Source: Actinomycetota bacterium (GTDB taxonomy: Bacteria; Actinomycetota; Acidimicrobiia; IMCC26256; PALSA-610). From it: 56,060 nucleotides of DNA. The notes below the pieces were generated by a model. That model had not been told where the DNA came from and did no database searches. It saw only the letters and a program-made list of their open reading frames with translations. Each line of letters starts with the position of its first letter. Position 1 is the stretch's first letter. The stretch spans positions 1 to 56,060 of the forward strand of contig PLBO01000074.1 of the NCBI GenBank assembly GCA_003134555.1. Reading direction: 5' to 3'. Below, in pieces: positions 1 to 56,060 of the stretch. The translations under genes were made by a program, and so were the position numbers.

Positions 1-9
1 CGCCTCCGT

Positions 10-66
10 CCCGGCGATCAGGGGCGTCGTCGGCGTGTCGTTCTGGGACGCGCGTTCGGGGACATC
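10..66 (+). repeat. Family A intergenic repeat, copy A1
   Basis: This copy begins CCGGCGATC and carries three G-rich boxes, the last two being TTCTGGGACGCGCG and TTCGGGGAC. It lies downstream of the stop of the methyltransferase gene on the opposite strand. The remaining bases from 67 to 167 hold no recognisable feature. Confidence 0.75.
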
Positions 67-167
67 TCAGGTTGAGGAGTGAAGTCGAGGCCGGGTCGAC
101 TCAGGCATCGGCAACGCGTTGTTGCGCGGTCGCGCGATCACGCTGGGGATGCCGTCATGTTGCACGT

Positions 168-1139
168 TTAGGTAGTGGGTTTCTTTCGGGCTGCGTAGAG
201 CGCGGGTGCGCCCGGTGGGGTCGGCAGCTCCCTGATCTCGACAAAGCCGGCGCTGTCCAACGATGCTCTGGCGTCGTCGGGGGTCAGCGGCGTACCGCCG
301 CTACGGAGCGTCTTCCAGCGCGTCACTGACGTTGCGAGTGCATCGTCATCGAACCGTCCCGCGCCCACGACCAGCCAGCCGCCGGACCGGAGCGCGTCGT
401 GCACTCGGCGCAGCCCGACCGGGAAGACTTCTTCGGGGAGGAACGGCGCCGGCATCCACGCCAGGTCGAACTTCGCCACATCGGTCAGCTCCTGAACGGC
501 GACGAGTCGCACTTCGAGACGATCTCGCAGCCCACGCGCCGTGATCGTCTGCTGAGCCAGCGCCAGCACTCGCGGCAAGACATCGATGCCGACGACTCGC
601 GCGTTCGGCATCGCCTCGCAGAACGCCGCTGCCAACTCCGCCACGCCAACGCCAATGTCCAAGAAATCTCCCCCCGCGGCGAACCGTTCGCTCAGTCCCT
701 CGAGTGACGGGATCGCATACATGGCGAGCATCGTGCCGCCGAGCGCCGAGGACTTGCCTTGCGCCAAGAGCGTGTCGTCGTCCTGAGCCGCCCACCCGTC
801 CCCGTCGTGCGCGGCCACGATCCCCATCGACGTTGCGACCTGACGAAGCGTCGAGATCATCGCTTGGTGGCGAGTGTGCAGTGACCCGTCCGACACCAGC
901 TCGAGGAGACCGTTCGCCAGCTCAGGACGATCATCTCCCACGACGAGGCCGACCGCGGCCAGCATGCTCGCCGCCGCGTGATCCTCTCGTGTCTGCAACC
1001 TCAAGCCTTCCCCCGACAACGCCCCCGAACGGAGGAGATGCTCGAAGCCGGCAAGCACCCACGTGGCCTCCTCCAAACCGCTGAGGACCCGCGCCGCCGC
1101 GCCCGAACTCGCAACAGGCTCAGGCCCTTGGTCAGTCAT
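168..1139 (-). CDS. Class I SAM-dependent methyltransferase with N-terminal winged-helix-like region
   Basis: The 323-residue product probably transfers a methyl group from S-adenosylmethionine to a small molecule; the acceptor cannot be read from sequence. The SAM-binding motif I is FLDIGVGVAELAAAF near residue 160, followed by an acidic strand end VVGIDVLPR. The first 130 residues are helical and resemble the dimerisation/winged-helix region of small-molecule methyltransferases. The ATG is supported by a GAGGAGGA Shine-Dalgarno sequence about five bases upstream. It is monocistronic, with family A repeats on both sides. Confidence 0.85.
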   Translation of the reverse strand: MTDQGPEPVASSGAAARVLSGLEEATWVLAGFEHLLRSGALSGEGLRLQTREDHAAASMLAAVGLVVGDDRPELANGLLELVSDGSLHTRHQAMISTLRQVATSMGIVAAHDGDGWAAQDDDTLLAQGKSSALGGTMLAMYAIPSLEGLSERFAAGGDFLDIGVGVAELAAAFCEAMPNARVVGIDVLPRVLALAQQTITARGLRDRLEVRLVAVQELTDVAKFDLAWMPAPFLPEEVFPVGLRRVHDALRSGGWLVVGAGRFDDDALATSVTRWKTLRSGGTPLTPDDARASLDSAGFVEIRELPTPPGAPALYAARKKPTT

Positions 1140-1359
1140 GGATCCTCCTCGTGATCAGCTCAGCCTCGACCCTACGTCCGAGGACGCAATGCGCGACCCG
1201 ACCGACATCAGAACGCATCCACCTCTTGCAGAGCACCGCCTCGCGCTTCGGGCCGGAGCCGCAACCGACGACGAACCCGGTTAGCAAGCAACCCAGAGGC
1301 GCGAGTGGCTCGCGATCGCGCCCCGATCTGCCGATTCGCCTCGATCGCGAACGCCCGGT

Positions 1360-1415
1360 GCCGGCGATCCGGGACACCCCGGCAACGTCGTTCGGGGGCG
1401 CGCGATATGGGATAC
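1360..1415 (+). repeat. Family A intergenic repeat, copy A2
   Basis: It reads GCCGGCGATCCGGGACACCC, then CGTCGTTCGGGGGCGCGCG, then ATATGGGATACC. The upstream extension GATCGCGAACGCC shared with other copies is also present. It sits 45 bases beyond the sulfotransferase stop. The rest of the 320-base gap 1140-1459 shows no gene; frames here lack good starts and codon bias. Confidence 0.8.
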
Positions 1416-1459
1416 CTACCTGCGGTGTCGACTGCGCGGGCCGGGGTTCGTCGTGTTTG

Positions 1460-2656
1460 TCAGACCGATGGGTGAGTTCCGGTGAGGCGCGAGCGTTCGG
1501 GTGCGATGCCGAATGTTCGGCAGTAGTCGCTGATGACGGGGTCCGACAGCGCGTCGTCGTGGGTGTAACCCATCGTGGCGAGTTCCGGTGGAGGAGCCAC
1601 GCGCGCACCGTTGCGTTGGGCGTGCAAGAACGTGTCGATCCGGACCGCCAGGTTCTGGTCGACGGGAAGGCCAAGGGCCGACAGCGTATGCGGCGCAGTT
1701 CCCCTTGGGTCTCCGACGAGGGCCGGATAGGCGACGTGCGTGACGCGCTCTGGAGCCGCGGCGCTGAAGGCCGAGAGCGCGGCGAGCTTGGGCCTGATCC
1801 ATGACAGCACCAAGCGGTCGCGAGTGCCGTCGTTCGTGAGTGGATTGTCGATGCAGAACGGTTCGATGATCGACTCGCCCATGACGGCGATGGAGACCAT
1901 GCATCGGAACGGATCGCGGTCGGTGATCACGAAGTCCGCTTCCGGGAAGACGTCGGCGAAGGTGGCGATCTGCCCGCCGATCTGCGGTGCTTTCAGCACC
2001 AGGAACCCGTCCGGATCTACGGGGTGTTTCCACAACAGCAGTTGCACCACCCGTCGATAGTTCTCGTAAGCAGGCGTGAGATCCTCCTCGGCGAGGAACC
2101 GACGCCACTGTGGCATACACATGGTCGCGGCTTGACCGAGCATCGATGCCGCATCGATGAATCCCCACACACATTCCTCGGGCTCATCGGCATTCACCCA
2201 GTGCATGTGTTCCAAGGTCGAACCGCGCAGTTTGTCGACCGAGGCCTGCACGGTGTCGATCCGCGGGTCGGTGGCGTAGGTCTGCGCGACCGGTGCAGGG
2301 ACTGGTTCCATTAGCTCCCACCGCAAGAACGCCCGACCGCGGCGATGTAGAGCGAGCAGATTGTGCAACAGCGTGGTTCCGCTGCGTTCGAGCCCCGTGA
2401 TGTAAACGATCCGAGGGATCGGTACCGAAGCGATCTCGGGATGTTCGCGAAACGTCTCTAAAACCCGCAGACGCCGGGCAAGGTCGCGCACAGCCAACGA
2501 GCGGAGGAACTTCCGACCGAACTCGGTCAGGTTCGGCTGCTCCAAATCCGCCGCCCACGCGGCGAGTGGCCCCATGAACCACTCGTCACCGAAATCGTCG
2601 AGGTGAGTCGCCGCGACCGCCGCGTCACGCATCGCCCCGATAGCCACTCCCTCCAC
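1460..2656 (-). CDS. Sulfotransferase family protein (PAPS-dependent type)
   Basis: The protein resembles the Sulfotransfer_3 group that moves sulfate from PAPS onto a small-molecule or glycan acceptor. The 5'-phosphosulfate loop is clear (YITGLERSGTTLLHNLLA, about residue 85), and a 3'-phosphate-binding segment ADFVITDRDPFRCMVSIA lies near residue 225. I prefer the GTG at 2656, preceded by GAGGA at good spacing; the frame stays open to a TTG at 2692. Length of about 398 residues is normal for the family. The acceptor is unknown, and the neighbouring genes give no pathway. Confidence 0.85.
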   Translation of the reverse strand: MEGVAIGAMRDAAVAATHLDDFGDEWFMGPLAAWAADLEQPNLTEFGRKFLRSLAVRDLARRLRVLETFREHPEIASVPIPRIVYITGLERSGTTLLHNLLALHRRGRAFLRWELMEPVPAPVAQTYATDPRIDTVQASVDKLRGSTLEHMHWVNADEPEECVWGFIDAASMLGQAATMCMPQWRRFLAEEDLTPAYENYRRVVQLLLWKHPVDPDGFLVLKAPQIGGQIATFADVFPEADFVITDRDPFRCMVSIAVMGESIIEPFCIDNPLTNDGTRDRLVLSWIRPKLAALSAFSAAAPERVTHVAYPALVGDPRGTAPHTLSALGLPVDQNLAVRIDTFLHAQRNGARVAPPPELATMGYTHDDALSDPVISDYCRTFGIAPERSRLTGTHPSV

Positions 2657-2723
2657 AGACAGATCCTCACCACACCATTGGCTGGACGTCAAAGCAGCCC
2701 CGACGCCGTCGCGAACGCGCAGA

Positions 2724-2778
2724 GCCGGCGTTCGGGGGCACGCCGAGGTCGTTGTTATGGGACGTTGTTATGGGACAC
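2724..2778 (+). repeat. Family A intergenic repeat, copy A3
   Basis: It contains GCCGGCGTTCGGGGGCACGC, then GTTGTTATGGGACG, and a third box TTATGGGACACG. It lies between the FKBP and sulfotransferase genes, both on the minus strand, so it is just upstream of the sulfotransferase start but in the opposite sense. Confidence 0.75.
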
Positions 2779-2828
2779 GTCTGGAGCGACAAGTGCGACG
2801 TGTCGTTCACCGACTCGCCTGTGTGCGT

Positions 2829-3407
2829 TCAGCCGAGTTTGACGGGCTGCACGACGAACCAAAGGGCCTCATCGGGAGCGATGCCCGGCCCGGGAGGGGT
2901 TGGGCCGTACGCCTGATCAGCGGGGATACCCAGCAAGCGGAGCCCACCAACTTTCATGCCGGGAATGCCGTTCGTCCATCCCGGGATGACGCCAGTAAGG
3001 GGGAACTGAATCGCTTGGCCATGCGCGTAGGACGAATCGAAGAGCGTCCCGGTGCTGCACGCCACACCGATGTAGTTCGCCGTGATCGTCGCACCGGCCG
3101 GGACGACCGCCCCCGTACCGACTTTCAAGTCCTTGATGATCAATTTCGTTGGGGCGGGCCCGATCTGGACAGGGACGTCGGGCGCACCGGGCGGCAAGCT
3201 GCCTTTGCGAGCCACGCACGGCTTTCCCGCCGCCGAACCAGTCACCGCAGAACCAACGGGCGGTGCTGAGGTCGCCGGCGTCGTAGTTGTCGTCGCGGCA
3301 ATCTGAGCACCGGTGTTTTTCGAGCTGGAGCCACATGCCGAAGCCGCAGCGATCAGCGCGACGGCGACGACTGCCATGCGCGCATTCGTGCCCCGTTGAC
3401 CCGTCAC
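2829..3407 (-). CDS. FKBP-type peptidyl-prolyl cis-trans isomerase, lipoprotein
   Basis: This is an exported prolyl isomerase, probably assisting folding outside the membrane. From the GTG at 3407 (AGGAGAG upstream) the product is 192 residues with a hydrophobic signal ending in the lipobox AASAC, then a Thr/Ala/Pro linker. The FKBP domain fills the C-terminal half, with hallmark segments GATITANYIGV, GTLFDSSY, VIPGWTNGIPGMKVGG and AYGPTPPG. The longer frame to 3467 would put a charged stretch before the signal and is unlikely. It is monocistronic. Confidence 0.9.
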   Translation of the reverse strand: MTGQRGTNARMAVVAVALIAAASACGSSSKNTGAQIAATTTTTPATSAPPVGSAVTGSAAGKPCVARKGSLPPGAPDVPVQIGPAPTKLIIKDLKVGTGAVVPAGATITANYIGVACSTGTLFDSSYAHGQAIQFPLTGVIPGWTNGIPGMKVGGLRLLGIPADQAYGPTPPGPGIAPDEALWFVVQPVKLG

Positions 3408-3725
3408 GCCCTCTCCTCGATCGTCGTCAGCGTCGCAGGAGCGTACACACACCCGTCCGGGCCGCAATCACGGATCAGTCGGAACGCATAGTGACTCGAT
3501 CAACTGACCCGACCACACCGCGCGGCACCTCTCGGCCCACGTCGTGTAGGTGAGAGCTGATCCGCTAACCCGTCCAGACCGCGCACACAACGCGCTCGCT
3601 GTCGCCGTCGCACCCCAGCGTGTTCTCTGCGGCTTGTGCCGCTGGCCGAACGAACCCCTACCGGAATCGGTGCGTATTCGCGATTGCAAGCACCGCGCTC
3701 ATCACTCGCCGGATAAAGCCCCACT

Positions 3726-3780
3726 CCCGGCGATCTGGGGCACCCCGGTCGCGTTGTTATGGGGCGCGTCTTCTGGGATA
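3726..3780 (+). repeat. Family A intergenic repeat, copy A4
   Basis: This is one of the best-preserved copies: CCCGGCGATCTGGGGCACCC, then GCGTTGTTATGGGGCGCG, then TCTTCTGGGATAG. It ends 123 bases before the start of the hydrolase-cyclase gene. The remainder of the gap 3408-3903 carries no convincing gene. Confidence 0.85.
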
Positions 3781-3903
3781 GTCGGCGGGGTTCCGAAAGG
3801 TCCCCGGTAGTCCCGTTCCGCGTCCTCGCCGGTCGCCCGCGCGGGTGTTGTTCGGCTCTGTGGCGAGGATGCAGGCGTTGTCGAGGCATGCGACGATGTC
3901 GGG

Positions 3904-5262
3904 ATGGCACCCAAGGTCCGGTACGCCCGCAGCGGTGACGTTCATATCGCTTACGCCGTTGTCGGAGAGGGCCCGATCGACGTCGTGTTCGTCCCAGGTT
4001 TCGTCTCCAACGTCAGTGACAGCCTCGATGCTGGAATCAGCCCGGTCTTTGCGGCATGGTTCGAGCGGCTGTCGCGCTTTGCGCGGGTCATCGTCTTCGA
4101 CAAGCGCGGTACCGGGCTCAGTGACCGTTCGGTCGATGTCGCCGGCCTTGACGTCCGGATGGACGACGTACGTGCCGTCATGGATGCGGTCGGCTCCGAA
4201 CGGGCTGCGTTGATCGGCGGCTCGGAGGGTGGTCCGATGTCGATCCTGTTCGCCGCGACGTTCCCGGAGCGGACCCATTCGTTGACGCTGTTCGGTTCTT
4301 TCGCCAGTTTCGTACGAACTGATGATCACCCGTGGATGCCCACGCTCGAGGAACGCGCCGCTCAGCGTGCGTTGATCGAGCAGTACTGGGGCAGCGGACG
4401 CATCCTGGCGACCTTCTCGCCAGTCGGCGAGGTGAAGGAAGAGGACCTCGAGGCCATCGGCGCTCGGGAGATGGCGGGCGCCAGTCCGGGAGCAGTTGTT
4501 CGGCTGTTGGAAATGGACGAGAACATCGACGTGCGCTCGATCCTGCCAACGATCTCGGTGCCGACCCTGGTCGTGCATGCCACCGGAGACCGGATCGTCC
4601 CGTTCGAGTCTGCTGAGTACCTCGCTCGCCATATCCCGAACGCACGGCTCGTCCCGCTCGACTACGCAGCCCATTTCGCCAGAGAGGCGAGCGGACCGAT
4701 TGTCGACTGGCTCGACGACTGCGAGGAGTTCATCACCGGCGTCCGGCCGGTCGGGTTCGTCGACCGCGTGCTCTCTACAGTGCTGTACACCGACATCGTT
4801 GACTCCACCGCACGCGCCGCGTCGCTCGGTGACGACGCGTGGAAGCAGACCCTTGACCGCCACGACCGGCTCGTCGGACGAGAGAGCGAGCGACACCGAG
4901 GCGTCAACGTGAAGTCGACTGGCGACGGTGTGCTCGCCCGCTTCGACGGTCCCGCACGTGGCGTGGCGTGCGGACTCGCCATCGCCGACGGCGCAGGAGA
5001 CCTCGGTCTCGCGGTGCGGGCCGGTCTGCACACCGGCGAGATCGAGTTACGTGGTGATGACATAGGTGGCATCTCTGCGCATATCGGCGCGCGTGTTGCC
5101 TCGCTCGCCGGTCCAGGAGAGGTGCTCGTGTCGCGCACTGTGCGCGATCTCGTCGCCGGTTCCGGTCTCACCTTCTCCGACCGGGGCGAACACGAGCTCA
5201 AAGGCGTTCCCGACCGCTGGCAGGTCTACGCCGCGTCACGCGGGTCGATCGCTAACTCCTGA
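3904..5262 (+). CDS. Alpha/beta hydrolase fused to class III nucleotide cyclase domain
   Basis: Residues 1-275 form an alpha/beta-hydrolase domain with a nucleophile elbow GGSEGG (Ser107), a probable acid in GDR (Asp229) and a His in YAAHFA (His257). Residues about 290-445 are a class III adenylate/guanylate cyclase domain with metal-binding aspartates in YTDIVDST (Asp297) and KSTGDGVLARF (Asp341). The usual transition-state Asn is replaced by His in SAHIGARV, so cyclase activity is not assured. Such fusions are common in actinobacteria and may couple ligand sensing or hydrolysis to cyclic-nucleotide output. A paralogue lies at 45324-46670. Confidence 0.88.
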   Translation: MAPKVRYARSGDVHIAYAVVGEGPIDVVFVPGFVSNVSDSLDAGISPVFAAWFERLSRFARVIVFDKRGTGLSDRSVDVAGLDVRMDDVRAVMDAVGSERAALIGGSEGGPMSILFAATFPERTHSLTLFGSFASFVRTDDHPWMPTLEERAAQRALIEQYWGSGRILATFSPVGEVKEEDLEAIGAREMAGASPGAVVRLLEMDENIDVRSILPTISVPTLVVHATGDRIVPFESAEYLARHIPNARLVPLDYAAHFAREASGPIVDWLDDCEEFITGVRPVGFVDRVLSTVLYTDIVDSTARAASLGDDAWKQTLDRHDRLVGRESERHRGVNVKSTGDGVLARFDGPARGVACGLAIADGAGDLGLAVRAGLHTGEIELRGDDIGGISAHIGARVASLAGPGEVLVSRTVRDLVAGSGLTFSDRGEHELKGVPDRWQVYAASRGSIANS

Positions 5263-5295
5263 CCGAGGCAGTACACCGGCGACAACCGCCCGCGA

Positions 5296-5352
5296 CCCGG
5301 CGTTCTGTGGCACCCCTAGAGCGTGGTTCGGGGACGCGTCTTCTGGGGCGTC
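5296..5352 (+). repeat. Family A intergenic repeat, copy A5 (with partial second unit)
   Basis: The copy reads CCCGGCGTTCTGTGGCACCC, then GTGGTTCGGGGACGCG, then TCTTCTGGGGCGTC. It is immediately followed (5355-5395) by a second partial unit containing CGTCGTTGTCGGGGCGC and TTTGGGATACC. It lies about 120 bases upstream of the next start codon. Confidence 0.8.
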
Positions 5353-5474
5353 ACCCCTGGCACGTCGTTGTCGGGGCGCACTTTGGGATACCAAGTGCCC
5401 TTCGTCGGAGGACCCGTGCGGGTGGTGGGGCGCGCGGCTTACGGTTGGGGGGTGCCGGCGGGAGTGGTGCTTCG

Positions 5475-8400
5475 TTGACGACTGAGAACGTGGCGATGTT
5501 GTTCACCGACATGGTGGGTTCCACTGCATTGGCGTCGAGCCGGGCACCCGACGCGGCCGACGAATTGCGCCGCGAGCATTTCTCGATCTTGCGCCAGGCG
5601 GTCGCGGAGGCCGGCGGCTTCGAGGTGAAGAACCTGGGCGATGGGCTCATGGTCGTGTTCGCATCGACGTCGGCGGCGTTGTCGTGCGCGGTCGGGATGC
5701 AGCAGGGCATCGAACGCGACAACCGCGCCCGTGGGGTCTCGATCGGTTTGCGGGTCGGGCTGAGCGGCGGCGAAGTCACGGCCGAAGAAGACGACTACTT
5801 CGGCGATCCGGTGGTCGAGGCCGCGCGACTGTGCGCGAGGTGCGAGGCCGGCCAGATCCTCGCGGCGGATGTCGTGCGTGCGATGGCGGGCCGGCGCAGC
5901 AAACACGAGTGCATCAGCGTCGGGTCGTTGGAGTTGAAGGGATTGCCCGACCCGGTCGACACGGTCGCGGTGCGCTGGGAGCCGCTCGGCGGGAACGCGA
6001 CGAATGCGGTGCCGTTGCCGGGCCGTTTGAGCGCGCGTCCCGTGGTGGGTGTCATCGGCCGCGAGACCGAGACGGCCGCGATGTCCGACGCGTTCAAGCG
6101 GGTCGTGGCGGGCGAGGGACGCGAGGTGCTGCTTATCTCGGGCGAGGCCGGGCTCGGGAAGACGACGTTGGTCGCGGAGACTGCTCGCGCGGCTTTCGAT
6201 GCCGGCGCGTGCGTGTTGTTCGGGCACTGTGAAGAGGATCTCGCCACGCCGTACCAGCTCTTCGCGGAGGCGATCGGCCACTACGTCATGCACGCGCCCG
6301 AGGAGCAGCTCGTCGCGCATGTCGCTGCGTACGGGTCGGAGCTGGCCCGTATGGTTCCCGCGTTCGCGAGCAGGATCCCGGACCTCCCGCCGTCGAAAGC
6401 GACGGATCCTGACACGGAACGGTTCTTGTTGTTCGCGGCCGTGGTGGGCCTGTTGGTCGAGCTGTCTCGACAACAACCGGTCGTGTTGGTGCTCGACGAC
6501 TTGCAGTGGGCCGACAAAGCGAGCCTGCAACTGTTGCGTCACGTCATGGCGGCCGAGCAGACGATGCGGCTCCTCGTGCTCGGGACCTACCGGGATGGCG
6601 AGTTGTCGCGCTCGCATCCGTTCTTGGAGACGTTGGCGGCGCTGCGCCGCCAACAAGGTGTTGCTCGCGTCGAGCTGACCGGGCTCGATGACACCGACGT
6701 GATCTCGCTCATGGAGGCGGCCGCCGGTCACACCCTCGACGACGCGGCGATCGGGCTGGCCCACGCCGTGTATCGAGAGACCGACGGCAATCCGTTCTTT
6801 GTCAGCGAAGTCCTCCGGCATTTGACGGAGAGCGGTGCGATCGCGCAAGACGCGAGTGGCCGTTGGGTCGCGCAAGATTCTCTCGACGGAACTGCCTTGC
6901 CCGACAGCGTGCGCGAGGTGATCGGTGCGCGGGTTGGGCGCCTCGGACCAGACGCCGAGCGGATGTTGTCGGTCGCAGCAGTGATCGGCCGCGACTTCGA
7001 TCTCGACGTTCTAGCCCGGGCGACGATGACCTCGGAGGATGACCTCCTCGACATGCTCGACGCGGCCATCGCGGTGGCCCTGGTGCGCGAGGTGGCCGAC
7101 ACGGGTCGTTACAACTTCGCCCATGCGCTGATTCAACGCACCCTCTACGAAGACTTGGGCCCCAACCGTCGAGCGCGTGCGCATCGACAAGTTGGCGAAG
7201 CGCTCGAAGCCCTTTGCGGCGATCGTCCGGGCGCACGGGTGGGAGAACTTGCCCGGCACTGGTTCAGCGCGACCCAACCCTCGGACGTCGCGAAGGCGAT
7301 CAACTACTCGCGCCAGGCGGGCGACTCTGCGCTCGCCGCGCTCGCCCCAGCTGTTGCGCTGCGTTACTACGCGCAGGCCATCGACCTCTACGCCCAAGCC
7401 ACGGACCCCGATCCGATCTTGGAAATCGACCTGGCTATCGGGCTGGGTACCGCCCAGCGCCAGACCGGCGATCCCGCCTTCCGTGACACCCTCCTCGGTG
7501 GTGCCCGCCAGGCTGCGGCGGTCGATGACACCGAGCGACTGGTTGCCGCGGCCCTGGCTAACAACCGTGGTTTCTTCACGGCCATGGGCGTCCAGGACCT
7601 CGCCAAGATCGAGATCCTTGAGCTGGCGCTCGACCGGCTCCCGGTCGACAACCCCGATCGGGCGCTCGTGCTCGCCACTTTGTGTTTGGAGCTCACCTAC
7701 GGGAGTTCACTTGAACGCCTCCAACCTCTCGCGGATGAAGCGATCGCGATCGCCATGGCCTCGGGAGACGACACCGTCATCGTGCGCGTCCTCAACGATG
7801 TCGCCCAACCGCTTCGAGTGCCGGTGCTGCTCGGACGGTTGCTGACCCTCTCGGCCGACGCCCTGGCTCTGGCAGAGAACGTCGGTGACCCGGCACTGCT
7901 GTTCTGGGCCGCGCACAATCGCACGCTGGCCCTGACGTGCGCGGGAGAGATCGGCGAGTGTGACCGCTTCCGCGAGATCATGGAGTCGGTGGCCAAGGAG
8001 GTCGGCGACCCGACCCTGCACTGGATGAACACCATGCACTGCGCTGGGTGGGCGCTGATCGCCGGAGACAGCGACCGGGCAGAACAGCTCGCCAAGGAAG
8101 CCTTGCAGATCGGCGCCGACGGCGGTCAGCCCGACGTTGCCGCCACCTTCGGCGCACAGCTCATACATGTCAACTGGCAACGGGGCACACTGAGCCGACT
8201 CTTGCCCGGCGTCGAACAGGGGGTTGCCGAGTACCCCGGGATCCCCGCGTTCGCCGGCACATTGGCAGTGGCGTATCTAGAAGCAGACCGCACCGATGAC
8301 GCCCATCACCTATTGGCCGAGTTCGCGACCACCGATTTCGATCTCCCGGTCGACCTGAACTGGATCTCCGGAATGCTTCGGTACGCCGACGTCGCGATCG

Positions 8401-8774
8401 AATGCCGGGACACGCACTGCGCCCAGCCACTTTTCGACCGACTCGCACCGTGGGCCAGTCAGTTCTCCTTCAGCGGCGGCTCAGCGGAAGGCCCCGTCAG
8501 TCACGTTCTCGGTGGCCTCGCCACTGTCCTCGGCCGCTACGACGAAGCTGACGCATATTTCGCGCAAGCCGCCGCAAGTAGCAACCGGATGCGGGCCAAG
8601 TTCTTCGCAGCCCGCACCAACCTCGCCTGGGGAAAGATGCTCACCGAGCGCAACGAACCAAGCGACATCGAAAAAGCGCGGGAACTGCTCACCAAAGCAC
8701 ACACCGCCGCCATGGCGTACGGATACGCGATCGTCGAACGACGCGCGCACCAAGCACTTCACGACCCCGACTGA
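5475..8774 (+). CDS. Cyclase domain–AAA ATPase–TPR signalling protein
   Basis: This 1,099-residue cytoplasmic protein has a class III cyclase domain (residues 1-170; metal-binding motifs LFTDMVGST and NLGDGLMVVF), a STAND/AAA-like ATPase (Walker A GEAGLGKTTL about residue 225, Walker B VVLVLDDLQWAD about 337) and a long helical TPR-like region to the end. The Asn of the cyclase motif is Glu (VVEAARL), as is usual in this group, which suggests a regulatory or degenerate cyclase. I chose the TTG at 5475 with GGGAG upstream; the frame is open from 5307. No C-terminal HTH is seen. It is related to the gene at 54340. Confidence 0.88.
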   Translation: MTTENVAMLFTDMVGSTALASSRAPDAADELRREHFSILRQAVAEAGGFEVKNLGDGLMVVFASTSAALSCAVGMQQGIERDNRARGVSIGLRVGLSGGEVTAEEDDYFGDPVVEAARLCARCEAGQILAADVVRAMAGRRSKHECISVGSLELKGLPDPVDTVAVRWEPLGGNATNAVPLPGRLSARPVVGVIGRETETAAMSDAFKRVVAGEGREVLLISGEAGLGKTTLVAETARAAFDAGACVLFGHCEEDLATPYQLFAEAIGHYVMHAPEEQLVAHVAAYGSELARMVPAFASRIPDLPPSKATDPDTERFLLFAAVVGLLVELSRQQPVVLVLDDLQWADKASLQLLRHVMAAEQTMRLLVLGTYRDGELSRSHPFLETLAALRRQQGVARVELTGLDDTDVISLMEAAAGHTLDDAAIGLAHAVYRETDGNPFFVSEVLRHLTESGAIAQDASGRWVAQDSLDGTALPDSVREVIGARVGRLGPDAERMLSVAAVIGRDFDLDVLARATMTSEDDLLDMLDAAIAVALVREVADTGRYNFAHALIQRTLYEDLGPNRRARAHRQVGEALEALCGDRPGARVGELARHWFSATQPSDVAKAINYSRQAGDSALAALAPAVALRYYAQAIDLYAQATDPDPILEIDLAIGLGTAQRQTGDPAFRDTLLGGARQAAAVDDTERLVAAALANNRGFFTAMGVQDLAKIEILELALDRLPVDNPDRALVLATLCLELTYGSSLERLQPLADEAIAIAMASGDDTVIVRVLNDVAQPLRVPVLLGRLLTLSADALALAENVGDPALLFWAAHNRTLALTCAGEIGECDRFREIMESVAKEVGDPTLHWMNTMHCAGWALIAGDSDRAEQLAKEALQIGADGGQPDVAATFGAQLIHVNWQRGTLSRLLPGVEQGVAEYPGIPAFAGTLAVAYLEADRTDDAHHLLAEFATTDFDLPVDLNWISGMLRYADVAIECRDTHCAQPLFDRLAPWASQFSFSGGSAEGPVSHVLGGLATVLGRYDEADAYFAQAAASSNRMRAKFFAARTNLAWGKMLTERNEPSDIEKARELLTKAHTAAMAYGYAIVERRAHQALHDPD

Positions 8775-9333
8775 CCGCTCGTCGACCTCCCCTGGGTGTC
8801 CCAAAATCCCGCCGAATGGGCTGGGAAACGCGTCCCGGTTGTGCCGGTAGGGGATACCCGTCGGAGGTCCGCGACGGTTTCACACGCGGATATGAATGCT
8901 CGTAGCCTGCACGGTGCGTTTGCACAGTTGGTTCGTTGTGCGGGTGTGGCCCGTAGCCGGCGTTCTGACCGATCGAAGCCCTGACCAGGACGGACGGACT
9001 TACTGGCCGTTATCAGGCCGCGTGCAGGCCGCGCCATGATCTCGGCACTTCATCGACCGCATCACACGTGCGATCATCGGCACAGGTGCGATCATCGGCG
9101 TCTGGCCACGGATGCGCGTAGCTATTGGCCCCTCAATGGTCGAGGCGTGGACGACATGCCTGCACCCGTTGTCCTGCTCGTGCGTGACGGGATCAGAAGA
9201 GACGCGTGGAGCAAGGCCCAGGTCACGAAGGCGCGCAACCCATGGGGGAGCGGCCGACCGAATGGCGAGCCCATCGGGCTGGACGCCCGAAGTGGGGGAG
9301 CGACGTTTGCCGCTATCCGAGGTGTGAGCGCTC
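8775..9333. other. Intergenic region with degenerate repeat, no gene
   Basis: Bases 8793-8872 hold a decayed family A-like sequence with GTGTCCCAAAATCCCGCC in one sense and GGTAGGGGATACCC in the other. Around 9070-9100 the string GTGCGATCATCGGC is present twice in tandem. Nothing else is recognisable. Confidence 0.5.
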
Positions 9334-10812
9334 CTATTCTGGTCGGGTCTCTCCTGCTGTCGCCGGCCAGTACTTCCTGCTCTGGTTGTACTGCATCGCC
9401 TCGGGGTGCTCGGTGAACTCGAGCAGGCTCCCGACCTTCGCGGCTAACACAGCGCGCACCTCGTTTGGGGTTGCGAAGAAGAACTCACGACGCGCGTTGA
9501 CGTTGTTGACGCGAACCGCAGCGAACGCGTGATGCAGTTCGTTCTCAAGCGTGACCGCATCATCTGAGAAGAACATGGCATGAACGTCGAATGGAAAGGG
9601 GACGGACGCGTCACCGAGCTCGCGCACGCGGTCCATCGGTTCCAGCCGCCGCGTCATTCCGATCTTTACCACGTTGTTGCCGAACGCGCCGACGTTGCTG
9701 ATCACGTAGACGTACCCGGCGCGTATGTTCGCTGCTCGGTAGTCGTTTTGCTCGATGGCCTGGTCAAGCGCCGCGAGCTTCGCTGCGACTTCGGCCGTCT
9801 CGGCCTCGCTCCCGTTCTGCTGCAGCGCAGCCAGCGCGTTGGCGTAGTGTGCCCGCTCCTTGTTCAGACGTTCGCGCTCAGCGGCGAGTTCCTGCTCGAC
9901 CTTCCGTTGTTCACGGAGTCGTTCGCGTTCCTCACGAGCATCCTCGCGCTCTTGCTGTTGCTTCATCAGGAAGTCGCCAGTGAGCTCGAGTTCTTCGATT
10001 CGCAATGCGTGGTAGGTCGGGTTGACGCGCATCTCCATCATTGCCCCGAGGCGTGCGATCGACACGATGGAAGCTTCAAGTCGCTTCGTCGCGGTCACGA
10101 CGTTGCCAGCCCGCAGCGACCGGACCGCACTGTCAGCCTCCGAGTTATAGGCACGCAACATGAGCTTCGAGAAGTCGCTCGTCATCTTGCGACCCTTGGC
10201 GAGAGAGTTGTTGAACGTGAACATGTCGGACGCCAGGATCGCGTCGTTGCGTTTGACGGCGTCCTTGATCTGCTCTTGCAGGTCGCGGAGTCGGTCGCGG
10301 TAGGCGTCCGCGTTTTCGAGCGGGTGGTGGTAGTTGTAAATGCCGACCTCTTGCAGCACGCGATCGTCGTTCAGGTCAACGACGTCGACGTTCCCTGCTG
10401 CGGCACGTAGTCGGAGGTTGTCGTTCTCTCGGCGTAGCTCCTCGATGAGTTCCTGCAGGCGCTCAACCGCACTGGCCTCGGCGTCCGTCGCCGAGGTGAT
10501 GGCCGGGTCGTCGAGCGGACCAGGAGACGTGCTGGCGTGGCTGAACGGCTCGGGCGGAACGCTCATCCCGCTCACGTCGGGCGTCGCCACGACAGGCAGT
10601 GGTGGGGTGTTTGGCGGTGATGGCGTCACTGTGTCAGGCGTCGGTGGTACGGGCTGCAGTGATGGCGGTGGTGGTGTGGCTGCTACCCAAAAGACCCAGT
10701 CAGCCGGCGCTGGCGGCCAATTCGGGTCGGGTGCCCAGCCTTCCGGTGGCATCCATCCGTCCGGAGGGGTCGGCCATCCGGGAGGCGAGTTGAAGACGTA
10801 ACCGCTCACCAC
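9334..10812 (-). CDS. DUF4041 / T5orf172 GIY-YIG domain protein with coiled coil
   Basis: The 492-residue protein starts with a Pro/Trp-rich segment (PPGWPTPPDGW, residues 10-45) and a disordered Pro/Thr stretch to about 110. A DUF4041-type helical domain follows (about 145-290), then a charged coiled coil (290-365), then a GIY-YIG nuclease-like domain (366-450) with GYVYVIS, VKIGMTRR, the Arg of RVREL and the Glu of LENELHHAF. DUF4041-T5orf172 proteins are known from phages and defence-rich regions. The GTG start is two bases after the TAA of the upstream gene, so the two are almost certainly co-translated. Confidence 0.85.
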   Translation of the reverse strand: MVSGYVFNSPPGWPTPPDGWMPPEGWAPDPNWPPAPADWVFWVAATPPPPSLQPVPPTPDTVTPSPPNTPPLPVVATPDVSGMSVPPEPFSHASTSPGPLDDPAITSATDAEASAVERLQELIEELRRENDNLRLRAAAGNVDVVDLNDDRVLQEVGIYNYHHPLENADAYRDRLRDLQEQIKDAVKRNDAILASDMFTFNNSLAKGRKMTSDFSKLMLRAYNSEADSAVRSLRAGNVVTATKRLEASIVSIARLGAMMEMRVNPTYHALRIEELELTGDFLMKQQQEREDAREERERLREQRKVEQELAAERERLNKERAHYANALAALQQNGSEAETAEVAAKLAALDQAIEQNDYRAANIRAGYVYVISNVGAFGNNVVKIGMTRRLEPMDRVRELGDASVPFPFDVHAMFFSDDAVTLENELHHAFAAVRVNNVNARREFFFATPNEVRAVLAAKVGSLLEFTEHPEAMQYNQSRKYWPATAGETRPE

Positions 10813-10814
10813 GG

Positions 10815-12080
10815 TTATCCCCGCACGCCTTTCGACGTGTCGATGCGGGCGAGGCCAAAAGCGTCCTTCGAGACGGAGGCCTTCAGGAGCTTCAAGGTTT
10901 CGGCATGAACAATGCGGGCGAGATCGAACGATTCGAATGCATCTCGATCGACCGCGACGGCCAGTAGGTCGACCTGGTCCGGTTGCCCGGTCGCCGCGTT
11001 GATCGTCTTCGTAGTGACGAGCAGAGCGATCGTCTGGACGACGCGGTCACGGTCAGCCTCAAAGACCTCGTGCAAGGTTCGCAGCGCCACCTGATTAACC
11101 GCGCTGGCATAGCGGTTCTTCTGATCACGCAGAGGCAACGGCGTCGCCGTGATCTCGTCCTTAGCCTTCACATACTTGTGCTCCTTAATCGCGGGCAGTG
11201 CCGACGGGGGCGGTACGTACACCGTCATCGTTAGCTCTGTCAGCGCAGAGTCGAACCGGTGGTCATAGCTGACCGGAAAACAGTCCGGGTAGACCGAGTT
11301 TCCGAGCACCATCGACACGTACTCCTGCACAGCCTCCTCATCGCGTGTGGCGAGCCGCTGTATGAACGCGTCAAGTTCCGCGTTCTCGCGCTCGACCTGG
11401 GCCTCGCGCGCTTGGCATTCGGCATCGAACGCCTCCCGCGCTGCGGCCAGCTGCGACACCCGCTCTTCCTCGGCTTGCTCGTGCCGCTGCAGCTGCGACA
11501 ATTGCTTCATGGGCAGCTGCGCGACTTCCGCCTCCCACGCCGCGTGCTGCTGCGCAAACATGGCCTGTGCCTCGGCGACCGATTCGGCATGCTTCTTGCG
11601 GCCGAACAAGCCGCCGAGCCCGCTCGGCGCAGGTGGTTCTTCGTATACCGGTTCAGGTGGCGCCTGCAGCGGCGGCGGGGACTGCAGGGCAGTGTCGAGA
11701 TCTGGGCGCGGAAAGGGCGGCTTGGTCGCGACGACGCGAAGCTTCTCGAGATCGATGTAATCGTCGACCTCGAGCGTCGCGTCGAGCAACGAATCGATCT
11801 CCTCGAACTGCGCGGCGATTGTCGAGTTCATCGCATCGGCCTCGGCACGCCGAGCCTCATCGTAGAGTCGCTGGGCTTCGCGCTCCGCGGCCTTCTGTTG
11901 CGCGGCACTCGAACGCACCGCTTGCGCCTGCGCCCGTTCTGCTTGCTTGAGCGCAGCCTGGTGTTGGCGGTGCATCGTGGCCTGCGCGCGGGCGGCCGCG
12001 CTGGCGGCCTGTTGCTGACGTCGCTGCGCCTGTGCAGCCTGACGCTGCAGCTCGGCGAAGAACCCCTTCTTCGTCGCCAT
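10815..12080 (-). CDS. Coiled-coil protein often labelled 'restriction system protein'
   Basis: The 421-residue product has an Ala/Gln/Arg-rich coiled coil (1-90), a conserved segment DDYIDLEKLRV (about 115), a Pro-rich linker with GLFGRKK, a second coiled coil (about 175-255) and a C-terminal domain with EYVSMVLGNSVYP, KDEITATPL, RYASAVNQVALRTLHEVFEAD and ending near AVSKDAFGL. I recognise the same architecture from streptomycete proteins annotated as restriction system proteins, but no PD-(D/E)xK motif is visible. The ATG is supported by AAGGGGAG. It is the first gene of a pair with the GIY-YIG gene. Confidence 0.75.
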   Translation of the reverse strand: MATKKGFFAELQRQAAQAQRRQQQAASAAARAQATMHRQHQAALKQAERAQAQAVRSSAAQQKAAEREAQRLYDEARRAEADAMNSTIAAQFEEIDSLLDATLEVDDYIDLEKLRVVATKPPFPRPDLDTALQSPPPLQAPPEPVYEEPPAPSGLGGLFGRKKHAESVAEAQAMFAQQHAAWEAEVAQLPMKQLSQLQRHEQAEEERVSQLAAAREAFDAECQAREAQVERENAELDAFIQRLATRDEEAVQEYVSMVLGNSVYPDCFPVSYDHRFDSALTELTMTVYVPPPSALPAIKEHKYVKAKDEITATPLPLRDQKNRYASAVNQVALRTLHEVFEADRDRVVQTIALLVTTKTINAATGQPDQVDLLAVAVDRDAFESFDLARIVHAETLKLLKASVSKDAFGLARIDTSKGVRG

Positions 12081-12199
12081 GACTCCCCTTGTGTTCACCA
12101 GTCGCCGCGACCACACGTGGAGTGAACACGGCTCGACCCAATCCGTCGCCTCAGGCCCTGATTGCAACGTTAGGCGATGTCGAACGACCTGGCGACTGG

Positions 12200-12545
12200 G
12201 CCTTCGTGATTACCGAAGCGGGGCCGCTATGCGACAGTTTCGGAACGTGGGCTAAGACCGGCGCGATGTTCATGCAACGAGCTCGCGACCGGGGTGGTGT
12301 GAGATCGGTGCCGGTCATGAGCAGCCGACACTGCTCAGTGGTTCCGCCCGGTACCAACCCGACCACAACGAATGGCTCGCGTTCATGAGAGCCTTCTTCC
12401 GATGGGCAGAACACAACGATGTCAACCCGACAGACCTTTTGCTCCGCCGCAATCTCAAGAATCAGATCGCGCTCGATGAGGGTTGGGCCCTGTTCACTGG
12501 CGACGCCAGCTTTCCCAATCTGGAGTGGCCACTCTCTGGATGACA
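12200..12545 (+). pseudogene. Possible remnant of a small gene, strand uncertain
   Basis: A plus-strand reading from about 12246 ends at the TGA at 12543-12545 with protein-like text such as WLAFMRAFFRWAEHND and DEGWALFTGDASFP. It lacks a credible start: an in-frame TAA lies upstream, and protein-like text continues there in another frame. The minus strand is also open (12151-12546). I cannot decide between them; the local GC at third positions is lower than in neighbouring genes, which suggests decay or transfer. Confidence 0.2.
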
Positions 12546-12681
12546 CCTCGACCGCGAGGCGGAGACGCGGCGGTGGGCCCGGTCGACAGGAATGTCTGCT
12601 CCGGCAGGTTTGGCTCGGCTTGCGGTCGCCGCCGCCTCCGCGACTTGAGGTCGAGGCGTGGGTAGATGCAAGGCCAGCGGG

Positions 12682-12855
12682 AAACGGATGCGATGCATGT
12701 TCGGGGTCTTAGCCCGAACATGATTGGCGAGGTGTGCTCGATGGTGAGCGTCCCCGAACGGCACGTCGGGATAATCGCGAGGTCCGTTCGCTGCGCGTTC
12801 GGGGACGCGCGTTCTGGTCGGGTCTGAGCTCGCGCGACGGGTGCCGATCGGCAGT
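12682..12855 (+). repeat. 174-bp composite repeat, copy 1
   Basis: This block is about 95% identical (eight substitutions, no gaps by eye) to 27086-27259. It includes a perfect hairpin, a conserved middle, the family A-like core TTCGGGGACGCGCG, and ends in the family B palindrome TGCCGATCGGCA. Confidence 0.9.
12696..12722. terminator. Perfect 10-bp-arm hairpin (terminator-like or structural)
   Basis: CATGTTCGGG and CCCGAACATG flank a seven-base loop GTCTTAG. There is no U-tract, so a Rho-independent terminator is doubtful. The same hairpin recurs unchanged at 27100-27126 inside the second copy of the repeat. Confidence 0.55.
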
Positions 12856-12895
12856 TCGGGGCGGCTCGGCTAATGACGTGAAAGACTTCTCGACC

Positions 12896-13147
12896 GTGAC
12901 ACACCGCGACGAGCGTGATCACCATGACCGCGAGGCGATTGTCGAACTCGCTCGCGTTCGGGGACCGGTCGAGGTCGGTGCGCTCCTTGCTGAGCTTGAG
13001 GCCAACGGCATCAAGGCGATCAGTTCAGCCGACGACGTTGGCGGCATGCGCCCGAGCCTGAGCTACGTGGACGGGTACAGGTTGTTGGTCTTCGAGGGCG
13101 ACCTCGAACGGGCGCGCCGCGTGTTGAAGACTCTCGATCTGGACTGA
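12896..13147 (+). CDS. Small DUF2007-like signal-transducing protein
   Basis: The product of about 83 residues has the pattern of the DUF2007 fold: an N-terminal helix (VEVGALLAELEANGIKAI), a short loop, and a final strand-helix LLVFEGDLERARRVLKTL. The family is described as putative prokaryotic signal-transducing proteins that bind other proteins; no enzymatic residues are expected. GTG 12896 and GTG 12878 are both possible starts and neither has a strong Shine-Dalgarno sequence. It begins about 40 bases after the composite repeat. Confidence 0.6.
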   Translation: MTHRDERDHHDREAIVELARVRGPVEVGALLAELEANGIKAISSADDVGGMRPSLSYVDGYRLLVFEGDLERARRVLKTLDLD

Positions 13148-13162
13148 CTACGGCGACCGCCG

Positions 13163-13186
13163 AACGGCAGTTATGTGTTCGCCGCT
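13163..13186 (-). repeat. Family B partial copy
   Basis: CGCCGAACGGCAGTTATG matches the reverse of the family B head (CATAACTGCCGNTCGGC). It lies just downstream of the DUF2007-like gene. Confidence 0.4.
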
Positions 13187-13239
13187 CCGGCGAAGAAGGG
13201 CCTGGCGCGCGCCGTTCGCTTGATGCTGGTGATCTATGT

Positions 13240-13746
13240 CTATTCGGCGCTACGGAGAAGTTTCCATGTCTCGCGATACGGCTGCAGCCAGCCCGGCTCG
13301 CATCCTGGCACAGGGTACGGATAGGACGGCCTGAGGTTCCGCATCTTGCTGTCGTTATGCGCCTGACCATGTCGTCCCGGAGTCGCGAGCCATATCGCGT
13401 GCGACGCCTTCACGGTCCTCGCGACGACACCGTTCGGCACGATGAACGTAACCGGATGCTCGGGCTCCATATCGACGAACGCGTACAGGAGCCGATCATC
13501 GGCGATCGACTCGTGCTTCACATTGAGTTGCCACCCTCCCTCACCGCCGCGCGTGCGGGTCTTCACCTGGATTGTCGCCGCGACGCGCTCGCCGTCCGTC
13601 GACAAGACGAGAACATCGACCTCCGGCGTACCCGGCGGAGCGAGCGACGCTAAGAATCCACGGCGATACAACTGATAGAGCACGTAGTGCTCCCCAGCCG
13701 GGCCGACGAGGCTCTTCTCTAGCTTCGTGCGTTCTACGCGAGCCAT
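13240..13746 (-). CDS. PD-(D/E)xK nuclease-like protein
   Basis: The 168-residue protein has the order expected for a restriction-endonuclease-like fold: Glu19 in AGEHYVLYQLYRRG, Asp44 in TPEVDVLVL and the Gln60-x-Lys62 pair in ATIQVKTRT. Related short proteins are widespread, often misannotated as aspartate ammonia-lyase, and occur near phages and defence genes. I chose the ATG at 13746 because the 67 residues encoded farther upstream are low-complexity and unlike the family. It may be a nuclease or a Holliday-junction-resolvase-like DNA-binding protein; substrate is unknown. Confidence 0.75.
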   Translation of the reverse strand: MARVERTKLEKSLVGPAGEHYVLYQLYRRGFLASLAPPGTPEVDVLVLSTDGERVAATIQVKTRTRGGEGGWQLNVKHESIADDRLLYAFVDMEPEHPVTFIVPNGVVARTVKASHAIWLATPGRHGQAHNDSKMRNLRPSYPYPVPGCEPGWLQPYRETWKLLRSAE

Positions 13747-13934
13747 ACGACCAGTATGTCGGCCGCGGCCCGGCGGCGAGGTCGGGCTCTTCGCGTCCGG
13801 CGACGGGACACCGATCGGCTGCGAGTTCAGGGGTTCGTCCTCGTGGCCCAGCTTGATCTTCACCCGTCCGATGACTGCGTGCACGAGGTTCCTCCGACCG
13901 TGATTCGACTGTCGAATGCTCACAGGTTGCCCGA

Positions 13935-13985
13935 ACACGACCGCCAAAGGCGAGTGCCGATCGGCAGATCGGTGCGGCAGAAGAG
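13935..13985 (-). repeat. Family B intergenic repeat
   Basis: In reverse this reads TGCCGATCGGCACTCGCC, the same head as the copy at 36204, including the 12-base palindrome TGCCGATCGGCA. Confidence 0.6.
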
Positions 13986-14060
13986 CCTGCTGGCTCCGTC
14001 CGGGTTGGCGCGTTACCGTCGCGCTAAGTAAGCGGTCTCGGCGGTACGGGAGGGTGAGTC

Positions 14061-14693
14061 ATGCGTGTTCGGACGATCGTGATCGCAGTGTTGTCGTGTT
14101 GCGCGTTGGTCGCGGGGAACGGGGCCGTATTCGCATCGTCTGGGACGCCCGAGATCAACCGTGCGAACGCGACGATGAACCTGACCGGCACGTACCCGAG
14201 CGTGGTGTCGTGTACTGGCGAGGACACGATCAACTACCGGACGTATAGGGCGGGGGGGCCGTGGACTGGACCCCAAACCGAGGTTGCGCCCGATCCCGCC
14301 GACTACGCCCTGTCCGGCGCGCTCTCGTTCACCAACATTGTGTGGACGATCAACCTGAACACCCAACGCGGCGTGTATCGGGCGACGGCGACGCTACGCA
14401 CAACGGCTGGCGCGGTGGTGTACACGGGGCCATTGACGCTCATCACGCAGGGGGTACCGGCGCCCAAGGGGAACCTGAACGTCTACGCCCGCGGCTGGCT
14501 GTCAGCGCACTTCGCGCCCGCCGACGACACGGTTGCGCCGCCCGGCGACGATTACCTGCTCGCGAACGTCCAGTTCAAACTCGATCTCGGCAGTGCCCAA
14601 GGTGAGTTCGGCACCGCCCCCGCAGGCTTCGGCGCCGGGACCTATGCGGTCGTGACCAATGTGACGCCGGCCTCGGCGGACGGCGTCTGCTGA
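14061..14693 (+). CDS. Secreted protein of unknown function
   Basis: The 210-residue product has a classical signal peptide (MRVRTIVIAVLSCCALVAG, cleavage near AVFASS). The mature part is rich in Thr, Ala and Gly with predicted beta strands, and contains few Cys (one early, one at the very end). GGGAGGG precedes the ATG at good spacing. The general style (NLTGTYP; YALSGALSF) resembles the N-terminal domain of the collagen-like protein at 19532, which shares DINLSGTYD, so the two may be distant relatives. Function is not recognised. Confidence 0.7.
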   Translation: MRVRTIVIAVLSCCALVAGNGAVFASSGTPEINRANATMNLTGTYPSVVSCTGEDTINYRTYRAGGPWTGPQTEVAPDPADYALSGALSFTNIVWTINLNTQRGVYRATATLRTTAGAVVYTGPLTLITQGVPAPKGNLNVYARGWLSAHFAPADDTVAPPGDDYLLANVQFKLDLGSAQGEFGTAPAGFGAGTYAVVTNVTPASADGVC

Positions 14694-14872
14694 TACACGA
14701 CCCACAGCGCGCGGTCCGAACGAGAGATCCCGGCCGCTCCAAAGACGCTCTCAGAACCCGTCGACGTTCCGGGCGATCGCGCCACATCGGGCAAGCACAC
14801 GCGGGTTCTCGCGCCCTCGGTAGCGCGCACACGCATGCAGACCAGCTCAGGGACGCTTATGCGAGGCTCCGG

Positions 14873-15475
14873 CTACTTTGTGCGCGCCTTCGCTCGAGAG
14901 CCATTGGGCTCCGGCGCCGGGCCGGGGATCGCGTCGCGAAGCTCGTTGACGGTGCTATACAGCGCGTCGAACTTGCGTTCAAGCGAGGCCAATCGGTCGT
15001 CGGCGACGGCTGGCGATCCACCGGGCGCTGTCCGCCGCAGTTGCTCATAACACTGCCGCAACAACCGCCCCGTATCGCGCTCCTCGGCGATGTAGCGACC
15101 GAGCAACTCTCCCGTCGCGATGTCAATCGAGTGATCCTTGAAGAAGTCGTCGAAGATGTCCGGCTTGTCGCCTCGGTCGAGACGGTGCAGCTTCAGCGCT
15201 TCCATCTTCTCGAGGTCGGAGCAGTCGGATGTCACCAACGCGATCGCCGTGTCGTCATCTTCGTCCTCCTTGCGACGGACGTCGTAACCGAGCTCATTGA
15301 TCCGCTTCGCGAAGCTCATCGCGTGCTCGCCCTCGCGTGCCGCGACCTTGCGCAGTACAGCCCGTACCTCGTCGCTCCTCGTCACGTCGGCCCACGCGCA
15401 CAAGTACTTGTGTGCTCGCGTCTCGGCAATCGCGATCGCGTTCAGCAATCCGAGGTAGCTCGGCTTGTCTGTCAT
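14873..15475 (-). CDS. Ferritin-like diiron-fold protein
   Basis: The 200-residue protein is helical, with Glu in AIAETRAHKYL (about residue 18), an ExxH pair in AREGEHAMSF (48-51) and a later Glu-rich helix ELLGRYIAEERDTGRLL, the layout of ferritin/rubrerythrin-like four-helix bundles. The C terminus is Lys/Arg/Ala-rich after a short predicted coiled coil. A GAGGAGG Shine-Dalgarno sequence supports the ATG, which overlaps the stop of the small upstream gene (TGATG). It may act in iron or peroxide handling. Confidence 0.8.
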   Translation of the reverse strand: MTDKPSYLGLLNAIAIAETRAHKYLCAWADVTRSDEVRAVLRKVAAREGEHAMSFAKRINELGYDVRRKEDEDDDTAIALVTSDCSDLEKMEALKLHRLDRGDKPDIFDDFFKDHSIDIATGELLGRYIAEERDTGRLLRQCYEQLRRTAPGGSPAVADDRLASLERKFDALYSTVNELRDAIPGPAPEPNGSRAKARTK

Positions 15476-15663
15476 CAGTTCGCCTCCTCAGCGGGCGCCG
15501 CTCCTTCGGCGACTTCGCCGACGACCATAGGCAGCGCAGGCACGGTCCCACTTGACTTGATGTCCGGTTCGGCTGTCAAGCGTTCCGAAGTGGTTGCTGT
15601 CCCCGAACGGACGAAGTGATCGAACAGAGTTCGCACGGTTACGATCACTTCCTCGACGAACAC
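15475..15663 (-). CDS. Small protein coupled to the ferritin-like gene
   Basis: A 62-residue frame from GTG 15663 ends in a TGA that overlaps the ATG of the ferritin-like gene. It starts VFVEEVIVTVRTLFDHFVRSG and ends in an acidic tail. No family is recognised. Overlap and codon use support translation, but there is no clear Shine-Dalgarno sequence. The frame is open farther upstream, where it is only the antisense shadow of the aldolase. Confidence 0.45.
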   Translation of the reverse strand: MFVEEVIVTVRTLFDHFVRSGTATTSERLTAEPDIKSSGTVPALPMVVGEVAEGAAPAEEAN

Positions 15664-15679
15664 TCGTGCGAGGCACCTG

Positions 15680-16222
15680 ATGCGAGCGAACGGACTACGT
15701 GAAGCTTGGGCCGCGGGCCGGCCGGCGCTGGGTGCGTGGTTGATGATCCCGAGCGCCTTCTCCGCCGAGATCGTCGCGCACACGAAATTCGACTGGATCT
15801 GCTCGACATGCAACACGGGGTTATCGACTACGCGCAGATGGTCACGATGCTGCAGGCAGTTTCGTCGACCGACGTAACGCCACTCGTCCGCGTCCCCTGG
15901 AACGAGCCCGGGATCATCGGCAAGACGCTCGACGCGGGCGCGCGGGGTGTGATCATCCCAATGGTCAACAGCCCGGCCGATGCGGAGCGCGCCGTTCAGG
16001 CATGCCGATACGCGCCGTTGGGCGCACGCAGCTACGGGCCGGTCCGAGCTAACTACTACGCGGGCTTCGACTATTTCGCGAACGCAAACGAGGACGTTCT
16101 CTGCATCGTGATGATCGAGACACGCGACGCCGTTGCTCATGTCGACGAGATCCTCTCGGTACCGGGCATCGACGCGGTGTATGTCGGACCGGCCGACCTC
16201 AGCGTCACCCTCGGGCTTCCGC
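15680..16222 (+). pseudogene. HpcH/HpaI-type aldolase pseudogene (frameshift, 3' truncated)
   Basis: Two frames together spell a HpcH/HpaI aldolase/citrate-lyase-like protein: ALGAWLMIPSAFSAEIVAH and FDWIC in the first frame, then LDMQHGVIDYAQM, TPLVRVPWNEPG, DAGARGVIIPMVN, VCIVMIE-like VLCIVMIETRDAV and YVGPADLSVTLGLPP in the second. One base appears to be missing near 15802-15805. The gene ends abruptly after GLPPAW at an IS3-type transposase remnant, so the last 60-70 residues are lost. The start ATG at 15680 is divergent from the ferritin operon. Confidence 0.85.
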
Positions 16223-16590
16223 CGGCGTGGATCTCCCGAATCAGATCCGCGAGCCATGCTCGACGGATCGCCCGGTCCGACGGCGGCGTGCTGCGCCAGC
16301 GGAAGAATCCCGACGGGGCGACGCGCAGCAGCCGGCACACACGTTTGGCGCCATGGCCTTCACGGGCCAACATCTCCACGACGCCGAACAGTGCTTTTGG
16401 GCGCACCACCCGGCCCTCCGCGAACAACTCCGACGCCCTCCTCACCGTCGCCAGCTCGGACTCGAGCTCGGTTATCCGTCGTCGCGCGGCCCGAAGCTCG
16501 GCGGTTTCGGAGGTCGACGTGCCCCCGAGTTCGCCCCGGTCGACACGGTCCTGGCGAACCCACCGATAGACCGTCGCTTCCACGATGGCG
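16216..16590 (-). mobile_element. IS3-family transposase remnant (OrfA C-term and OrfB N-term)
   Basis: Reading on the minus strand gives an OrfA-like end (ATVYRWVRQD, then TSETAELRAARRRITELE and ELATVRRASELFAE) running directly into an OrfB start (FGVVEMLAREGHGAKRVCRLLRVAPSGFFRW...ADLIREIHA). The DDE domain and both ends are missing. The left edge coincides with the break in the aldolase gene, so this insertion or a later deletion destroyed that gene's 3' end. Confidence 0.8.
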
Positions 16591-16681
16591 ACGGGCCAGG
16601 TGTGGACTTCGGCGCTCGCCATGAGCGTCCCAGCGCGGGCAATATGCGTGCGACGGACGGTATTGCGAGGAGCCTCGCCGA

Positions 16682-17431
16682 ATGGGACTGGCCAATGGCG
16701 AGTTGTACGACACCATCGGAGCCACGTACACCCTGACCCGGCGCACCGAGCCGCGCATAGCCGCGCGGCTATGGGCTGCGCTCGGTGACGCGCAGACGGT
16801 ACTGAACGTCGGGGCAGGCACCGGGTCCTACGAGCCCCCCGACCGCCACATCGTCGCGGTCGAACCGTCGATGCTCATGCGTTCGCAGCGCGTCCCAGAC
16901 GCGGCGCCGTGCCTGGCTGGATCTGCCGAGAACCTGCCGTTCGATGACCAGTCCTTCGATGCCGCGATGGCGTTTTCCACTATTCATCACTGGCAGGACC
17001 CGTTCGCCGGTCTGCGCGAGATGCGGCGCGTTGCTCGCCGCGTGGTCGTGTTCACGTTCGATACCAGTGACCCGAGCCAGTTCTGGCTGACGCGTGACTA
17101 CCTGCCTGAAGTCGCTGACTTGAGAGCCTGCAGAGTCTTGGCATCGCTGACCGAGCTTGCCCGCGCGATCGGAGCCCGGATGGAACCGGTGCCCATCCCG
17201 TGGGACTGCGCTGACGGCTTCTTTGAGGCGTACTGGCGCCGACCCGAGGCATACCTGGACGAGAACGTCCGCCGCGGAATATCGGTCTGGACCGCAGTCG
17301 GACGGGACGCCGAGGAGAGGGCAGTGCACAGCCTCCGTAATGACCTCGCGTCAGGTCGGTGGGCCGAACGCAACCGCGACCTCGTTGATCTCGACGCAGC
17401 GGAGCTTGGCGCTCGCCTGCTTGTTGCCTGA
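16682..17431 (+). CDS. Class I SAM-dependent methyltransferase
   Basis: The 249-residue protein has motif I TVLNVGAGTGSYEP (about residue 40), an acidic strand end IVAVEPSMLM, a motif II/III region AENLPFDDQSFDAAM and a post-motif AFSTIHHWQDPFAGLREMRRV, typical of Methyltransf_11 enzymes acting on small molecules. It starts about 60 bases beyond the IS3 remnant, with GGAGCC/CGAATG upstream giving only a weak ribosome site. Substrate is unknown. Confidence 0.85.
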   Translation: MGLANGELYDTIGATYTLTRRTEPRIAARLWAALGDAQTVLNVGAGTGSYEPPDRHIVAVEPSMLMRSQRVPDAAPCLAGSAENLPFDDQSFDAAMAFSTIHHWQDPFAGLREMRRVARRVVVFTFDTSDPSQFWLTRDYLPEVADLRACRVLASLTELARAIGARMEPVPIPWDCADGFFEAYWRRPEAYLDENVRRGISVWTAVGRDAEERAVHSLRNDLASGRWAERNRDLVDLDAAELGARLLVA

Positions 17432-17589
17432 ACCCGCACATCTGAGCACCGCTTCGATGCCTGCGCCGACCACATCTATATCCTCCGTCTCGCGGCGAAG
17501 TTGCGCCCGCGCCAGAACCGATCGGTGTGCTCGCTCGCCGCTCCCGTGCGGGCGATTCGCATCCCGTAGCGCGTGTCAAGCTTTCGTTG

Positions 17590-18549
17590 ATGACAGGTGC
17601 TGGGGAGTTGGAGCCGTACGAGGTCGGCATGCTCGATGTCGGCGACGGACACCTCCTGCGCTGGGAGGCGAGTGGCAATCCGGACGGTAAGCCCGTAGTG
17701 GTGCTGCATGGGGGTCCGGGTTCGGGAAGCTCACCGGACTTTCGGTGGATGTTCGATCCGTCGGTGTACAAAGTCGTGTTGTTCGATCAGCGCAACTGTG
17801 GGCGGAGCACTCCGCACGCGAGCGAGCCCGAGATCGACCTGTCGACGAACACGACCGCCGACCTGGTCGATGATTGCGAACGGCTGCGGGAACATCTCGG
17901 CGTCGATCGCTGGATGGTGTGGGGCGGCTCGTGGGGCACCACGCTCGGCCTCGCGTACGCGGAGGCGCACCCTGATCGCCTTACCGAGATGATCCTGGTG
18001 AATGTCGGCACGACGACGCGTGGTGAGGTCGAGTGGATCACTCGTTCGATGGGTCGGCTCTTCCCCGAAGAATGGGCTCGGTTCCGCGACGGCGTGCCCG
18101 AAGCAGACCGCGACGGCGACCTTTCGGCCGCGTACGCGCGGCTCCTTCACGATCCCGACGCCGCTGTACGAGAGCGCGCCGCGAGGGCGTGGTGCGAGTG
18201 GGAGGACACGCATGTCGCGACCTATGCCGGGCATCGGCACGATCAACGTTACGAGGATCCCCGGTTCAGGATGTGTTTCGCGCGCATCGTCACGCACTAC
18301 TGGAGCAATGCAGCGTTCCTGGACGACGGCCAGCTCGTGCGGGAAGCGCACCGACTGGCCGGAGTCGCGGGCGTGCTCATCAACGGTCGCCTCGACATCA
18401 GCGGACCTCCCGACATTGCCTGGCAACTTGCACGCGAGTGGCCCGACGCGGAACTCGTGCTCGCTGATGACGCGGGTCACGGGGCGGCTCACCCTTCGAC
18501 GTTCGAAGCGATCGTCGCCGCAACCACGCGCTTTGGCAGCCACCCCTGA
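17590..18549 (+). CDS. pip: Proline iminopeptidase (alpha/beta hydrolase, S33)
   Basis: The protein of about 319 residues removes N-terminal proline from peptides. Hallmarks are VVVLHGGPGSG (oxyanion loop), LFDQRNCGRSTPH, the nucleophile elbow WGGSWGTTLGL, and the late GRLDISGPP and DAGHGA segments carrying the Asp and His of the triad. I prefer the ATG at 17590 over the frame's first codon at 17527 because the family starts just before the sequence DGHLLRWEASGNP. It is probably cytoplasmic, with no signal. Confidence 0.9.
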   Translation: MTGAGELEPYEVGMLDVGDGHLLRWEASGNPDGKPVVVLHGGPGSGSSPDFRWMFDPSVYKVVLFDQRNCGRSTPHASEPEIDLSTNTTADLVDDCERLREHLGVDRWMVWGGSWGTTLGLAYAEAHPDRLTEMILVNVGTTTRGEVEWITRSMGRLFPEEWARFRDGVPEADRDGDLSAAYARLLHDPDAAVRERAARAWCEWEDTHVATYAGHRHDQRYEDPRFRMCFARIVTHYWSNAAFLDDGQLVREAHRLAGVAGVLINGRLDISGPPDIAWQLAREWPDAELVLADDAGHGAAHPSTFEAIVAATTRFGSHP

Positions 18550-19531
18550 GCCCGCTCGACGACGTCGTGGGTGCGTACATATTCGCCGATCAGTGCTGCC
18601 AGGGTGAAGCTGTTAAACGTGCGTAGCTTCGGCTACCAGCACCGTCTGCGGACGTATCAACGCTTCGAGCGGGAACGGCGTCGCGGTTGACGCGTCGACC
18701 CCTGAACGACGCTTTCCTTCCGTCGGTTGAGGCCACGGCGCGACAAGTGCGGGCTGCGTTTCGATTCGACGCCCGAACGCGGAGGGACCTGCTGCCACAC
18801 GTCGAACGCGGTCGTTGCACAGCACAACCACGGAGTGAACGTCGCGCAGCTCGTCGAGCACGAGGCGGAGCCAACAAGCCACCGCGTCGCGCGTCGCGGC
18901 AGAGAGCGGGGCGGGTGCATATCGCCAAAGGACGGCGTTCCAGAAGGCACGCGGGTACGGTCGATAGCGCCGGTCAGCTCCGTAGTGGATGCGGCAGTCG
19001 GCTGAGCACATCGACGTCGACACTCCGCTCCACTGAACGGGCCCGATCAGATAGCGGGTCGCCTAGCGGTCGCCTTACGTGCTGCTCGCGCGGGTCGGTT
19101 CTCCTGCGTTCATCTAGGTCGCGATCACAACGCCGGTGGTCGTCGAAGTGTGTCGACGAGGCGGATCGTCGTGAGAGGACTGCCATCGGGAAACAGTCGG
19201 CTTCGCCTTCCAAGCATGAGCGGGTGGTTCATCAAGCCCGCTGCGCACGACCAAGAACGTGACCCGAAACATCATCTGCAGGAATCGGTGACCCTGTCGA
19301 GCGCCTGCGCCGCGTCGTGACCCATAGTGGGGTCTGTCATGGCCTGGACTGAGAGGACGGCCGCGGTAAGGAAACCATGTATTCGCCCGCCAGCGCTGGA
19401 CAGGACGCCGTAACCCAGGTAAACCGCTTGCAGCACCATGTGGAGCTTGTGTTCCGTCTTCCCGCCTTCGCTATGGACCTCTCAGCGACCTCAGGTTGAC
19501 GGCCGACAGGCAGCACACATCGGGGGACAAG
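18550..19531. other. Long intergenic stretch, mostly non-coding
   Basis: Nearly 1 kb separates the peptidase from the collagen-like gene. The only candidate gene is the minus-strand frame at 18613-19023. Nothing tRNA-like or repeat-like stood out, and 19080-19500 shows no coding bias in any frame. Confidence 0.4.
18613..19023 (-). CDS. Hypothetical protein (weak)
   Basis: A 136-codon frame whose first 75 codons have strongly GC-biased third positions and protein-like text (ADCRIHYGADRRYRPYP, AVACWLRLVLDELRDVHSVVVLCND). The second half is of poorer quality. No family, no Shine-Dalgarno sequence. It may be a real short gene or a decayed one. Confidence 0.3.
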   Translation of the reverse strand: MSTSMCSADCRIHYGADRRYRPYPRAFWNAVLWRYAPAPLSAATRDAVACWLRLVLDELRDVHSVVVLCNDRVRRVAAGPSAFGRRIETQPALVAPWPQPTEGKRRSGVDASTATPFPLEALIRPQTVLVAEATHV

Positions 19532-21016
<1,485 letters not shown>

Positions 21017-21333
21017 GACCGGTACGTGGACGAGGCGCTGCGCGCGCCGTGGGCACCCGTCGCCTTGATTCCACAACACGGCGACAAGCGCGCAGCACAA
21101 CTCGTGCGCGGTCGCGACACTGACCCCCGGCGTCGTCGTGGGGCCGTGAGAGGTAGTGAAACGGGGGTCGCCTTGATGTAGGTGAGCCCAAAGCGGTGGT
21201 CCTCCACGTGTACCGAGAGTCGAACGGGTTCGGTGACCCGGGCACCCCGATCGGCAGATATGGCGCGCCGAGATGACAGTGCTCCTCGCCCGGTCGAAGG
21301 TCACGTTGTATCGGTTGTGCGTACTGTGAAGGT
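21017..21333. other. Intergenic region with family B fragment
   Basis: The only notable item is CCCCGATCGGCAGATATGGC at about 21244-21263, which resembles the palindromic head of family B. No gene was recognised. Confidence 0.4.
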
Positions 21334-22053
21334 GTGGCCGCGCGCGCTCACCTCTGTTCACGTTGTGGGTGCGCCGACTGGGAGCGGGTGTCCGACGGCG
21401 AGTCGCGATGCGCAGAGTGTGGACTCGGTTCTACTTCGGCCACGCTGACGGCTACCGGTCAAGCACCCGCGCCGCCTGGGGAAGCCAACCGTCGACGCGA
21501 GGCTGTACGTCGAATGGTTGCCGACGAAGGCCGCCGCGCGCTGGCCGCTGCCAGCTTCGCTCCGTTCGGACTCGATGACCGTTGGACTGGTGGTCGGTGG
21601 GTTGGCGGGTCGGGTACGTCGAATGGACGGCTGGTCGAGTTGATACTGGGACACGGCGACGCGCCACGAGATAAGACGGCAGCCCAGGTTCGCGTCCAGA
21701 CTTGGCCGGTCGATCAACAGGCAAGCCGGGGAGCACTGTGGGACTTGGCGCGCTCGCACGTGCAGAAGTTCTGGTTCGAGACCGGCGTTCTGTCGGACGA
21801 TGTCCGACGAGCGGTGTTTCCTACCGACGGCTCGGACATCGATCCGGCCGAGCCGTGGGAACGCGTAACGCTGCTCGTTGATGGCGCACACGTCGAGTTC
21901 CGCGTCCTGGCTTACGGCAACTATTGGGTGGCGCAAGCGTCCGTCGACGGCGCCGTCATCGGTATCGAAGCGCGCGGCTGGTCGCTCACCGACACCGGTT
22001 TGGTTTCGCTCGAGGACACGAGCGAATACGGCGAAGCGCGCGGCCTCGTCTAA
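21334..22053 (+). CDS. Hypothetical zinc-ribbon protein
   Basis: The 239-residue product begins with a short zinc ribbon, CSRCGCADW and CAECG (four Cys within residues 8-30). The rest is a soluble domain with LDDRWTGGRWVGG and a C-terminal beta-rich part (RVTLLVDGAHVEFRVLAYGNYWVAQA, VIGIEARGWSL). No family is recognised. The start is a GTG with a weak TGAAGG just upstream. It converges on the lipoprotein gene. Confidence 0.65.
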   Translation: MAARAHLCSRCGCADWERVSDGESRCAECGLGSTSATLTATGQAPAPPGEANRRREAVRRMVADEGRRALAAASFAPFGLDDRWTGGRWVGGSGTSNGRLVELILGHGDAPRDKTAAQVRVQTWPVDQQASRGALWDLARSHVQKFWFETGVLSDDVRRAVFPTDGSDIDPAEPWERVTLLVDGAHVEFRVLAYGNYWVAQASVDGAVIGIEARGWSLTDTGLVSLEDTSEYGEARGLV

Positions 22054-22217
22054 GCGGATTGCCCGCTCAACTCCACACTTGGCGAGCGCGGATCGGCTGC
22101 GGGTACGGGCGGCGACGCTACGGCCGGTCGAGATCGGCGAGGACTAACCGCGCTCCACGCTCGGTGTCGTTGTCGGCGCAGTCGAGCACGCCGTCGACGT
22201 GGAGGCTCCCGATTTGC

Positions 22218-22883
22218 TTAGCAAGCAGGTGGGTCCTGCGACGACACTGGGAACTCAGTGCTCCCGGCACTTCCGGCTACCTGTAGAACACCGCTGACCG
22301 CATAGTTGGGATCGTCAGGGCGGTGAGGAACGAAGAATGCGAGAACTCCCCACCCGTTGTCCAAGCTTGTGTGATCGACGGGAACGCCATCGATCAAGAA
22401 CGCGGCAGACGTTGCGGCCGGATCGTTCTCGCGCACGACGACGACGTAGAGCAGTTCCGTGTAGCGGTCGTCAGTCCACGCCCACGTGATGAACGTGCTG
22501 GGCTTCTCAGCAGAAGGGGCAACAAACCCCTCAAGCGGCTGCCGTGTCGTGAGCAGATCGGGAAGAAGTCCTCTACCATCGGCGAGCACGTCGAGCCGGA
22601 AGCTCTGATCGGCCGCACAGCCGGGCTGTCTCCTGTGAATGGCCTCGAGCAGCGCCGATTCACTAAAGACGTCGAGCGTCAGCGTGACGGCTTGACTGGC
22701 TGGACGCCGGAGACTGAGCACAGGCGAGAATTTCGGCACTGTCGGCGGTGCTGCGGTGCTCACCGATCTCGCCGTCCTGGCAGAAACGGCTCGATGACTT
22801 GAACTGCACGCCCCCGCGCTCAGCGCAAGCGCGAGCCACACGAGGACGAGCCGAGCAGCATTGCTTCGAAGGGTCACCACCAT
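22218..22883 (-). CDS. Lipoprotein of unknown function
   Basis: From the ATG at 22883 the product is 221 residues, with a signal (RLVLVWLALALSAGAC) ending in a good lipobox and a Ser/Thr/Ala linker. The mature domain has strand-like segments (TLTLDVFSESALLEAIH, RYTELLYVVVVREND, GWGVLAFFVPH) and three Cys. No family is recognised. The frame is open to 22949 but the added residues would precede the signal. Confidence 0.65.
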   Translation of the reverse strand: MVVTLRSNAARLVLVWLALALSAGACSSSHRAVSARTARSVSTAAPPTVPKFSPVLSLRRPASQAVTLTLDVFSESALLEAIHRRQPGCAADQSFRLDVLADGRGLLPDLLTTRQPLEGFVAPSAEKPSTFITWAWTDDRYTELLYVVVVRENDPAATSAAFLIDGVPVDHTSLDNGWGVLAFFVPHRPDDPNYAVSGVLQVAGSAGSTEFPVSSQDPPAC

Positions 22884-23298
22884 TAGACACCGACCGACCC
22901 ATAGGCGTTCCGACGAGGGACACGCGAGCTTCGCCGCCCACGCGCTCATATTGTTCGATCGAGCGCACGTCGGCGAGCGCAGAGCGGCAGTTCGGTGCGC
23001 GCGAACCTCCCGTAAACGGTCGTGTGCTGGCGTTCGCGAGCGTCCTCGCGATCGGCACTTTGCTGACGGGCGTATCGCCCGGCGGCGCGGCGTACTGGGG
23101 TACGGGTGGGCTAATCCGGAGCGGTTGGATGCGTCTTTGACCGCGGCGATGCTCGTCGGTGAATCGCAGAAGCCCGATGATTGACTGCGCGGCGTCGAGC
23201 GTTCGTTCGATACGGCACGCCGAATGTGTGCGCCGGGGCACAGACACGCCGAGCACGTTCGGTAACGCTTCGGCGACGGACAAGGCGTCGATCCGGAG
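22884..23298. other. Intergenic region upstream of the TIR gene
   Basis: About 415 bases with no convincing gene. A fragment GAGCGGCAGTTCGGTGCGC (22983-23001) weakly resembles family B. Promoter elements for the TIR gene presumably lie here but none is clear. Confidence 0.35.
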
Positions 23299-26200
23299 AT
23301 GCCTAACGTGGAGAACCCTCGATCGACACCTAACGGTGTGCGTGGAATACTTCAGGGCGAATTACCGAGGCGAGGCGGTAAGGGCTTGGCATTCGACGCG
23401 TTCATCTCGTACAGCCATGCGGCGGATGGCCAGTTGGCACCCGCGTTGCAGCGGGCGATGCAGCGGTTGGCGAAGCCGTGGTATCGGCGGTGGGCGTTGC
23501 GGGTGTTCCGTGACGAGAGCGCGTTGTCGGCGAACCCGCATTTGTGGTCGTCGATCCAGAGCGCGCTGGACGAATCGGAGTGGTTCGTGCTGCTTGCCTC
23601 GCCGGAGGCGGTGTCGTCGGAATGGGTAGGGCGCGAGCTCGACTACTGGCTGTCGAACAAGTCGGCCGACCGGATCCTCGTCGTCGTGACGGGCGGGACG
23701 TGGCAGTGGGATACGGCGGCGCACGCGCTGACCGGCACCGCTGTACCGGAACGCCTGCGGGACGCGTTCGTGGACGAGCCGCGACACGTCGATTTGCAAT
23801 GGGCGGCGAACGAGATCGACCTCGATATGCATCACGCCCGTTTCCGTGATGTGGTGGCGCAGTTGGCGGCGCCGATGCACGGGATCGCGAAGGACGAACT
23901 CGACAGTGAAGACGTCCGCCAGCACCGGCGGGCGCGTCGCCTCGCGCGTGGTGGCGTCACCCTCCTGACGGTACTCGTTGTCATTTCGCTCGTCTTCGGC
24001 ACTGTCGCCGTGGTCGAACGCGATGACGCCCGCGGTCAGCGCAATCGGGCCAACCACGCGACCACCGCCGCGATCTCGCGTGGCCTCGCTTCGACCGCAG
24101 ATCGGATGTTGGCAGATCACGAGGTCGATCTCGCGCTCCTGTTGAGCGCGCAGAGCTACCGCTTCGCCACCGAGGAGAACGCCGGCGCCACCGACGTCGC
24201 CGAGGCGCGTGGTTCGATGCTCGCTTCGCTCGGTGCGGATCCGGCGCTCATCGGCTTCCTACGCGGTCAACAGGGCATTCCGCAGCTCGTTGCCTATTCA
24301 CCGGACGGAGATTTCGTCGTTTCCGCATCGGACGCCGGTGACATTCGCGTGTGGGACGCGCACACGCGAGAACCTCTCGCACACCAACCAGCGCCGGCCG
24401 GCGCATTCGTCACGACGCTGTCGATCAACCGCTCACACCTGCTCGCGACCGCAACGGTCGGTCCGGCAGCCGTACGACTCTGGGATCTACGAACGAACCG
24501 GCCGTGGCGCTGGCAACCGCCCCAGCCACAGAATGATGTGCACGGCAATCCGTTGCTCGCAGGAGCGACGCTCAGCGACGCAGGGATCCTCGCGACAGTG
24601 ACGAGCGACGAATATGTCACGGTCAACTCCGGGTCGTTCCAACTGAATCTGTGGAATATCAACACAGGCCGTCATGTCGCCGGTCCCGTGTCACTGGCCG
24701 GGACAGCCCAACCGGGCGCGTTCTCTCCGGACGGTCGTCTGCTCGCCGTCGGCGTCCGCCGCGCCGGCGACCGGCAACTCGCGGTAGACCTCTTCGATAC
24801 GACGACCGGACGCCTCAAGCGCACGCTCGCCGGCCAGCAGGGATCCTTCGGCCGGTTCAGCCCACCCGGTCAGGAGTTCGATCCATTCGTCGCCATGCAC
24901 TTCTCTACCGACGGCACCGACGTAACCGCCGTGGCGTCGAGCACCTCCGACGGGGCGGTCGCGACGTGGAATGTCGCGACCGGACAGCGCATCGACATGA
25001 GCGCAGCCGGCAGGGAACAGCAGGTGTTGGCCGCGGCACCCGACGCCCGCGAGTTGGTAGTTCGCGACCCCTCATCGAGCGCGGCCGAAGTTATCGACGC
25101 CACGAACGGGAAGATCATCGCTTCCGGCCTGCCGGTCCCGAGCGAGCTATCGAGCGGCGTGCAGAACGAGCCGGCCGCGTTCGATCCGACGGACCGCACA
25201 CTCGCGATCGCCACCGCCGCCGGAACGCTCGCGCTGTTACAGCGCGACGAACTCGCCGGCGCGCCGACACTCGGACACCGTGTCGCGCTCCCGGGCGGAC
25301 CGTTCGGCTCCGCGTGGGTCGCGATCGCGCCGAGCGGTCGCATCGCGGCTCGGCTCGCACGGGTAGCGGCGGCACCGAACATCGGGAACGACGTGAAACC
25401 CGGCGGGAACTTCGGGACCAGATACTTCTCGGGTTCCCCCGTAGCGCGCCTCATGGACACGAGCGCGCTCGGCGTCAATCTGCAACTCGTCGACACCGAC
25501 ACCGGCAAGTCGCTCGCTCGGCAGCCTCCGTACACGCTCGGTGAGGCGTTCGGGGCCGACAACTCGCTCGCCCTGTCGACACCCGACGGCATCGTGTTAT
25601 GGGATCCCGTGGGCGGACGCATCCTGAGTCGCATCACCGATCCTGCCGCGACGTGTTCGACTCCCGACAACCTCGTGTACTCGGGGCGCGCGACAAGCGG
25701 GACGATCGCGGTGGATTGCGACGGCTCGGTGGCGACGTGGCACCTCGAGGCGAGGCGCGCGGTGTTGCGATGGTCGCGACTCGTAACGGGCCTCTCCGCG
25801 AATCCTCTCGTACTCAGCTCGGACGGCTCCGTCCTCGCCCTCTCGACGCCAACCTCCACCGAGATCCTCGATGCCGCGACGGCCCATCACATCAGCACAC
25901 TCCCCCTCGATGCCGCACCCGGCGTCCCGTCGAACACGCCGGCCGACACCGCGCCTCGCGCGTCGGCGGCACTGGCACTCTCCACTGACGGCCGACTCGT
26001 GGCAGTCGCGCGCGCCTCCGGCTCGGTCGACGTCATCGACGCCCGGACCGGTTCCACACAGCGCACGCTCTACGCGCAGGTCGCGTCGGGCGGTGAGGAC
26101 GCCACCGCACAGGCCGTCGCGTTCAGCCCCGACGGCGCAATGATTGTCGCCGGCGTTGCCAACGGCGCGCTCGAGGCCTGGGATGCGGCGACCGGCACAT

Positions 26201-26475
26201 TCGTCGCTCAACTCGATCCGCGTTCAGACGATGGCGATCCTGGGCTTCTTGGGTTCGCCACCGACGGAAACGACCTGCACTGGCTCGTCGATCCGCTCAC
26301 AACGCTCGGCGGCCCGCCCGCGACGGTGACAACCTACGACTTCCGACTCGCTGACTGGGTCGCTGACGCGTGCCGCCTCGCCGGCCGAAATCTGACCCAT
26401 GCCGAGTGGGACTCCTTCGTCGGTTCGGGCGCGCCCTACCAGCGGACCTGTCCACAGTGGCCAGCGGGAACGTAG
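23299..26475 (+). CDS. TIR domain–transmembrane–WD40 repeat protein
   Basis: The 1,058-residue protein starts with a TIR domain (about residues 31-150): FDAFISYSHAAD, LRVFRDESAL and SSEWVGRELDYW, where Glu113 matches the catalytic Glu of NAD-cleaving TIRs. A helical linker leads to one membrane segment (TLLTVLVVISLVFGTVAVV, about 221-240). The remaining 800 residues are WD40-like beta-propeller repeats, for example VAYSPDGDFVVSASDAG with IRVWDAHT, and VAFSPDGAMIVAGVANGAL. TIR-WD40 proteins are frequent in actinobacteria and may sense and signal or act in defence; the role here is not established. The gene stands alone. ATG 23299 and GTG 23338 are both usable starts. Confidence 0.88.
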   Translation: MPNVENPRSTPNGVRGILQGELPRRGGKGLAFDAFISYSHAADGQLAPALQRAMQRLAKPWYRRWALRVFRDESALSANPHLWSSIQSALDESEWFVLLASPEAVSSEWVGRELDYWLSNKSADRILVVVTGGTWQWDTAAHALTGTAVPERLRDAFVDEPRHVDLQWAANEIDLDMHHARFRDVVAQLAAPMHGIAKDELDSEDVRQHRRARRLARGGVTLLTVLVVISLVFGTVAVVERDDARGQRNRANHATTAAISRGLASTADRMLADHEVDLALLLSAQSYRFATEENAGATDVAEARGSMLASLGADPALIGFLRGQQGIPQLVAYSPDGDFVVSASDAGDIRVWDAHTREPLAHQPAPAGAFVTTLSINRSHLLATATVGPAAVRLWDLRTNRPWRWQPPQPQNDVHGNPLLAGATLSDAGILATVTSDEYVTVNSGSFQLNLWNINTGRHVAGPVSLAGTAQPGAFSPDGRLLAVGVRRAGDRQLAVDLFDTTTGRLKRTLAGQQGSFGRFSPPGQEFDPFVAMHFSTDGTDVTAVASSTSDGAVATWNVATGQRIDMSAAGREQQVLAAAPDARELVVRDPSSSAAEVIDATNGKIIASGLPVPSELSSGVQNEPAAFDPTDRTLAIATAAGTLALLQRDELAGAPTLGHRVALPGGPFGSAWVAIAPSGRIAARLARVAAAPNIGNDVKPGGNFGTRYFSGSPVARLMDTSALGVNLQLVDTDTGKSLARQPPYTLGEAFGADNSLALSTPDGIVLWDPVGGRILSRITDPAATCSTPDNLVYSGRATSGTIAVDCDGSVATWHLEARRAVLRWSRLVTGLSANPLVLSSDGSVLALSTPTSTEILDAATAHHISTLPLDAAPGVPSNTPADTAPRASAALALSTDGRLVAVARASGSVDVIDARTGSTQRTLYAQVASGGEDATAQAVAFSPDGAMIVAGVANGALEAWDAATGTFVAQLDPRSDDGDPGLLGFATDGNDLHWLVDPLTTLGGPPATVTTYDFRLADWVADACRLAGRNLTHAEWDSFVGSGAPYQRTCPQWPAGT

Positions 26476-26570
26476 GAGCCGCGCGATGAACCCGATGCGG
26501 CCCGCGTAGACACGTGTCAACAGCCCGCCGCGACCCGACCTAGCGGACCGACGACATCGAGCGTCCCGGA

Positions 26571-26640
26571 AGGCGCGCCCCAGAATCCGGCGTGCGAGTA
26601 TCCCCGAACACCGGGACGGGGGCGCGCGCGTTATCCGACC
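26571..26640 (-). repeat. Family A-like copy, reverse orientation, decayed
   Basis: Reversed, the sequence contains GGTGTTCGGGGATACTCGC, CGCCGGATTCTGGGGCGCGC. It is a diverged relative of the plus-oriented copies elsewhere. Confidence 0.45.
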
Positions 26641-26930
26641 AGCGACCGCGGTCTTGCTTGCTGCCGCGAGCGCGCACCGATTTTCCGCTCTGGGACGCTT
26701 ATGCGAGCTGTCGAGGACGCACATAACGACGCCATGACATACCCGAGCGCGGGTGCCCGAATCTCGCGGTTCGGGTGTGCCGATTGCCGGAACTGCGATC
26801 TTCGTAATGGCGCGGCGCGTCAGCCTGCACACCGAGCGACGGCGAACCGCGCTAGCTCCGGCGCGGCCCGGCCGCGGTGCCATAGCACATGCTCTGGCCT
26901 TACTCGTAGTAAGCGACCCGCCGGCGACCT

Positions 26931-27045
26931 CGGGCCTTGAGCCCGAAGATGTCGCGCCGCTTCCATGCGCATTCGCGAACCGGAGCGGCGTTGATGAGAT
27001 GCTGTGGCGTCCGCGTCCGTGGGGGTTCACGTCGGCCCACCGAGG
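26931..27045 (+). repeat. Dispersed repeat, copy 1 of a diverged pair
   Basis: This block aligns over about 100 bases with 34401-34510: both have AGCCCGAAG, ATGTCGCGCC, GCGAACC, GGCG-TGATGA, GCGTCCGCG and GTGGGGGTTCACGTCG at matching spacing. Identity is roughly three quarters by eye. It directly precedes the second copy of the 174-bp composite repeat. The rest of gap 26476-27258 has no recognisable gene. Confidence 0.65.
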
Positions 27046-27085
27046 TGAACCCCCGCATGCCGGCACGATCTCGGCCGGCCGTCGG

Positions 27086-27259
27086 AAACGGATGGGATGC
27101 ATGTTCGGGGTCTTAGCCCGAACATGATTGGCGAGGTTTGCTCGATGGTGAGCGTCCCCGAACGGCACGTCGGGATAACCGCGAGGTCCGTTCGCTGCGC
27201 GATCTGGGACGCGCGTTCTGGTCGGGTCTGGGCTTGCCCGACGGGTGCCGATCGGCAGT
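27086..27259 (+). repeat. 174-bp composite repeat, copy 2
   Basis: This is the second copy of the block at 12682-12855, including the identical hairpin CATGTTCGGG/CCCGAACATG at 27100-27126 and the terminal palindrome TGCCGATCGGCA followed by GTTATG. Confidence 0.9.
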
Positions 27260-27921
27260 TATGCGCTCGTGGGCGCTCCGGGAACGCGGGTGTCGACGCG
27301 CGATGGGTGCCTCAGCAACATGATCGACACGACCAGCACCCAAAGCGGGAACAGCGCGAAGGGAAGGAACAGGGCCGCGGCGAGCTGGAGTACTGCCACG
27401 ACATAGCCCGCGATTGTCAGCCAACCGGGCAGGATCGCGTCTCGACGCGCCAAATATGACGCGGTCGCTATGAACGCGCCCGCCGCTAACGCTCCAGCGA
27501 CGAGCAAGACGCCGAATCCGATTTGGTCGAACTGCCGCGCGAAATCTCCCGGTGGTACCGGCGTGTCCCCGAACTGCTTCGAGCCCGCGATCGAGGCCCG
27601 CACCAAGGCGGAGATCATGGCAAGCGCCACGAACAGCGAACCGAACGTGATCATCATTCCGCCGCGGTCACGGAGCCGCTGATTCAGGCTCCACATGAAC
27701 CAGACGAAGGCAAGCAGTCCGAACACCATGAGATACGCGCCGACGATCGCGCCGACGCGATGCCCGCTCTCGGTCCACCACCGCTCCCACTTGACCGTAT
27801 CTTTGTTGTCGCTCGGCGTCGGGAAGACGATGAACCCGGCCACGAACAGCACCACGAACGCGATGCCCATCCACGCCCCCACCCGATTCGCTCGGGCGTT
27901 GTTTTCGAGCCCTGCGTTCAT
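27259..27921 (-). CDS. Hypothetical multi-pass membrane protein
   Basis: The 220-residue product has about five to six membrane segments: GIAFVVLFVAGFIVFP, GAIVGAYLMVFGLLAFVWFM, MITFGSLFVALAMISALV, GFGVLLVAGALAAGAFIATA and two near the C terminus. An extracytoplasmic loop with KWERWWTESG follows the first. GGGAGGGGG upstream supports the ATG at 27921 rather than 27996. The fold resembles DUF4386-like proteins, but I cannot assign a family. Its 3' end touches the composite repeat. Confidence 0.7.
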   Translation of the reverse strand: MNAGLENNARANRVGAWMGIAFVVLFVAGFIVFPTPSDNKDTVKWERWWTESGHRVGAIVGAYLMVFGLLAFVWFMWSLNQRLRDRGGMMITFGSLFVALAMISALVRASIAGSKQFGDTPVPPGDFARQFDQIGFGVLLVAGALAAGAFIATASYLARRDAILPGWLTIAGYVVAVLQLAAALFLPFALFPLWVLVVSIMLLRHPSRVDTRVPGAPTSA

Positions 27922-27999
27922 GTTGAAACCCCCTCCCGCGTTGGCCGCGATCATCTCATCCCGCGCCCGCCTCTGCGAATGGAGTGCAGGCGGCACAAA

Positions 28000-28090
28000 C
28001 GCATAATGCCCGGTAGGGGCGCGTTATGCCACCAGGCGCGGCCGCACATAACGACGCGACGCGGTTCTCGAACGCGCGCCCCAAATCCGC
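28000..28090 (-). repeat. Family A-like copies, reverse orientation, decayed
   Basis: Reversed, this contains GATTTGGGGCGCGCGTTC and GTCGTTATGTGCGG, recalling the core of family A, and a second GGCATAACGCGCC element. The rest of 27922-28282 shows no gene. Confidence 0.4.
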
Positions 28091-28282
28091 TGCATGGGTC
28101 TCAGCGAGCGCCCGGACCACGACCTTCGCGAGCGCGCCGGTATGGTGTGCCGACCGTGTGACGGACGAATCTGCGTCTGGAACTTGGTGACCCCGCGACG
28201 GCCAGCGCGGTGGCATCGCTACAGCAGGGTGTTCGGGATCCTTAGCCCAAGGCCGGGAAGGGATCCCGGCGCGGGCTTCGGT

Positions 28283-28566
28283 CCATCAGCGCGAAGCCGG
28301 TCCGATACCTCCACACGATCGTGCACAAGGCGCTCACCGACGCCGTCGACGACGGCCTGCTTCAGTCCAATCCGGCCGATCGGGCCAAGGCGCCGAAGCC
28401 GGGACGGTCCTCCAACCGCGAGCTCCGCTTCTGGGAGCCCCATCAGCTGGCCCGGTTCTTGCGCCACGTGCAGGGAACACCGCTGCAGCCGCTCTGGCAC
28501 CTGGCTGCGTTCACGGGAATGCGCCGGGGCGAGCTCATCGGGCTGCGCCGGGGCGACATTGACTAA
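28283..28566 (+). pseudogene. Tyrosine recombinase (phage-type integrase) fragment, 5' part
   Basis: The reading ISAKPVRYLHTIVHKALTDA, LLQSNPADRAKAPKPG and LWHLAAFTGMRRGELIGL covers the end of the core-binding domain and the start of the catalytic domain with its first catalytic Arg (TGMRRGE). It stops at TAA after GDID, two bases before the transposon target duplication. The N-terminal domain and the rest of the catalytic domain (RHRY) are missing here; a further 3' shred follows the transposon at 30706. Confidence 0.8.
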
Positions 28567-28567
28567 C

Positions 28568-28575
28568 AAAACAAG
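28568..28575 (+). repeat. Left 8-bp target-site duplication of the IS1595-type element
   Basis: AAAACAAG directly precedes the inverted repeat and recurs exactly at 30698-30705. Eight bases is the size known for IS1595-family insertions. Confidence 0.9.
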
Positions 28576-28742
28576 GGGAACTATCCCCTAGAGGGCTGTA
28601 GCCTGGCCCCACCTTGGCAAGGTTGCCCCGAATCCGCGCCGATCTCAGCCCCGCGTGAGGCGGCTGAAAATACTCAAACGCTGGGAGGCGATGATCTACC
28701 ACGACCGCCCGCGCCCGGTCTTAGGGGCGCTCTATGAGCGGG

Positions 28743-29543
28743 TTAGGCGAGTCGGTCGAACGGTCGCAAGGCGTTGATCAGTTTGCGCGTCCCGTCGAGA
28801 ATCAGGTCCCGGAATCCTTCTACCCAGAGACCGCCGTCCGGAAAGTGACTGTCCTCGATGACTATGAGCGGGGAGCCTTGAATCTTCACGTCCACGGCGT
28901 CATCGGGGAGTCCGAAGACTTCTGCGTCGTGCTCAAGGCCCGCCATCGCGTCGAGGTCAAGATTCCGGAACAGAATGAGATCACCGTTTGTGATCCGGCA
29001 ACTGCCAGTTGGCTCTCGGAGCAGGCTGGCGACGACCGGGAGCTTCGCGTGTGCGTCGGCGTTTCGGAGTCGGTTGAGCACAGCGAGGGGATGCCCGTTA
29101 GATTCGTTGGCACCGAGATCATCCGGTTGGTTCACCTTGATGAGTGCGACCGCGTCGGGGTGCATCTCACGCGTATAGGAGTTCCACCGTTCCCGGTCCT
29201 TGTATCGCTGTTGGTTCTCCCCCTTGATCGACGGCTCCCAGACACCCTTCCAGAAGATCGGATAGGCGACACTGCGGCGCTTCTTGGCAGGTACGAGTGC
29301 GGCGGCGAGATGGTCCAATCCGGATCGCATGTTGTAGAGAAAATCAGCGAGCATGAGCGCGATGTCGTCGTGGGGTTGTTCGGTGAATTGGAGCCGCCAT
29401 CGAACCTTCTGCTTCTGTCCCTCCATCCGTTTGCGCACCGCGTACGGGTGGCGAGCGCAGTAGTCGGCGATTGCGGTTTCAGCATCGACGAGGTGTTTTT
29501 CAGCCCGGTCGATCTTGAGATCGTAGGACCGTTTCTCGCTCAC
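28743..29543 (-). CDS. HEPN-like passenger protein of the IS1595 element
   Basis: The 266-residue protein is mostly helical at its N terminus, with a charged first helix and then FLYNMRSGLDHLAAALV, in which Arg73-x4-His78 matches the RNase motif of HEPN domains. A second R-N-x3-H is present in NRLRNADAHAKLP (Arg160, His165). The C-terminal third is beta-rich. No transposition role is obvious. It is divergent from the 63-aa gene with only 25 bases between the starts, so they share a promoter region. HEPN assignment is inference from motif and helical context. Confidence 0.6.
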   Translation of the reverse strand: MSEKRSYDLKIDRAEKHLVDAETAIADYCARHPYAVRKRMEGQKQKVRWRLQFTEQPHDDIALMLADFLYNMRSGLDHLAAALVPAKKRRSVAYPIFWKGVWEPSIKGENQQRYKDRERWNSYTREMHPDAVALIKVNQPDDLGANESNGHPLAVLNRLRNADAHAKLPVVASLLREPTGSCRITNGDLILFRNLDLDAMAGLEHDAEVFGLPDDAVDVKIQGSPLIVIEDSHFPDGGLWVEGFRDLILDGTRKLINALRPFDRLA

Positions 29544-29568
29544 TCCAATCGCCTACGCTGGGAGTCTG

Positions 29569-29760
29569 ATGCCGGACAAGGAACCGAAGCGACGCGACAG
29601 GCTCGCCCGTGAAGGCGAACCGTCACAACGCACCGAGGAAGGCTTGGAGATCCCCGTACCCGAACGTGACGAGGTGCTCGGCGCGCTCGGGAAGGCGATC
29701 AGGAAGCGTCCTTCCGAACCACCGCCGCGAGGAAGGCGCCGGTCATCCCGAGGCCAATAG
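29569..29760 (+). CDS. 63-aa charged passenger protein of the IS1595 element
   Basis: The small protein is strongly charged, beginning MPDKEPKRRDRLAREGEP and carrying EIPVPERDEVLGALGKAIRK. Short proteins with an EIPVP(K/E)R motif followed by a helix are common near mobile genes and have no assigned function. It starts 25 bases from the HEPN-like gene on the opposite strand, and its last 62 bases overlap the transposase 3' end tail to tail. It could be a regulator or antidote of its neighbour; this is untested. Confidence 0.65.
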   Translation: MPDKEPKRRDRLAREGEPSQRTEEGLEIPVPERDEVLGALGKAIRKRPSEPPPRGRRRSSRGQ

Positions 29761-30649
29761 CGTCGCGGTTGTTGTAACGGAACGCGTACTCGTCCAAGTA
29801 CGACTGAAGGTGCTTGGTCGAAACGGCGTGGTAGGTGCCGCCGATCCCGCGCTTCACGGTCGCCCAGAAACCTTCGATCGTGTTCGTGTGCACATCTCCG
29901 CTCACGTATACGCCTTGCGAGTGGTTCACGCGGTCATGCGCGTATCCGAGGTCTTCCAGGTCGTTGTAGGAGCGCATCTCGTCGGTGAAGACGGTCGTTG
30001 CGGGGAGGATGTGCATCTTCGCTCGCGGGATGAGCGTGTCGGCCTTCGTGTCGGCGACGACCTTGGCGACCACGCGCCCGTGCTTGCCATCGGTACCGCG
30101 TTGCACCATGCCGTGTACGGGTGTCTTAGAGACGGCGCCACGGCCCGCGTGCGGGCGCTTGGCTTCGTGCTTCCACTTGTCCTTACCACCGACGTACATC
30201 TCGTCCATCTCGACTACGCCGGACAGGAACGTCTCGTCCTGGTCGAGCATGGAGCGGATCTGCTTGAACATGCGCCACGCCGTCTTGTAGGTGACTCCGA
30301 TCTCCCGCTCCAACTGCTTGGCGGAGATCCCGCACCGAGTGCTCGCCATGAGGTAGATCGCGTCGAACCACAGTTTGAGAGACGTTGCCGATCCCTCAAA
30401 GATCGTGCCCTTCATCGGGTGCTCATGGTGCCCACAGAACTGGCAGGTGTACGACGGCCGCGAGGCGTCCCGGTGGTGCTTCGTGACCTTCTGGCATGTC
30501 GGGCAGTGAATGCCGTCCGGGTACAGCGAGACAACGAGGTACTCAAGACACGTCGCGTCGTCAGGAAACATCTCGTCCCACTCAAAGCGGGTGCAGCGTG
30601 ACTCAGAAGCCGAGGACCGGCGGGGCTTGTTGCGATCTACCTTCGACAT
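29699..30649 (-). CDS. IS1595-family (ISXO2-like) transposase
   Basis: The 316-residue transposase has an N-terminal zinc ribbon (CPTC at 49-52, CQFC at 69-72), a helix-turn-helix region (GISAKQLEREIGVTYKTAWRM) and the ISXO2-like catalytic domain: Asp149 in VEMDEMYVGGK, Asp223 in VFTDEMRSY, and NTIEGFWATVKRG (Glu259) followed by YLDEYAFRYNNR. All blocks are intact and length is typical. It begins 48 bases inside the right inverted repeat. Confidence 0.95.
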   Translation of the reverse strand: MSKVDRNKPRRSSASESRCTRFEWDEMFPDDATCLEYLVVSLYPDGIHCPTCQKVTKHHRDASRPSYTCQFCGHHEHPMKGTIFEGSATSLKLWFDAIYLMASTRCGISAKQLEREIGVTYKTAWRMFKQIRSMLDQDETFLSGVVEMDEMYVGGKDKWKHEAKRPHAGRGAVSKTPVHGMVQRGTDGKHGRVVAKVVADTKADTLIPRAKMHILPATTVFTDEMRSYNDLEDLGYAHDRVNHSQGVYVSGDVHTNTIEGFWATVKRGIGGTYHAVSTKHLQSYLDEYAFRYNNRDAIGLGMTGAFLAAVVRKDAS

Positions 30650-30697
30650 GCCCTGATTCTAGGACGAATCGGTACAGCCGTCAAGGGGATAGTTCCC

Positions 30698-30705
30698 AAA
30701 ACAAG
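30698..30705 (+). repeat. Right 8-bp target-site duplication
   Basis: AAAACAAG, identical to 28568-28575, immediately follows the right terminal repeat. Confidence 0.9.
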
Positions 30706-30789
30706 CGGCTGTCGATCAGCACAACAATTCCCGATCAACCAAGATTTCTTGACGGAACAACCTTCCAGGACACTAGTGCGCTGGTTTGA
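30706..30789 (+). pseudogene. Tyrosine recombinase fragment, 3' of the transposon
   Basis: Removing the transposon and one duplication joins GDID-stop-QNK to KRLSISTTIPDQ and DGTTFQDTSALV. NKRLSI fits the strand that follows the DID segment in integrases. Because TAA already precedes the target site, the integrase was probably dead before the transposon arrived. Confidence 0.5.
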
Positions 30790-33625
30790 TTGTGAGTACG
30801 TCAACTGTCTTGTAGTTTCCCGAGTTCCATGTCACGTGTACGGAGTTATTGGCCGTAACGGCTCCGCTTGGGAGTGTGCCGTTGATTACGACAGTCGCGG
30901 TGGGGGCGACGGGCCCTGACACGACGCAGTGGACCAACGGGTTTCCGAACTGGTCTGTGGAAATATCGCAAGGTGTGCCTCCTTGTTCGCCGGGTCGAGG
31001 CTGCACCCGCGTATAGAAGACGGTCCCGGATACACCGCTTGTACCAGTCGGAAGAGCGTCGAAGAGCTGGAAGCCTTGAGTGGGCCCGGTGACAAGTCTC
31101 GCCGAGAATGGCGCGCCGGCGCGTAGTGACTCTTGGCCATGGGCCCCCGAGTAGGCGACGTTGAGGTTTGCGGGCAACGGCCCCTGACATTTCCCGCAGA
31201 AGAAGCCTCCGAATGCGAAGAAAGTGTCGGTGTCCGCGTCGTGCGTGAAGGCCGTTGTAGTCCTCGCGAGGAGCCACGTGACCTCTCCGCACTGGCCCCA
31301 CGTGGCGGGATTCTGGGGCACGTAACAGCTGTCGGGCGAATAATTCAGCGTCTCGTCGCCTCGGGCTATACCACCGAAGAAGTGATCGTGATCGTGCGAC
31401 AAGGCGAGGTCTGATTGGTTGGCGCCGTGGATGATGTCCCAGAAACTGTACGGTGCGAGTTCTTCTGAGTGGTACGCGACCTGGCCGACGTCGAGGACTT
31501 GCCGGCTCGAAGTAGACGGCACAGCGCCCGGCTCACCATCAGCAACTAGCGGGACGCCGTTGCCGAACGACGATGGCGCGCCGATGTCACTGCCCCATCG
31601 CCAATGCATATGAACGCATTCAGGGCAGCCTGCTCCCTGGGCTCCAGGGAGCTCCACACTTTCGGCGTCCGTCTGATGCAAGTTGTCGAAGCGTCCAAAG
31701 GAGTCGGGTCCGACTTCTGTGCCATCGACAGCACGGACTACCGTCTCCGTCGGAATTGGGTCGCCACCGTTCGGGAAGGTTTCGATCTTCTGCAGGATGG
31801 GCGGTCCGCAATTATCGTGAGGTGCGCCGGGGTCACAATCGCGAAGGAAGTTGGAGGCTCTAATCGCTGCTGAGTCGGGAGTAAAGTGCAACCTCTCGGC
31901 TGCCTCCATGCTGACCAACACTTGTCCGGATGAACCGCCGACATACGTATACGTCACGATAGGCTTGAACCGCCCGCAGTCCGGCAACGCCGTACCGATA
32001 AATGCGATCCCGTACTGCGCGTTTTGGCTTGGCTCGCAGGAGACGTCAGCGTTGCCCGTTTCGGCGAAGTCATGATAAAACTCGTCCCGTTGATTGACAA
32101 TAACGTAAGCCTGGTTGGGACCGGCGCTCGGAGGAGCTAGGTCAACCCGGTAGTTCGCGTAAATCACTATATGGTCACACACCTTTTTGTCTTTATTGCT
32201 ACTGCATAGCTGGGTACTTGGGCTCGCGAAATAGACGCCCGAAGAGAAGAGGCGTACGTGGGTGTACGCCGACGGATCGGTTTGAGGTTCGTCGGCATTC
32301 TGGCGAAGAGTGATATGGCGGTTGATGGGGCTCTGATAACAAGCGGCCACATCGGTGCCGGCACAGGTCACCAGGTTCAGGTAGGGGGTGCTCATTCGCT
32401 CCGCCATCAGGCGGGTCCCGAGGGTGACCTGGGACGCGACAAGCCCTTCGCACATTGAGATCCCGTAGTGCAGAGTCCATTGGTCGTAGCTCAGCGGTGA
32501 ATCGGTGATCATGCGTCCGGCGCAATCGAACGTGTCGCAGTTGGAGCTCGACGTGAGGGTTGCGATGTTGCTGCCGGAACCGTTCGGTGAGTTTATTTGA
32601 ACTGTGTGTTGACCAGGAGCCAGCTGGTTCACGGTGAATTCCGCTCGTGTGTCGGCGAGGACGAACGTCGGAATAGGGCTCCCATCAAGGGTGATGATTG
32701 AGTTGAGGACGATGTTGCTACCGATAAGGTCGACCACACGTGTGGCTGCGCTGAGGACGCATGCGGGGCTCAGCTTTGAGATGGCCGGGTTCGGCTGCGC
32801 GTACGGAGTGTTGACGTTGACGTTGTCTACAAGGAGCCCGCGGAAGCCGTTGTACAGCGTGTCGTTGGTATTGAAATCGAAGCGCAGTTGAACGTTCGGT
32901 TGGCCGGCGGCCGCTGAAAGGTCAGCAATGTACGTGTGCCAGCTTGGGGAGTTTGCCAGCCCCTCGTTGGAGTAGCTTTGGTCGTGGTTGCCGGCCGGGT
33001 TGTTTGCCGGATTGAGTTTGCCGACGCTCGTCCACGTTGTCCCACCGTCGGTCGTGAATTGCACGGTCATGACGTCGTAGGCGTCAGCGTCGACGGACTC
33101 GATCTCCCACCATGCTGCGAAGCTCACCTGGGCGGTCGATGCGCCGACGAGGCTGAAGACAGGTGAGGCGAGATCCCCGGATTCGACGCTCGTAGAAGTG
33201 CAGCCGTTCTTCGGCGATTGCGGGATGGTGTTGAAATCCGCGCCGCAGAACGTGCCGGTCGATGCCTGCCCAAACCACGCGGCATGGCTTCCGCTGAAGG
33301 CGGTCGGGAGTTGGCCAGCGTCTGGAAGCGTGACAAGGGTGGGATTTATCGCCGGGGAGACGACTCCGACGGTCTCAGGATGGTCCTGAATGTGCCAGAA
33401 ACCGGATAGACCCCAACCCGGAGCCCCAGACTCGAACCCTTCGGACAGTACCGTCGTGCTGGCAGCGGCCGCACTCGGCGGAGACTCCAACCCGGCTAGC
33501 CCTGTTGCCAACAGGCTAACTGCTACTGCTGCGCTGGCGAACGGACGGAGCAGCCGTCTGCGGGTCGGATTCGCGAGTGTGTGAAAGGCGCCACTTGCTT
33601 CCCGTGCGGCGCGGCGACCAGCCAT
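30773..33625 (-). CDS. Large secreted protein with jellyroll and IPT/TIG-like domains
   Basis: The 950-residue product has a signal peptide (FASAAVAVSLLATGLAG, cleavage near SAAAAS), an N-terminal jellyroll domain of about 220 residues (LSEGFESGAPGWGLSGFWHI; AQVSFAAWWEIESVDADAYD), then an IPT/TIG-like immunoglobulin domain (about 280-365, LIGSNIVLNSIITLDG) and a 500-residue region of unknown fold with at least a dozen Cys and a His-rich piece (LALSHDHDHFFGG). The last 90 residues look like a DUF11-type beta domain. GC and codon bias are visibly lower than in neighbours, suggesting acquisition from elsewhere. Confidence 0.75.
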   Translation of the reverse strand: MAGRRAAREASGAFHTLANPTRRRLLRPFASAAVAVSLLATGLAGLESPPSAAAASTTVLSEGFESGAPGWGLSGFWHIQDHPETVGVVSPAINPTLVTLPDAGQLPTAFSGSHAAWFGQASTGTFCGADFNTIPQSPKNGCTSTSVESGDLASPVFSLVGASTAQVSFAAWWEIESVDADAYDVMTVQFTTDGGTTWTSVGKLNPANNPAGNHDQSYSNEGLANSPSWHTYIADLSAAAGQPNVQLRFDFNTNDTLYNGFRGLLVDNVNVNTPYAQPNPAISKLSPACVLSAATRVVDLIGSNIVLNSIITLDGSPIPTFVLADTRAEFTVNQLAPGQHTVQINSPNGSGSNIATLTSSSNCDTFDCAGRMITDSPLSYDQWTLHYGISMCEGLVASQVTLGTRLMAERMSTPYLNLVTCAGTDVAACYQSPINRHITLRQNADEPQTDPSAYTHVRLFSSGVYFASPSTQLCSSNKDKKVCDHIVIYANYRVDLAPPSAGPNQAYVIVNQRDEFYHDFAETGNADVSCEPSQNAQYGIAFIGTALPDCGRFKPIVTYTYVGGSSGQVLVSMEAAERLHFTPDSAAIRASNFLRDCDPGAPHDNCGPPILQKIETFPNGGDPIPTETVVRAVDGTEVGPDSFGRFDNLHQTDAESVELPGAQGAGCPECVHMHWRWGSDIGAPSSFGNGVPLVADGEPGAVPSTSSRQVLDVGQVAYHSEELAPYSFWDIIHGANQSDLALSHDHDHFFGGIARGDETLNYSPDSCYVPQNPATWGQCGEVTWLLARTTTAFTHDADTDTFFAFGGFFCGKCQGPLPANLNVAYSGAHGQESLRAGAPFSARLVTGPTQGFQLFDALPTGTSGVSGTVFYTRVQPRPGEQGGTPCDISTDQFGNPLVHCVVSGPVAPTATVVINGTLPSGAVTANNSVHVTWNSGNYKTVDVLTIKPAH

Positions 33626-34066
33626 TCACACACCCCGATTCCCCAGATTGCTTCTGGCCTCGGTGAACGGGCGGGCGGGCTCTCCGGACGGGTCCCGCCT
33701 GCGTTCGGCATGGCATGCTCCCGTGCCCATAGAAGTCTGTCAAGGGCGGGATGTCGCGGGCGCTGTCTCTGTGTGGCCTTGAGTCGGAACCTGCCCACCG
33801 CAAGGCTCGATTTGAGCCTCACCCGCGCTCGCTGTCGAAACCGACGTTCTCCGAGATGCTCGAGGCTCGACGCTTCTCGCGAGCCGAGGCTATAAAAGGT
33901 TTCAGATCAACGGTTGTGAGGGTGCTAACTGGTGTCCGTCATCCACGCGACGCGTGCTCCCTCGATCGTCCGACAGAACCTGCTGCCCGAGCAGATACAC
34001 ACCTCGAGGGCTCTGTTGCGTTGAATTGGGCCTGACCGCGCGAGACCGGGTGGCGGTCCGTTCCCG

Positions 34067-34235
34067 TTAGATGACTCGGGCGAGTTCGGTCGACGCGGCC
34101 GCGACGCGCCGATGGGCGCGTGCGTCGATGCCGAGTTCGTAGTGGCCGCGCCGAATGTTCCGCATGAACGCGTGACCGCCCATGACCACGCGTGCGCTTT
34201 GGTCGTGTTTGAGCCGCCAACCACGCTTCATCGCG
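34067..34235 (-). mobile_element. IS6-family transposase C-terminal remnant
   Basis: The minus-strand text KRGWRLKHDQSARVVMGGHA, FMRNIRRGHYELG and VAAASTELARVI matches the C-terminal end of IS6-family transposases of actinobacteria (pattern RTARVV-x-GHAF-x-QN-RRGHYEL). The DDE core is absent. Confidence 0.7.
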
Positions 34236-34400
34236 TAGAGCCCCTTTGGCGATGCCTCACGCCGGTCGTCCGACACGAGCGATCTACGCCGCCTCGGACC
34301 ACGGCTGTAAACGCCAGTGGATTTCGTGGTCCGCGGCCGACCGACCTGAAACCCCACCAGCGAGCGTTGTGTGCACTGGCCTGTACGGATATCCCCCACT

Positions 34401-34510
34401 TCGGGGCATCAGCCCGAAGAATGTCGCGCCATTTCCGCGTGCAGCGCGAACCGAAACGGCGATGATGACATTGCTGCAGCGTCCGCGAGGGTGGGGGGTT
34501 CACGTCGCCC
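34401..34510 (+). repeat. Dispersed repeat, copy 2 of a diverged pair
   Basis: It aligns with 26931-27045 with shared blocks ATGTCGCGCC, GCGTCCGCG and GGGGTTCACGTCG, and small indels. It lies in a region with other transposon debris. Confidence 0.6.
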
Positions 34511-34768
34511 CTCCGACACGTACGTCGCACATCTCTCACGTTGGTCGCCCGGTGCGCTGATCTCCCGACCGCAGCGACACGCGTGAGTGCGCTCCGTTCG
34601 GCTGGCCGAAACACCCCATACGCCATCCGCTGATCCCGTGCTCGATCGCGAACCCGACGCGCGACGAGACCCGCCGCCCAATCGAATGGGATGCGGGTCT
34701 CGTCGATGAACTCACGTACGCGGCCTGGATAGACCGCGGCAATTACGTTCACGCTGCCTCGGTGCCGC

Positions 34769-35050
34769 TTACGGCAGGTTGCCCTGGCGATTCCCGCAGA
34801 GCGCGCTGTTGTTCAGACCGGTCTGGGTACCGTTCGCGCCGCCGGCAAAGTTGTTGTCCTTGCCGAAAGCACCAAACGCTCCCGAACCCGCTCCGGTCCC
34901 GCACTGGGCTCCGACTAACGCGGCCTGGGCGCAGCCGTTGGCGGCTGAACCGCAGTAGTCGTTGCTCGCCGCTTGCGCAGCCGTAACACCAAACAGGGGT
35001 GTCACCAGCATGGCGGTGCTGAACATGCCTGCAATGATCAACTTCTTCAT
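34769..35050 (-). CDS. Small secreted Cys-containing peptide
   Basis: The 93-residue precursor begins MKKLIIAGMFSTAMLVTP and has a signal peptide ending near AAQAAS. The mature part of about 65 residues is Gly/Ala/Asn-rich with four Cys (YCGS, GCAQ, QCGT, LCGN), enough for two disulfides. GGAGTCC precedes the ATG. It resembles short chaplin-unrelated secreted peptides of actinobacteria, but no family is recognised. Confidence 0.7.
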   Translation of the reverse strand: MKKLIIAGMFSTAMLVTPLFGVTAAQAASNDYCGSAANGCAQAALVGAQCGTGAGSGAFGAFGKDNNFAGGANGTQTGLNNSALCGNRQGNLP

Positions 35051-35211
35051 GTGGACTCCGTCCATCGTCTTACGAAGGTGCCAGGTGTCAGAACGCCGGT
35101 CATCGGGGATGCCGTGAACGCTCCTATCCATGCTCGGCGCTTCGATCCCGCCGACCCGCTCGATGACTCACACTACGGGCGTTCGCCGTACGCCGGTAGA
35201 GGCGAAGGGCC

Positions 35212-35549
35212 TCAAGGACCGACGATGCGCCCAGCCTCCAGCCCCCAGGTAGTGATAGGTGATTCGATCACGAAGTATTTGCGCGCTGCCGCACGTGCTG
35301 CGTCGCCAACCGCCCACCGCTGATATTTCTCGACGGGAGGACGCGCGGGAAGTTCGCCCTGAGCAATGCACGCAAAGTCTTCGGAGAAATCCCGAGCTCG
35401 AAGGCGAGCTCGTCCGGCGTCATGTCTTCGATTCGGCCACATGCGCCAAGATGCGCGCCCGGCCCCGTTGATTCCGAAATCTCGGGCTGATCGAGAGTTG
35501 CTGCACAGCCGATGAGGGCACTGTTGCGTTGGACGCAAATCGGACACAA
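35212..35549 (-). pseudogene. Zinc-finger/HTH small protein with apparent frameshift
   Basis: One frame gives a CPIC zinc-binding start and then TPDELAFELGISPKTLRALLRANFPR, a helix-turn-helix typical of short DNA-binding domains (ATG 35423). The expected continuation, PPVEKYQRWAVGDAARAAARKYF, is in another frame. The two halves join at about 35340-35345, so either the gene is broken or the assembly has an indel. The intact form would be about 50-60 residues for the HTH part. Confidence 0.45.
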
Positions 35550-35727
35550 CGCTGGCTCCCCACGAGGCTGATCGTGTACGCGAACCGAACGATTCGGCCG
35601 ATTACGGGCCGCACAAGTCGCCCATCTGATGTCTCCCGGCCGTCCGGAAGGCGGCGCGCCGACTCAATGCAACAGCGCCAGTACAGATCAGCCTGATCGG
35701 TGCTCACCCATCCGACCCGGAGTCGGG

Positions 35728-35928
35728 TCAACGCGAATCCTTCGCGCGAGGCGGGAGCCTCGTTACGGTGCCGTCCTTCCAGTACCACGTCGATGTCTTG
35801 TGAAGCGTGTGCGTTCGATGCTTCTCATGCTCTTCACAGATGAGCTTGCCGAAAACGACGTCGCCGTACGAGACGCCGTCGCAGTGGATGACCTCGCACA
35901 CACCAACGATCACCCACTCGTCGTCCAT
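35728..35928 (-). CDS. Small Cys/His-containing protein
   Basis: The 66-residue product MDDEWVIVGVCEVIHCDGVS continues with KLICEEHEKHRTHT and a basic tail. The Cys-x4-Cys and Cys-x2-His-x2-His spacing could bind zinc. AAGGCGAAG precedes the ATG, which follows the stop of the 49-aa gene by 17 bases. Size and style are phage-like. Function is unknown. Confidence 0.6.
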   Translation of the reverse strand: MDDEWVIVGVCEVIHCDGVSYGDVVFGKLICEEHEKHRTHTLHKTSTWYWKDGTVTRLPPRAKDSR

Positions 35929-35945
35929 ACTCTTCGCCTTGCTAT

Positions 35946-36095
35946 CTACTTCGCATTCGCGCGGTGTGCCGGAGCGTTGGCTTTCTTGTGTTCGTTGATC
36001 AGCTTCTTCGAGTAGCGCGCGATGCGCTCCGAGTCTGAGCGGAAGTCGACGATTCCGTGCGTACCGACGTACGTAAGCCTTCGGAACATACCCAT
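35946..36095 (-). CDS. 49-aa basic small protein
   Basis: A 49-residue gene starts MGMFRRLTYVGTHGIVDFRS, continues DSERIARYSKKLINEHKK and ends in HRANAK. An excellent TAGGAGGTCGTC Shine-Dalgarno sequence precedes the ATG, the strongest in this part of the window, and the next gene starts 17 bases downstream. It is not in any longer reading frame. Function unknown; a phage or mobile-island origin is possible. Confidence 0.65.
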   Translation of the reverse strand: MGMFRRLTYVGTHGIVDFRSDSERIARYSKKLINEHKKANAPAHRANAK

Positions 36096-36203
36096 GACGA
36101 CCTCCTATTCCTTCGAGCATCGGCACACGACGGCCGCTCGCGCAGAGACGAAGGTCCCGGTCCGCGTGGACCTTCGCCTCGTGTTTCCAGATCGCCTGAC
36201 CGG

Positions 36204-36257
36204 TACATAACTTCCGATCGGCACTCGCCGTACCGGCACCGGATCGGGCAGCGTGGG
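36204..36257 (+). repeat. Family B intergenic repeat
   Basis: ACATAACTTCCGATCGGCAC, then TCGCCGTACCGGCACC, then GGATCGGGCAGCGTG. It shares its head with the copies at 13935 and 27238 (reverse) and its tail with 36881 and 37902. Confidence 0.7.
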
Positions 36258-36282
36258 CACGTCGTCCGATAGGAGAACGGGA

Positions 36283-36759
36283 TCAGTTCACGCCGGACGC
36301 CTCGGACTCGACGACGCGCTTGATGCGTTCGAGCGTCGCTGCCATGCCGCGTTCGAGGTCGGCGTTACGGTCCTTGACCCTCATCAGCCAGCGTTCCGCG
36401 AACGCGTAGTACCAGCGCAGGTCGCGCAGCATCTCGAACGATTCGGTGAGCTTCGTACCCGTGCCGTCGGGCTCGACTCTGTAGATCCACCTCGTGTCGC
36501 TGCCGACATCGAAGGCGAACTCGCGACCTGGATCAGCGACGACGACGGTCGGCTTCGTCGACCACGTCACGAATCCGCGCTTGTTCGTGCCCTTGAAGTG
36601 AGCGCCGACGGCAGGGCCGTTCGCGCCGTCGAGCCACTCACACTTGATCGTCTCCGGACTCCACTCACCCATGCGCCTCACGTCGCTCACGGCGGCGTAG
36701 ACGACCTCGGGCGACGCGTCGACGTGAACGTGCACCTGGGCCGTTGTCCCCTTCTTCAT
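36283..36759 (-). CDS. SRPBCC-family (polyketide cyclase/START-like) protein
   Basis: The 158-residue protein has the SRPBCC pattern: an opening strand VHVHVDASPEVVYAAVSDV, RMGEWSPE, a central KGTNKRGFVTW, a strand pair EFAFDVGSDTRWIYRVEPDG and a long C-terminal helix lining the cavity. Such proteins bind or act on small hydrophobic ligands. It is preceded upstream by the LLM oxidoreductase gene on the same strand with about 175 bases between them, so linkage is loose. Confidence 0.85.
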   Translation of the reverse strand: MKKGTTAQVHVHVDASPEVVYAAVSDVRRMGEWSPETIKCEWLDGANGPAVGAHFKGTNKRGFVTWSTKPTVVVADPGREFAFDVGSDTRWIYRVEPDGTGTKLTESFEMLRDLRWYYAFAERWLMRVKDRNADLERGMAATLERIKRVVESEASGVN

Positions 36760-36880
36760 CGGCCCATTGTCAACCGGTCACGTCCCTGCCGCAACCTCGC
36801 CGCCGTCCCGAGCGAGATGATCCTCGAACCGAGGTACACCACGACGCTGCCCGCGCCGCCAACCACAGGCGCCAGATCTA

Positions 36881-36922
36881 CCGATCGGGACTCGCCCGAC
36901 AGGATTGGGATCGGGCAGCGTG
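36881..36922 (+). repeat. Family B intergenic repeat
   Basis: CCGATCGGGACTCGCCCGAC is followed by GGATCGGGCAGCGTG-like GGGATCGGGCAGCGTG. It sits just beyond the stop of the LLM oxidoreductase gene. Confidence 0.65.
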
Positions 36923-36935
36923 TACGAGGTGTTGG

Positions 36936-37817
36936 CTACGCGAGGTCTTGGCGGAGGTGCGGAATTGTGTGGGCGATGAGTTCGTCCACGGCCTGCGGTT
37001 CCGCGCGGGGAACACCGTCGCGTGCGTATGGCGGGTCGTAGAAGATGAAGTGTGTAAAGCCCGCCTCGTGCCAGCGCAGGACGAGTTCCGCGAACTCATT
37101 CGCAGTGGTCCACGCCGACCCGTCAGCGAGGCCGACCAAGGCCGACCGTCGGATCTCGTCCGGATCGCGGCCACTACGGATGCAGGCTGCGGTAAGACGT
37201 TCGCTGCTCTTGCGTGCTTCCGCGAGCGTCGGGCCGAACGTGTTCCAGGTGTCGGCAAAGCGCGCCGCGACCTCGAGCGTCCGCGCGCCATGTGCGGCGA
37301 TCACGAACGGCGGTCGAGGCTTCTGCACGAAGCCGGGATCCATCGCTGCACCGTGCGTCGAATACCACTCGCCGTCATAGGTCACGAGTGGGTCGCGAGC
37401 GAGGCGGTCGACGAGTTCGACGTATTCGACGAACCGGGCGATCCGTTCCGTGGGCGCCCACTCGTCACGTCCCCACATCGGTGCATCTGTGGGCGCGCCG
37501 CCCGCGCCGATGCCGATGTCGAGTCGCCCGAGACTCGCGTGGTCGACGGTCTTGGCCTCTTGCGCGAACAGCGTCGGGTGGCGAGATGTGATCGCACCGA
37601 CGAGGAGTCCGATGCGTACGCGTTCGGTCGCCAGCGCCAGCCCCATCAGCGAGGTGGCGGCTTCGAACCACGGATGACCGGGCCGGTGCGGATTGGTGAA
37701 ATGATCACACGACCAGATGCCGTCGACGCCGCCGAGTTCGAGGCGTCGCCAACGGCGTACCAGATCTGCCCACGGCTCATTCGGCAGGACGATCGCGTCG
37801 AACCGGAGTGCGCTCAT
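36936..37817 (-). CDS. LLM-class (probably F420-dependent) oxidoreductase
   Basis: The 293-residue protein is a luciferase-like monooxygenase-fold enzyme. It shows GVDGIWSCDHF, RVRIGLLVGAITSRHPTLFAQEAKTVDHASLGRLDIGIGAG (in pieces) and a C-terminal PFVIAAHGARTLEVAARFADTWN. The pattern AKTVDHASLGRLDIGIGAG is typical of F420-binding members. The substrate is unknown. The ATG lies within a region of good coding bias without a clear Shine-Dalgarno sequence. Confidence 0.88.
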   Translation of the reverse strand: MSALRFDAIVLPNEPWADLVRRWRRLELGGVDGIWSCDHFTNPHRPGHPWFEAATSLMGLALATERVRIGLLVGAITSRHPTLFAQEAKTVDHASLGRLDIGIGAGGAPTDAPMWGRDEWAPTERIARFVEYVELVDRLARDPLVTYDGEWYSTHGAAMDPGFVQKPRPPFVIAAHGARTLEVAARFADTWNTFGPTLAEARKSSERLTAACIRSGRDPDEIRRSALVGLADGSAWTTANEFAELVLRWHEAGFTHFIFYDPPYARDGVPRAEPQAVDELIAHTIPHLRQDLA

Positions 37818-37901
37818 CGCCCGAATCTAAACGGATCGAGCACACCCGACGCGGCGGAGATCAAACAACACGCCGCTCGGCGACCCATCGCGTCAACCCG
37901 C

Positions 37902-37960
37902 GCCATAACCGCAGCCGATCGGTACTCGCCGTATGCGACCAGTATCGGGCAATCTGTGCG
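37902..37960 (+). repeat. Family B intergenic repeat
   Basis: CCATAACCGCAGCCGATCGG, then TACTCGCCGTATGCGACC, then AGTATCGGGCAATCTGTG. It is the third plus-oriented copy within 1.8 kb. Confidence 0.65.
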
Positions 37961-38006
37961 CGTCGCTGTGGCGCCGGATCGACCGATCCGCCCTCGGATC
38001 AAGCCG

Positions 38007-38303
38007 CTACGCGCCTGCGACTCGCTCCACGAACGGCGTGTAGTCAACCGTGCGCCAACGAGTCGGCGTGATACGTGCGACGCGACTGACTGTTTCTGCG
38101 ATCGCTCCGAGGTAGAGATCGCCGATCTCCGGTCCGAGGTATTTGTGAGCAAGCATGCGTTGAACGTCATCGTCGGTGTCGCCGACCACCGCCGGACCCT
38201 CAACGGTGACGTACTTATAGGGCATCGCCTCATTGTGGACGCACAGACTCGCCTGTCCCGCCGCTTCGAAGAGGCTGATCTTCTCGCTCGCCGACTCAAA
38301 CAC
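38007..38303 (-). pseudogene. PPOX-class (FMN/F420-binding split barrel) protein, 5' truncated
   Basis: The remaining 98 residues, from SLFEAAGQASLCVHNEAMPY through KYVTVEGPAVVGDT to LYLGAIAETVSRVARI, are the C-terminal two thirds of a PPOX split-barrel protein. About 50 N-terminal residues with the first barrel strands are missing; the break lies next to the IS30 fragment that starts around 38328. An internal GTG could still give a short product, but it is unlikely to work. Confidence 0.7.
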
Positions 38304-38327
38304 AAATACAACGTCGCGCGGCGCGTT

Positions 38328-38615
38328 ACGTAAGGAGCTGACCCGATATCTGCGGTCGGGGCACTCGACGCGTCGGCCGCGCGGTCACCCGGTGATGAAC
38401 GGGCAAGGCCAGTTGCGCGGCACGCTCAACATTCGGGAACGGCCCGCCGAAGCCGACGACCGGGCCGTGCCCGGCCATTGGGAAGGCGACCTGTTGATGG
38501 GGAAACGGATGCACGCGATGGCGACGCTCGTGGAACGCAAGACCCGCTTCGTCATGCTGATCGCGCTCCCGAACGGTCACAGCGCGGACGTGGTCGCGGA
38601 CGCGCTCGCCGCGAA
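38328..38615 (+). mobile_element. IS30-family transposase remnant
   Basis: The fragment reads LRKELTRYLRSG, GQLRGTLNIRERPAEADDRA, VPGHWEGDLLMGK and ATLVERKTRFVMLIALPNGH, the start of the IS30 DDE domain (first Asp in WEGDLL). Both ends and the rest of the catalytic domain are absent. It separates the truncated PPOX gene from the alpha/beta hydrolase gene. Confidence 0.85.
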
Positions 38616-38633
38616 GGCTCATAGGCTGCTGTT

Positions 38634-39512
38634 GTGGGTGACTCATTTGTCACGGTGCTGCCAGACGGCAGGGACCTCGGTTGGCTCGAGCTGGGCGACC
38701 CCGCTGGAATGCCGGTGTTCGCGTTCCACGGCACGCCGGGATCGCGCTTGCAACTAGCGATCGACGATTCGCCGATGCGCGCCGCGGGATTGCGGCTGGT
38801 GTGTCCGGATCGGCCGGGCTACGGGTTGAGTACGTTCCACCTCGGTCGCCGTTTGGTCGATTGGCCGCGTGACGTCGCGCACCTCGCCGACCATCTCGGC
38901 CTTGACCACTTCGCGGTCATGGGCATCTCGGGAGGTGGCCCGCACTCGGCGGTTTGCGCGGCGCTGCTAGGCGACCGGGTCACGTCGGCCGCGATCGTGA
39001 GCGGCGTCGGCCCCCTTGCTGACCCGCGTGCGACCGAAGGCATGATGCGATCGAACCGGATTCTCACTTCGCTTGCACGACGAAGGTCGCGGGTCCTGCA
39101 TGTCGCCCTCAACCTCCAGGTCAGTGCACTACGCCGATGGCCTTCGCGGGCGTTTGACCTCATGGTGAAGCAGCTTCCCCCGGCGGACGTCGCGATCCTG
39201 ACCCGCCCAGCGGTGCGGGCGCTGCTCGAGCGCGACGCAGTCCGCTCGTCCCGAACCGCCGGCGCTGCGGCTGTGCAGGACTTCGAGCTGTTCGCCGCAG
39301 ACTGGGGCTTCGATCTCGGTGCGATCGAGACACCCGTGCACGTCTGGCAAGGCGACGCCGACGTCAACGTCCCGCCGCACCACGCCCGCCTTCTGCACGC
39401 TGCTATCCCCGGGTCGGTGCTTCATGAGTTCGCCGGTGAGGGTCACTTCATGGCCTTCGACCACCTCGAAGACATCTGCGCTGCACTGACGAGCGACGTC
39501 ACCCAGCGCTAA
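38634..39512 (+). CDS. Alpha/beta hydrolase
   Basis: The 292-residue protein has HGTPGSR (oxyanion region), a nucleophile elbow GISGGGPHS (Ser about 100), an acid in WQGDADVNVP and a His in GEGHFMAF, the full triad of the family. The substrate is unknown; HGTPGSR-type enzymes are often esterases or epoxide-hydrolase-like. The GTG start lies only about 20 bases after the IS30 remnant, so its original promoter may have been displaced. Confidence 0.85.
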   Translation: MGDSFVTVLPDGRDLGWLELGDPAGMPVFAFHGTPGSRLQLAIDDSPMRAAGLRLVCPDRPGYGLSTFHLGRRLVDWPRDVAHLADHLGLDHFAVMGISGGGPHSAVCAALLGDRVTSAAIVSGVGPLADPRATEGMMRSNRILTSLARRRSRVLHVALNLQVSALRRWPSRAFDLMVKQLPPADVAILTRPAVRALLERDAVRSSRTAGAAAVQDFELFAADWGFDLGAIETPVHVWQGDADVNVPPHHARLLHAAIPGSVLHEFAGEGHFMAFDHLEDICAALTSDVTQR

Positions 39513-39595
39513 TCGCGTGTAGTCGCCGGTTCGCAGGTCCTCGGTGGGGCTGCATCAATACAGCCTCGACTGAACTCGAACGCGCGCCGCCGGCG

Positions 39596-39660
39596 CTCAC
39601 GCCCGGGTATTCCAGATCGCCGGGTCCAAGACGCGCGCCCGACGACCACCAGGTCTGCTC
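39596..39660 (-). repeat. Family A-like copy, reverse orientation, decayed
   Basis: Reversed, it contains GGCGCGCGTCTTGGACCCGG and CGATCTGGAATACCCGGGC, a scrambled version of the family A boxes. Confidence 0.35.
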
Positions 39661-39804
39661 GTCTAGGCCGGCCGGAAATCGAACGACCCGACCGAGCGGG
39701 CACGGCGCCAGGGACCGGTCCACCGCTAGACGTGCGGGATGCGCTGTAGTGCGGGAGTACCACTCAGAAGCGGATTAGACGGAGTGCCGCTTCGATGGCG
39801 GTGC

Positions 39805-40890
39805 TCATCGGGATTGGAGGTGGATGCGACCGCCCGTGAGTTGTGTGAGCCGCGCTCTGGCGCCGGCCTCGCGGTCGGCAACCGTGAACACGAAGTCGGC
39901 GATCATTGCATCGATGCGTGCAAGGTCGGGATCGGTCGTGAACGTGCCGAGATGGCTTCCCCGGTCGATCGTGACGAGCGATGCAGGTGCCGGCACGTGT
40001 CCGTACAGCGCGAGAGTGTGGGCTAGCGGATTGATCTCGTCGGCAGTCCCTGTCATGGCGAGCAAAACGGGCGGTTGCCCGAATCGAAACGCGTTCGTCA
40101 TCGGTACGTTGTCGGGTGACAACGCAACGACCGCGCGTATGGGCACGGTTGAACACGTTGCTGTGTATCCGGCCCACGCGGCCGCGGTCGCGCCGTCGGA
40201 GTGGCCGGCGACGATGAGCGGCGCATGCGGCAACGTGTGTCGTAGCGCGGCTGGAGGATGGTGTTCCAACGATGCGGCCACGAACTCCATGTCGCAGGGT
40301 TCGTTGACCAGATCGGATTCGATCGCGGGTCCGGGGTATGCAGTGCTCTCACCCGGGAACTCCGGGGCAGCGACGATCAAGCCGGCACGCGTGAGGTCGT
40401 CCAGCATCACCGAGTAGGTCGCCGCCGATACGGCGTACCCATGAGCAAATACGATCAGCGGCAGTCGGCCGGGCGCGACTTGTCCGTTCGGCGTGATTGG
40501 CCATCGCAGCGTCGTGCGCAGCGTGCGGCCTGAATGAGGTGGACTCGTGCCTCGCGCCGGAGACGTCCGAGTCGGGTCGTAGAGCTCCAACGTCACTTGC
40601 CGCACAGACCACGTCGGACCGGTCGCTGCCATCGTGACGGTAGTTGGCGCCACCGTTGTGGGACCCGTGATGTGGGAGACGCCCACGGAAGAGGATGTGG
40701 CACGACGTCGTGTCGAGGATTGCGTCGCGCGTGACCTCGGCTGCGAGTCGTGCGTCGAGACCACCGCAGTCGGCCGAGTCGGCGAACGTCCGCTTCGACG
40801 AACCACGATCACGATGGCGGCGACGAATACGAACACGGCGAGCAGCGCGGCGAACCGGCGGCGCCTGCTCACCGTGCACGGCGCCCTCAC
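39805..40890 (-). CDS. Membrane-anchored or secreted alpha/beta hydrolase (lipase/dienelactone-hydrolase-like)
   Basis: The 361-residue protein begins with a basic N terminus and one hydrophobic segment (FAALLAVFVFVAAIVIVV), then an 80-residue Ser/Thr/Arg linker. The catalytic domain has IVFAHGYAVSAATYS, nucleophile elbow VAGHSDGATAA, a probable acid in TGTADEINP and His in DRGSHLGTF, resembling chlorophyllase/dienelactone-hydrolase-like esterases. The GTG start overlaps the upstream stop by four bases (GTGA), so it is translationally coupled to the phosphodiester-glycosidase-like gene. Confidence 0.82.
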   Translation of the reverse strand: MRAPCTVSRRRRFAALLAVFVFVAAIVIVVRRSGRSPTRPTAVVSTHDSQPRSRATQSSTRRRATSSSVGVSHITGPTTVAPTTVTMAATGPTWSVRQVTLELYDPTRTSPARGTSPPHSGRTLRTTLRWPITPNGQVAPGRLPLIVFAHGYAVSAATYSVMLDDLTRAGLIVAAPEFPGESTAYPGPAIESDLVNEPCDMEFVAASLEHHPPAALRHTLPHAPLIVAGHSDGATAAAWAGYTATCSTVPIRAVVALSPDNVPMTNAFRFGQPPVLLAMTGTADEINPLAHTLALYGHVPAPASLVTIDRGSHLGTFTTDPDLARIDAMIADFVFTVADREAGARARLTQLTGGRIHLQSR

Positions 40891-41543
40891 TTGGCGAACA
40901 CGGCGATGAAGTCACGTCCGCTCGGGTGAAGGTAGCGCGTCGGATCGAAGTTCATCGTCGGTAACAGGTTGGTGCCCACGATCGTTTGGGGCGGCGATCC
41001 GGTCGGCCTGGTGAAGGTGGAGAAGCTCACCACCCGATTGATGTCGAGTTGCATCGCGCGCACGGAGCCGGCGGCCAACAAGAGGTGGGCGAGGTCAGCA
41101 GGCAACAGGCTCGCGCCGACCGCGTAGATGAGGTGACCCTTGGCATCCATACCGACACCGGAGCGCCATGTCGTCGTGCCACCCCCGAACACCGCTCCCC
41201 ACGACTGGGGAGAGAGGTCGCTTGCAACTTTGCCACCGTCGACGAGGAGTCTCAGGTTTTGGCGGACAGCGACCAGGTGGGCGCTTGCCGTTGCGTCGCG
41301 ACCCCACTCCCCGACGAAGGCTGTCCCATCACCGCGGATGACGAGCGAGGCGGCGCCATCACGCAAGGGAATGCCGGTTTGGCCGTACGCGAACCAACCG
41401 CCTTCGGACGCGTTCACCATGAAGCCCCCGTTGAACGTTGCCAGCAGCAACACCGATGCGCCGGCGGGTCGGTATCGGCGGCCGGCCGGCCCCGGCAGTC
41501 GTCCCGATCGTTCCGCGGTCCACGCAACGTCGGCCGCCGTCAT
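40887..41543 (-). CDS. Phosphodiester glycosidase-like (NAGPA-type) protein, possibly 5' truncated
   Basis: The recognisable part is LLLATFNGGFMVNASEGGWF, then GIPLRDGAASLVIRGDGTA, RQNLRLLVDGGK, GVGMDAKGHLIYAVG and VRAMQLDIN, which is the phosphodiester glycosidase domain pattern. Family members usually have an exported N-terminal part of about 100 residues. Here the frame continues upstream to 41834, but that stretch lacks family features and would overlap the divergent LolA-like gene. I therefore start at ATG 41543 and suspect N-terminal loss. It is coupled to the following hydrolase gene. Confidence 0.65.
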   Translation of the reverse strand: MTAADVAWTAERSGRLPGPAGRRYRPAGASVLLLATFNGGFMVNASEGGWFAYGQTGIPLRDGAASLVIRGDGTAFVGEWGRDATASAHLVAVRQNLRLLVDGGKVASDLSPQSWGAVFGGGTTTWRSGVGMDAKGHLIYAVGASLLPADLAHLLLAAGSVRAMQLDINRVVSFSTFTRPTGSPPQTIVGTNLLPTMNFDPTRYLHPSGRDFIAVFAK

Positions 41544-41722
41544 TGCGGCTCCCACTCGTTGGAAAAACGCGAACCTAGCGGCTACGTCGCCCGACCCGCG
41601 GTCGGCGTTCGGAGAGCATCGCGACGGCCATGGCGGCCACCACACGGCTCCTGCCGCGCCGAATCGGGTGAGCGTCTGGGCGTAGCGTGACGGCGTCTTG
41701 TCCGCAACGACGTCGAAGTGGA

Positions 41723-42844
41723 GTGAGTCTGTTCGTGCGTCGGTCGCGTGTGTTGCGTTGGTTGTCGCCGGTCCTGGTCGTTGGATTGCTGTTCGGAATT
41801 GCTCGGGTTCGGGCCGAGGGACCGCGCCGCGCAACCGTTCCTGCGCGCACTACGACCGAGGTCGTGGCGATGGTGGGAGCGGCGCTCGGTAAGCCGCGGT
41901 CCGGCTCGTTCACGCTGAGTACCAACCTGGGGCTCGGGAGTATCGCGGCCTCGGCAAGCGGCAACCAGCTCGTATCGCTTGCCGGTGGTTCGAGTCTCGC
42001 GAAGATGTGGGCGGATGGTCGCGGAAGCAGTCGTGTCGCGTTGTTGCAACCGCTGCAGGAGACCGATTGGATCCGTACCAGCGCCGGCACGTGGGTGTGG
42101 CAGAGTTCCGCGACGCAAGCCGCGCACGTGCCGGGCGCGAGCGCGCTGAACATTCCTGCGCTCGGCGCCATCACATCGTTGGTCGGCCAGACGAGCGTCG
42201 AACCTCCCGACGCCCTCGCGAGCCGTCTTCTCTCGCTGTCGCAGCAGTCGGGATTGTCGCTGGGCCCGTCGGACTACGTTGCGGGTCGGCGCGCGCACGA
42301 ATTGATCATGGTGCCGCGCTCGGGCGTGTCGTTGATCACGCATGTGAACATCGCGGTGGACGCGAGTACGGGCCTACCGCTTCGGGTCTCCGAGTACGTG
42401 CACGGGCAGGGCAGCCCGATTGTCGACGACGGCTTCCAGTCGGTCTCGTATTCCGCGCCGGCCGCTTCGAACTTCACGTTTCGTCCGCCCGCGAACGCCC
42501 GGGTGCTCCAGGCACCGACGCTGGGGGCGGCACTCGAGCCCGCTCGACGCATCGATCGCGCCCGACGGCGAGCTGGTAGCGACGGCGAAAGGGGAAACTC
42601 GGGCGGGTTCGCGCGCTCGACGTCGATTCACATTGTCGGCACCGGCTGGGACGAAGTCGTCATCGCCACAGGTGTTCCGGACTTCGGGCTGGGCGACCTC
42701 TTCGGAGCGTCGACCAGCGTGTCAGGCGCCTTCGGTCACGGGCTGCTCGCACGCACCTCGGCATTGAGCGTGTTGTTCCTCGATGACGGACGTCTCGCCG
42801 CCGGAGTCGTCACGCCTGCCCGCCTCGAGGCGGCGCTCTCGTGA
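41723..42844 (+). CDS. LolA/MucB-like exported protein preceding an ABC transporter
   Basis: The 373-residue protein has an N-terminal membrane segment or signal (VLRWLSPVLVVGLLFGIARV). The body is beta-rich, with SGSFTLSTNLGLG, TSAGTWVWQSSATQ, RAHELIMVPRSG and VNIAVDASTGLPLRVSEY, the pattern of LolA/DUF2092-like lipoprotein-carrier folds. A stretch near residue 285 (PARRIDRARRRAGS) is unusually basic. Its stop overlaps the ABC ATPase start (GTGATG), so the three genes to 44608 form one operon and probably work together in export or envelope maintenance. Confidence 0.78.
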   Translation: MSLFVRRSRVLRWLSPVLVVGLLFGIARVRAEGPRRATVPARTTTEVVAMVGAALGKPRSGSFTLSTNLGLGSIAASASGNQLVSLAGGSSLAKMWADGRGSSRVALLQPLQETDWIRTSAGTWVWQSSATQAAHVPGASALNIPALGAITSLVGQTSVEPPDALASRLLSLSQQSGLSLGPSDYVAGRRAHELIMVPRSGVSLITHVNIAVDASTGLPLRVSEYVHGQGSPIVDDGFQSVSYSAPAASNFTFRPPANARVLQAPTLGAALEPARRIDRARRRAGSDGERGNSGGFARSTSIHIVGTGWDEVVIATGVPDFGLGDLFGASTSVSGAFGHGLLARTSALSVLFLDDGRLAAGVVTPARLEAALS

Positions 42845-43818
42845 TGCAAACCGACCCCATGAACCTCGCACCGGATGCGACCGCCGACGACACGTTTGCG
42901 ATCGAGACCACCGGGTTGACCAAACGTTTCGCCGGCACGGCGGTGGTAGACGACCTCAATCTTCGGGTTCCCAGGGGCAGCGTGTTCGGATTTCTCGGAC
43001 CGAACGGCTCCGGCAAGACCACGACGATCCGGATGTTGTTGGGTCTTGTGAACCCTTCGTCGGGATCGGTACGGCTGCTCGGTCGATCGATGCCCGGGGC
43101 GGCAAACAAGGTTTTGCCGAACGTCGGTACCCTCGTCGAGGGTCCGGCGTTCTATCCGTGGCTGAGCGGACGACGAAACTTGATACGCATCGACGCGGCC
43201 GGGTCCGATCCCCAACGCGCAACGCGCGCCGACCGTGTCGCGGCTGCGCTGGCACACGTCGGCCTGAGCGCGGCAGCCGAGAAGCGATACCGCGCGTACT
43301 CGTTGGGTATGCGTCAGCGGCTCGGTCTGGCCGCCGCGTTATTGCGACCCCGCTCGCTCCTCGTTCTCGACGAACCGACCAACGGGATGGATCCGCAGGG
43401 CACACGCGAGATCCGCAACCTCATCCGAGCGGTCGCCGCTGATGGTGCCACTGTCTTGTTGTGCAGCCACTTGCTCAATGAGGTCGAGCAGGTGTGCACC
43501 CACGCCGCCATCATCACGCTCGGACGGCTCGTCGCGCAGGGACCCCTCGAATCACTGCGGGAGACGACCACGACCCGTGTGACGGTGGAGACCGACGACA
43601 CCGAACGGGCGGCCGCCGTGCTCGGTCGGCTCGGGCTGATGCAGATCGCCGTCACCGGCACGCTGGTCTCGGCCGCCCTGGACAGTCAACGACCCGAAGA
43701 CTGCTGCAAGGCGCTGGTCCTCGCCGACGTCGGCGTTCGCAGCTTCGTCTCGCGAAGACCGAGCCTCGAAGACACTTATGTCGAACTCACCGGGGAAGGC
43801 TTCGATGTGGCGCGCTGA
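42844..43818 (+). CDS. ABC transporter ATP-binding protein
   Basis: The 324-residue ATPase powers export with the permease encoded next. It has Walker A FGFLGPNGSGKTTTIRMLLG, a Q-loop region VGTLVEGPAFYPWLSG, signature YSLGMRQRLGLAAALL, Walker B SLLVLDEPTNGMDP and an H-loop in LLCSHLLNEVEQV. A C-terminal extension of about 100 residues (TRVTVETDDTERAAAVLGRL) is usual for CcmA/NatA-type drug or lipid exporters. GTG 42841 is an alternative start overlapping the LolA-like stop. Confidence 0.93.
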   Translation: MQTDPMNLAPDATADDTFAIETTGLTKRFAGTAVVDDLNLRVPRGSVFGFLGPNGSGKTTTIRMLLGLVNPSSGSVRLLGRSMPGAANKVLPNVGTLVEGPAFYPWLSGRRNLIRIDAAGSDPQRATRADRVAAALAHVGLSAAAEKRYRAYSLGMRQRLGLAAALLRPRSLLVLDEPTNGMDPQGTREIRNLIRAVAADGATVLLCSHLLNEVEQVCTHAAIITLGRLVAQGPLESLRETTTTRVTVETDDTERAAAVLGRLGLMQIAVTGTLVSAALDSQRPEDCCKALVLADVGVRSFVSRRPSLEDTYVELTGEGFDVAR

Positions 43819-44608
43819 ACTCGCACTCCTGTTCCGACGCACCCGTACACAAGCGTTGCTCGGAGTACTCGCGCTGGTTCCGATCGTGGTCGCTTCCGCC
43901 GTGCGCTTCTCGGGCAGCGGCCCCCAACCCGGCGAAGGCCCCCAATTTCTCGACCAACTCACACACAACGGCGTGTTCGCCGCGCTCGTGGGGCTGACCG
44001 TCACGTTGCCGTTCTTCCTCCCGCTCGCGGTCGCGGTCGTCGCCGGCGACGCCATCGCAGGTGAAGCCAATCTCGGGACCCTGCGGTACCTCCTCACGCG
44101 CCCCTACGGGCGCACACGCTTGCTGGTCCACAAAGGCGCCGTCCTCGTAGCGTTCTGCGTCATCGCAACCTGCGTCGTGGCCATCGCCGGCATCATCGCG
44201 GGCGCGATTCTGTTCCCGATCGGTCCAGTGACCACGCTCTCAGGAACAACGCTCAGCCTCACTGCCGGAACTATCCGAATCTTCGCTGCCGCGGCTGTCG
44301 TCGGCGGCTCGCTCCTCGGCCTCGCTGCCATCGGATTGTTCATCTCCACACTCACCGACGCGCCCGTCGGGGCCATGGCCGCGACCGCCGGCATCGCCGT
44401 ACTGAGCGGCGTTCTCGACGCCATCCCCCAACTCCACGCAATACACCCTTGGCTTCTCACCCACTACTGGCTCACATTCGGCGATCTGCTGCGATCTCCC
44501 GTCCGATGGACCGCTATCACCAAGAACCTCTTGCTCCAGGCCGGATACATGCTCGTCTTCATCACCGCAGCGTGGGCGCGCTTCACAACCAAAGACGTGC
44601 TCGCGTAG
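43805..44608 (+). CDS. ABC-2 type transporter permease
   Basis: The 267-residue protein has six predicted membrane segments, among them ALLGVLALVPIVVASAV, GLTVTLPFFLPLAVAVVAG, LVAFCVIATCVVAIAGIIAG and AAVVGGSLLGLAAIGLFIS, and the conserved GEANLGTLRYLLTRPYGRTRLL cytoplasmic segment of ABC-2 permeases (in pieces). It starts at ATG 43805 inside the end of the ATPase gene, overlapping by 14 bases with GGGGAAGG upstream, which implies coupling. Confidence 0.9.
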   Translation: MWRAELALLFRRTRTQALLGVLALVPIVVASAVRFSGSGPQPGEGPQFLDQLTHNGVFAALVGLTVTLPFFLPLAVAVVAGDAIAGEANLGTLRYLLTRPYGRTRLLVHKGAVLVAFCVIATCVVAIAGIIAGAILFPIGPVTTLSGTTLSLTAGTIRIFAAAAVVGGSLLGLAAIGLFISTLTDAPVGAMAATAGIAVLSGVLDAIPQLHAIHPWLLTHYWLTFGDLLRSPVRWTAITKNLLLQAGYMLVFITAAWARFTTKDVLA

Positions 44609-44923
44609 AAGGACGCAGAACCCTCGCCGCGACGCTCGAGAGAACAGGTCGAGACGAGCGGAACCCACGACCTACTTCCTCGCGAAGCTTCGTGAAGCAA
44701 GCCCGGCACCGCTTCCATATCTGCCATCGACCTGCCCTCGAGTCGGCTCTCCCAAGAAGCGAGCTGTCGCAGTGCCGACGAGCATTCAGATCTTCGTCAA
44801 TGTGTTCAGGCGTCCGCCACCCCGACCTCTCCAGCCTGCGTCTTGACGCTCGTCTGCACGCGCCGGCACTGGCAAATCCTTGGCGGCCAGAGTTACGGCC
44901 GCGGGCGCGCGCGATAGTGGATC
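44609..44923. other. Intergenic region, nothing recognisable
   Basis: No gene, repeat or RNA was recognised. The 5' part of the esterase remnant below would be expected here but no matching frame was found. Confidence 0.4.
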
Positions 44924-45292
44924 GTGCACCTGGCAAGCGGGGGAGGGCTATCCGTTGAGATCGCAATGGCATACCGCGTCGGATGCGCGTTGTCGGATCA
45001 CGTCGCCGCGATCGCACCCGTCGCGGCTCCCAACCCGGGCTGTCGGCCCCCCCAACCGGTGTCTCTGATCGTGATACACGGTCTTGCGGACCATCAGGTG
45101 TTGTTTGCCAACGCGCAGCGATGGGTCGCTGCATGGCGCACGTTCGACGGCTGCCCGACCGACTCCCGGACCGGCGTCGTTCGGGGACGCGCGTTTAGGG
45201 GCACGTCGAGCCGTCTCGTTGTGGACCGTGTGCCCTCGCTTCATGCCGCGGGCGGGGGCGAGCGCTTTGCTCGTAGCTGGGACCCCGAGTAA
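44924..45292 (+). pseudogene. PHB-depolymerase-like esterase remnant
   Basis: The text AMAYRVGCALSDHVAAIAPV and SLIVIHGLADHQVLFANA with AAWRTFDGCP matches the C-terminal half of LpqC/PHB-depolymerase-type esterases (the acid in HGLADH). The nucleophile elbow expected just before MAYRVGC is degraded and the N-terminal half is missing. After DGCP the reading runs into a family A repeat (45170-45206) and loses similarity, so the final His is gone. Confidence 0.6.
45170..45206 (+). repeat. Family A intergenic repeat, half copy
   Basis: It reads ACCGGCGTCGTTCGGGGACG then CGCGTTTAGGGGCAC, that is, the second and third boxes without the first. It forms the end of the recognisable esterase remnant. 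Confidence 0.65.
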
Positions 45293-45323
45293 CTCCGGCG
45301 TGTGCGGGTCTGGGTGATGTGGC

Positions 45324-46670
45324 TCAGCAGACGGTGAAGAGTGAAAAGGTGCGATCGAATCCCTTGAGGTCGTCCTCGATGACGCGGGGTTCGTATTCGA
45401 GCCCGGATCCGATCGTGAGGTCGACGACCGTGCTCGAGACCACAACTTCTCCGGGGGCGGCCAGGCTTTGGACGCGCGACGCGAGGTGGACTGCGAGGCC
45501 GCTGATGTCGTCGGTGCGGCGTTCGATCTCGCCGGTGTGTAGCCCGGCTCGTAGCTCTAAGCCGAGGCTCCGCGCGTGGTCGCGCAACGCGACTGAGGCC
45601 TCAACGGCACGTCCCGGCCCATCGAAGGTCGCCATGATGCCGTCACCGGTCGTCTTGATCACGGTGCCGCGGCGGCGGCCGATGATCATGGCGGTGTCGG
45701 TTTCGAAGCGGTTCAGCCGTCGCCTCCAGGCTTCGTCCCCGGCTTCGCGTGCAGTGCGGGTCGAGTCCACGATGTCGGTGAACAGCACCGTCATCAACAA
45801 CCGTTGCGCGGTAGCCGTGCCGACACCGAGTTCTTCGCGCACGAAGCGTTCGACGTGGTCCAGCGCGGCGTGTTCAGCCTCTCCATTCCAGGAGTAGATC
45901 TTGTCGTAGGGCAGTTCGACAAAGGTTCCGTGTGCGACGTGTTCGGCGACGAATCGACCCAACTCCGGCGGGTAGCCGAAATCCCCACGGTTGTGCACCA
46001 TGAGCGTCGGACACGACACGAGCGGCAACACGGACCGCACGTCGGTATGCCCGATCATCCAGAATCGTTCCTCCGCCCGCCGTGGGGTCGCCGCACTTCG
46101 TTCCCAACGAGCCGCCGCCGACCGCAACGTCTTCTCATCCGGAGCGCCGTCGACCGTGATCGACAAGAACCCACCCGTTCCCCATTCGCGACGACACAGA
46201 TCGAGAAGCTGTCGCATGAACTCGGTACGCGGACCCTCGGACTGGATCGATTCGTCGGCAACGACGAACGGCCGTGCCCACCCCTCCCGGCATACCAGCC
46301 CCGCGACCCGATCGGGGTGCGTCGCCGCGAACAAAATCCCCAACGGACACGCGTCGGTACCGACGAGGATCACTGCGCGATCGCTACCCACCGCATCGAG
46401 CACGCACCGCACATCGTCGATCGCGTCTTCGTACGTCGCGAGCCCACGATGCCCGTCTGAAAGACCCTCACCCCGCTTGTCCATCATGATGAGCCGAGCG
46501 AAGCCCGGGACACGTTCGACCACCTCCCGATACCACGGAACCTCCTCACTCATCCCGATATGGCCGATCATCCCGGTCACCACCAGCACACTGACCGGAC
46601 CGTCGCCGTACACCGCGTACGCGATGTCGAGACCACCACTATCCGCATAGCCAAATCTGGGTTCGATCAC
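45324..46670 (-). CDS. Degenerate alpha/beta hydrolase fused to class III cyclase domain
   Basis: This 448-residue paralogue of the protein at 3904 keeps the hydrolase fold (MMDKRGEGLSDG; GILFAATHPDRV) but has lost its catalytic residues: the elbow is VGTDACP instead of GGSEGGP (Thr105 in place of Ser), and the His position is Ile in YDKIYSW. The cyclase domain (about 290-445) keeps metal-binding Asp in LFTDIVDST and TTGDGIMATF, with His in place of the usual Asn (AVHLASRV). The hydrolase part may now only bind a ligand. I chose GTG 46670; the frame is open to 46721. Confidence 0.85.
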   Translation of the reverse strand: MIEPRFGYADSGGLDIAYAVYGDGPVSVLVVTGMIGHIGMSEEVPWYREVVERVPGFARLIMMDKRGEGLSDGHRGLATYEDAIDDVRCVLDAVGSDRAVILVGTDACPLGILFAATHPDRVAGLVCREGWARPFVVADESIQSEGPRTEFMRQLLDLCRREWGTGGFLSITVDGAPDEKTLRSAAARWERSAATPRRAEERFWMIGHTDVRSVLPLVSCPTLMVHNRGDFGYPPELGRFVAEHVAHGTFVELPYDKIYSWNGEAEHAALDHVERFVREELGVGTATAQRLLMTVLFTDIVDSTRTAREAGDEAWRRRLNRFETDTAMIIGRRRGTVIKTTGDGIMATFDGPGRAVEASVALRDHARSLGLELRAGLHTGEIERRTDDISGLAVHLASRVQSLAAPGEVVVSSTVVDLTIGSGLEYEPRVIEDDLKGFDRTFSLFTVC

Positions 46671-46772
46671 GCCCAGGAGTCTCGCGCCCCGGACCAGGCC
46701 AGCGCGCGAGGCCGGCCCCATTAAGTTCGCCGCCGATACCTAGCCCCGATCACTGAACGCGAACGCCACCGT

Positions 46773-46829
46773 CCCGGCGTACGGGGATAGCCCGGGCCCG
46801 GTATTAGGGGACGCGCGTTTGGGGATGCC
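46773..46829 (+). repeat. Family A intergenic repeat, copy A12
   Basis: CCCGGCGTACGGGGATAGCC, then CCCGGTATTAGGGGACGCG, then CGTTTGGGGATGCC. The upstream extension GAACGCGAACGCC is present. It lies between two minus-strand genes. Confidence 0.8.
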
Positions 46830-46916
46830 GAGTCGAGTACTGGTTGGTGTTGTCCGAGATTGAGGTTGCTCTCGGTGGAGTGGGATCCTGGGTGCTCGTG
46901 ACGTCGCCTCTCGCGT

Positions 46917-48668
46917 TCAGAGTGTGATGACCTCCGGTGGGACGCGGAGCGGCTGGGGTTGCAGCCAGAATCGGATCGTGAACGCTCCGTGGTCGGTGTA
47001 GGAGTACTCGACACCGTCGGTGCGACGGATCGGGTCGTGCAACGCGTACGGTGGGCTACGTCGGAGAGTTACTCGGAGGCAGTCCGAGAGGACGTCGTAG
47101 GACCAGATGCGTCCCCAGACGGGTCCGTCCCATTCTCCGCCCGGCATTTCACCGCTCGCGCCCTTGAACCGGCTTAGGAGTTGCGCGTCGAGCAGTTCGA
47201 AGGGGATGACGAGCTTGAGGGCCCGGTCGCGCTCGTGCCAGTCGCCCCACACTTCGACGAGGCCGTCCGGTCCCCCTGCGCAAAACAGTTCCGACCGTGG
47301 CGACATCGTGACCTCGGGCCCGTAGCTGACCAGCGAGTGGCCCCAAGTGTCGGTTCCGTCCTCGACCACGAGCAGGCGAACACCGGCTGGGGGCGGTTCG
47401 AGCACCGGCGGTCGACCGGTGATCGGTGTCCAGCGGAGTTCTCGTTGCTCGTTCGGCGCGAGCGCGAGCCGTACGAGTGCATGCAGGCGCCACGAGGTGC
47501 CGTGTTGTTCGACTCCGCGCAGTATCGCGTCGTGGTCCTCCACCGTGATCGCTCGCGCCATGCGCGCCGAGATCCACGAGACCTCGACCCAACCGTCCCA
47601 AGGCTTGCCAAGTGTTTCGCGGGCAAGGACTGGACGGCCCTGATCGATGCGTTGCCGCGCGATGAACGTCGGCGCCGCGTTCGGTCCGGGTACCGGTGAC
47701 TCGAGCTGTCGTTCGACTGTTGCGAGGTCGATTGTTGCTTCGTCGTAAACATCCTCGATGCACGAGCCCGCCAGCACGTCGTGGAACTGCCAGAACAACA
47801 GTGGCTCCCACATCTCGATCGGGGCGTTGCGTTGCAGGAGCCGGCGTTCGAGGTTGCGCATCCGTTCTTTGAACGAGACCAGGGTTACGTAACAGCCGCG
47901 TGCGTGATGCACGAGATCGCCGCGGACGATAGGGAGGTCCTCGTCGCGCACGCTCTCGGCCCATGACGCGATTGTTCCGTGACCGCCAGCGCCACGGGCG
48001 TGCAGAGCGTCAACCTCTGCGAGGTGTGCTCGGGTCGGTCCGCCGCCGTGATTGCCGACGCCGTACAAACAAAGCCCGGACGGATCCTGCGTCGGCTCAC
48101 CGGCATACTGCGCGAGGCGCGCGACCCTCACTCGAGCTCCATCGCACCCTTCCCACACGAACACCGGAGGCAGGCCCGATTCGGCGAGCGACGGACGGGT
48201 GATCACGTACGTGTTCAGGCCGACCTCGCGCAGGACACCCGGAAGCCAGTCCGGATGCCCAAACGTGTCGGGCGAGAAGCCGATCGTACAGCGGCGCCCC
48301 ACCAAGTCTTCGAGGACCTGCTGGCCCAGCATGCCTTGGCGACGCACCGAGTCTGGCGACGCTCCGAACAGGTCAGCTTCTACCCACCAACCGCCCACCG
48401 GTTCCCAACGGTCAGCGTCAACCAGGCTGCAAAGCCGGCCCATCAGCGCGGGATCATCGTCGGCGAGCCACCGGTACACGACCGCCTGGCTCATCACGAA
48501 CGACGCCGCGGGATGCTCCTCGAGCAGCTCAACCGCAGCCCGCGCCGTGTCGAGCGCCTCGATCCGCGCTTCGCGCGGACCCCAAACCCATGCGAGATCG
48601 AGATGCGCGTGGCCGACAAAGGTCGTGACGTCTGCTCTCGCGACGTCCGGGCGTGACTGGTCACTCAT
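46917..48668 (-). CDS. Glycoside hydrolase family 38 alpha-mannosidase
   Basis: The 583-residue enzyme should hydrolyse alpha-mannosides. The zinc-binding HAHLDLAW (His and Asp) lies near the N terminus, the nucleophile Asp in FSPDTFGHPDW near residue 134, and a late zinc His in LLFWQFHDVLAGSC. It lacks a signal peptide and is shorter than typical GH38 enzymes of 800-1,000 residues, so the C-terminal beta domains are reduced. ATG 48668 or 48677 can serve as start. It is divergent from the SIS gene and belongs to a local carbohydrate cluster. Confidence 0.88.
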   Translation of the reverse strand: MSDQSRPDVARADVTTFVGHAHLDLAWVWGPREARIEALDTARAAVELLEEHPAASFVMSQAVVYRWLADDDPALMGRLCSLVDADRWEPVGGWWVEADLFGASPDSVRRQGMLGQQVLEDLVGRRCTIGFSPDTFGHPDWLPGVLREVGLNTYVITRPSLAESGLPPVFVWEGCDGARVRVARLAQYAGEPTQDPSGLCLYGVGNHGGGPTRAHLAEVDALHARGAGGHGTIASWAESVRDEDLPIVRGDLVHHARGCYVTLVSFKERMRNLERRLLQRNAPIEMWEPLLFWQFHDVLAGSCIEDVYDEATIDLATVERQLESPVPGPNAAPTFIARQRIDQGRPVLARETLGKPWDGWVEVSWISARMARAITVEDHDAILRGVEQHGTSWRLHALVRLALAPNEQRELRWTPITGRPPVLEPPPAGVRLLVVEDGTDTWGHSLVSYGPEVTMSPRSELFCAGGPDGLVEVWGDWHERDRALKLVIPFELLDAQLLSRFKGASGEMPGGEWDGPVWGRIWSYDVLSDCLRVTLRRSPPYALHDPIRRTDGVEYSYTDHGAFTIRFWLQPQPLRVPPEVITL

Positions 48669-48763
48669 GTCGAGCATCCGAGCATAATGGGCATGAACGC
48701 GATCGACTGGCGGCGCGCATTCGACTCGGTGTGCAACACCGCCAGTACACGGGGCCCATCCAC

Positions 48764-49360
48764 ATGCCAGTGATGTCGACTCGGACCGAAACCGAAATCG
48801 CGCACGCGGCGGGCCTCGCGGTCACATGTCTTCGCGCCGACGGGACCCTCTTCCTGGCCGGTAACGGCGGCAGCTTTGCTGACGCCTTGCACATCGCGGG
48901 CGAGCTCGCCAAGAACTTCGAACGGGACCGGCCGCTCGCCGACGAACTCCGCGCACGCCTCACAGAAATGTCCGGCAGTACCGAACTCGCCGGCTGTCTC
49001 CAGCAGGGGCTGCGGGTCGTCGTGCTCGGAACCAACCCTGTACTTACCTCCGCCGTCGATAACGACCTCCATCTGCGACATCTCGGCTTCGCGCAAGAAC
49101 TCTGTGCGCTCGGGCGACGGGACGACACGCTCTTCGCGATCAGCACCAGCGGCAACTCACAGAATCTCATCAACGCCGCCCACACCGCGCACGCGCTACA
49201 AATGCGAGTCGTCACCCTCACCGGACCCGACCCGAACGTGCTCGCCGAACTCGCCGACGCCGCGATCCATGCACCCGGCGACACCACCGCTGACGTCCAA
49301 ACGAACTACGTCGCCGCGTACCACCGCTTCTGCCAGCTCATCGAGTCCGCGCAACCATGA
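48764..49360 (+). CDS. SIS-domain phosphosugar isomerase (GmhA-like)
   Basis: The 198-residue protein has the SIS fold of sedoheptulose-7-phosphate isomerases: LFLAGNGGSFADALHIAGEL, TNPVLTSAVDNDL, FAQELCALGRRDDTLFAIST, SGNSQNLINA and VQTNYVAAYHRFCQLIE. In this setting it may act on another phosphosugar. ATG 48764 keeps a normal N terminus; the frame is open from 48653 but that region is poor in coding signal and crosses the mannosidase start. It is divergent from the mannosidase, with about 95 bases between. Confidence 0.85.
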   Translation: MPVMSTRTETEIAHAAGLAVTCLRADGTLFLAGNGGSFADALHIAGELAKNFERDRPLADELRARLTEMSGSTELAGCLQQGLRVVVLGTNPVLTSAVDNDLHLRHLGFAQELCALGRRDDTLFAISTSGNSQNLINAAHTAHALQMRVVTLTGPDPNVLAELADAAIHAPGDTTADVQTNYVAAYHRFCQLIESAQP

Positions 49361-49388
49361 CACCACGAGCCCAGTCGCGAACGCCCAC

Positions 49389-49445
49389 TGCCGGCGTACT
49401 GGGGCAGTGGACGGCGGGGATTATGGGGCGCGCGTTCAGGGACAC
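49389..49445 (+). repeat. Family A intergenic repeat, copy A13
   Basis: TGCCGGCGTACTGGGGCAGT, then GGGGATTATGGGGCGCGCG, then TTCAGGGACAC. The upstream extension AGTCGCGAACGCCC is present. It ends 55 bases before the aldolase-like gene. Confidence 0.8.
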
Positions 49446-49500
49446 TTCGGTTCGTTCCGTCGCGTTCCATGGGGCCTAAGACGTGCGTACGATACCGCGC

Positions 49501-50676
49501 ATGCCTGATCTTCCAGCCGGTCTGGCGCACCTCGACGGTCCGAGAACGGTCGGGTCGTTTGCGTGTAACGAGCTCCATTCCAGTGCGGCGCTGCGGCGTT
49601 TCGTCGATGGTGTCACGAAGGTAATGGTCGACCGCTGTTACGAGCTCGCCGTCGCACCTGGCCCGGACACGAACGTCGTCTTGCATGCGATCGACGCGGA
49701 CGCTCCGAGACCGTATCGGCGCAAAGCTGCCCCGACCTTCGTGATCGCTATCGCCGAGACGAGAGAGCCGCCGGCCGACAACGCGACGCTTTTACGTGTC
49801 GGCTATCCGCTGCTCGTTCGGGCGCTCGCCAACCTGTGTGTGCTTGTCAGCGACACACCTGACGGTCTGGCCGCGCGCTTCGTCACCCTCGAACAGGGCA
49901 CCTACGGAGTCGGACCCGGCTTGGGTGACGCCGCGCTGTGCGAGCGCGCCTTCGCACGCATCGCGCCGCTCGCCTCGTCTCGCCTCATCATCGCCAACGA
50001 CATCATCACCGATCTGCCAGCACACCTCTGGGCGGGCGACGAACAGACCCGCGAGATGCTCGACGCGGGACGCGCCCTCGACAACCTCGAGCTGTTGCCC
50101 GCACCGTTCCCGCTCGAAGACATCCTCGCACCCCGCGAACTCCGCCACGTACAGCTCCTCTACGGCATCGGCGGCCTTTCCTACGGCAACGTGAGCGCCC
50201 GCTACCACGGCAACGACATCGACCCCATCGGCGATCCCGACGGTCCGGTCTATTGGATGAGCGCGAGCGGCGTCGACAAATCGGACCTGCGCGCCATCGG
50301 CGAACACATCCTGTTGGTACGCGGCTACGACCCGGCTCGAGACGCCATGATCCTCAGCGTCCCACCAGACGTACCCACAAGACGCGTATCCGTCGACGCG
50401 ATCGAACACTGGATGATCTACCGCGAACACTCGGCCGTCGGCGCCATCCTCCACATACACGGCTGGATCGACGGCACCGTATCGACCGACGTCAACTACC
50501 CCTGCGGCACCGTGAACCTCGCAACCGCGGTCGCCGAGCTCGTGCGGCACGCGCCCGACCCCGCACACGCCGTGGTCGGCCTGCGCAACCACGGACTCAC
50601 CATCACCGGCTCCAGCCTCGCCGAGATCTTCGACCGAGTCGGCAACCAGATCACACCGCGCGTCCCCATGGAATAA
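49501..50676 (+). CDS. Class II aldolase/adducin-family protein with N-terminal extension
   Basis: The C-terminal half (about residues 215-390) is a class II aldolase domain: GNVSARYHG, YWMSASGVDKSDL, HIHGWIDG (zinc His pair) and RNHGLTITGSSLAEIFDR. The N-terminal 200 residues form a separate domain (FVIAIAETREPP; RVGYPLLVRALANLCV) that I do not recognise. Class II aldolases act on phosphorylated sugars, which fits the SIS isomerase and mannosidase next door. ATG 49501 is preferred over the in-frame codon at 49483. Confidence 0.82.
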   Translation: MPDLPAGLAHLDGPRTVGSFACNELHSSAALRRFVDGVTKVMVDRCYELAVAPGPDTNVVLHAIDADAPRPYRRKAAPTFVIAIAETREPPADNATLLRVGYPLLVRALANLCVLVSDTPDGLAARFVTLEQGTYGVGPGLGDAALCERAFARIAPLASSRLIIANDIITDLPAHLWAGDEQTREMLDAGRALDNLELLPAPFPLEDILAPRELRHVQLLYGIGGLSYGNVSARYHGNDIDPIGDPDGPVYWMSASGVDKSDLRAIGEHILLVRGYDPARDAMILSVPPDVPTRRVSVDAIEHWMIYREHSAVGAILHIHGWIDGTVSTDVNYPCGTVNLATAVAELVRHAPDPAHAVVGLRNHGLTITGSSLAEIFDRVGNQITPRVPME

Positions 50677-50725
50677 CCCGGCCACAATCCGTCGCGACAC
50701 AAGCCACGCCCCGCGACGCCCGCAT

Positions 50726-50783
50726 GCCGGCGATCGGGGATACCCCGGCCGCGAGATTCGGGGCGTCGCACGTTCTTGGATAC
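50726..50783 (+). repeat. Family A intergenic repeat, copy A14
   Basis: TGCCGGCGATCGGGGATACC, then CCGCGAGATTCGGGGCGTCG, then CACGTTCTTGGATAC. It lies 150 bases upstream of the DUF2961 gene. Confidence 0.8.
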
Positions 50784-50932
50784 AGCGGGGGTGTCGGCGG
50801 ATGTTCCGTGTCCGGGTTGCGGCGACGCCTGGACCGGCGAAGACCGGATGGCGCCGGCCTTCAGGCCGGCTGCGGGTCTGCGCTCCGAGTGGGCGGTGCG
50901 CGTCGGTTCGTGTCGGGACTAGACCGTCGGTC

Positions 50933-52018
50933 GTGGCCAACGATGGGGCGTGGAACGGGATAGGTGTCGGGCTCGGGAACCTGTGGCGTCTCGCGGATGC
51001 TGAGACGCGCTCGATCAGTCCCGAGAACTTCACCGGAGCGAAGGGCCGCGGCGGGATGGCGACCGAGGGGACAGGCGCGGTTCCCGGCCGGGACCTCGGT
51101 CCGGGATGGAAGATCTCACCATCGATCACGATCAAGCCGCACGCGACGTTCGTGCTCGCCGACATTGAAGGCTCGGGAACCATCCAACACATCTGGCTGA
51201 CACCGATGGGTGGCTGGCGCGACCAGATCCTGCGGATGTATTGGGACGACGACCCACAGCCGGCCGTGGAATGTCCGGTCGGCGATTTCTTCGCGTGCGG
51301 GTGGGGCGAGTACGCACAGGTGTCGTCGTTGGCCGTATGCGTGAATCCGGGCAGCGCGTTCAACTGCTACTGGGAGATGCCCTTTCAACAGCGGGCACGG
51401 ATCACTCTCACCAACGAGAGCGACAAGGAACGCCTTGTCTACTACCAGGTCACCTACTCGCTGTGCGATGTACCTGACGACGCCGCGCGCTTCTGCGCCC
51501 AGTTCCGTCGGGTCAATCCTCTCCGTCAAGGCGACGTGGTGCGGATCCTCGACGGCGTAATCGGGCGAGGCCACTACGTCGGCACCTACTGCGCGTGGGG
51601 GGTGAACAACTCCGGCTGGTGGGGCGAAGGTGAACTGAAGTTCTTCATCGACGGTGATGACGAGTTCCCGACGATCTGTGGGACGGGCACCGAGGACTAC
51701 TTCTGCGGCTCGTACAACTTCGACGTCGGCGGCCACTACAAGGAGTTCACGACCCCCTATGCGGGCATGCCCCAAGTGTTACGGCCCGACGGCACCTACC
51801 GATCCCAGCAACGGTTCGGCCTCTACCGCTGGCATCTCACCGACCCCATCCGATTCCGCACCGACCTGACAGTCACCATGCAAGCCCTCGGCTGGCGACG
51901 AGGTGGCCGCTACCTCCAACGCCAAGACGACATCGCGACCGTCGCCTACTGGTACCAGACACTGCCCCTCGCCCCCTACCCCGAACTCCCCGACCGCAAC
52001 ACCCGCGAAATCATCTGA
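50933..52018 (+). CDS. DUF2961 (GH172-type) carbohydrate-active protein
   Basis: The 361-residue protein matches DUF2961, now known to include GH172 enzymes acting on difructose dianhydrides and arabinofuranosides. Visible marks are SPENFTGAKGRGGMA, IQHIWLTPM, a beta-jellyroll body, GWWGEGELKFFIDGDDEFP and the catalytic-type ICGTGTEDYFCGSYNF, then FGLYRWHLTDPIRF. No signal peptide is visible. GTG 50933 is the best start; the upstream open frame to 50801 is low-complexity. It completes a plausible glycan-use cluster with GH38, SIS and aldolase genes. Confidence 0.88.
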   Translation: MANDGAWNGIGVGLGNLWRLADAETRSISPENFTGAKGRGGMATEGTGAVPGRDLGPGWKISPSITIKPHATFVLADIEGSGTIQHIWLTPMGGWRDQILRMYWDDDPQPAVECPVGDFFACGWGEYAQVSSLAVCVNPGSAFNCYWEMPFQQRARITLTNESDKERLVYYQVTYSLCDVPDDAARFCAQFRRVNPLRQGDVVRILDGVIGRGHYVGTYCAWGVNNSGWWGEGELKFFIDGDDEFPTICGTGTEDYFCGSYNFDVGGHYKEFTTPYAGMPQVLRPDGTYRSQQRFGLYRWHLTDPIRFRTDLTVTMQALGWRRGGRYLQRQDDIATVAYWYQTLPLAPYPELPDRNTREII

Positions 52019-52135
52019 CCTCGCACGCCCGATACAACGCCCGGCTCCAAGCAGCCGGACATCGCACAAACGGGACCTGTGGCCCAGCCCACGGTCACCC
52101 TCACACCGACCGATAGACCTGCGGTTCGGCACATA

Positions 52136-52191
52136 GCCGGCGATCGGTGACGCCCGAGGCCCGTCGTTATGGGATGCGTGGTCTGGGACAC
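52136..52191 (+). repeat. Family A intergenic repeat, copy A15
   Basis: GCCGGCGATCGGTGACGCCC, then CCCGTCGTTATGGGATGCG, then TGGTCTGGGACACC. It is 167 bases upstream of the ABM-like gene. Confidence 0.8.
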
Positions 52192-52358
52192 CGTGCGGTG
52201 ACGTGGCGTCGCGGTGGCGTGACCGTCGAGGCGGATGTCGTGGCTTCGATTCAGCGAGGCGGTTGGACGGATGCGATTGTCAGTCGCCTCCCAGCGGAGA
52301 GGCTGCCTATGGCAGCATGTCGAGGTCTCGGCTTCCGAGTCCCCAGCGAAAGGCTTCT

Positions 52359-52625
52359 ATGACAGTCCTCAAGCAGCATCACGCGCCTGGCATGCCCGCA
52401 GAGGCGTACGACCAAGTCGCCGCTGGAGCCATGCCATCTCAGCGGAAGGCCGACGGCTTTGTTGCCCACTACGCCATCGTGGAAGACGGCGGTATCACAG
52501 TGATCGAGATCTGGGACTCGATTGATCAGCACGACGCCTGGTTCAACGAGGTCGTCAAGCCGCACCTTCCCCCCGACACGCCTGAGCCGAAGTTCGCGGA
52601 GCTGCACAACAGCAACACCAAGTAG
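52359..52625 (+). CDS. Small ABM-like (dimeric alpha/beta barrel) protein
   Basis: The 88-residue product, with FVAHYAIVEDGGITVIEIWD and SIDQHDAWFNEVVKPHLP, has the ferredoxin-like pattern of antibiotic-biosynthesis-monooxygenase/dimeric-barrel proteins. These bind small molecules or act as cofactor-free oxygenases; the true role is unknown. GAAAGG precedes the ATG. The longer frame from 52203 would run through low-quality sequence just after the repeat. Confidence 0.75.
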   Translation: MTVLKQHHAPGMPAEAYDQVAAGAMPSQRKADGFVAHYAIVEDGGITVIEIWDSIDQHDAWFNEVVKPHLPPDTPEPKFAELHNSNTK

Positions 52626-52745
52626 TCGAACGGTTCGCTCAACCGGCGGCTTGGGTGTTTGAACCCGAGCCGCCGGGGGTTCGGTCGGCTGTCAAGGTTG
52701 CTGCCCGCTCTCTAGCCGCGCGGCACCGTTACGACGCGTCCACAA

Positions 52746-52800
52746 CCCGGCGATCGGGGGCATTCTGGACTCGTCGTTCGGGGACGCGCGATGTGGGGCA
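52746..52800 (+). repeat. Family A intergenic repeat, copy A16
   Basis: CCCGGCGATCGGGGGCATTC, then CTCGTCGTTCGGGGACGCGCG, then ATGTGGGGCAG. It lies 62 bases beyond the stop of the next gene, which is on the minus strand. Confidence 0.8.
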
Positions 52801-52861
52801 GCTTGTCGCTACGTGAGGCGTGGTGTCGAGCGTCCCGGCAGACCCGCGTTGGCGATCACGT

Positions 52862-53941
52862 CTAGGTTTCGTAGTTCCCGTATCTGATGGGGATTCGGAA
52901 GCGGGGTACGTCGGGGTGCTGGTGGGAGGCGGCGCCACGGGCCCGGTTGCCCATGCTGGCGATCATCTCCCCGATGGCGTGTGCGTGCTGGGGGCTGTGG
53001 AGGTGGCGGATCTCGGGGCCGAACTCGACGATGCTTGGCTCATTGCGGTCGCCGTAGTCGCCGAAGATGGGATAGATCGCCGCCCCTGCCCGTGCAGCGA
53101 GGTAGAGGTCCTCTCGGGTTCCGGCACCGAACGGCTCCATGACGACGTAACCGTGGGCGTCTTTCGCGTCGCGTGATCCGCTGCCGGCTTCGATGACGAT
53201 GTGGCCGTGATCGGAGGTCATGAGGTTCATGAACTCGCTGCGGGACTGGGCGTTCTGCCGCTTCCGGAAAGCTTTGACTCGTCGGGTGAGGTCCTCGTCG
53301 GTGATGTCGCCCTCGTTGACCGCTTCTCCGCCACTCACCGGGAACGTCTTCAACACGTTGGCGACTTTGCGGAGGATGTCGTCGATGACGTTCAAGCCCA
53401 TCACCTCGAGGTATCCCAACAATCTGCCGATCATCAGCGTCGTTCGGGTGTCGAGACGATCGAAGCCTTTCTGCTGAGCAGCGCGGGTGAGGTAGCCGAG
53501 ATTGAAGCCCACGTCTTGGAACTCCAGATGCGAGCCCACGAAGATGAAGGACTGCCCGTGGGCGAGCCGCTCGAACAGTTTCTCTCGGTCGCTGAACTCC
53601 GCGAACGTCTCGATGTTCGGCGCGGCGAAATCGCCGTGGAGGATCTCGAGGAGACCGAGCGCGGTCTCGGTCTCTGCAGCCGACATCGGAGACGACCGCA
53701 AGAACGCCTGGTCGTGGTTGATGGCATCCATGCGAGGCGTAGCTGCGAGCGCCGCGGGCGAGATCGGGTTGAAGATGCTCTCGAACTCGACCCCGCCCAC
53801 CCTTTTCGCCGATTCGTACAGCACCTGGTCGAGTTGACGGTGCACCCCGAACATCTCGTGCAGCTGACCGGCGGCGGCGTGCAACAGGCCACCCTCAAGC
53901 CGCGGCGGGCCGTGGAACGGGCGCTCCTCGTCGACCATCAC
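52862..53941 (-). CDS. Probable glycerolipid-type acyltransferase (PlsC-like)
   Basis: The 359-residue protein has FIFVGSHLEFQDVGFNLGYL, in which His138-x4-Asp143 matches catalytic motif I of glycerolipid acyltransferases, a later IVIEAGSGSRD (251-258) in the place of the PEG-x-S motif, and AAIYPIFGDYGD in the place of motif IV. The Gly replacing the usual Pro-Glu-Gly order makes it an outlier. The N-terminal 130 residues are helical. No membrane segments are clear. Acyl acceptor is unknown, and the assignment rests on motif spacing. Confidence 0.5.
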   Translation of the reverse strand: MMVDEERPFHGPPRLEGGLLHAAAGQLHEMFGVHRQLDQVLYESAKRVGGVEFESIFNPISPAALAATPRMDAINHDQAFLRSSPMSAAETETALGLLEILHGDFAAPNIETFAEFSDREKLFERLAHGQSFIFVGSHLEFQDVGFNLGYLTRAAQQKGFDRLDTRTTLMIGRLLGYLEVMGLNVIDDILRKVANVLKTFPVSGGEAVNEGDITDEDLTRRVKAFRKRQNAQSRSEFMNLMTSDHGHIVIEAGSGSRDAKDAHGYVVMEPFGAGTREDLYLAARAGAAIYPIFGDYGDRNEPSIVEFGPEIRHLHSPQHAHAIGEMIASMGNRARGAASHQHPDVPRFRIPIRYGNYET

Positions 53942-54048
53942 GACACCTCGAGCCTGTCAGGATCCACGAACATCAACCGACGCTTGTTCAGATTCTCGCG
54001 CCGCTACCCGCGATCCCCTTGACCAGCCCAGATCGCGAACGCCTCAGT

Positions 54049-54111
54049 GCCGGCGTTAGGTGACACCCGATGTGCGGGTTATTGGGGCGCGCGATATGGG
54101 ACGCGTAGCAG
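54049..54111 (+). repeat. Family A intergenic repeat, copy A17
   Basis: TGCCGGCGTTAGGTGACACC, then GCGGGTTATTGGGGCGCGCG, then ATATGGGACGCGTAG, with the extension GATCGCGAACGCC upstream. It precedes the cyclase-AAA gene by about 230 bases. The rest of the gap 53942-54339 has no recognised gene. Confidence 0.8.
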
Positions 54112-54339
54112 CTCGGGTGTGAGTCGCGTTGGTACGCGCCGTTGCGGGTAGCAAGACGCAGCCGTCCGACGCGGTTGGACGTCGCGGACGCCGACGTACT
54201 GAGCGGCGCATGGGAGGTGAGAGCTGCCGTACTCCGAACTCGCGACCGCCCGGGTACACCCTGGGCACTGGGCCTGGGCGCGTCGCCTCTCGGCCGAAGG
54301 GTCGCTGCCTAGCGCCCTTGGCGGTCATACTGCTGCCTG

Positions 54340-56060
54340 GTGGGAACGCAACTCGCGGCAGTGATGGTCACTGACCTTGTCGGCTCGACCGAGACGCGGA
54401 TTCGGTTGGGGGAGGACGACGCCGAGTCGCTGCGGCGGACGCACGACCAGATGCTGCGTGCCGCGGTCGCCGATAACAGCGGCGTGTTCGTCAAGGGTCT
54501 GGGGGACGGCCTGCTCGCCCACTTCGCTGGCGCGTCCGATGCGGTCGCCGCCGCGATCGCCATTCAGCAGTGCGCAGAACGTCACTCCACCGAGAATCCC
54601 GACGAGCCGCTCGACATCCGTATCGGCATCGCCGCGGGTGATGTCACTGTCGAGGACGACGACGTCTTCGGCGCGCCGGTCGTCGAGGCGTCGCGCATCT
54701 GCGCGAGCGCCGGCGGCGGCCAGATTGTTGTGGCCGACCTCGTGCGTGTGCTGAGCCGCGGCCGCGGCGGGCATACGTTCACACCGCTCGGGGAGCTCGA
54801 GCTGAAGGGCTTGCCCGAACCGGTCAGCGCCTCTGAGGTGCACTGGGAGCGATCGTCGCGATCAGATCACGGCGAATCCGAGGTCGAGGTGCCGTTGCCG
54901 GGGCCGCTTGCCCAGGCTGGCCGCTTCCCTTACGCGGGCCGGGCGGCGACGCGCGAGCTGCTCGAGACCCGTTGGAAGGAAGCGTGTGTCGATGGTCGCC
55001 GCATCGTGCTGCTCGCCGGTGAACCCGGCATCGGCAAGACGCGTCTCGTGAGCGAGATTGCGCGTGCCGTGCACGCGGATGGCGCGGTGGTGCTGCTCGG
55101 CCGCTGCTTCGAGGAGGTAGGCGGGCCGTACGCGTCGTGGGTGGAGGCGCTGCGTCACCTCGTCGCGCACGCGCCGATCGAGCTGCTCGAGGCTCACGTG
55201 GCGCACGCGGGCGGCGATCTCGATCGGCTGGTGCCCGAGTTGGGCCGGCGGCTTGGCGGTGCGCTGCCCGAAGCACCTACGGGCGACGCCGAGTTGGCGC
55301 GCATGCGTTTGTTCGAGGGCGTCGTCGATCTGCTCGTGCGCACCGCGCAGCAGGCGCCGACATTGCTCGTGCTCGATGATCTTCACTGGGCCGACGCGTC
55401 GAGTGTCGAGCTGTTGATGTGGGTTGCGCGTGCGGCGACGCCGATGCGCCTTGCGATCGTCGGCACCTACCGCGACACCGACGTCGCGCGCAGCCACCCG
55501 TTCGCCGCGGCGCTCGCCGACCTGCGGCGCATCCCTTGTGTCGACCGCGTGCCGCTCGGCGGTCTCGACGAGGGTGAGGTCTTGAGCTTCATGGAGGCGG
55601 CGGGGGGTCAGGCGCTCGAGGACGAGGGCCGAGAGCTCGGCACGCTGCTCTGGCGCGAGACCGAGGGCAACCCGTTCTTCCTTCAGGAAGTGTTGCTGCA
55701 CCTCGCCGAGTCCGGCGCGATCGTGCAGGACGGCGGGCACTGGGTCGCCACGCGACCGATCTCCGAGGCGGGCGTGCCCGAAGGGGTGCGTGACGTGATT
55801 GGTCGGCGCCTCTCGATGCTCGACGACGCCACCAACGACGTGTTGCGCGCCGCGGCGGTGCTGGGCCAGGAGTTCGATCTGGGCCGGCTCGCAGAGTTAA
55901 CGGATCGCGACGCGTTGTCGTTGCTCGACGCGCTCGAGGAGCCGACGCAGCGCGGGCTGCTCGTGGAGTCGGGCGTCGACCGCTACCGGTTCGCGCACGG
56001 CTTGATACGCCAGACCCTCGACGAGGAGCTGGCGGCGGGTCGGCGCGCTCGCCTGCACCG
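54340..56060 (+). CDS. Cyclase domain–AAA ATPase signalling protein (runs off the window)
   Basis: The 573 residues present begin VGTQLAAVMVTDLVGSTETR (cyclase metal motif) and include KGLGDGLLAHF and GAPVVEASRIC, with Glu in place of the catalytic Asn. A LELKGLPEPV linker leads to an ATPase with Walker A LLAGEPGIGKTRL (about residue 225) and Walker B TLLVLDDLHWAD, and a winged-helix-like region RFAHGLIRQTL. The C-terminal TPR part lies beyond the window. It is a relative of the protein at 5475 in the same order. GTG 54340 is the likely start, without a strong Shine-Dalgarno sequence. Confidence 0.88.
   Translation, partial: MGTQLAAVMVTDLVGSTETRIRLGEDDAESLRRTHDQMLRAAVADNSGVFVKGLGDGLLAHFAGASDAVAAAIAIQQCAERHSTENPDEPLDIRIGIAAGDVTVEDDDVFGAPVVEASRICASAGGGQIVVADLVRVLSRGRGGHTFTPLGELELKGLPEPVSASEVHWERSSRSDHGESEVEVPLPGPLAQAGRFPYAGRAATRELLETRWKEACVDGRRIVLLAGEPGIGKTRLVSEIARAVHADGAVVLLGRCFEEVGGPYASWVEALRHLVAHAPIELLEAHVAHAGGDLDRLVPELGRRLGGALPEAPTGDAELARMRLFEGVVDLLVRTAQQAPTLLVLDDLHWADASSVELLMWVARAATPMRLAIVGTYRDTDVARSHPFAAALADLRRIPCVDRVPLGGLDEGEVLSFMEAAGGQALEDEGRELGTLLWRETEGNPFFLQEVLLHLAESGAIVQDGGHWVATRPISEAGVPEGVRDVIGRRLSMLDDATNDVLRAAAVLGQEFDLGRLAELTDRDALSLLDALEEPTQRGLLVESGVDRYRFAHGLIRQTLDEELAAGRRARLH

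Follow-up and report, generated by a model that had tools for sequence, protein, structure and literature searches.

Insertion sequences of the IS1595 family are known as carriers of passenger genes. Among other mobile elements, transposons of the Tn3 family carry toxin-antitoxin pairs, including a HEPN-MNT pair in TnSod9 (PMC7157771). In HEPN proteins the motif lies where helix 3 ends, an acidic residue is close to it on helix 2, and some HEPN families complete the active site from elsewhere in the fold (PMC3710099). Our search of a library of open-access papers retrieved nothing on HEPN cargo or on a two-gene module of the kind described below in IS1595 elements. The element analysed here comes from an Actinomycetota bacterium (Acidimicrobiia, GenBank assembly GCA_003134555.1) and lies in the window, by which we mean the whole stretch of 56,060 nucleotides of contig PLBO01000074.1 under study.

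The toxin-antitoxin pairs of Tn3 transposons would seem to be the nearest precedent for its cargo. As in the Tn3 family and TnSod9, a pair of genes lies near the transposition genes and forms part of the transposon; in contrast with TnSod9, the transposon belongs to another family, the partner is unrelated, the two genes are in divergent order, and the effector is far more variable than its partner. With HEPN-MNT pairs in general it shares a HEPN-like gene carried by mobile DNA together with a partner gene, whereas here the partner is a peptide of 41-63 aa instead of an MNT nucleotidyltransferase and the genes point apart. Compared with the IS1595 family, the transposase domain, zinc ribbon, inverted repeats of about 25 bp, 8-bp duplication and presence of passengers are all familiar; the difference is that elements of the window type carry a recurrent two-gene module, even a non-autonomous one (L068) that holds the pair alone. 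Of the features that characterize type II toxin-antitoxin systems, we found a conserved effector adjacent to a small partner (15 of 30 family members in the phylum sample) and no co-transcribed operon. Divergent genes are not the usual toxin-antitoxin order. The transposon type and the fold are already known, and we did not find the protein family, its partner or their recurrent carriage by IS1595 elements in the profile libraries and open-access papers searched.

A complete IS1595 element in the window

The element occupies positions 28576-30697 (2,122 bp) and is complete, as a previous sequence-only reading had described it. Its 25-nt terminal inverted repeats, the left one (GGGAACTATCCCCTAGAGGGCTGTA) at 28576-28600 on the forward strand and the right one at 30673-30697 on the reverse strand, are complementary at 23 of 25 positions, and they are bordered by two copies of the target-site duplication AAAACAAG (28568-28575 and 30698-30705) that match at 8/8 positions. 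An exhaustive search around the cargo for an 8-bp duplication combined with inverted ends yielded this pair as the sole result for the window; ends nearly identical to its left end occur in the L054 element, from Candidatus Microthrix sp., and similar ones in L045. The full-length transposase (316 aa; 29699-30649, reverse strand) covers the whole of Pfam profile PF12762 (DDE_Tnp_IS1595, ISXO2-like; E 7e-46), contains a zinc ribbon (PF12760, E 2e-7) and reaches 213 bits (E 4e-63) against the NCBIfam model transpos_IS1595 (NF033547), whose cut-off is 75. An ISXO2-like DDE transposase, terminal inverted repeats and an 8-bp target duplication place the element in the IS1595 family. It had also been taken for a recent and active element; the perfect duplication supports the first attribute, but the second is not supported because the element is single-copy, the genome holding one copy of the 266-aa cargo protein and one of this transposase, whose next relative in the same genome is 57% identical.

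When the flanks are joined across the element, they produce a tyrosine-recombinase-like reading frame, ...GMRRGELIGLRRGDID*QNKRLSISTT..., which corresponds to a gene fragment at 28321-28566 plus 30706-30789. Since the stop codon directly precedes the insertion point, the target was probably a pseudogene already, unless this stop codon arose later.

Two divergent genes that recur as a module

Between the left end and the transposase lie two open reading frames, as previously described: one of 266 aa, with a GTG start, on the reverse strand (28743-29543), and a basic, charged one of 63 aa on the forward strand (29569-29760), their start codons separated by 25 bp (29544-29568). Judged by comparative sequence analysis, both are genuine genes, because the larger has relatives and the smaller is conserved and under purifying selection. 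A single-sequence search with the 266-aa protein across 396 genomes of the phylum gave matches in 20, the window genome included, with 24-40% identity in the other 19; a profile search extended the family to 30 genomes. Mean column identity in the alignments of this family is only 22-28%. Pfam, NCBIfam and PHROGs contained no match to the 266-aa protein, PADLOC gave a noise-level one (CARF_m2, E 0.009), and none of the 30 members scanned matched a Pfam, NCBIfam, PHROG or PADLOC model above noise level, nor any HEPN family of Pfam or NCBIfam, libraries that are both incomplete. Scanning genome contigs with the 266-aa protein as single query also returned no match, the family being too diverged for such a scan, in contrast to the profile and small-protein searches, which were successful.

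Several relatives of the large gene immediately follow an IS1595 transposase gene and share its direction, and upstream of many relatives, on the opposite strand, is a short reading frame sharing SQxTxKGLEIPVP. These small proteins, 41-63 aa long and without a family in Pfam or NCBIfam, follow the consensus REGEPSQxTxKGLEIPVPxRxDFFGxLDKxxxK, in which Q, T, G, E, I, P and P are invariant among 12 aligned sequences; the window copy matches the family profile with an E-value of 6e-22. Pooled over ten loci, pS was 0.60 and pN 0.23, so that the small gene encodes a protein under purifying selection. Most relatives keep the two start codons 14-30 bp apart, with the genes pointing away from each other. 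In the window, a -10-like box (TACGCT, 29554-29559, forward strand) precedes the ATG of the small gene by 15 bp, and a TANNNT hexamer occurs at -20 to -14 of this ATG at 9 of 18 loci, mostly at exactly -15, against 1.2 expected in shuffled sequences and 0 of 5000 shuffles reaching that number, a count that serves as an indication and carries no formal probability, since the position was picked after the sequences had been seen and the loci are not all unrelated. A TAGAAT at -15 is present in L134 too. The -10 box of Actinobacteria is usually TANNNT, and such a placement is typical of leaderless transcription there. The position of TACGCT would thus fit leaderless or very short-leader transcription of the small gene. 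The possibility that the 63-aa frame is a chance antisense reading frame is ruled out by its conservation, the -10 box and the pS/pN values.

The sequence-only reading had suggested looking for the pair in related elements, and it is present in many of them. At least ten elements enclose the large gene within inverted ends flanked by a perfect 8-bp duplication: that of the window and those of L045 (2,037 bp), L046 (1,965 bp), L054 (2,870 bp), L070 (2,345 bp), L094 (2,926 bp), L102 (2,777 bp), L106 (2,377 bp), L134 (2,283 bp, duplication 8/8) and L068 (1,270 bp, 3296-4565; ends 21/22, duplication 8/8). The small gene is present in eight of the ten and missing from L102 and L106, both with more distant transposases. 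In L134 the pair is inverted with respect to the transposase and still divergent, and L068 consists of the pair without a transposase. The pair of 266-aa and 63-aa genes is mobile as one unit. It constitutes a conserved module and is no chance arrangement confined to a single locus. The same cargo occurs in two different genomes at L054 and L055.

The association was recovered from either gene. Scanning a collection of genomes from 84,980 species with the small-protein alignment alone gave 13 loci, ten of which adjoin a HEPN-like gene, one of these a remnant. Conversely, the large-protein profile gave 30 loci in the even phylum sample, eight of them with an IS1595 transposase within 1.5 kb; the small gene was found at all eight and at 7 of the 22 loci not linked to a transposase. 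Pairs without a transposase are found at L030, L035, L060 and L068. We considered whether such loci might all be remnants, an idea refuted by L068, which is an intact non-autonomous element. The ends of L060 match at 19 of 22 positions, and a search there for a clean duplication found none; this is also the only locus where the two genes are co-directional, nearly all other pairs being divergent. Decay is one-sided at L042, L056, L057, L082 and L083, where the large gene is truncated or frameshifted and the small one open, and a Rubrobacter genome (G300) has three small-gene loci, two of them with broken HEPN-like genes.

Some elements contain other cargo. Three loci have a transposase and the small gene and no detectable HEPN relative (L059 694-4432, L061 3327-6575 and L063 3998-5200); two of them, L059 and L061, are bounded by ends and duplications, with XRE-type regulator genes as cargo. 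A possible GAF-type gene and a short reading frame (3843-4271) containing an RNxxxH motif are likewise present in L059. Upstream of the transposase in L054, a gene on the reverse strand (5268-6062) reads like an NYN/PIN-type RNase (MEARVYIDGFNLYYG...), so that one small transposon may hold two predicted RNases. In L102, a possible ribbon-helix-helix protein is encoded between the transposase and the HEPN-like gene (3294-3515, reverse strand). In L106, within another IS1595 element, a charged reading frame of 65 aa (3658-3855, reverse strand) overlaps the start of the HEPN-like gene divergently; it is not homologous to the small family and is possibly an analogous partner. We sought an alternative divergent small gene in the other viral-contig relatives as well, and L106 was the only plausible case.

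Predicted fold and candidate active site of the large protein

The model of the window protein (pLDDT 81.5, pTM 0.82) has helices at 6-30, 59-82, 152-165 and 241-263; two shorter ones lie between the second and third of these, and strands are placed between helices 1 and 2 and between helices 3 and 4. A relative from L053, a sister element whose transposase is 65% identical to that of the window, gave a model of higher confidence (pLDDT 88.8) with the same order of elements. HEPN domains were the best match to both models in comparisons with PDB chains, in which helical bundles with Z below about 13 may merely share an arrangement of helices and middling values arise by chance: the window model ranked 5yep_C first, the HepT toxin of a HEPN-MNT pair (Z 7.8, 121 residues, 3.7 A), and another HEPN domain fourth (2hsb, Z 6.9), while for the L053 model the first three chains were HEPN (4nqf, Z 9.8 over 141/151 residues; 8yuf, 8.4; 8xdj, 8.0), followed by 7bxo, 7ae6, 7ae9 and 7ae8 (Z 7.5-7.8), the first designed helical bundle (6egc) reaching Z 6.7. 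Foldseek found no significant match in the PDB for either model, and a sequence-profile search against solved structures returned none. We take these comparisons as support, short of proof, for a predicted HEPN-like fold consisting of a four-helix bundle with a beta-sheet insert, and they agree with the fold proposed beforehand from the sequence. Like the HepT/MntA toxins (SO_3166, 5yep), the large protein has a predicted four-helix fold, a His ending helix 3 and an acidic residue on helix 2; it differs from HepT in being twice as long, in its beta-sheet insert, and in having its Arg on helix 2, whereas the HepT Arg lies five residues before the His.

The proposed RNase motif, Arg73-x4-His78, fared less well. 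Arg73 is invariant in 47/47 aligned sequences, but position 78 is H in only 29/47 (here and below, the 47 sequences are the rows of two overlapping alignments, 30 + 17, the distinct proteins being somewhat fewer), and both residues lie on helix 2, away from the end of helix 3. Also invariant are D163 and H165 (47/47); position 77 (D77 in the window protein) is acidic in 47/47, and N71 is conserved in 45/47. Helix 3 ends at residue 165 in the window model and at 178 in that of L053, and the invariant His is at 165 and 180, respectively. Arg73 is therefore probably important and His78 is not, and Arg73-x4-His78 is unlikely to be the active site as far as the alignments indicate; mutating H78 would be the wrong test, because the invariant D163-x-H165 occupies the HEPN motif position. 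Residues 160-165 of the window copy, R160-N-A-D-A-H165, form a textbook RNxxxH, with R160 in 1/30 sequences: a conserved Arg in the canonical Rx4-6H position is absent from the family, R160 being private to this copy. The window protein deviates from the family also at K164 (A), G66 (A) and Y141 (D). AbiV and AF0298-like HEPN proteins, whose active site is believed to be made complete by another part of the fold (PMC3710099), likewise do not have both R and H in the usual place; in AbiV-like proteins R is kept and H has moved to an insert, whereas in the large protein H is kept and R has apparently moved to helix 2.

Possible functions of the module

The reading that we favour, tentatively and short of calling it probable, is that the large protein is a HEPN-type RNase effector which, with its small partner, serves the element as addiction or anti-phage cargo. 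One-sided decay, recurrence of the module, the ranking of HEPN chains first in the structural comparisons and the invariant site residues speak for it, although the one-sided decay could merely reflect the fivefold larger target offered by the large gene. Under this reading the large protein would cut RNA at a composite catalytic site that brings together Arg73 and Asp77 of helix 2 with Asp163 and His165, where helix 3 ends. The small protein would be expressed from a separate promoter located between the start codons and would restrain the effector or direct it, its conserved T-x-K-G-x-E-I-P-x-P motif probably docking close to the conserved site. Loss of the element, or expression upset by a phage, would then lead to RNA cleavage in the cells concerned, favouring persistence of the element or protecting the population. 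The sequence-only reading had already interpreted the cargo as a possible HEPN-type RNase with a small partner; the HEPN-like fold and the recurrence of the pair bear this out in part, the assignment of the motif to His78 is wrong, and the toxin-antitoxin or defence function itself is what we infer. The partner may be an antitoxin, a guide or a transposon factor.

A more specific version, unlikely to hold in all its parts, describes a transposon-borne addiction or defence module of a new kind, in which a hypervariable HEPN RNase, with its catalytic Arg shifted to helix 2, is restrained by a peptide of 41-63 aa that binds the invariant site through its E-I-P-x-P motif. Such a peptide could act on effectors that share no more than about 25% identity, and this would account for the swapping of effectors while one partner is kept; if the partner does restrain such different effectors, it would be an unusually general inhibitor.

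The alternative that survives best, in our judgement rather unlikely, assigns the small protein to the chassis of the transposon, where it would regulate or assist transposition or act through a transcript antisense to the 3' end of the transposase, the HEPN-like gene being exchangeable cargo, perhaps a lone anti-phage effector. In the window the 3' ends of the small gene and the transposase overlap convergently by 62 bp, the three loci with transposase and small gene have no detectable HEPN relative, and most HEPN-like relatives in viral contigs have no small gene. Divergence points the same way. Across 11 elements, the transposases are on average 57% identical in pairwise comparison, the small proteins 42% and the large proteins 25%; identities of the small protein track those of the transposase (rho 0.40) and those of the large protein track neither (rho about 0; 0.01 with the small gene), but the pairs are non-independent, and alignments at around 25% identity approach saturation, so that the lack of correlation says little. 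The transposases of L046, L056 and L083 are 75-77% identical and their large proteins 19-25%, two of the three large genes being broken and only partly aligned. These values suggest that the large gene is exchanged or fast-changing while the transposase and small gene stay conserved, and the small protein may not be a dedicated antitoxin, because its divergence tracks the transposase and it occurs with other cargo. Against a role in the chassis stand the pairs free of a transposase (L030, L035, L060 and L068) and the inverted pair of L134, in which the small gene no longer overlaps the transposase end.

A role of the large protein as an RNA-binding regulator without catalytic activity, limiting expression of the transposase or cargo as proposed for the motif-less MtlR, is improbable in our view. 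The canonical Rx4-6H motif is not conserved as such, and non-catalytic HEPN domains as well as toxic motif-less HEPN proteins have been described (PMC3710099). However, R73, the acid at 77, D163 and H165 are invariant despite the low mean column identity of the family, as is to be expected of an active site, and family members occur in phages and on a plasmid with no transposase close by. Still more doubtful is a non-HEPN identity of the large protein, as an enzyme or a binding protein whose helical bundle merely resembles HEPN and whose R, D, D, H site serves something other than RNA cleavage: the negative Foldseek and sequence-profile searches and the large beta-sheet insert would agree with this, but nearly all top ranks of the L053 model are HEPN, with a clear lead over other bundles, and the top rank of the window model is HEPN as well. 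Ordinary hitch-hiking, in which an IS1595 element happened to pick up two unrelated genes, might be suggested by the general tendency of the family to carry passengers and by the single window copy, but it is very improbable and already refuted as regards the conservation of the pair by at least ten elements, each with ends and duplications of its own, whose HEPN genes are very diverged, by the conserved spacing and -10 box, and by protein-level selection on the small gene.

Through this module an abundant insertion-sequence family is linked to a predicted RNase effector left unnamed by annotation libraries, and the ten or more elements make a compact natural set for asking how small transposons persist.

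Occurrence in phages and on a plasmid

Apart from transposons, members of the large-protein family are found in viral contigs, in the Gordonia phages Samba and ZiggyZoo, and on plasmid pMSPYR102, those of the phages and the plasmid having no transposase nearby. This distribution is in keeping with a function in conflicts with phages or among elements and points to a conflict biology that can be tested directly. Phage accessory genes often sit between other genes on the opposite strand. In Samba, the family member is gene 32 (L119 3776-4603), located between minor tail genes and encoded on the strand opposite to them.
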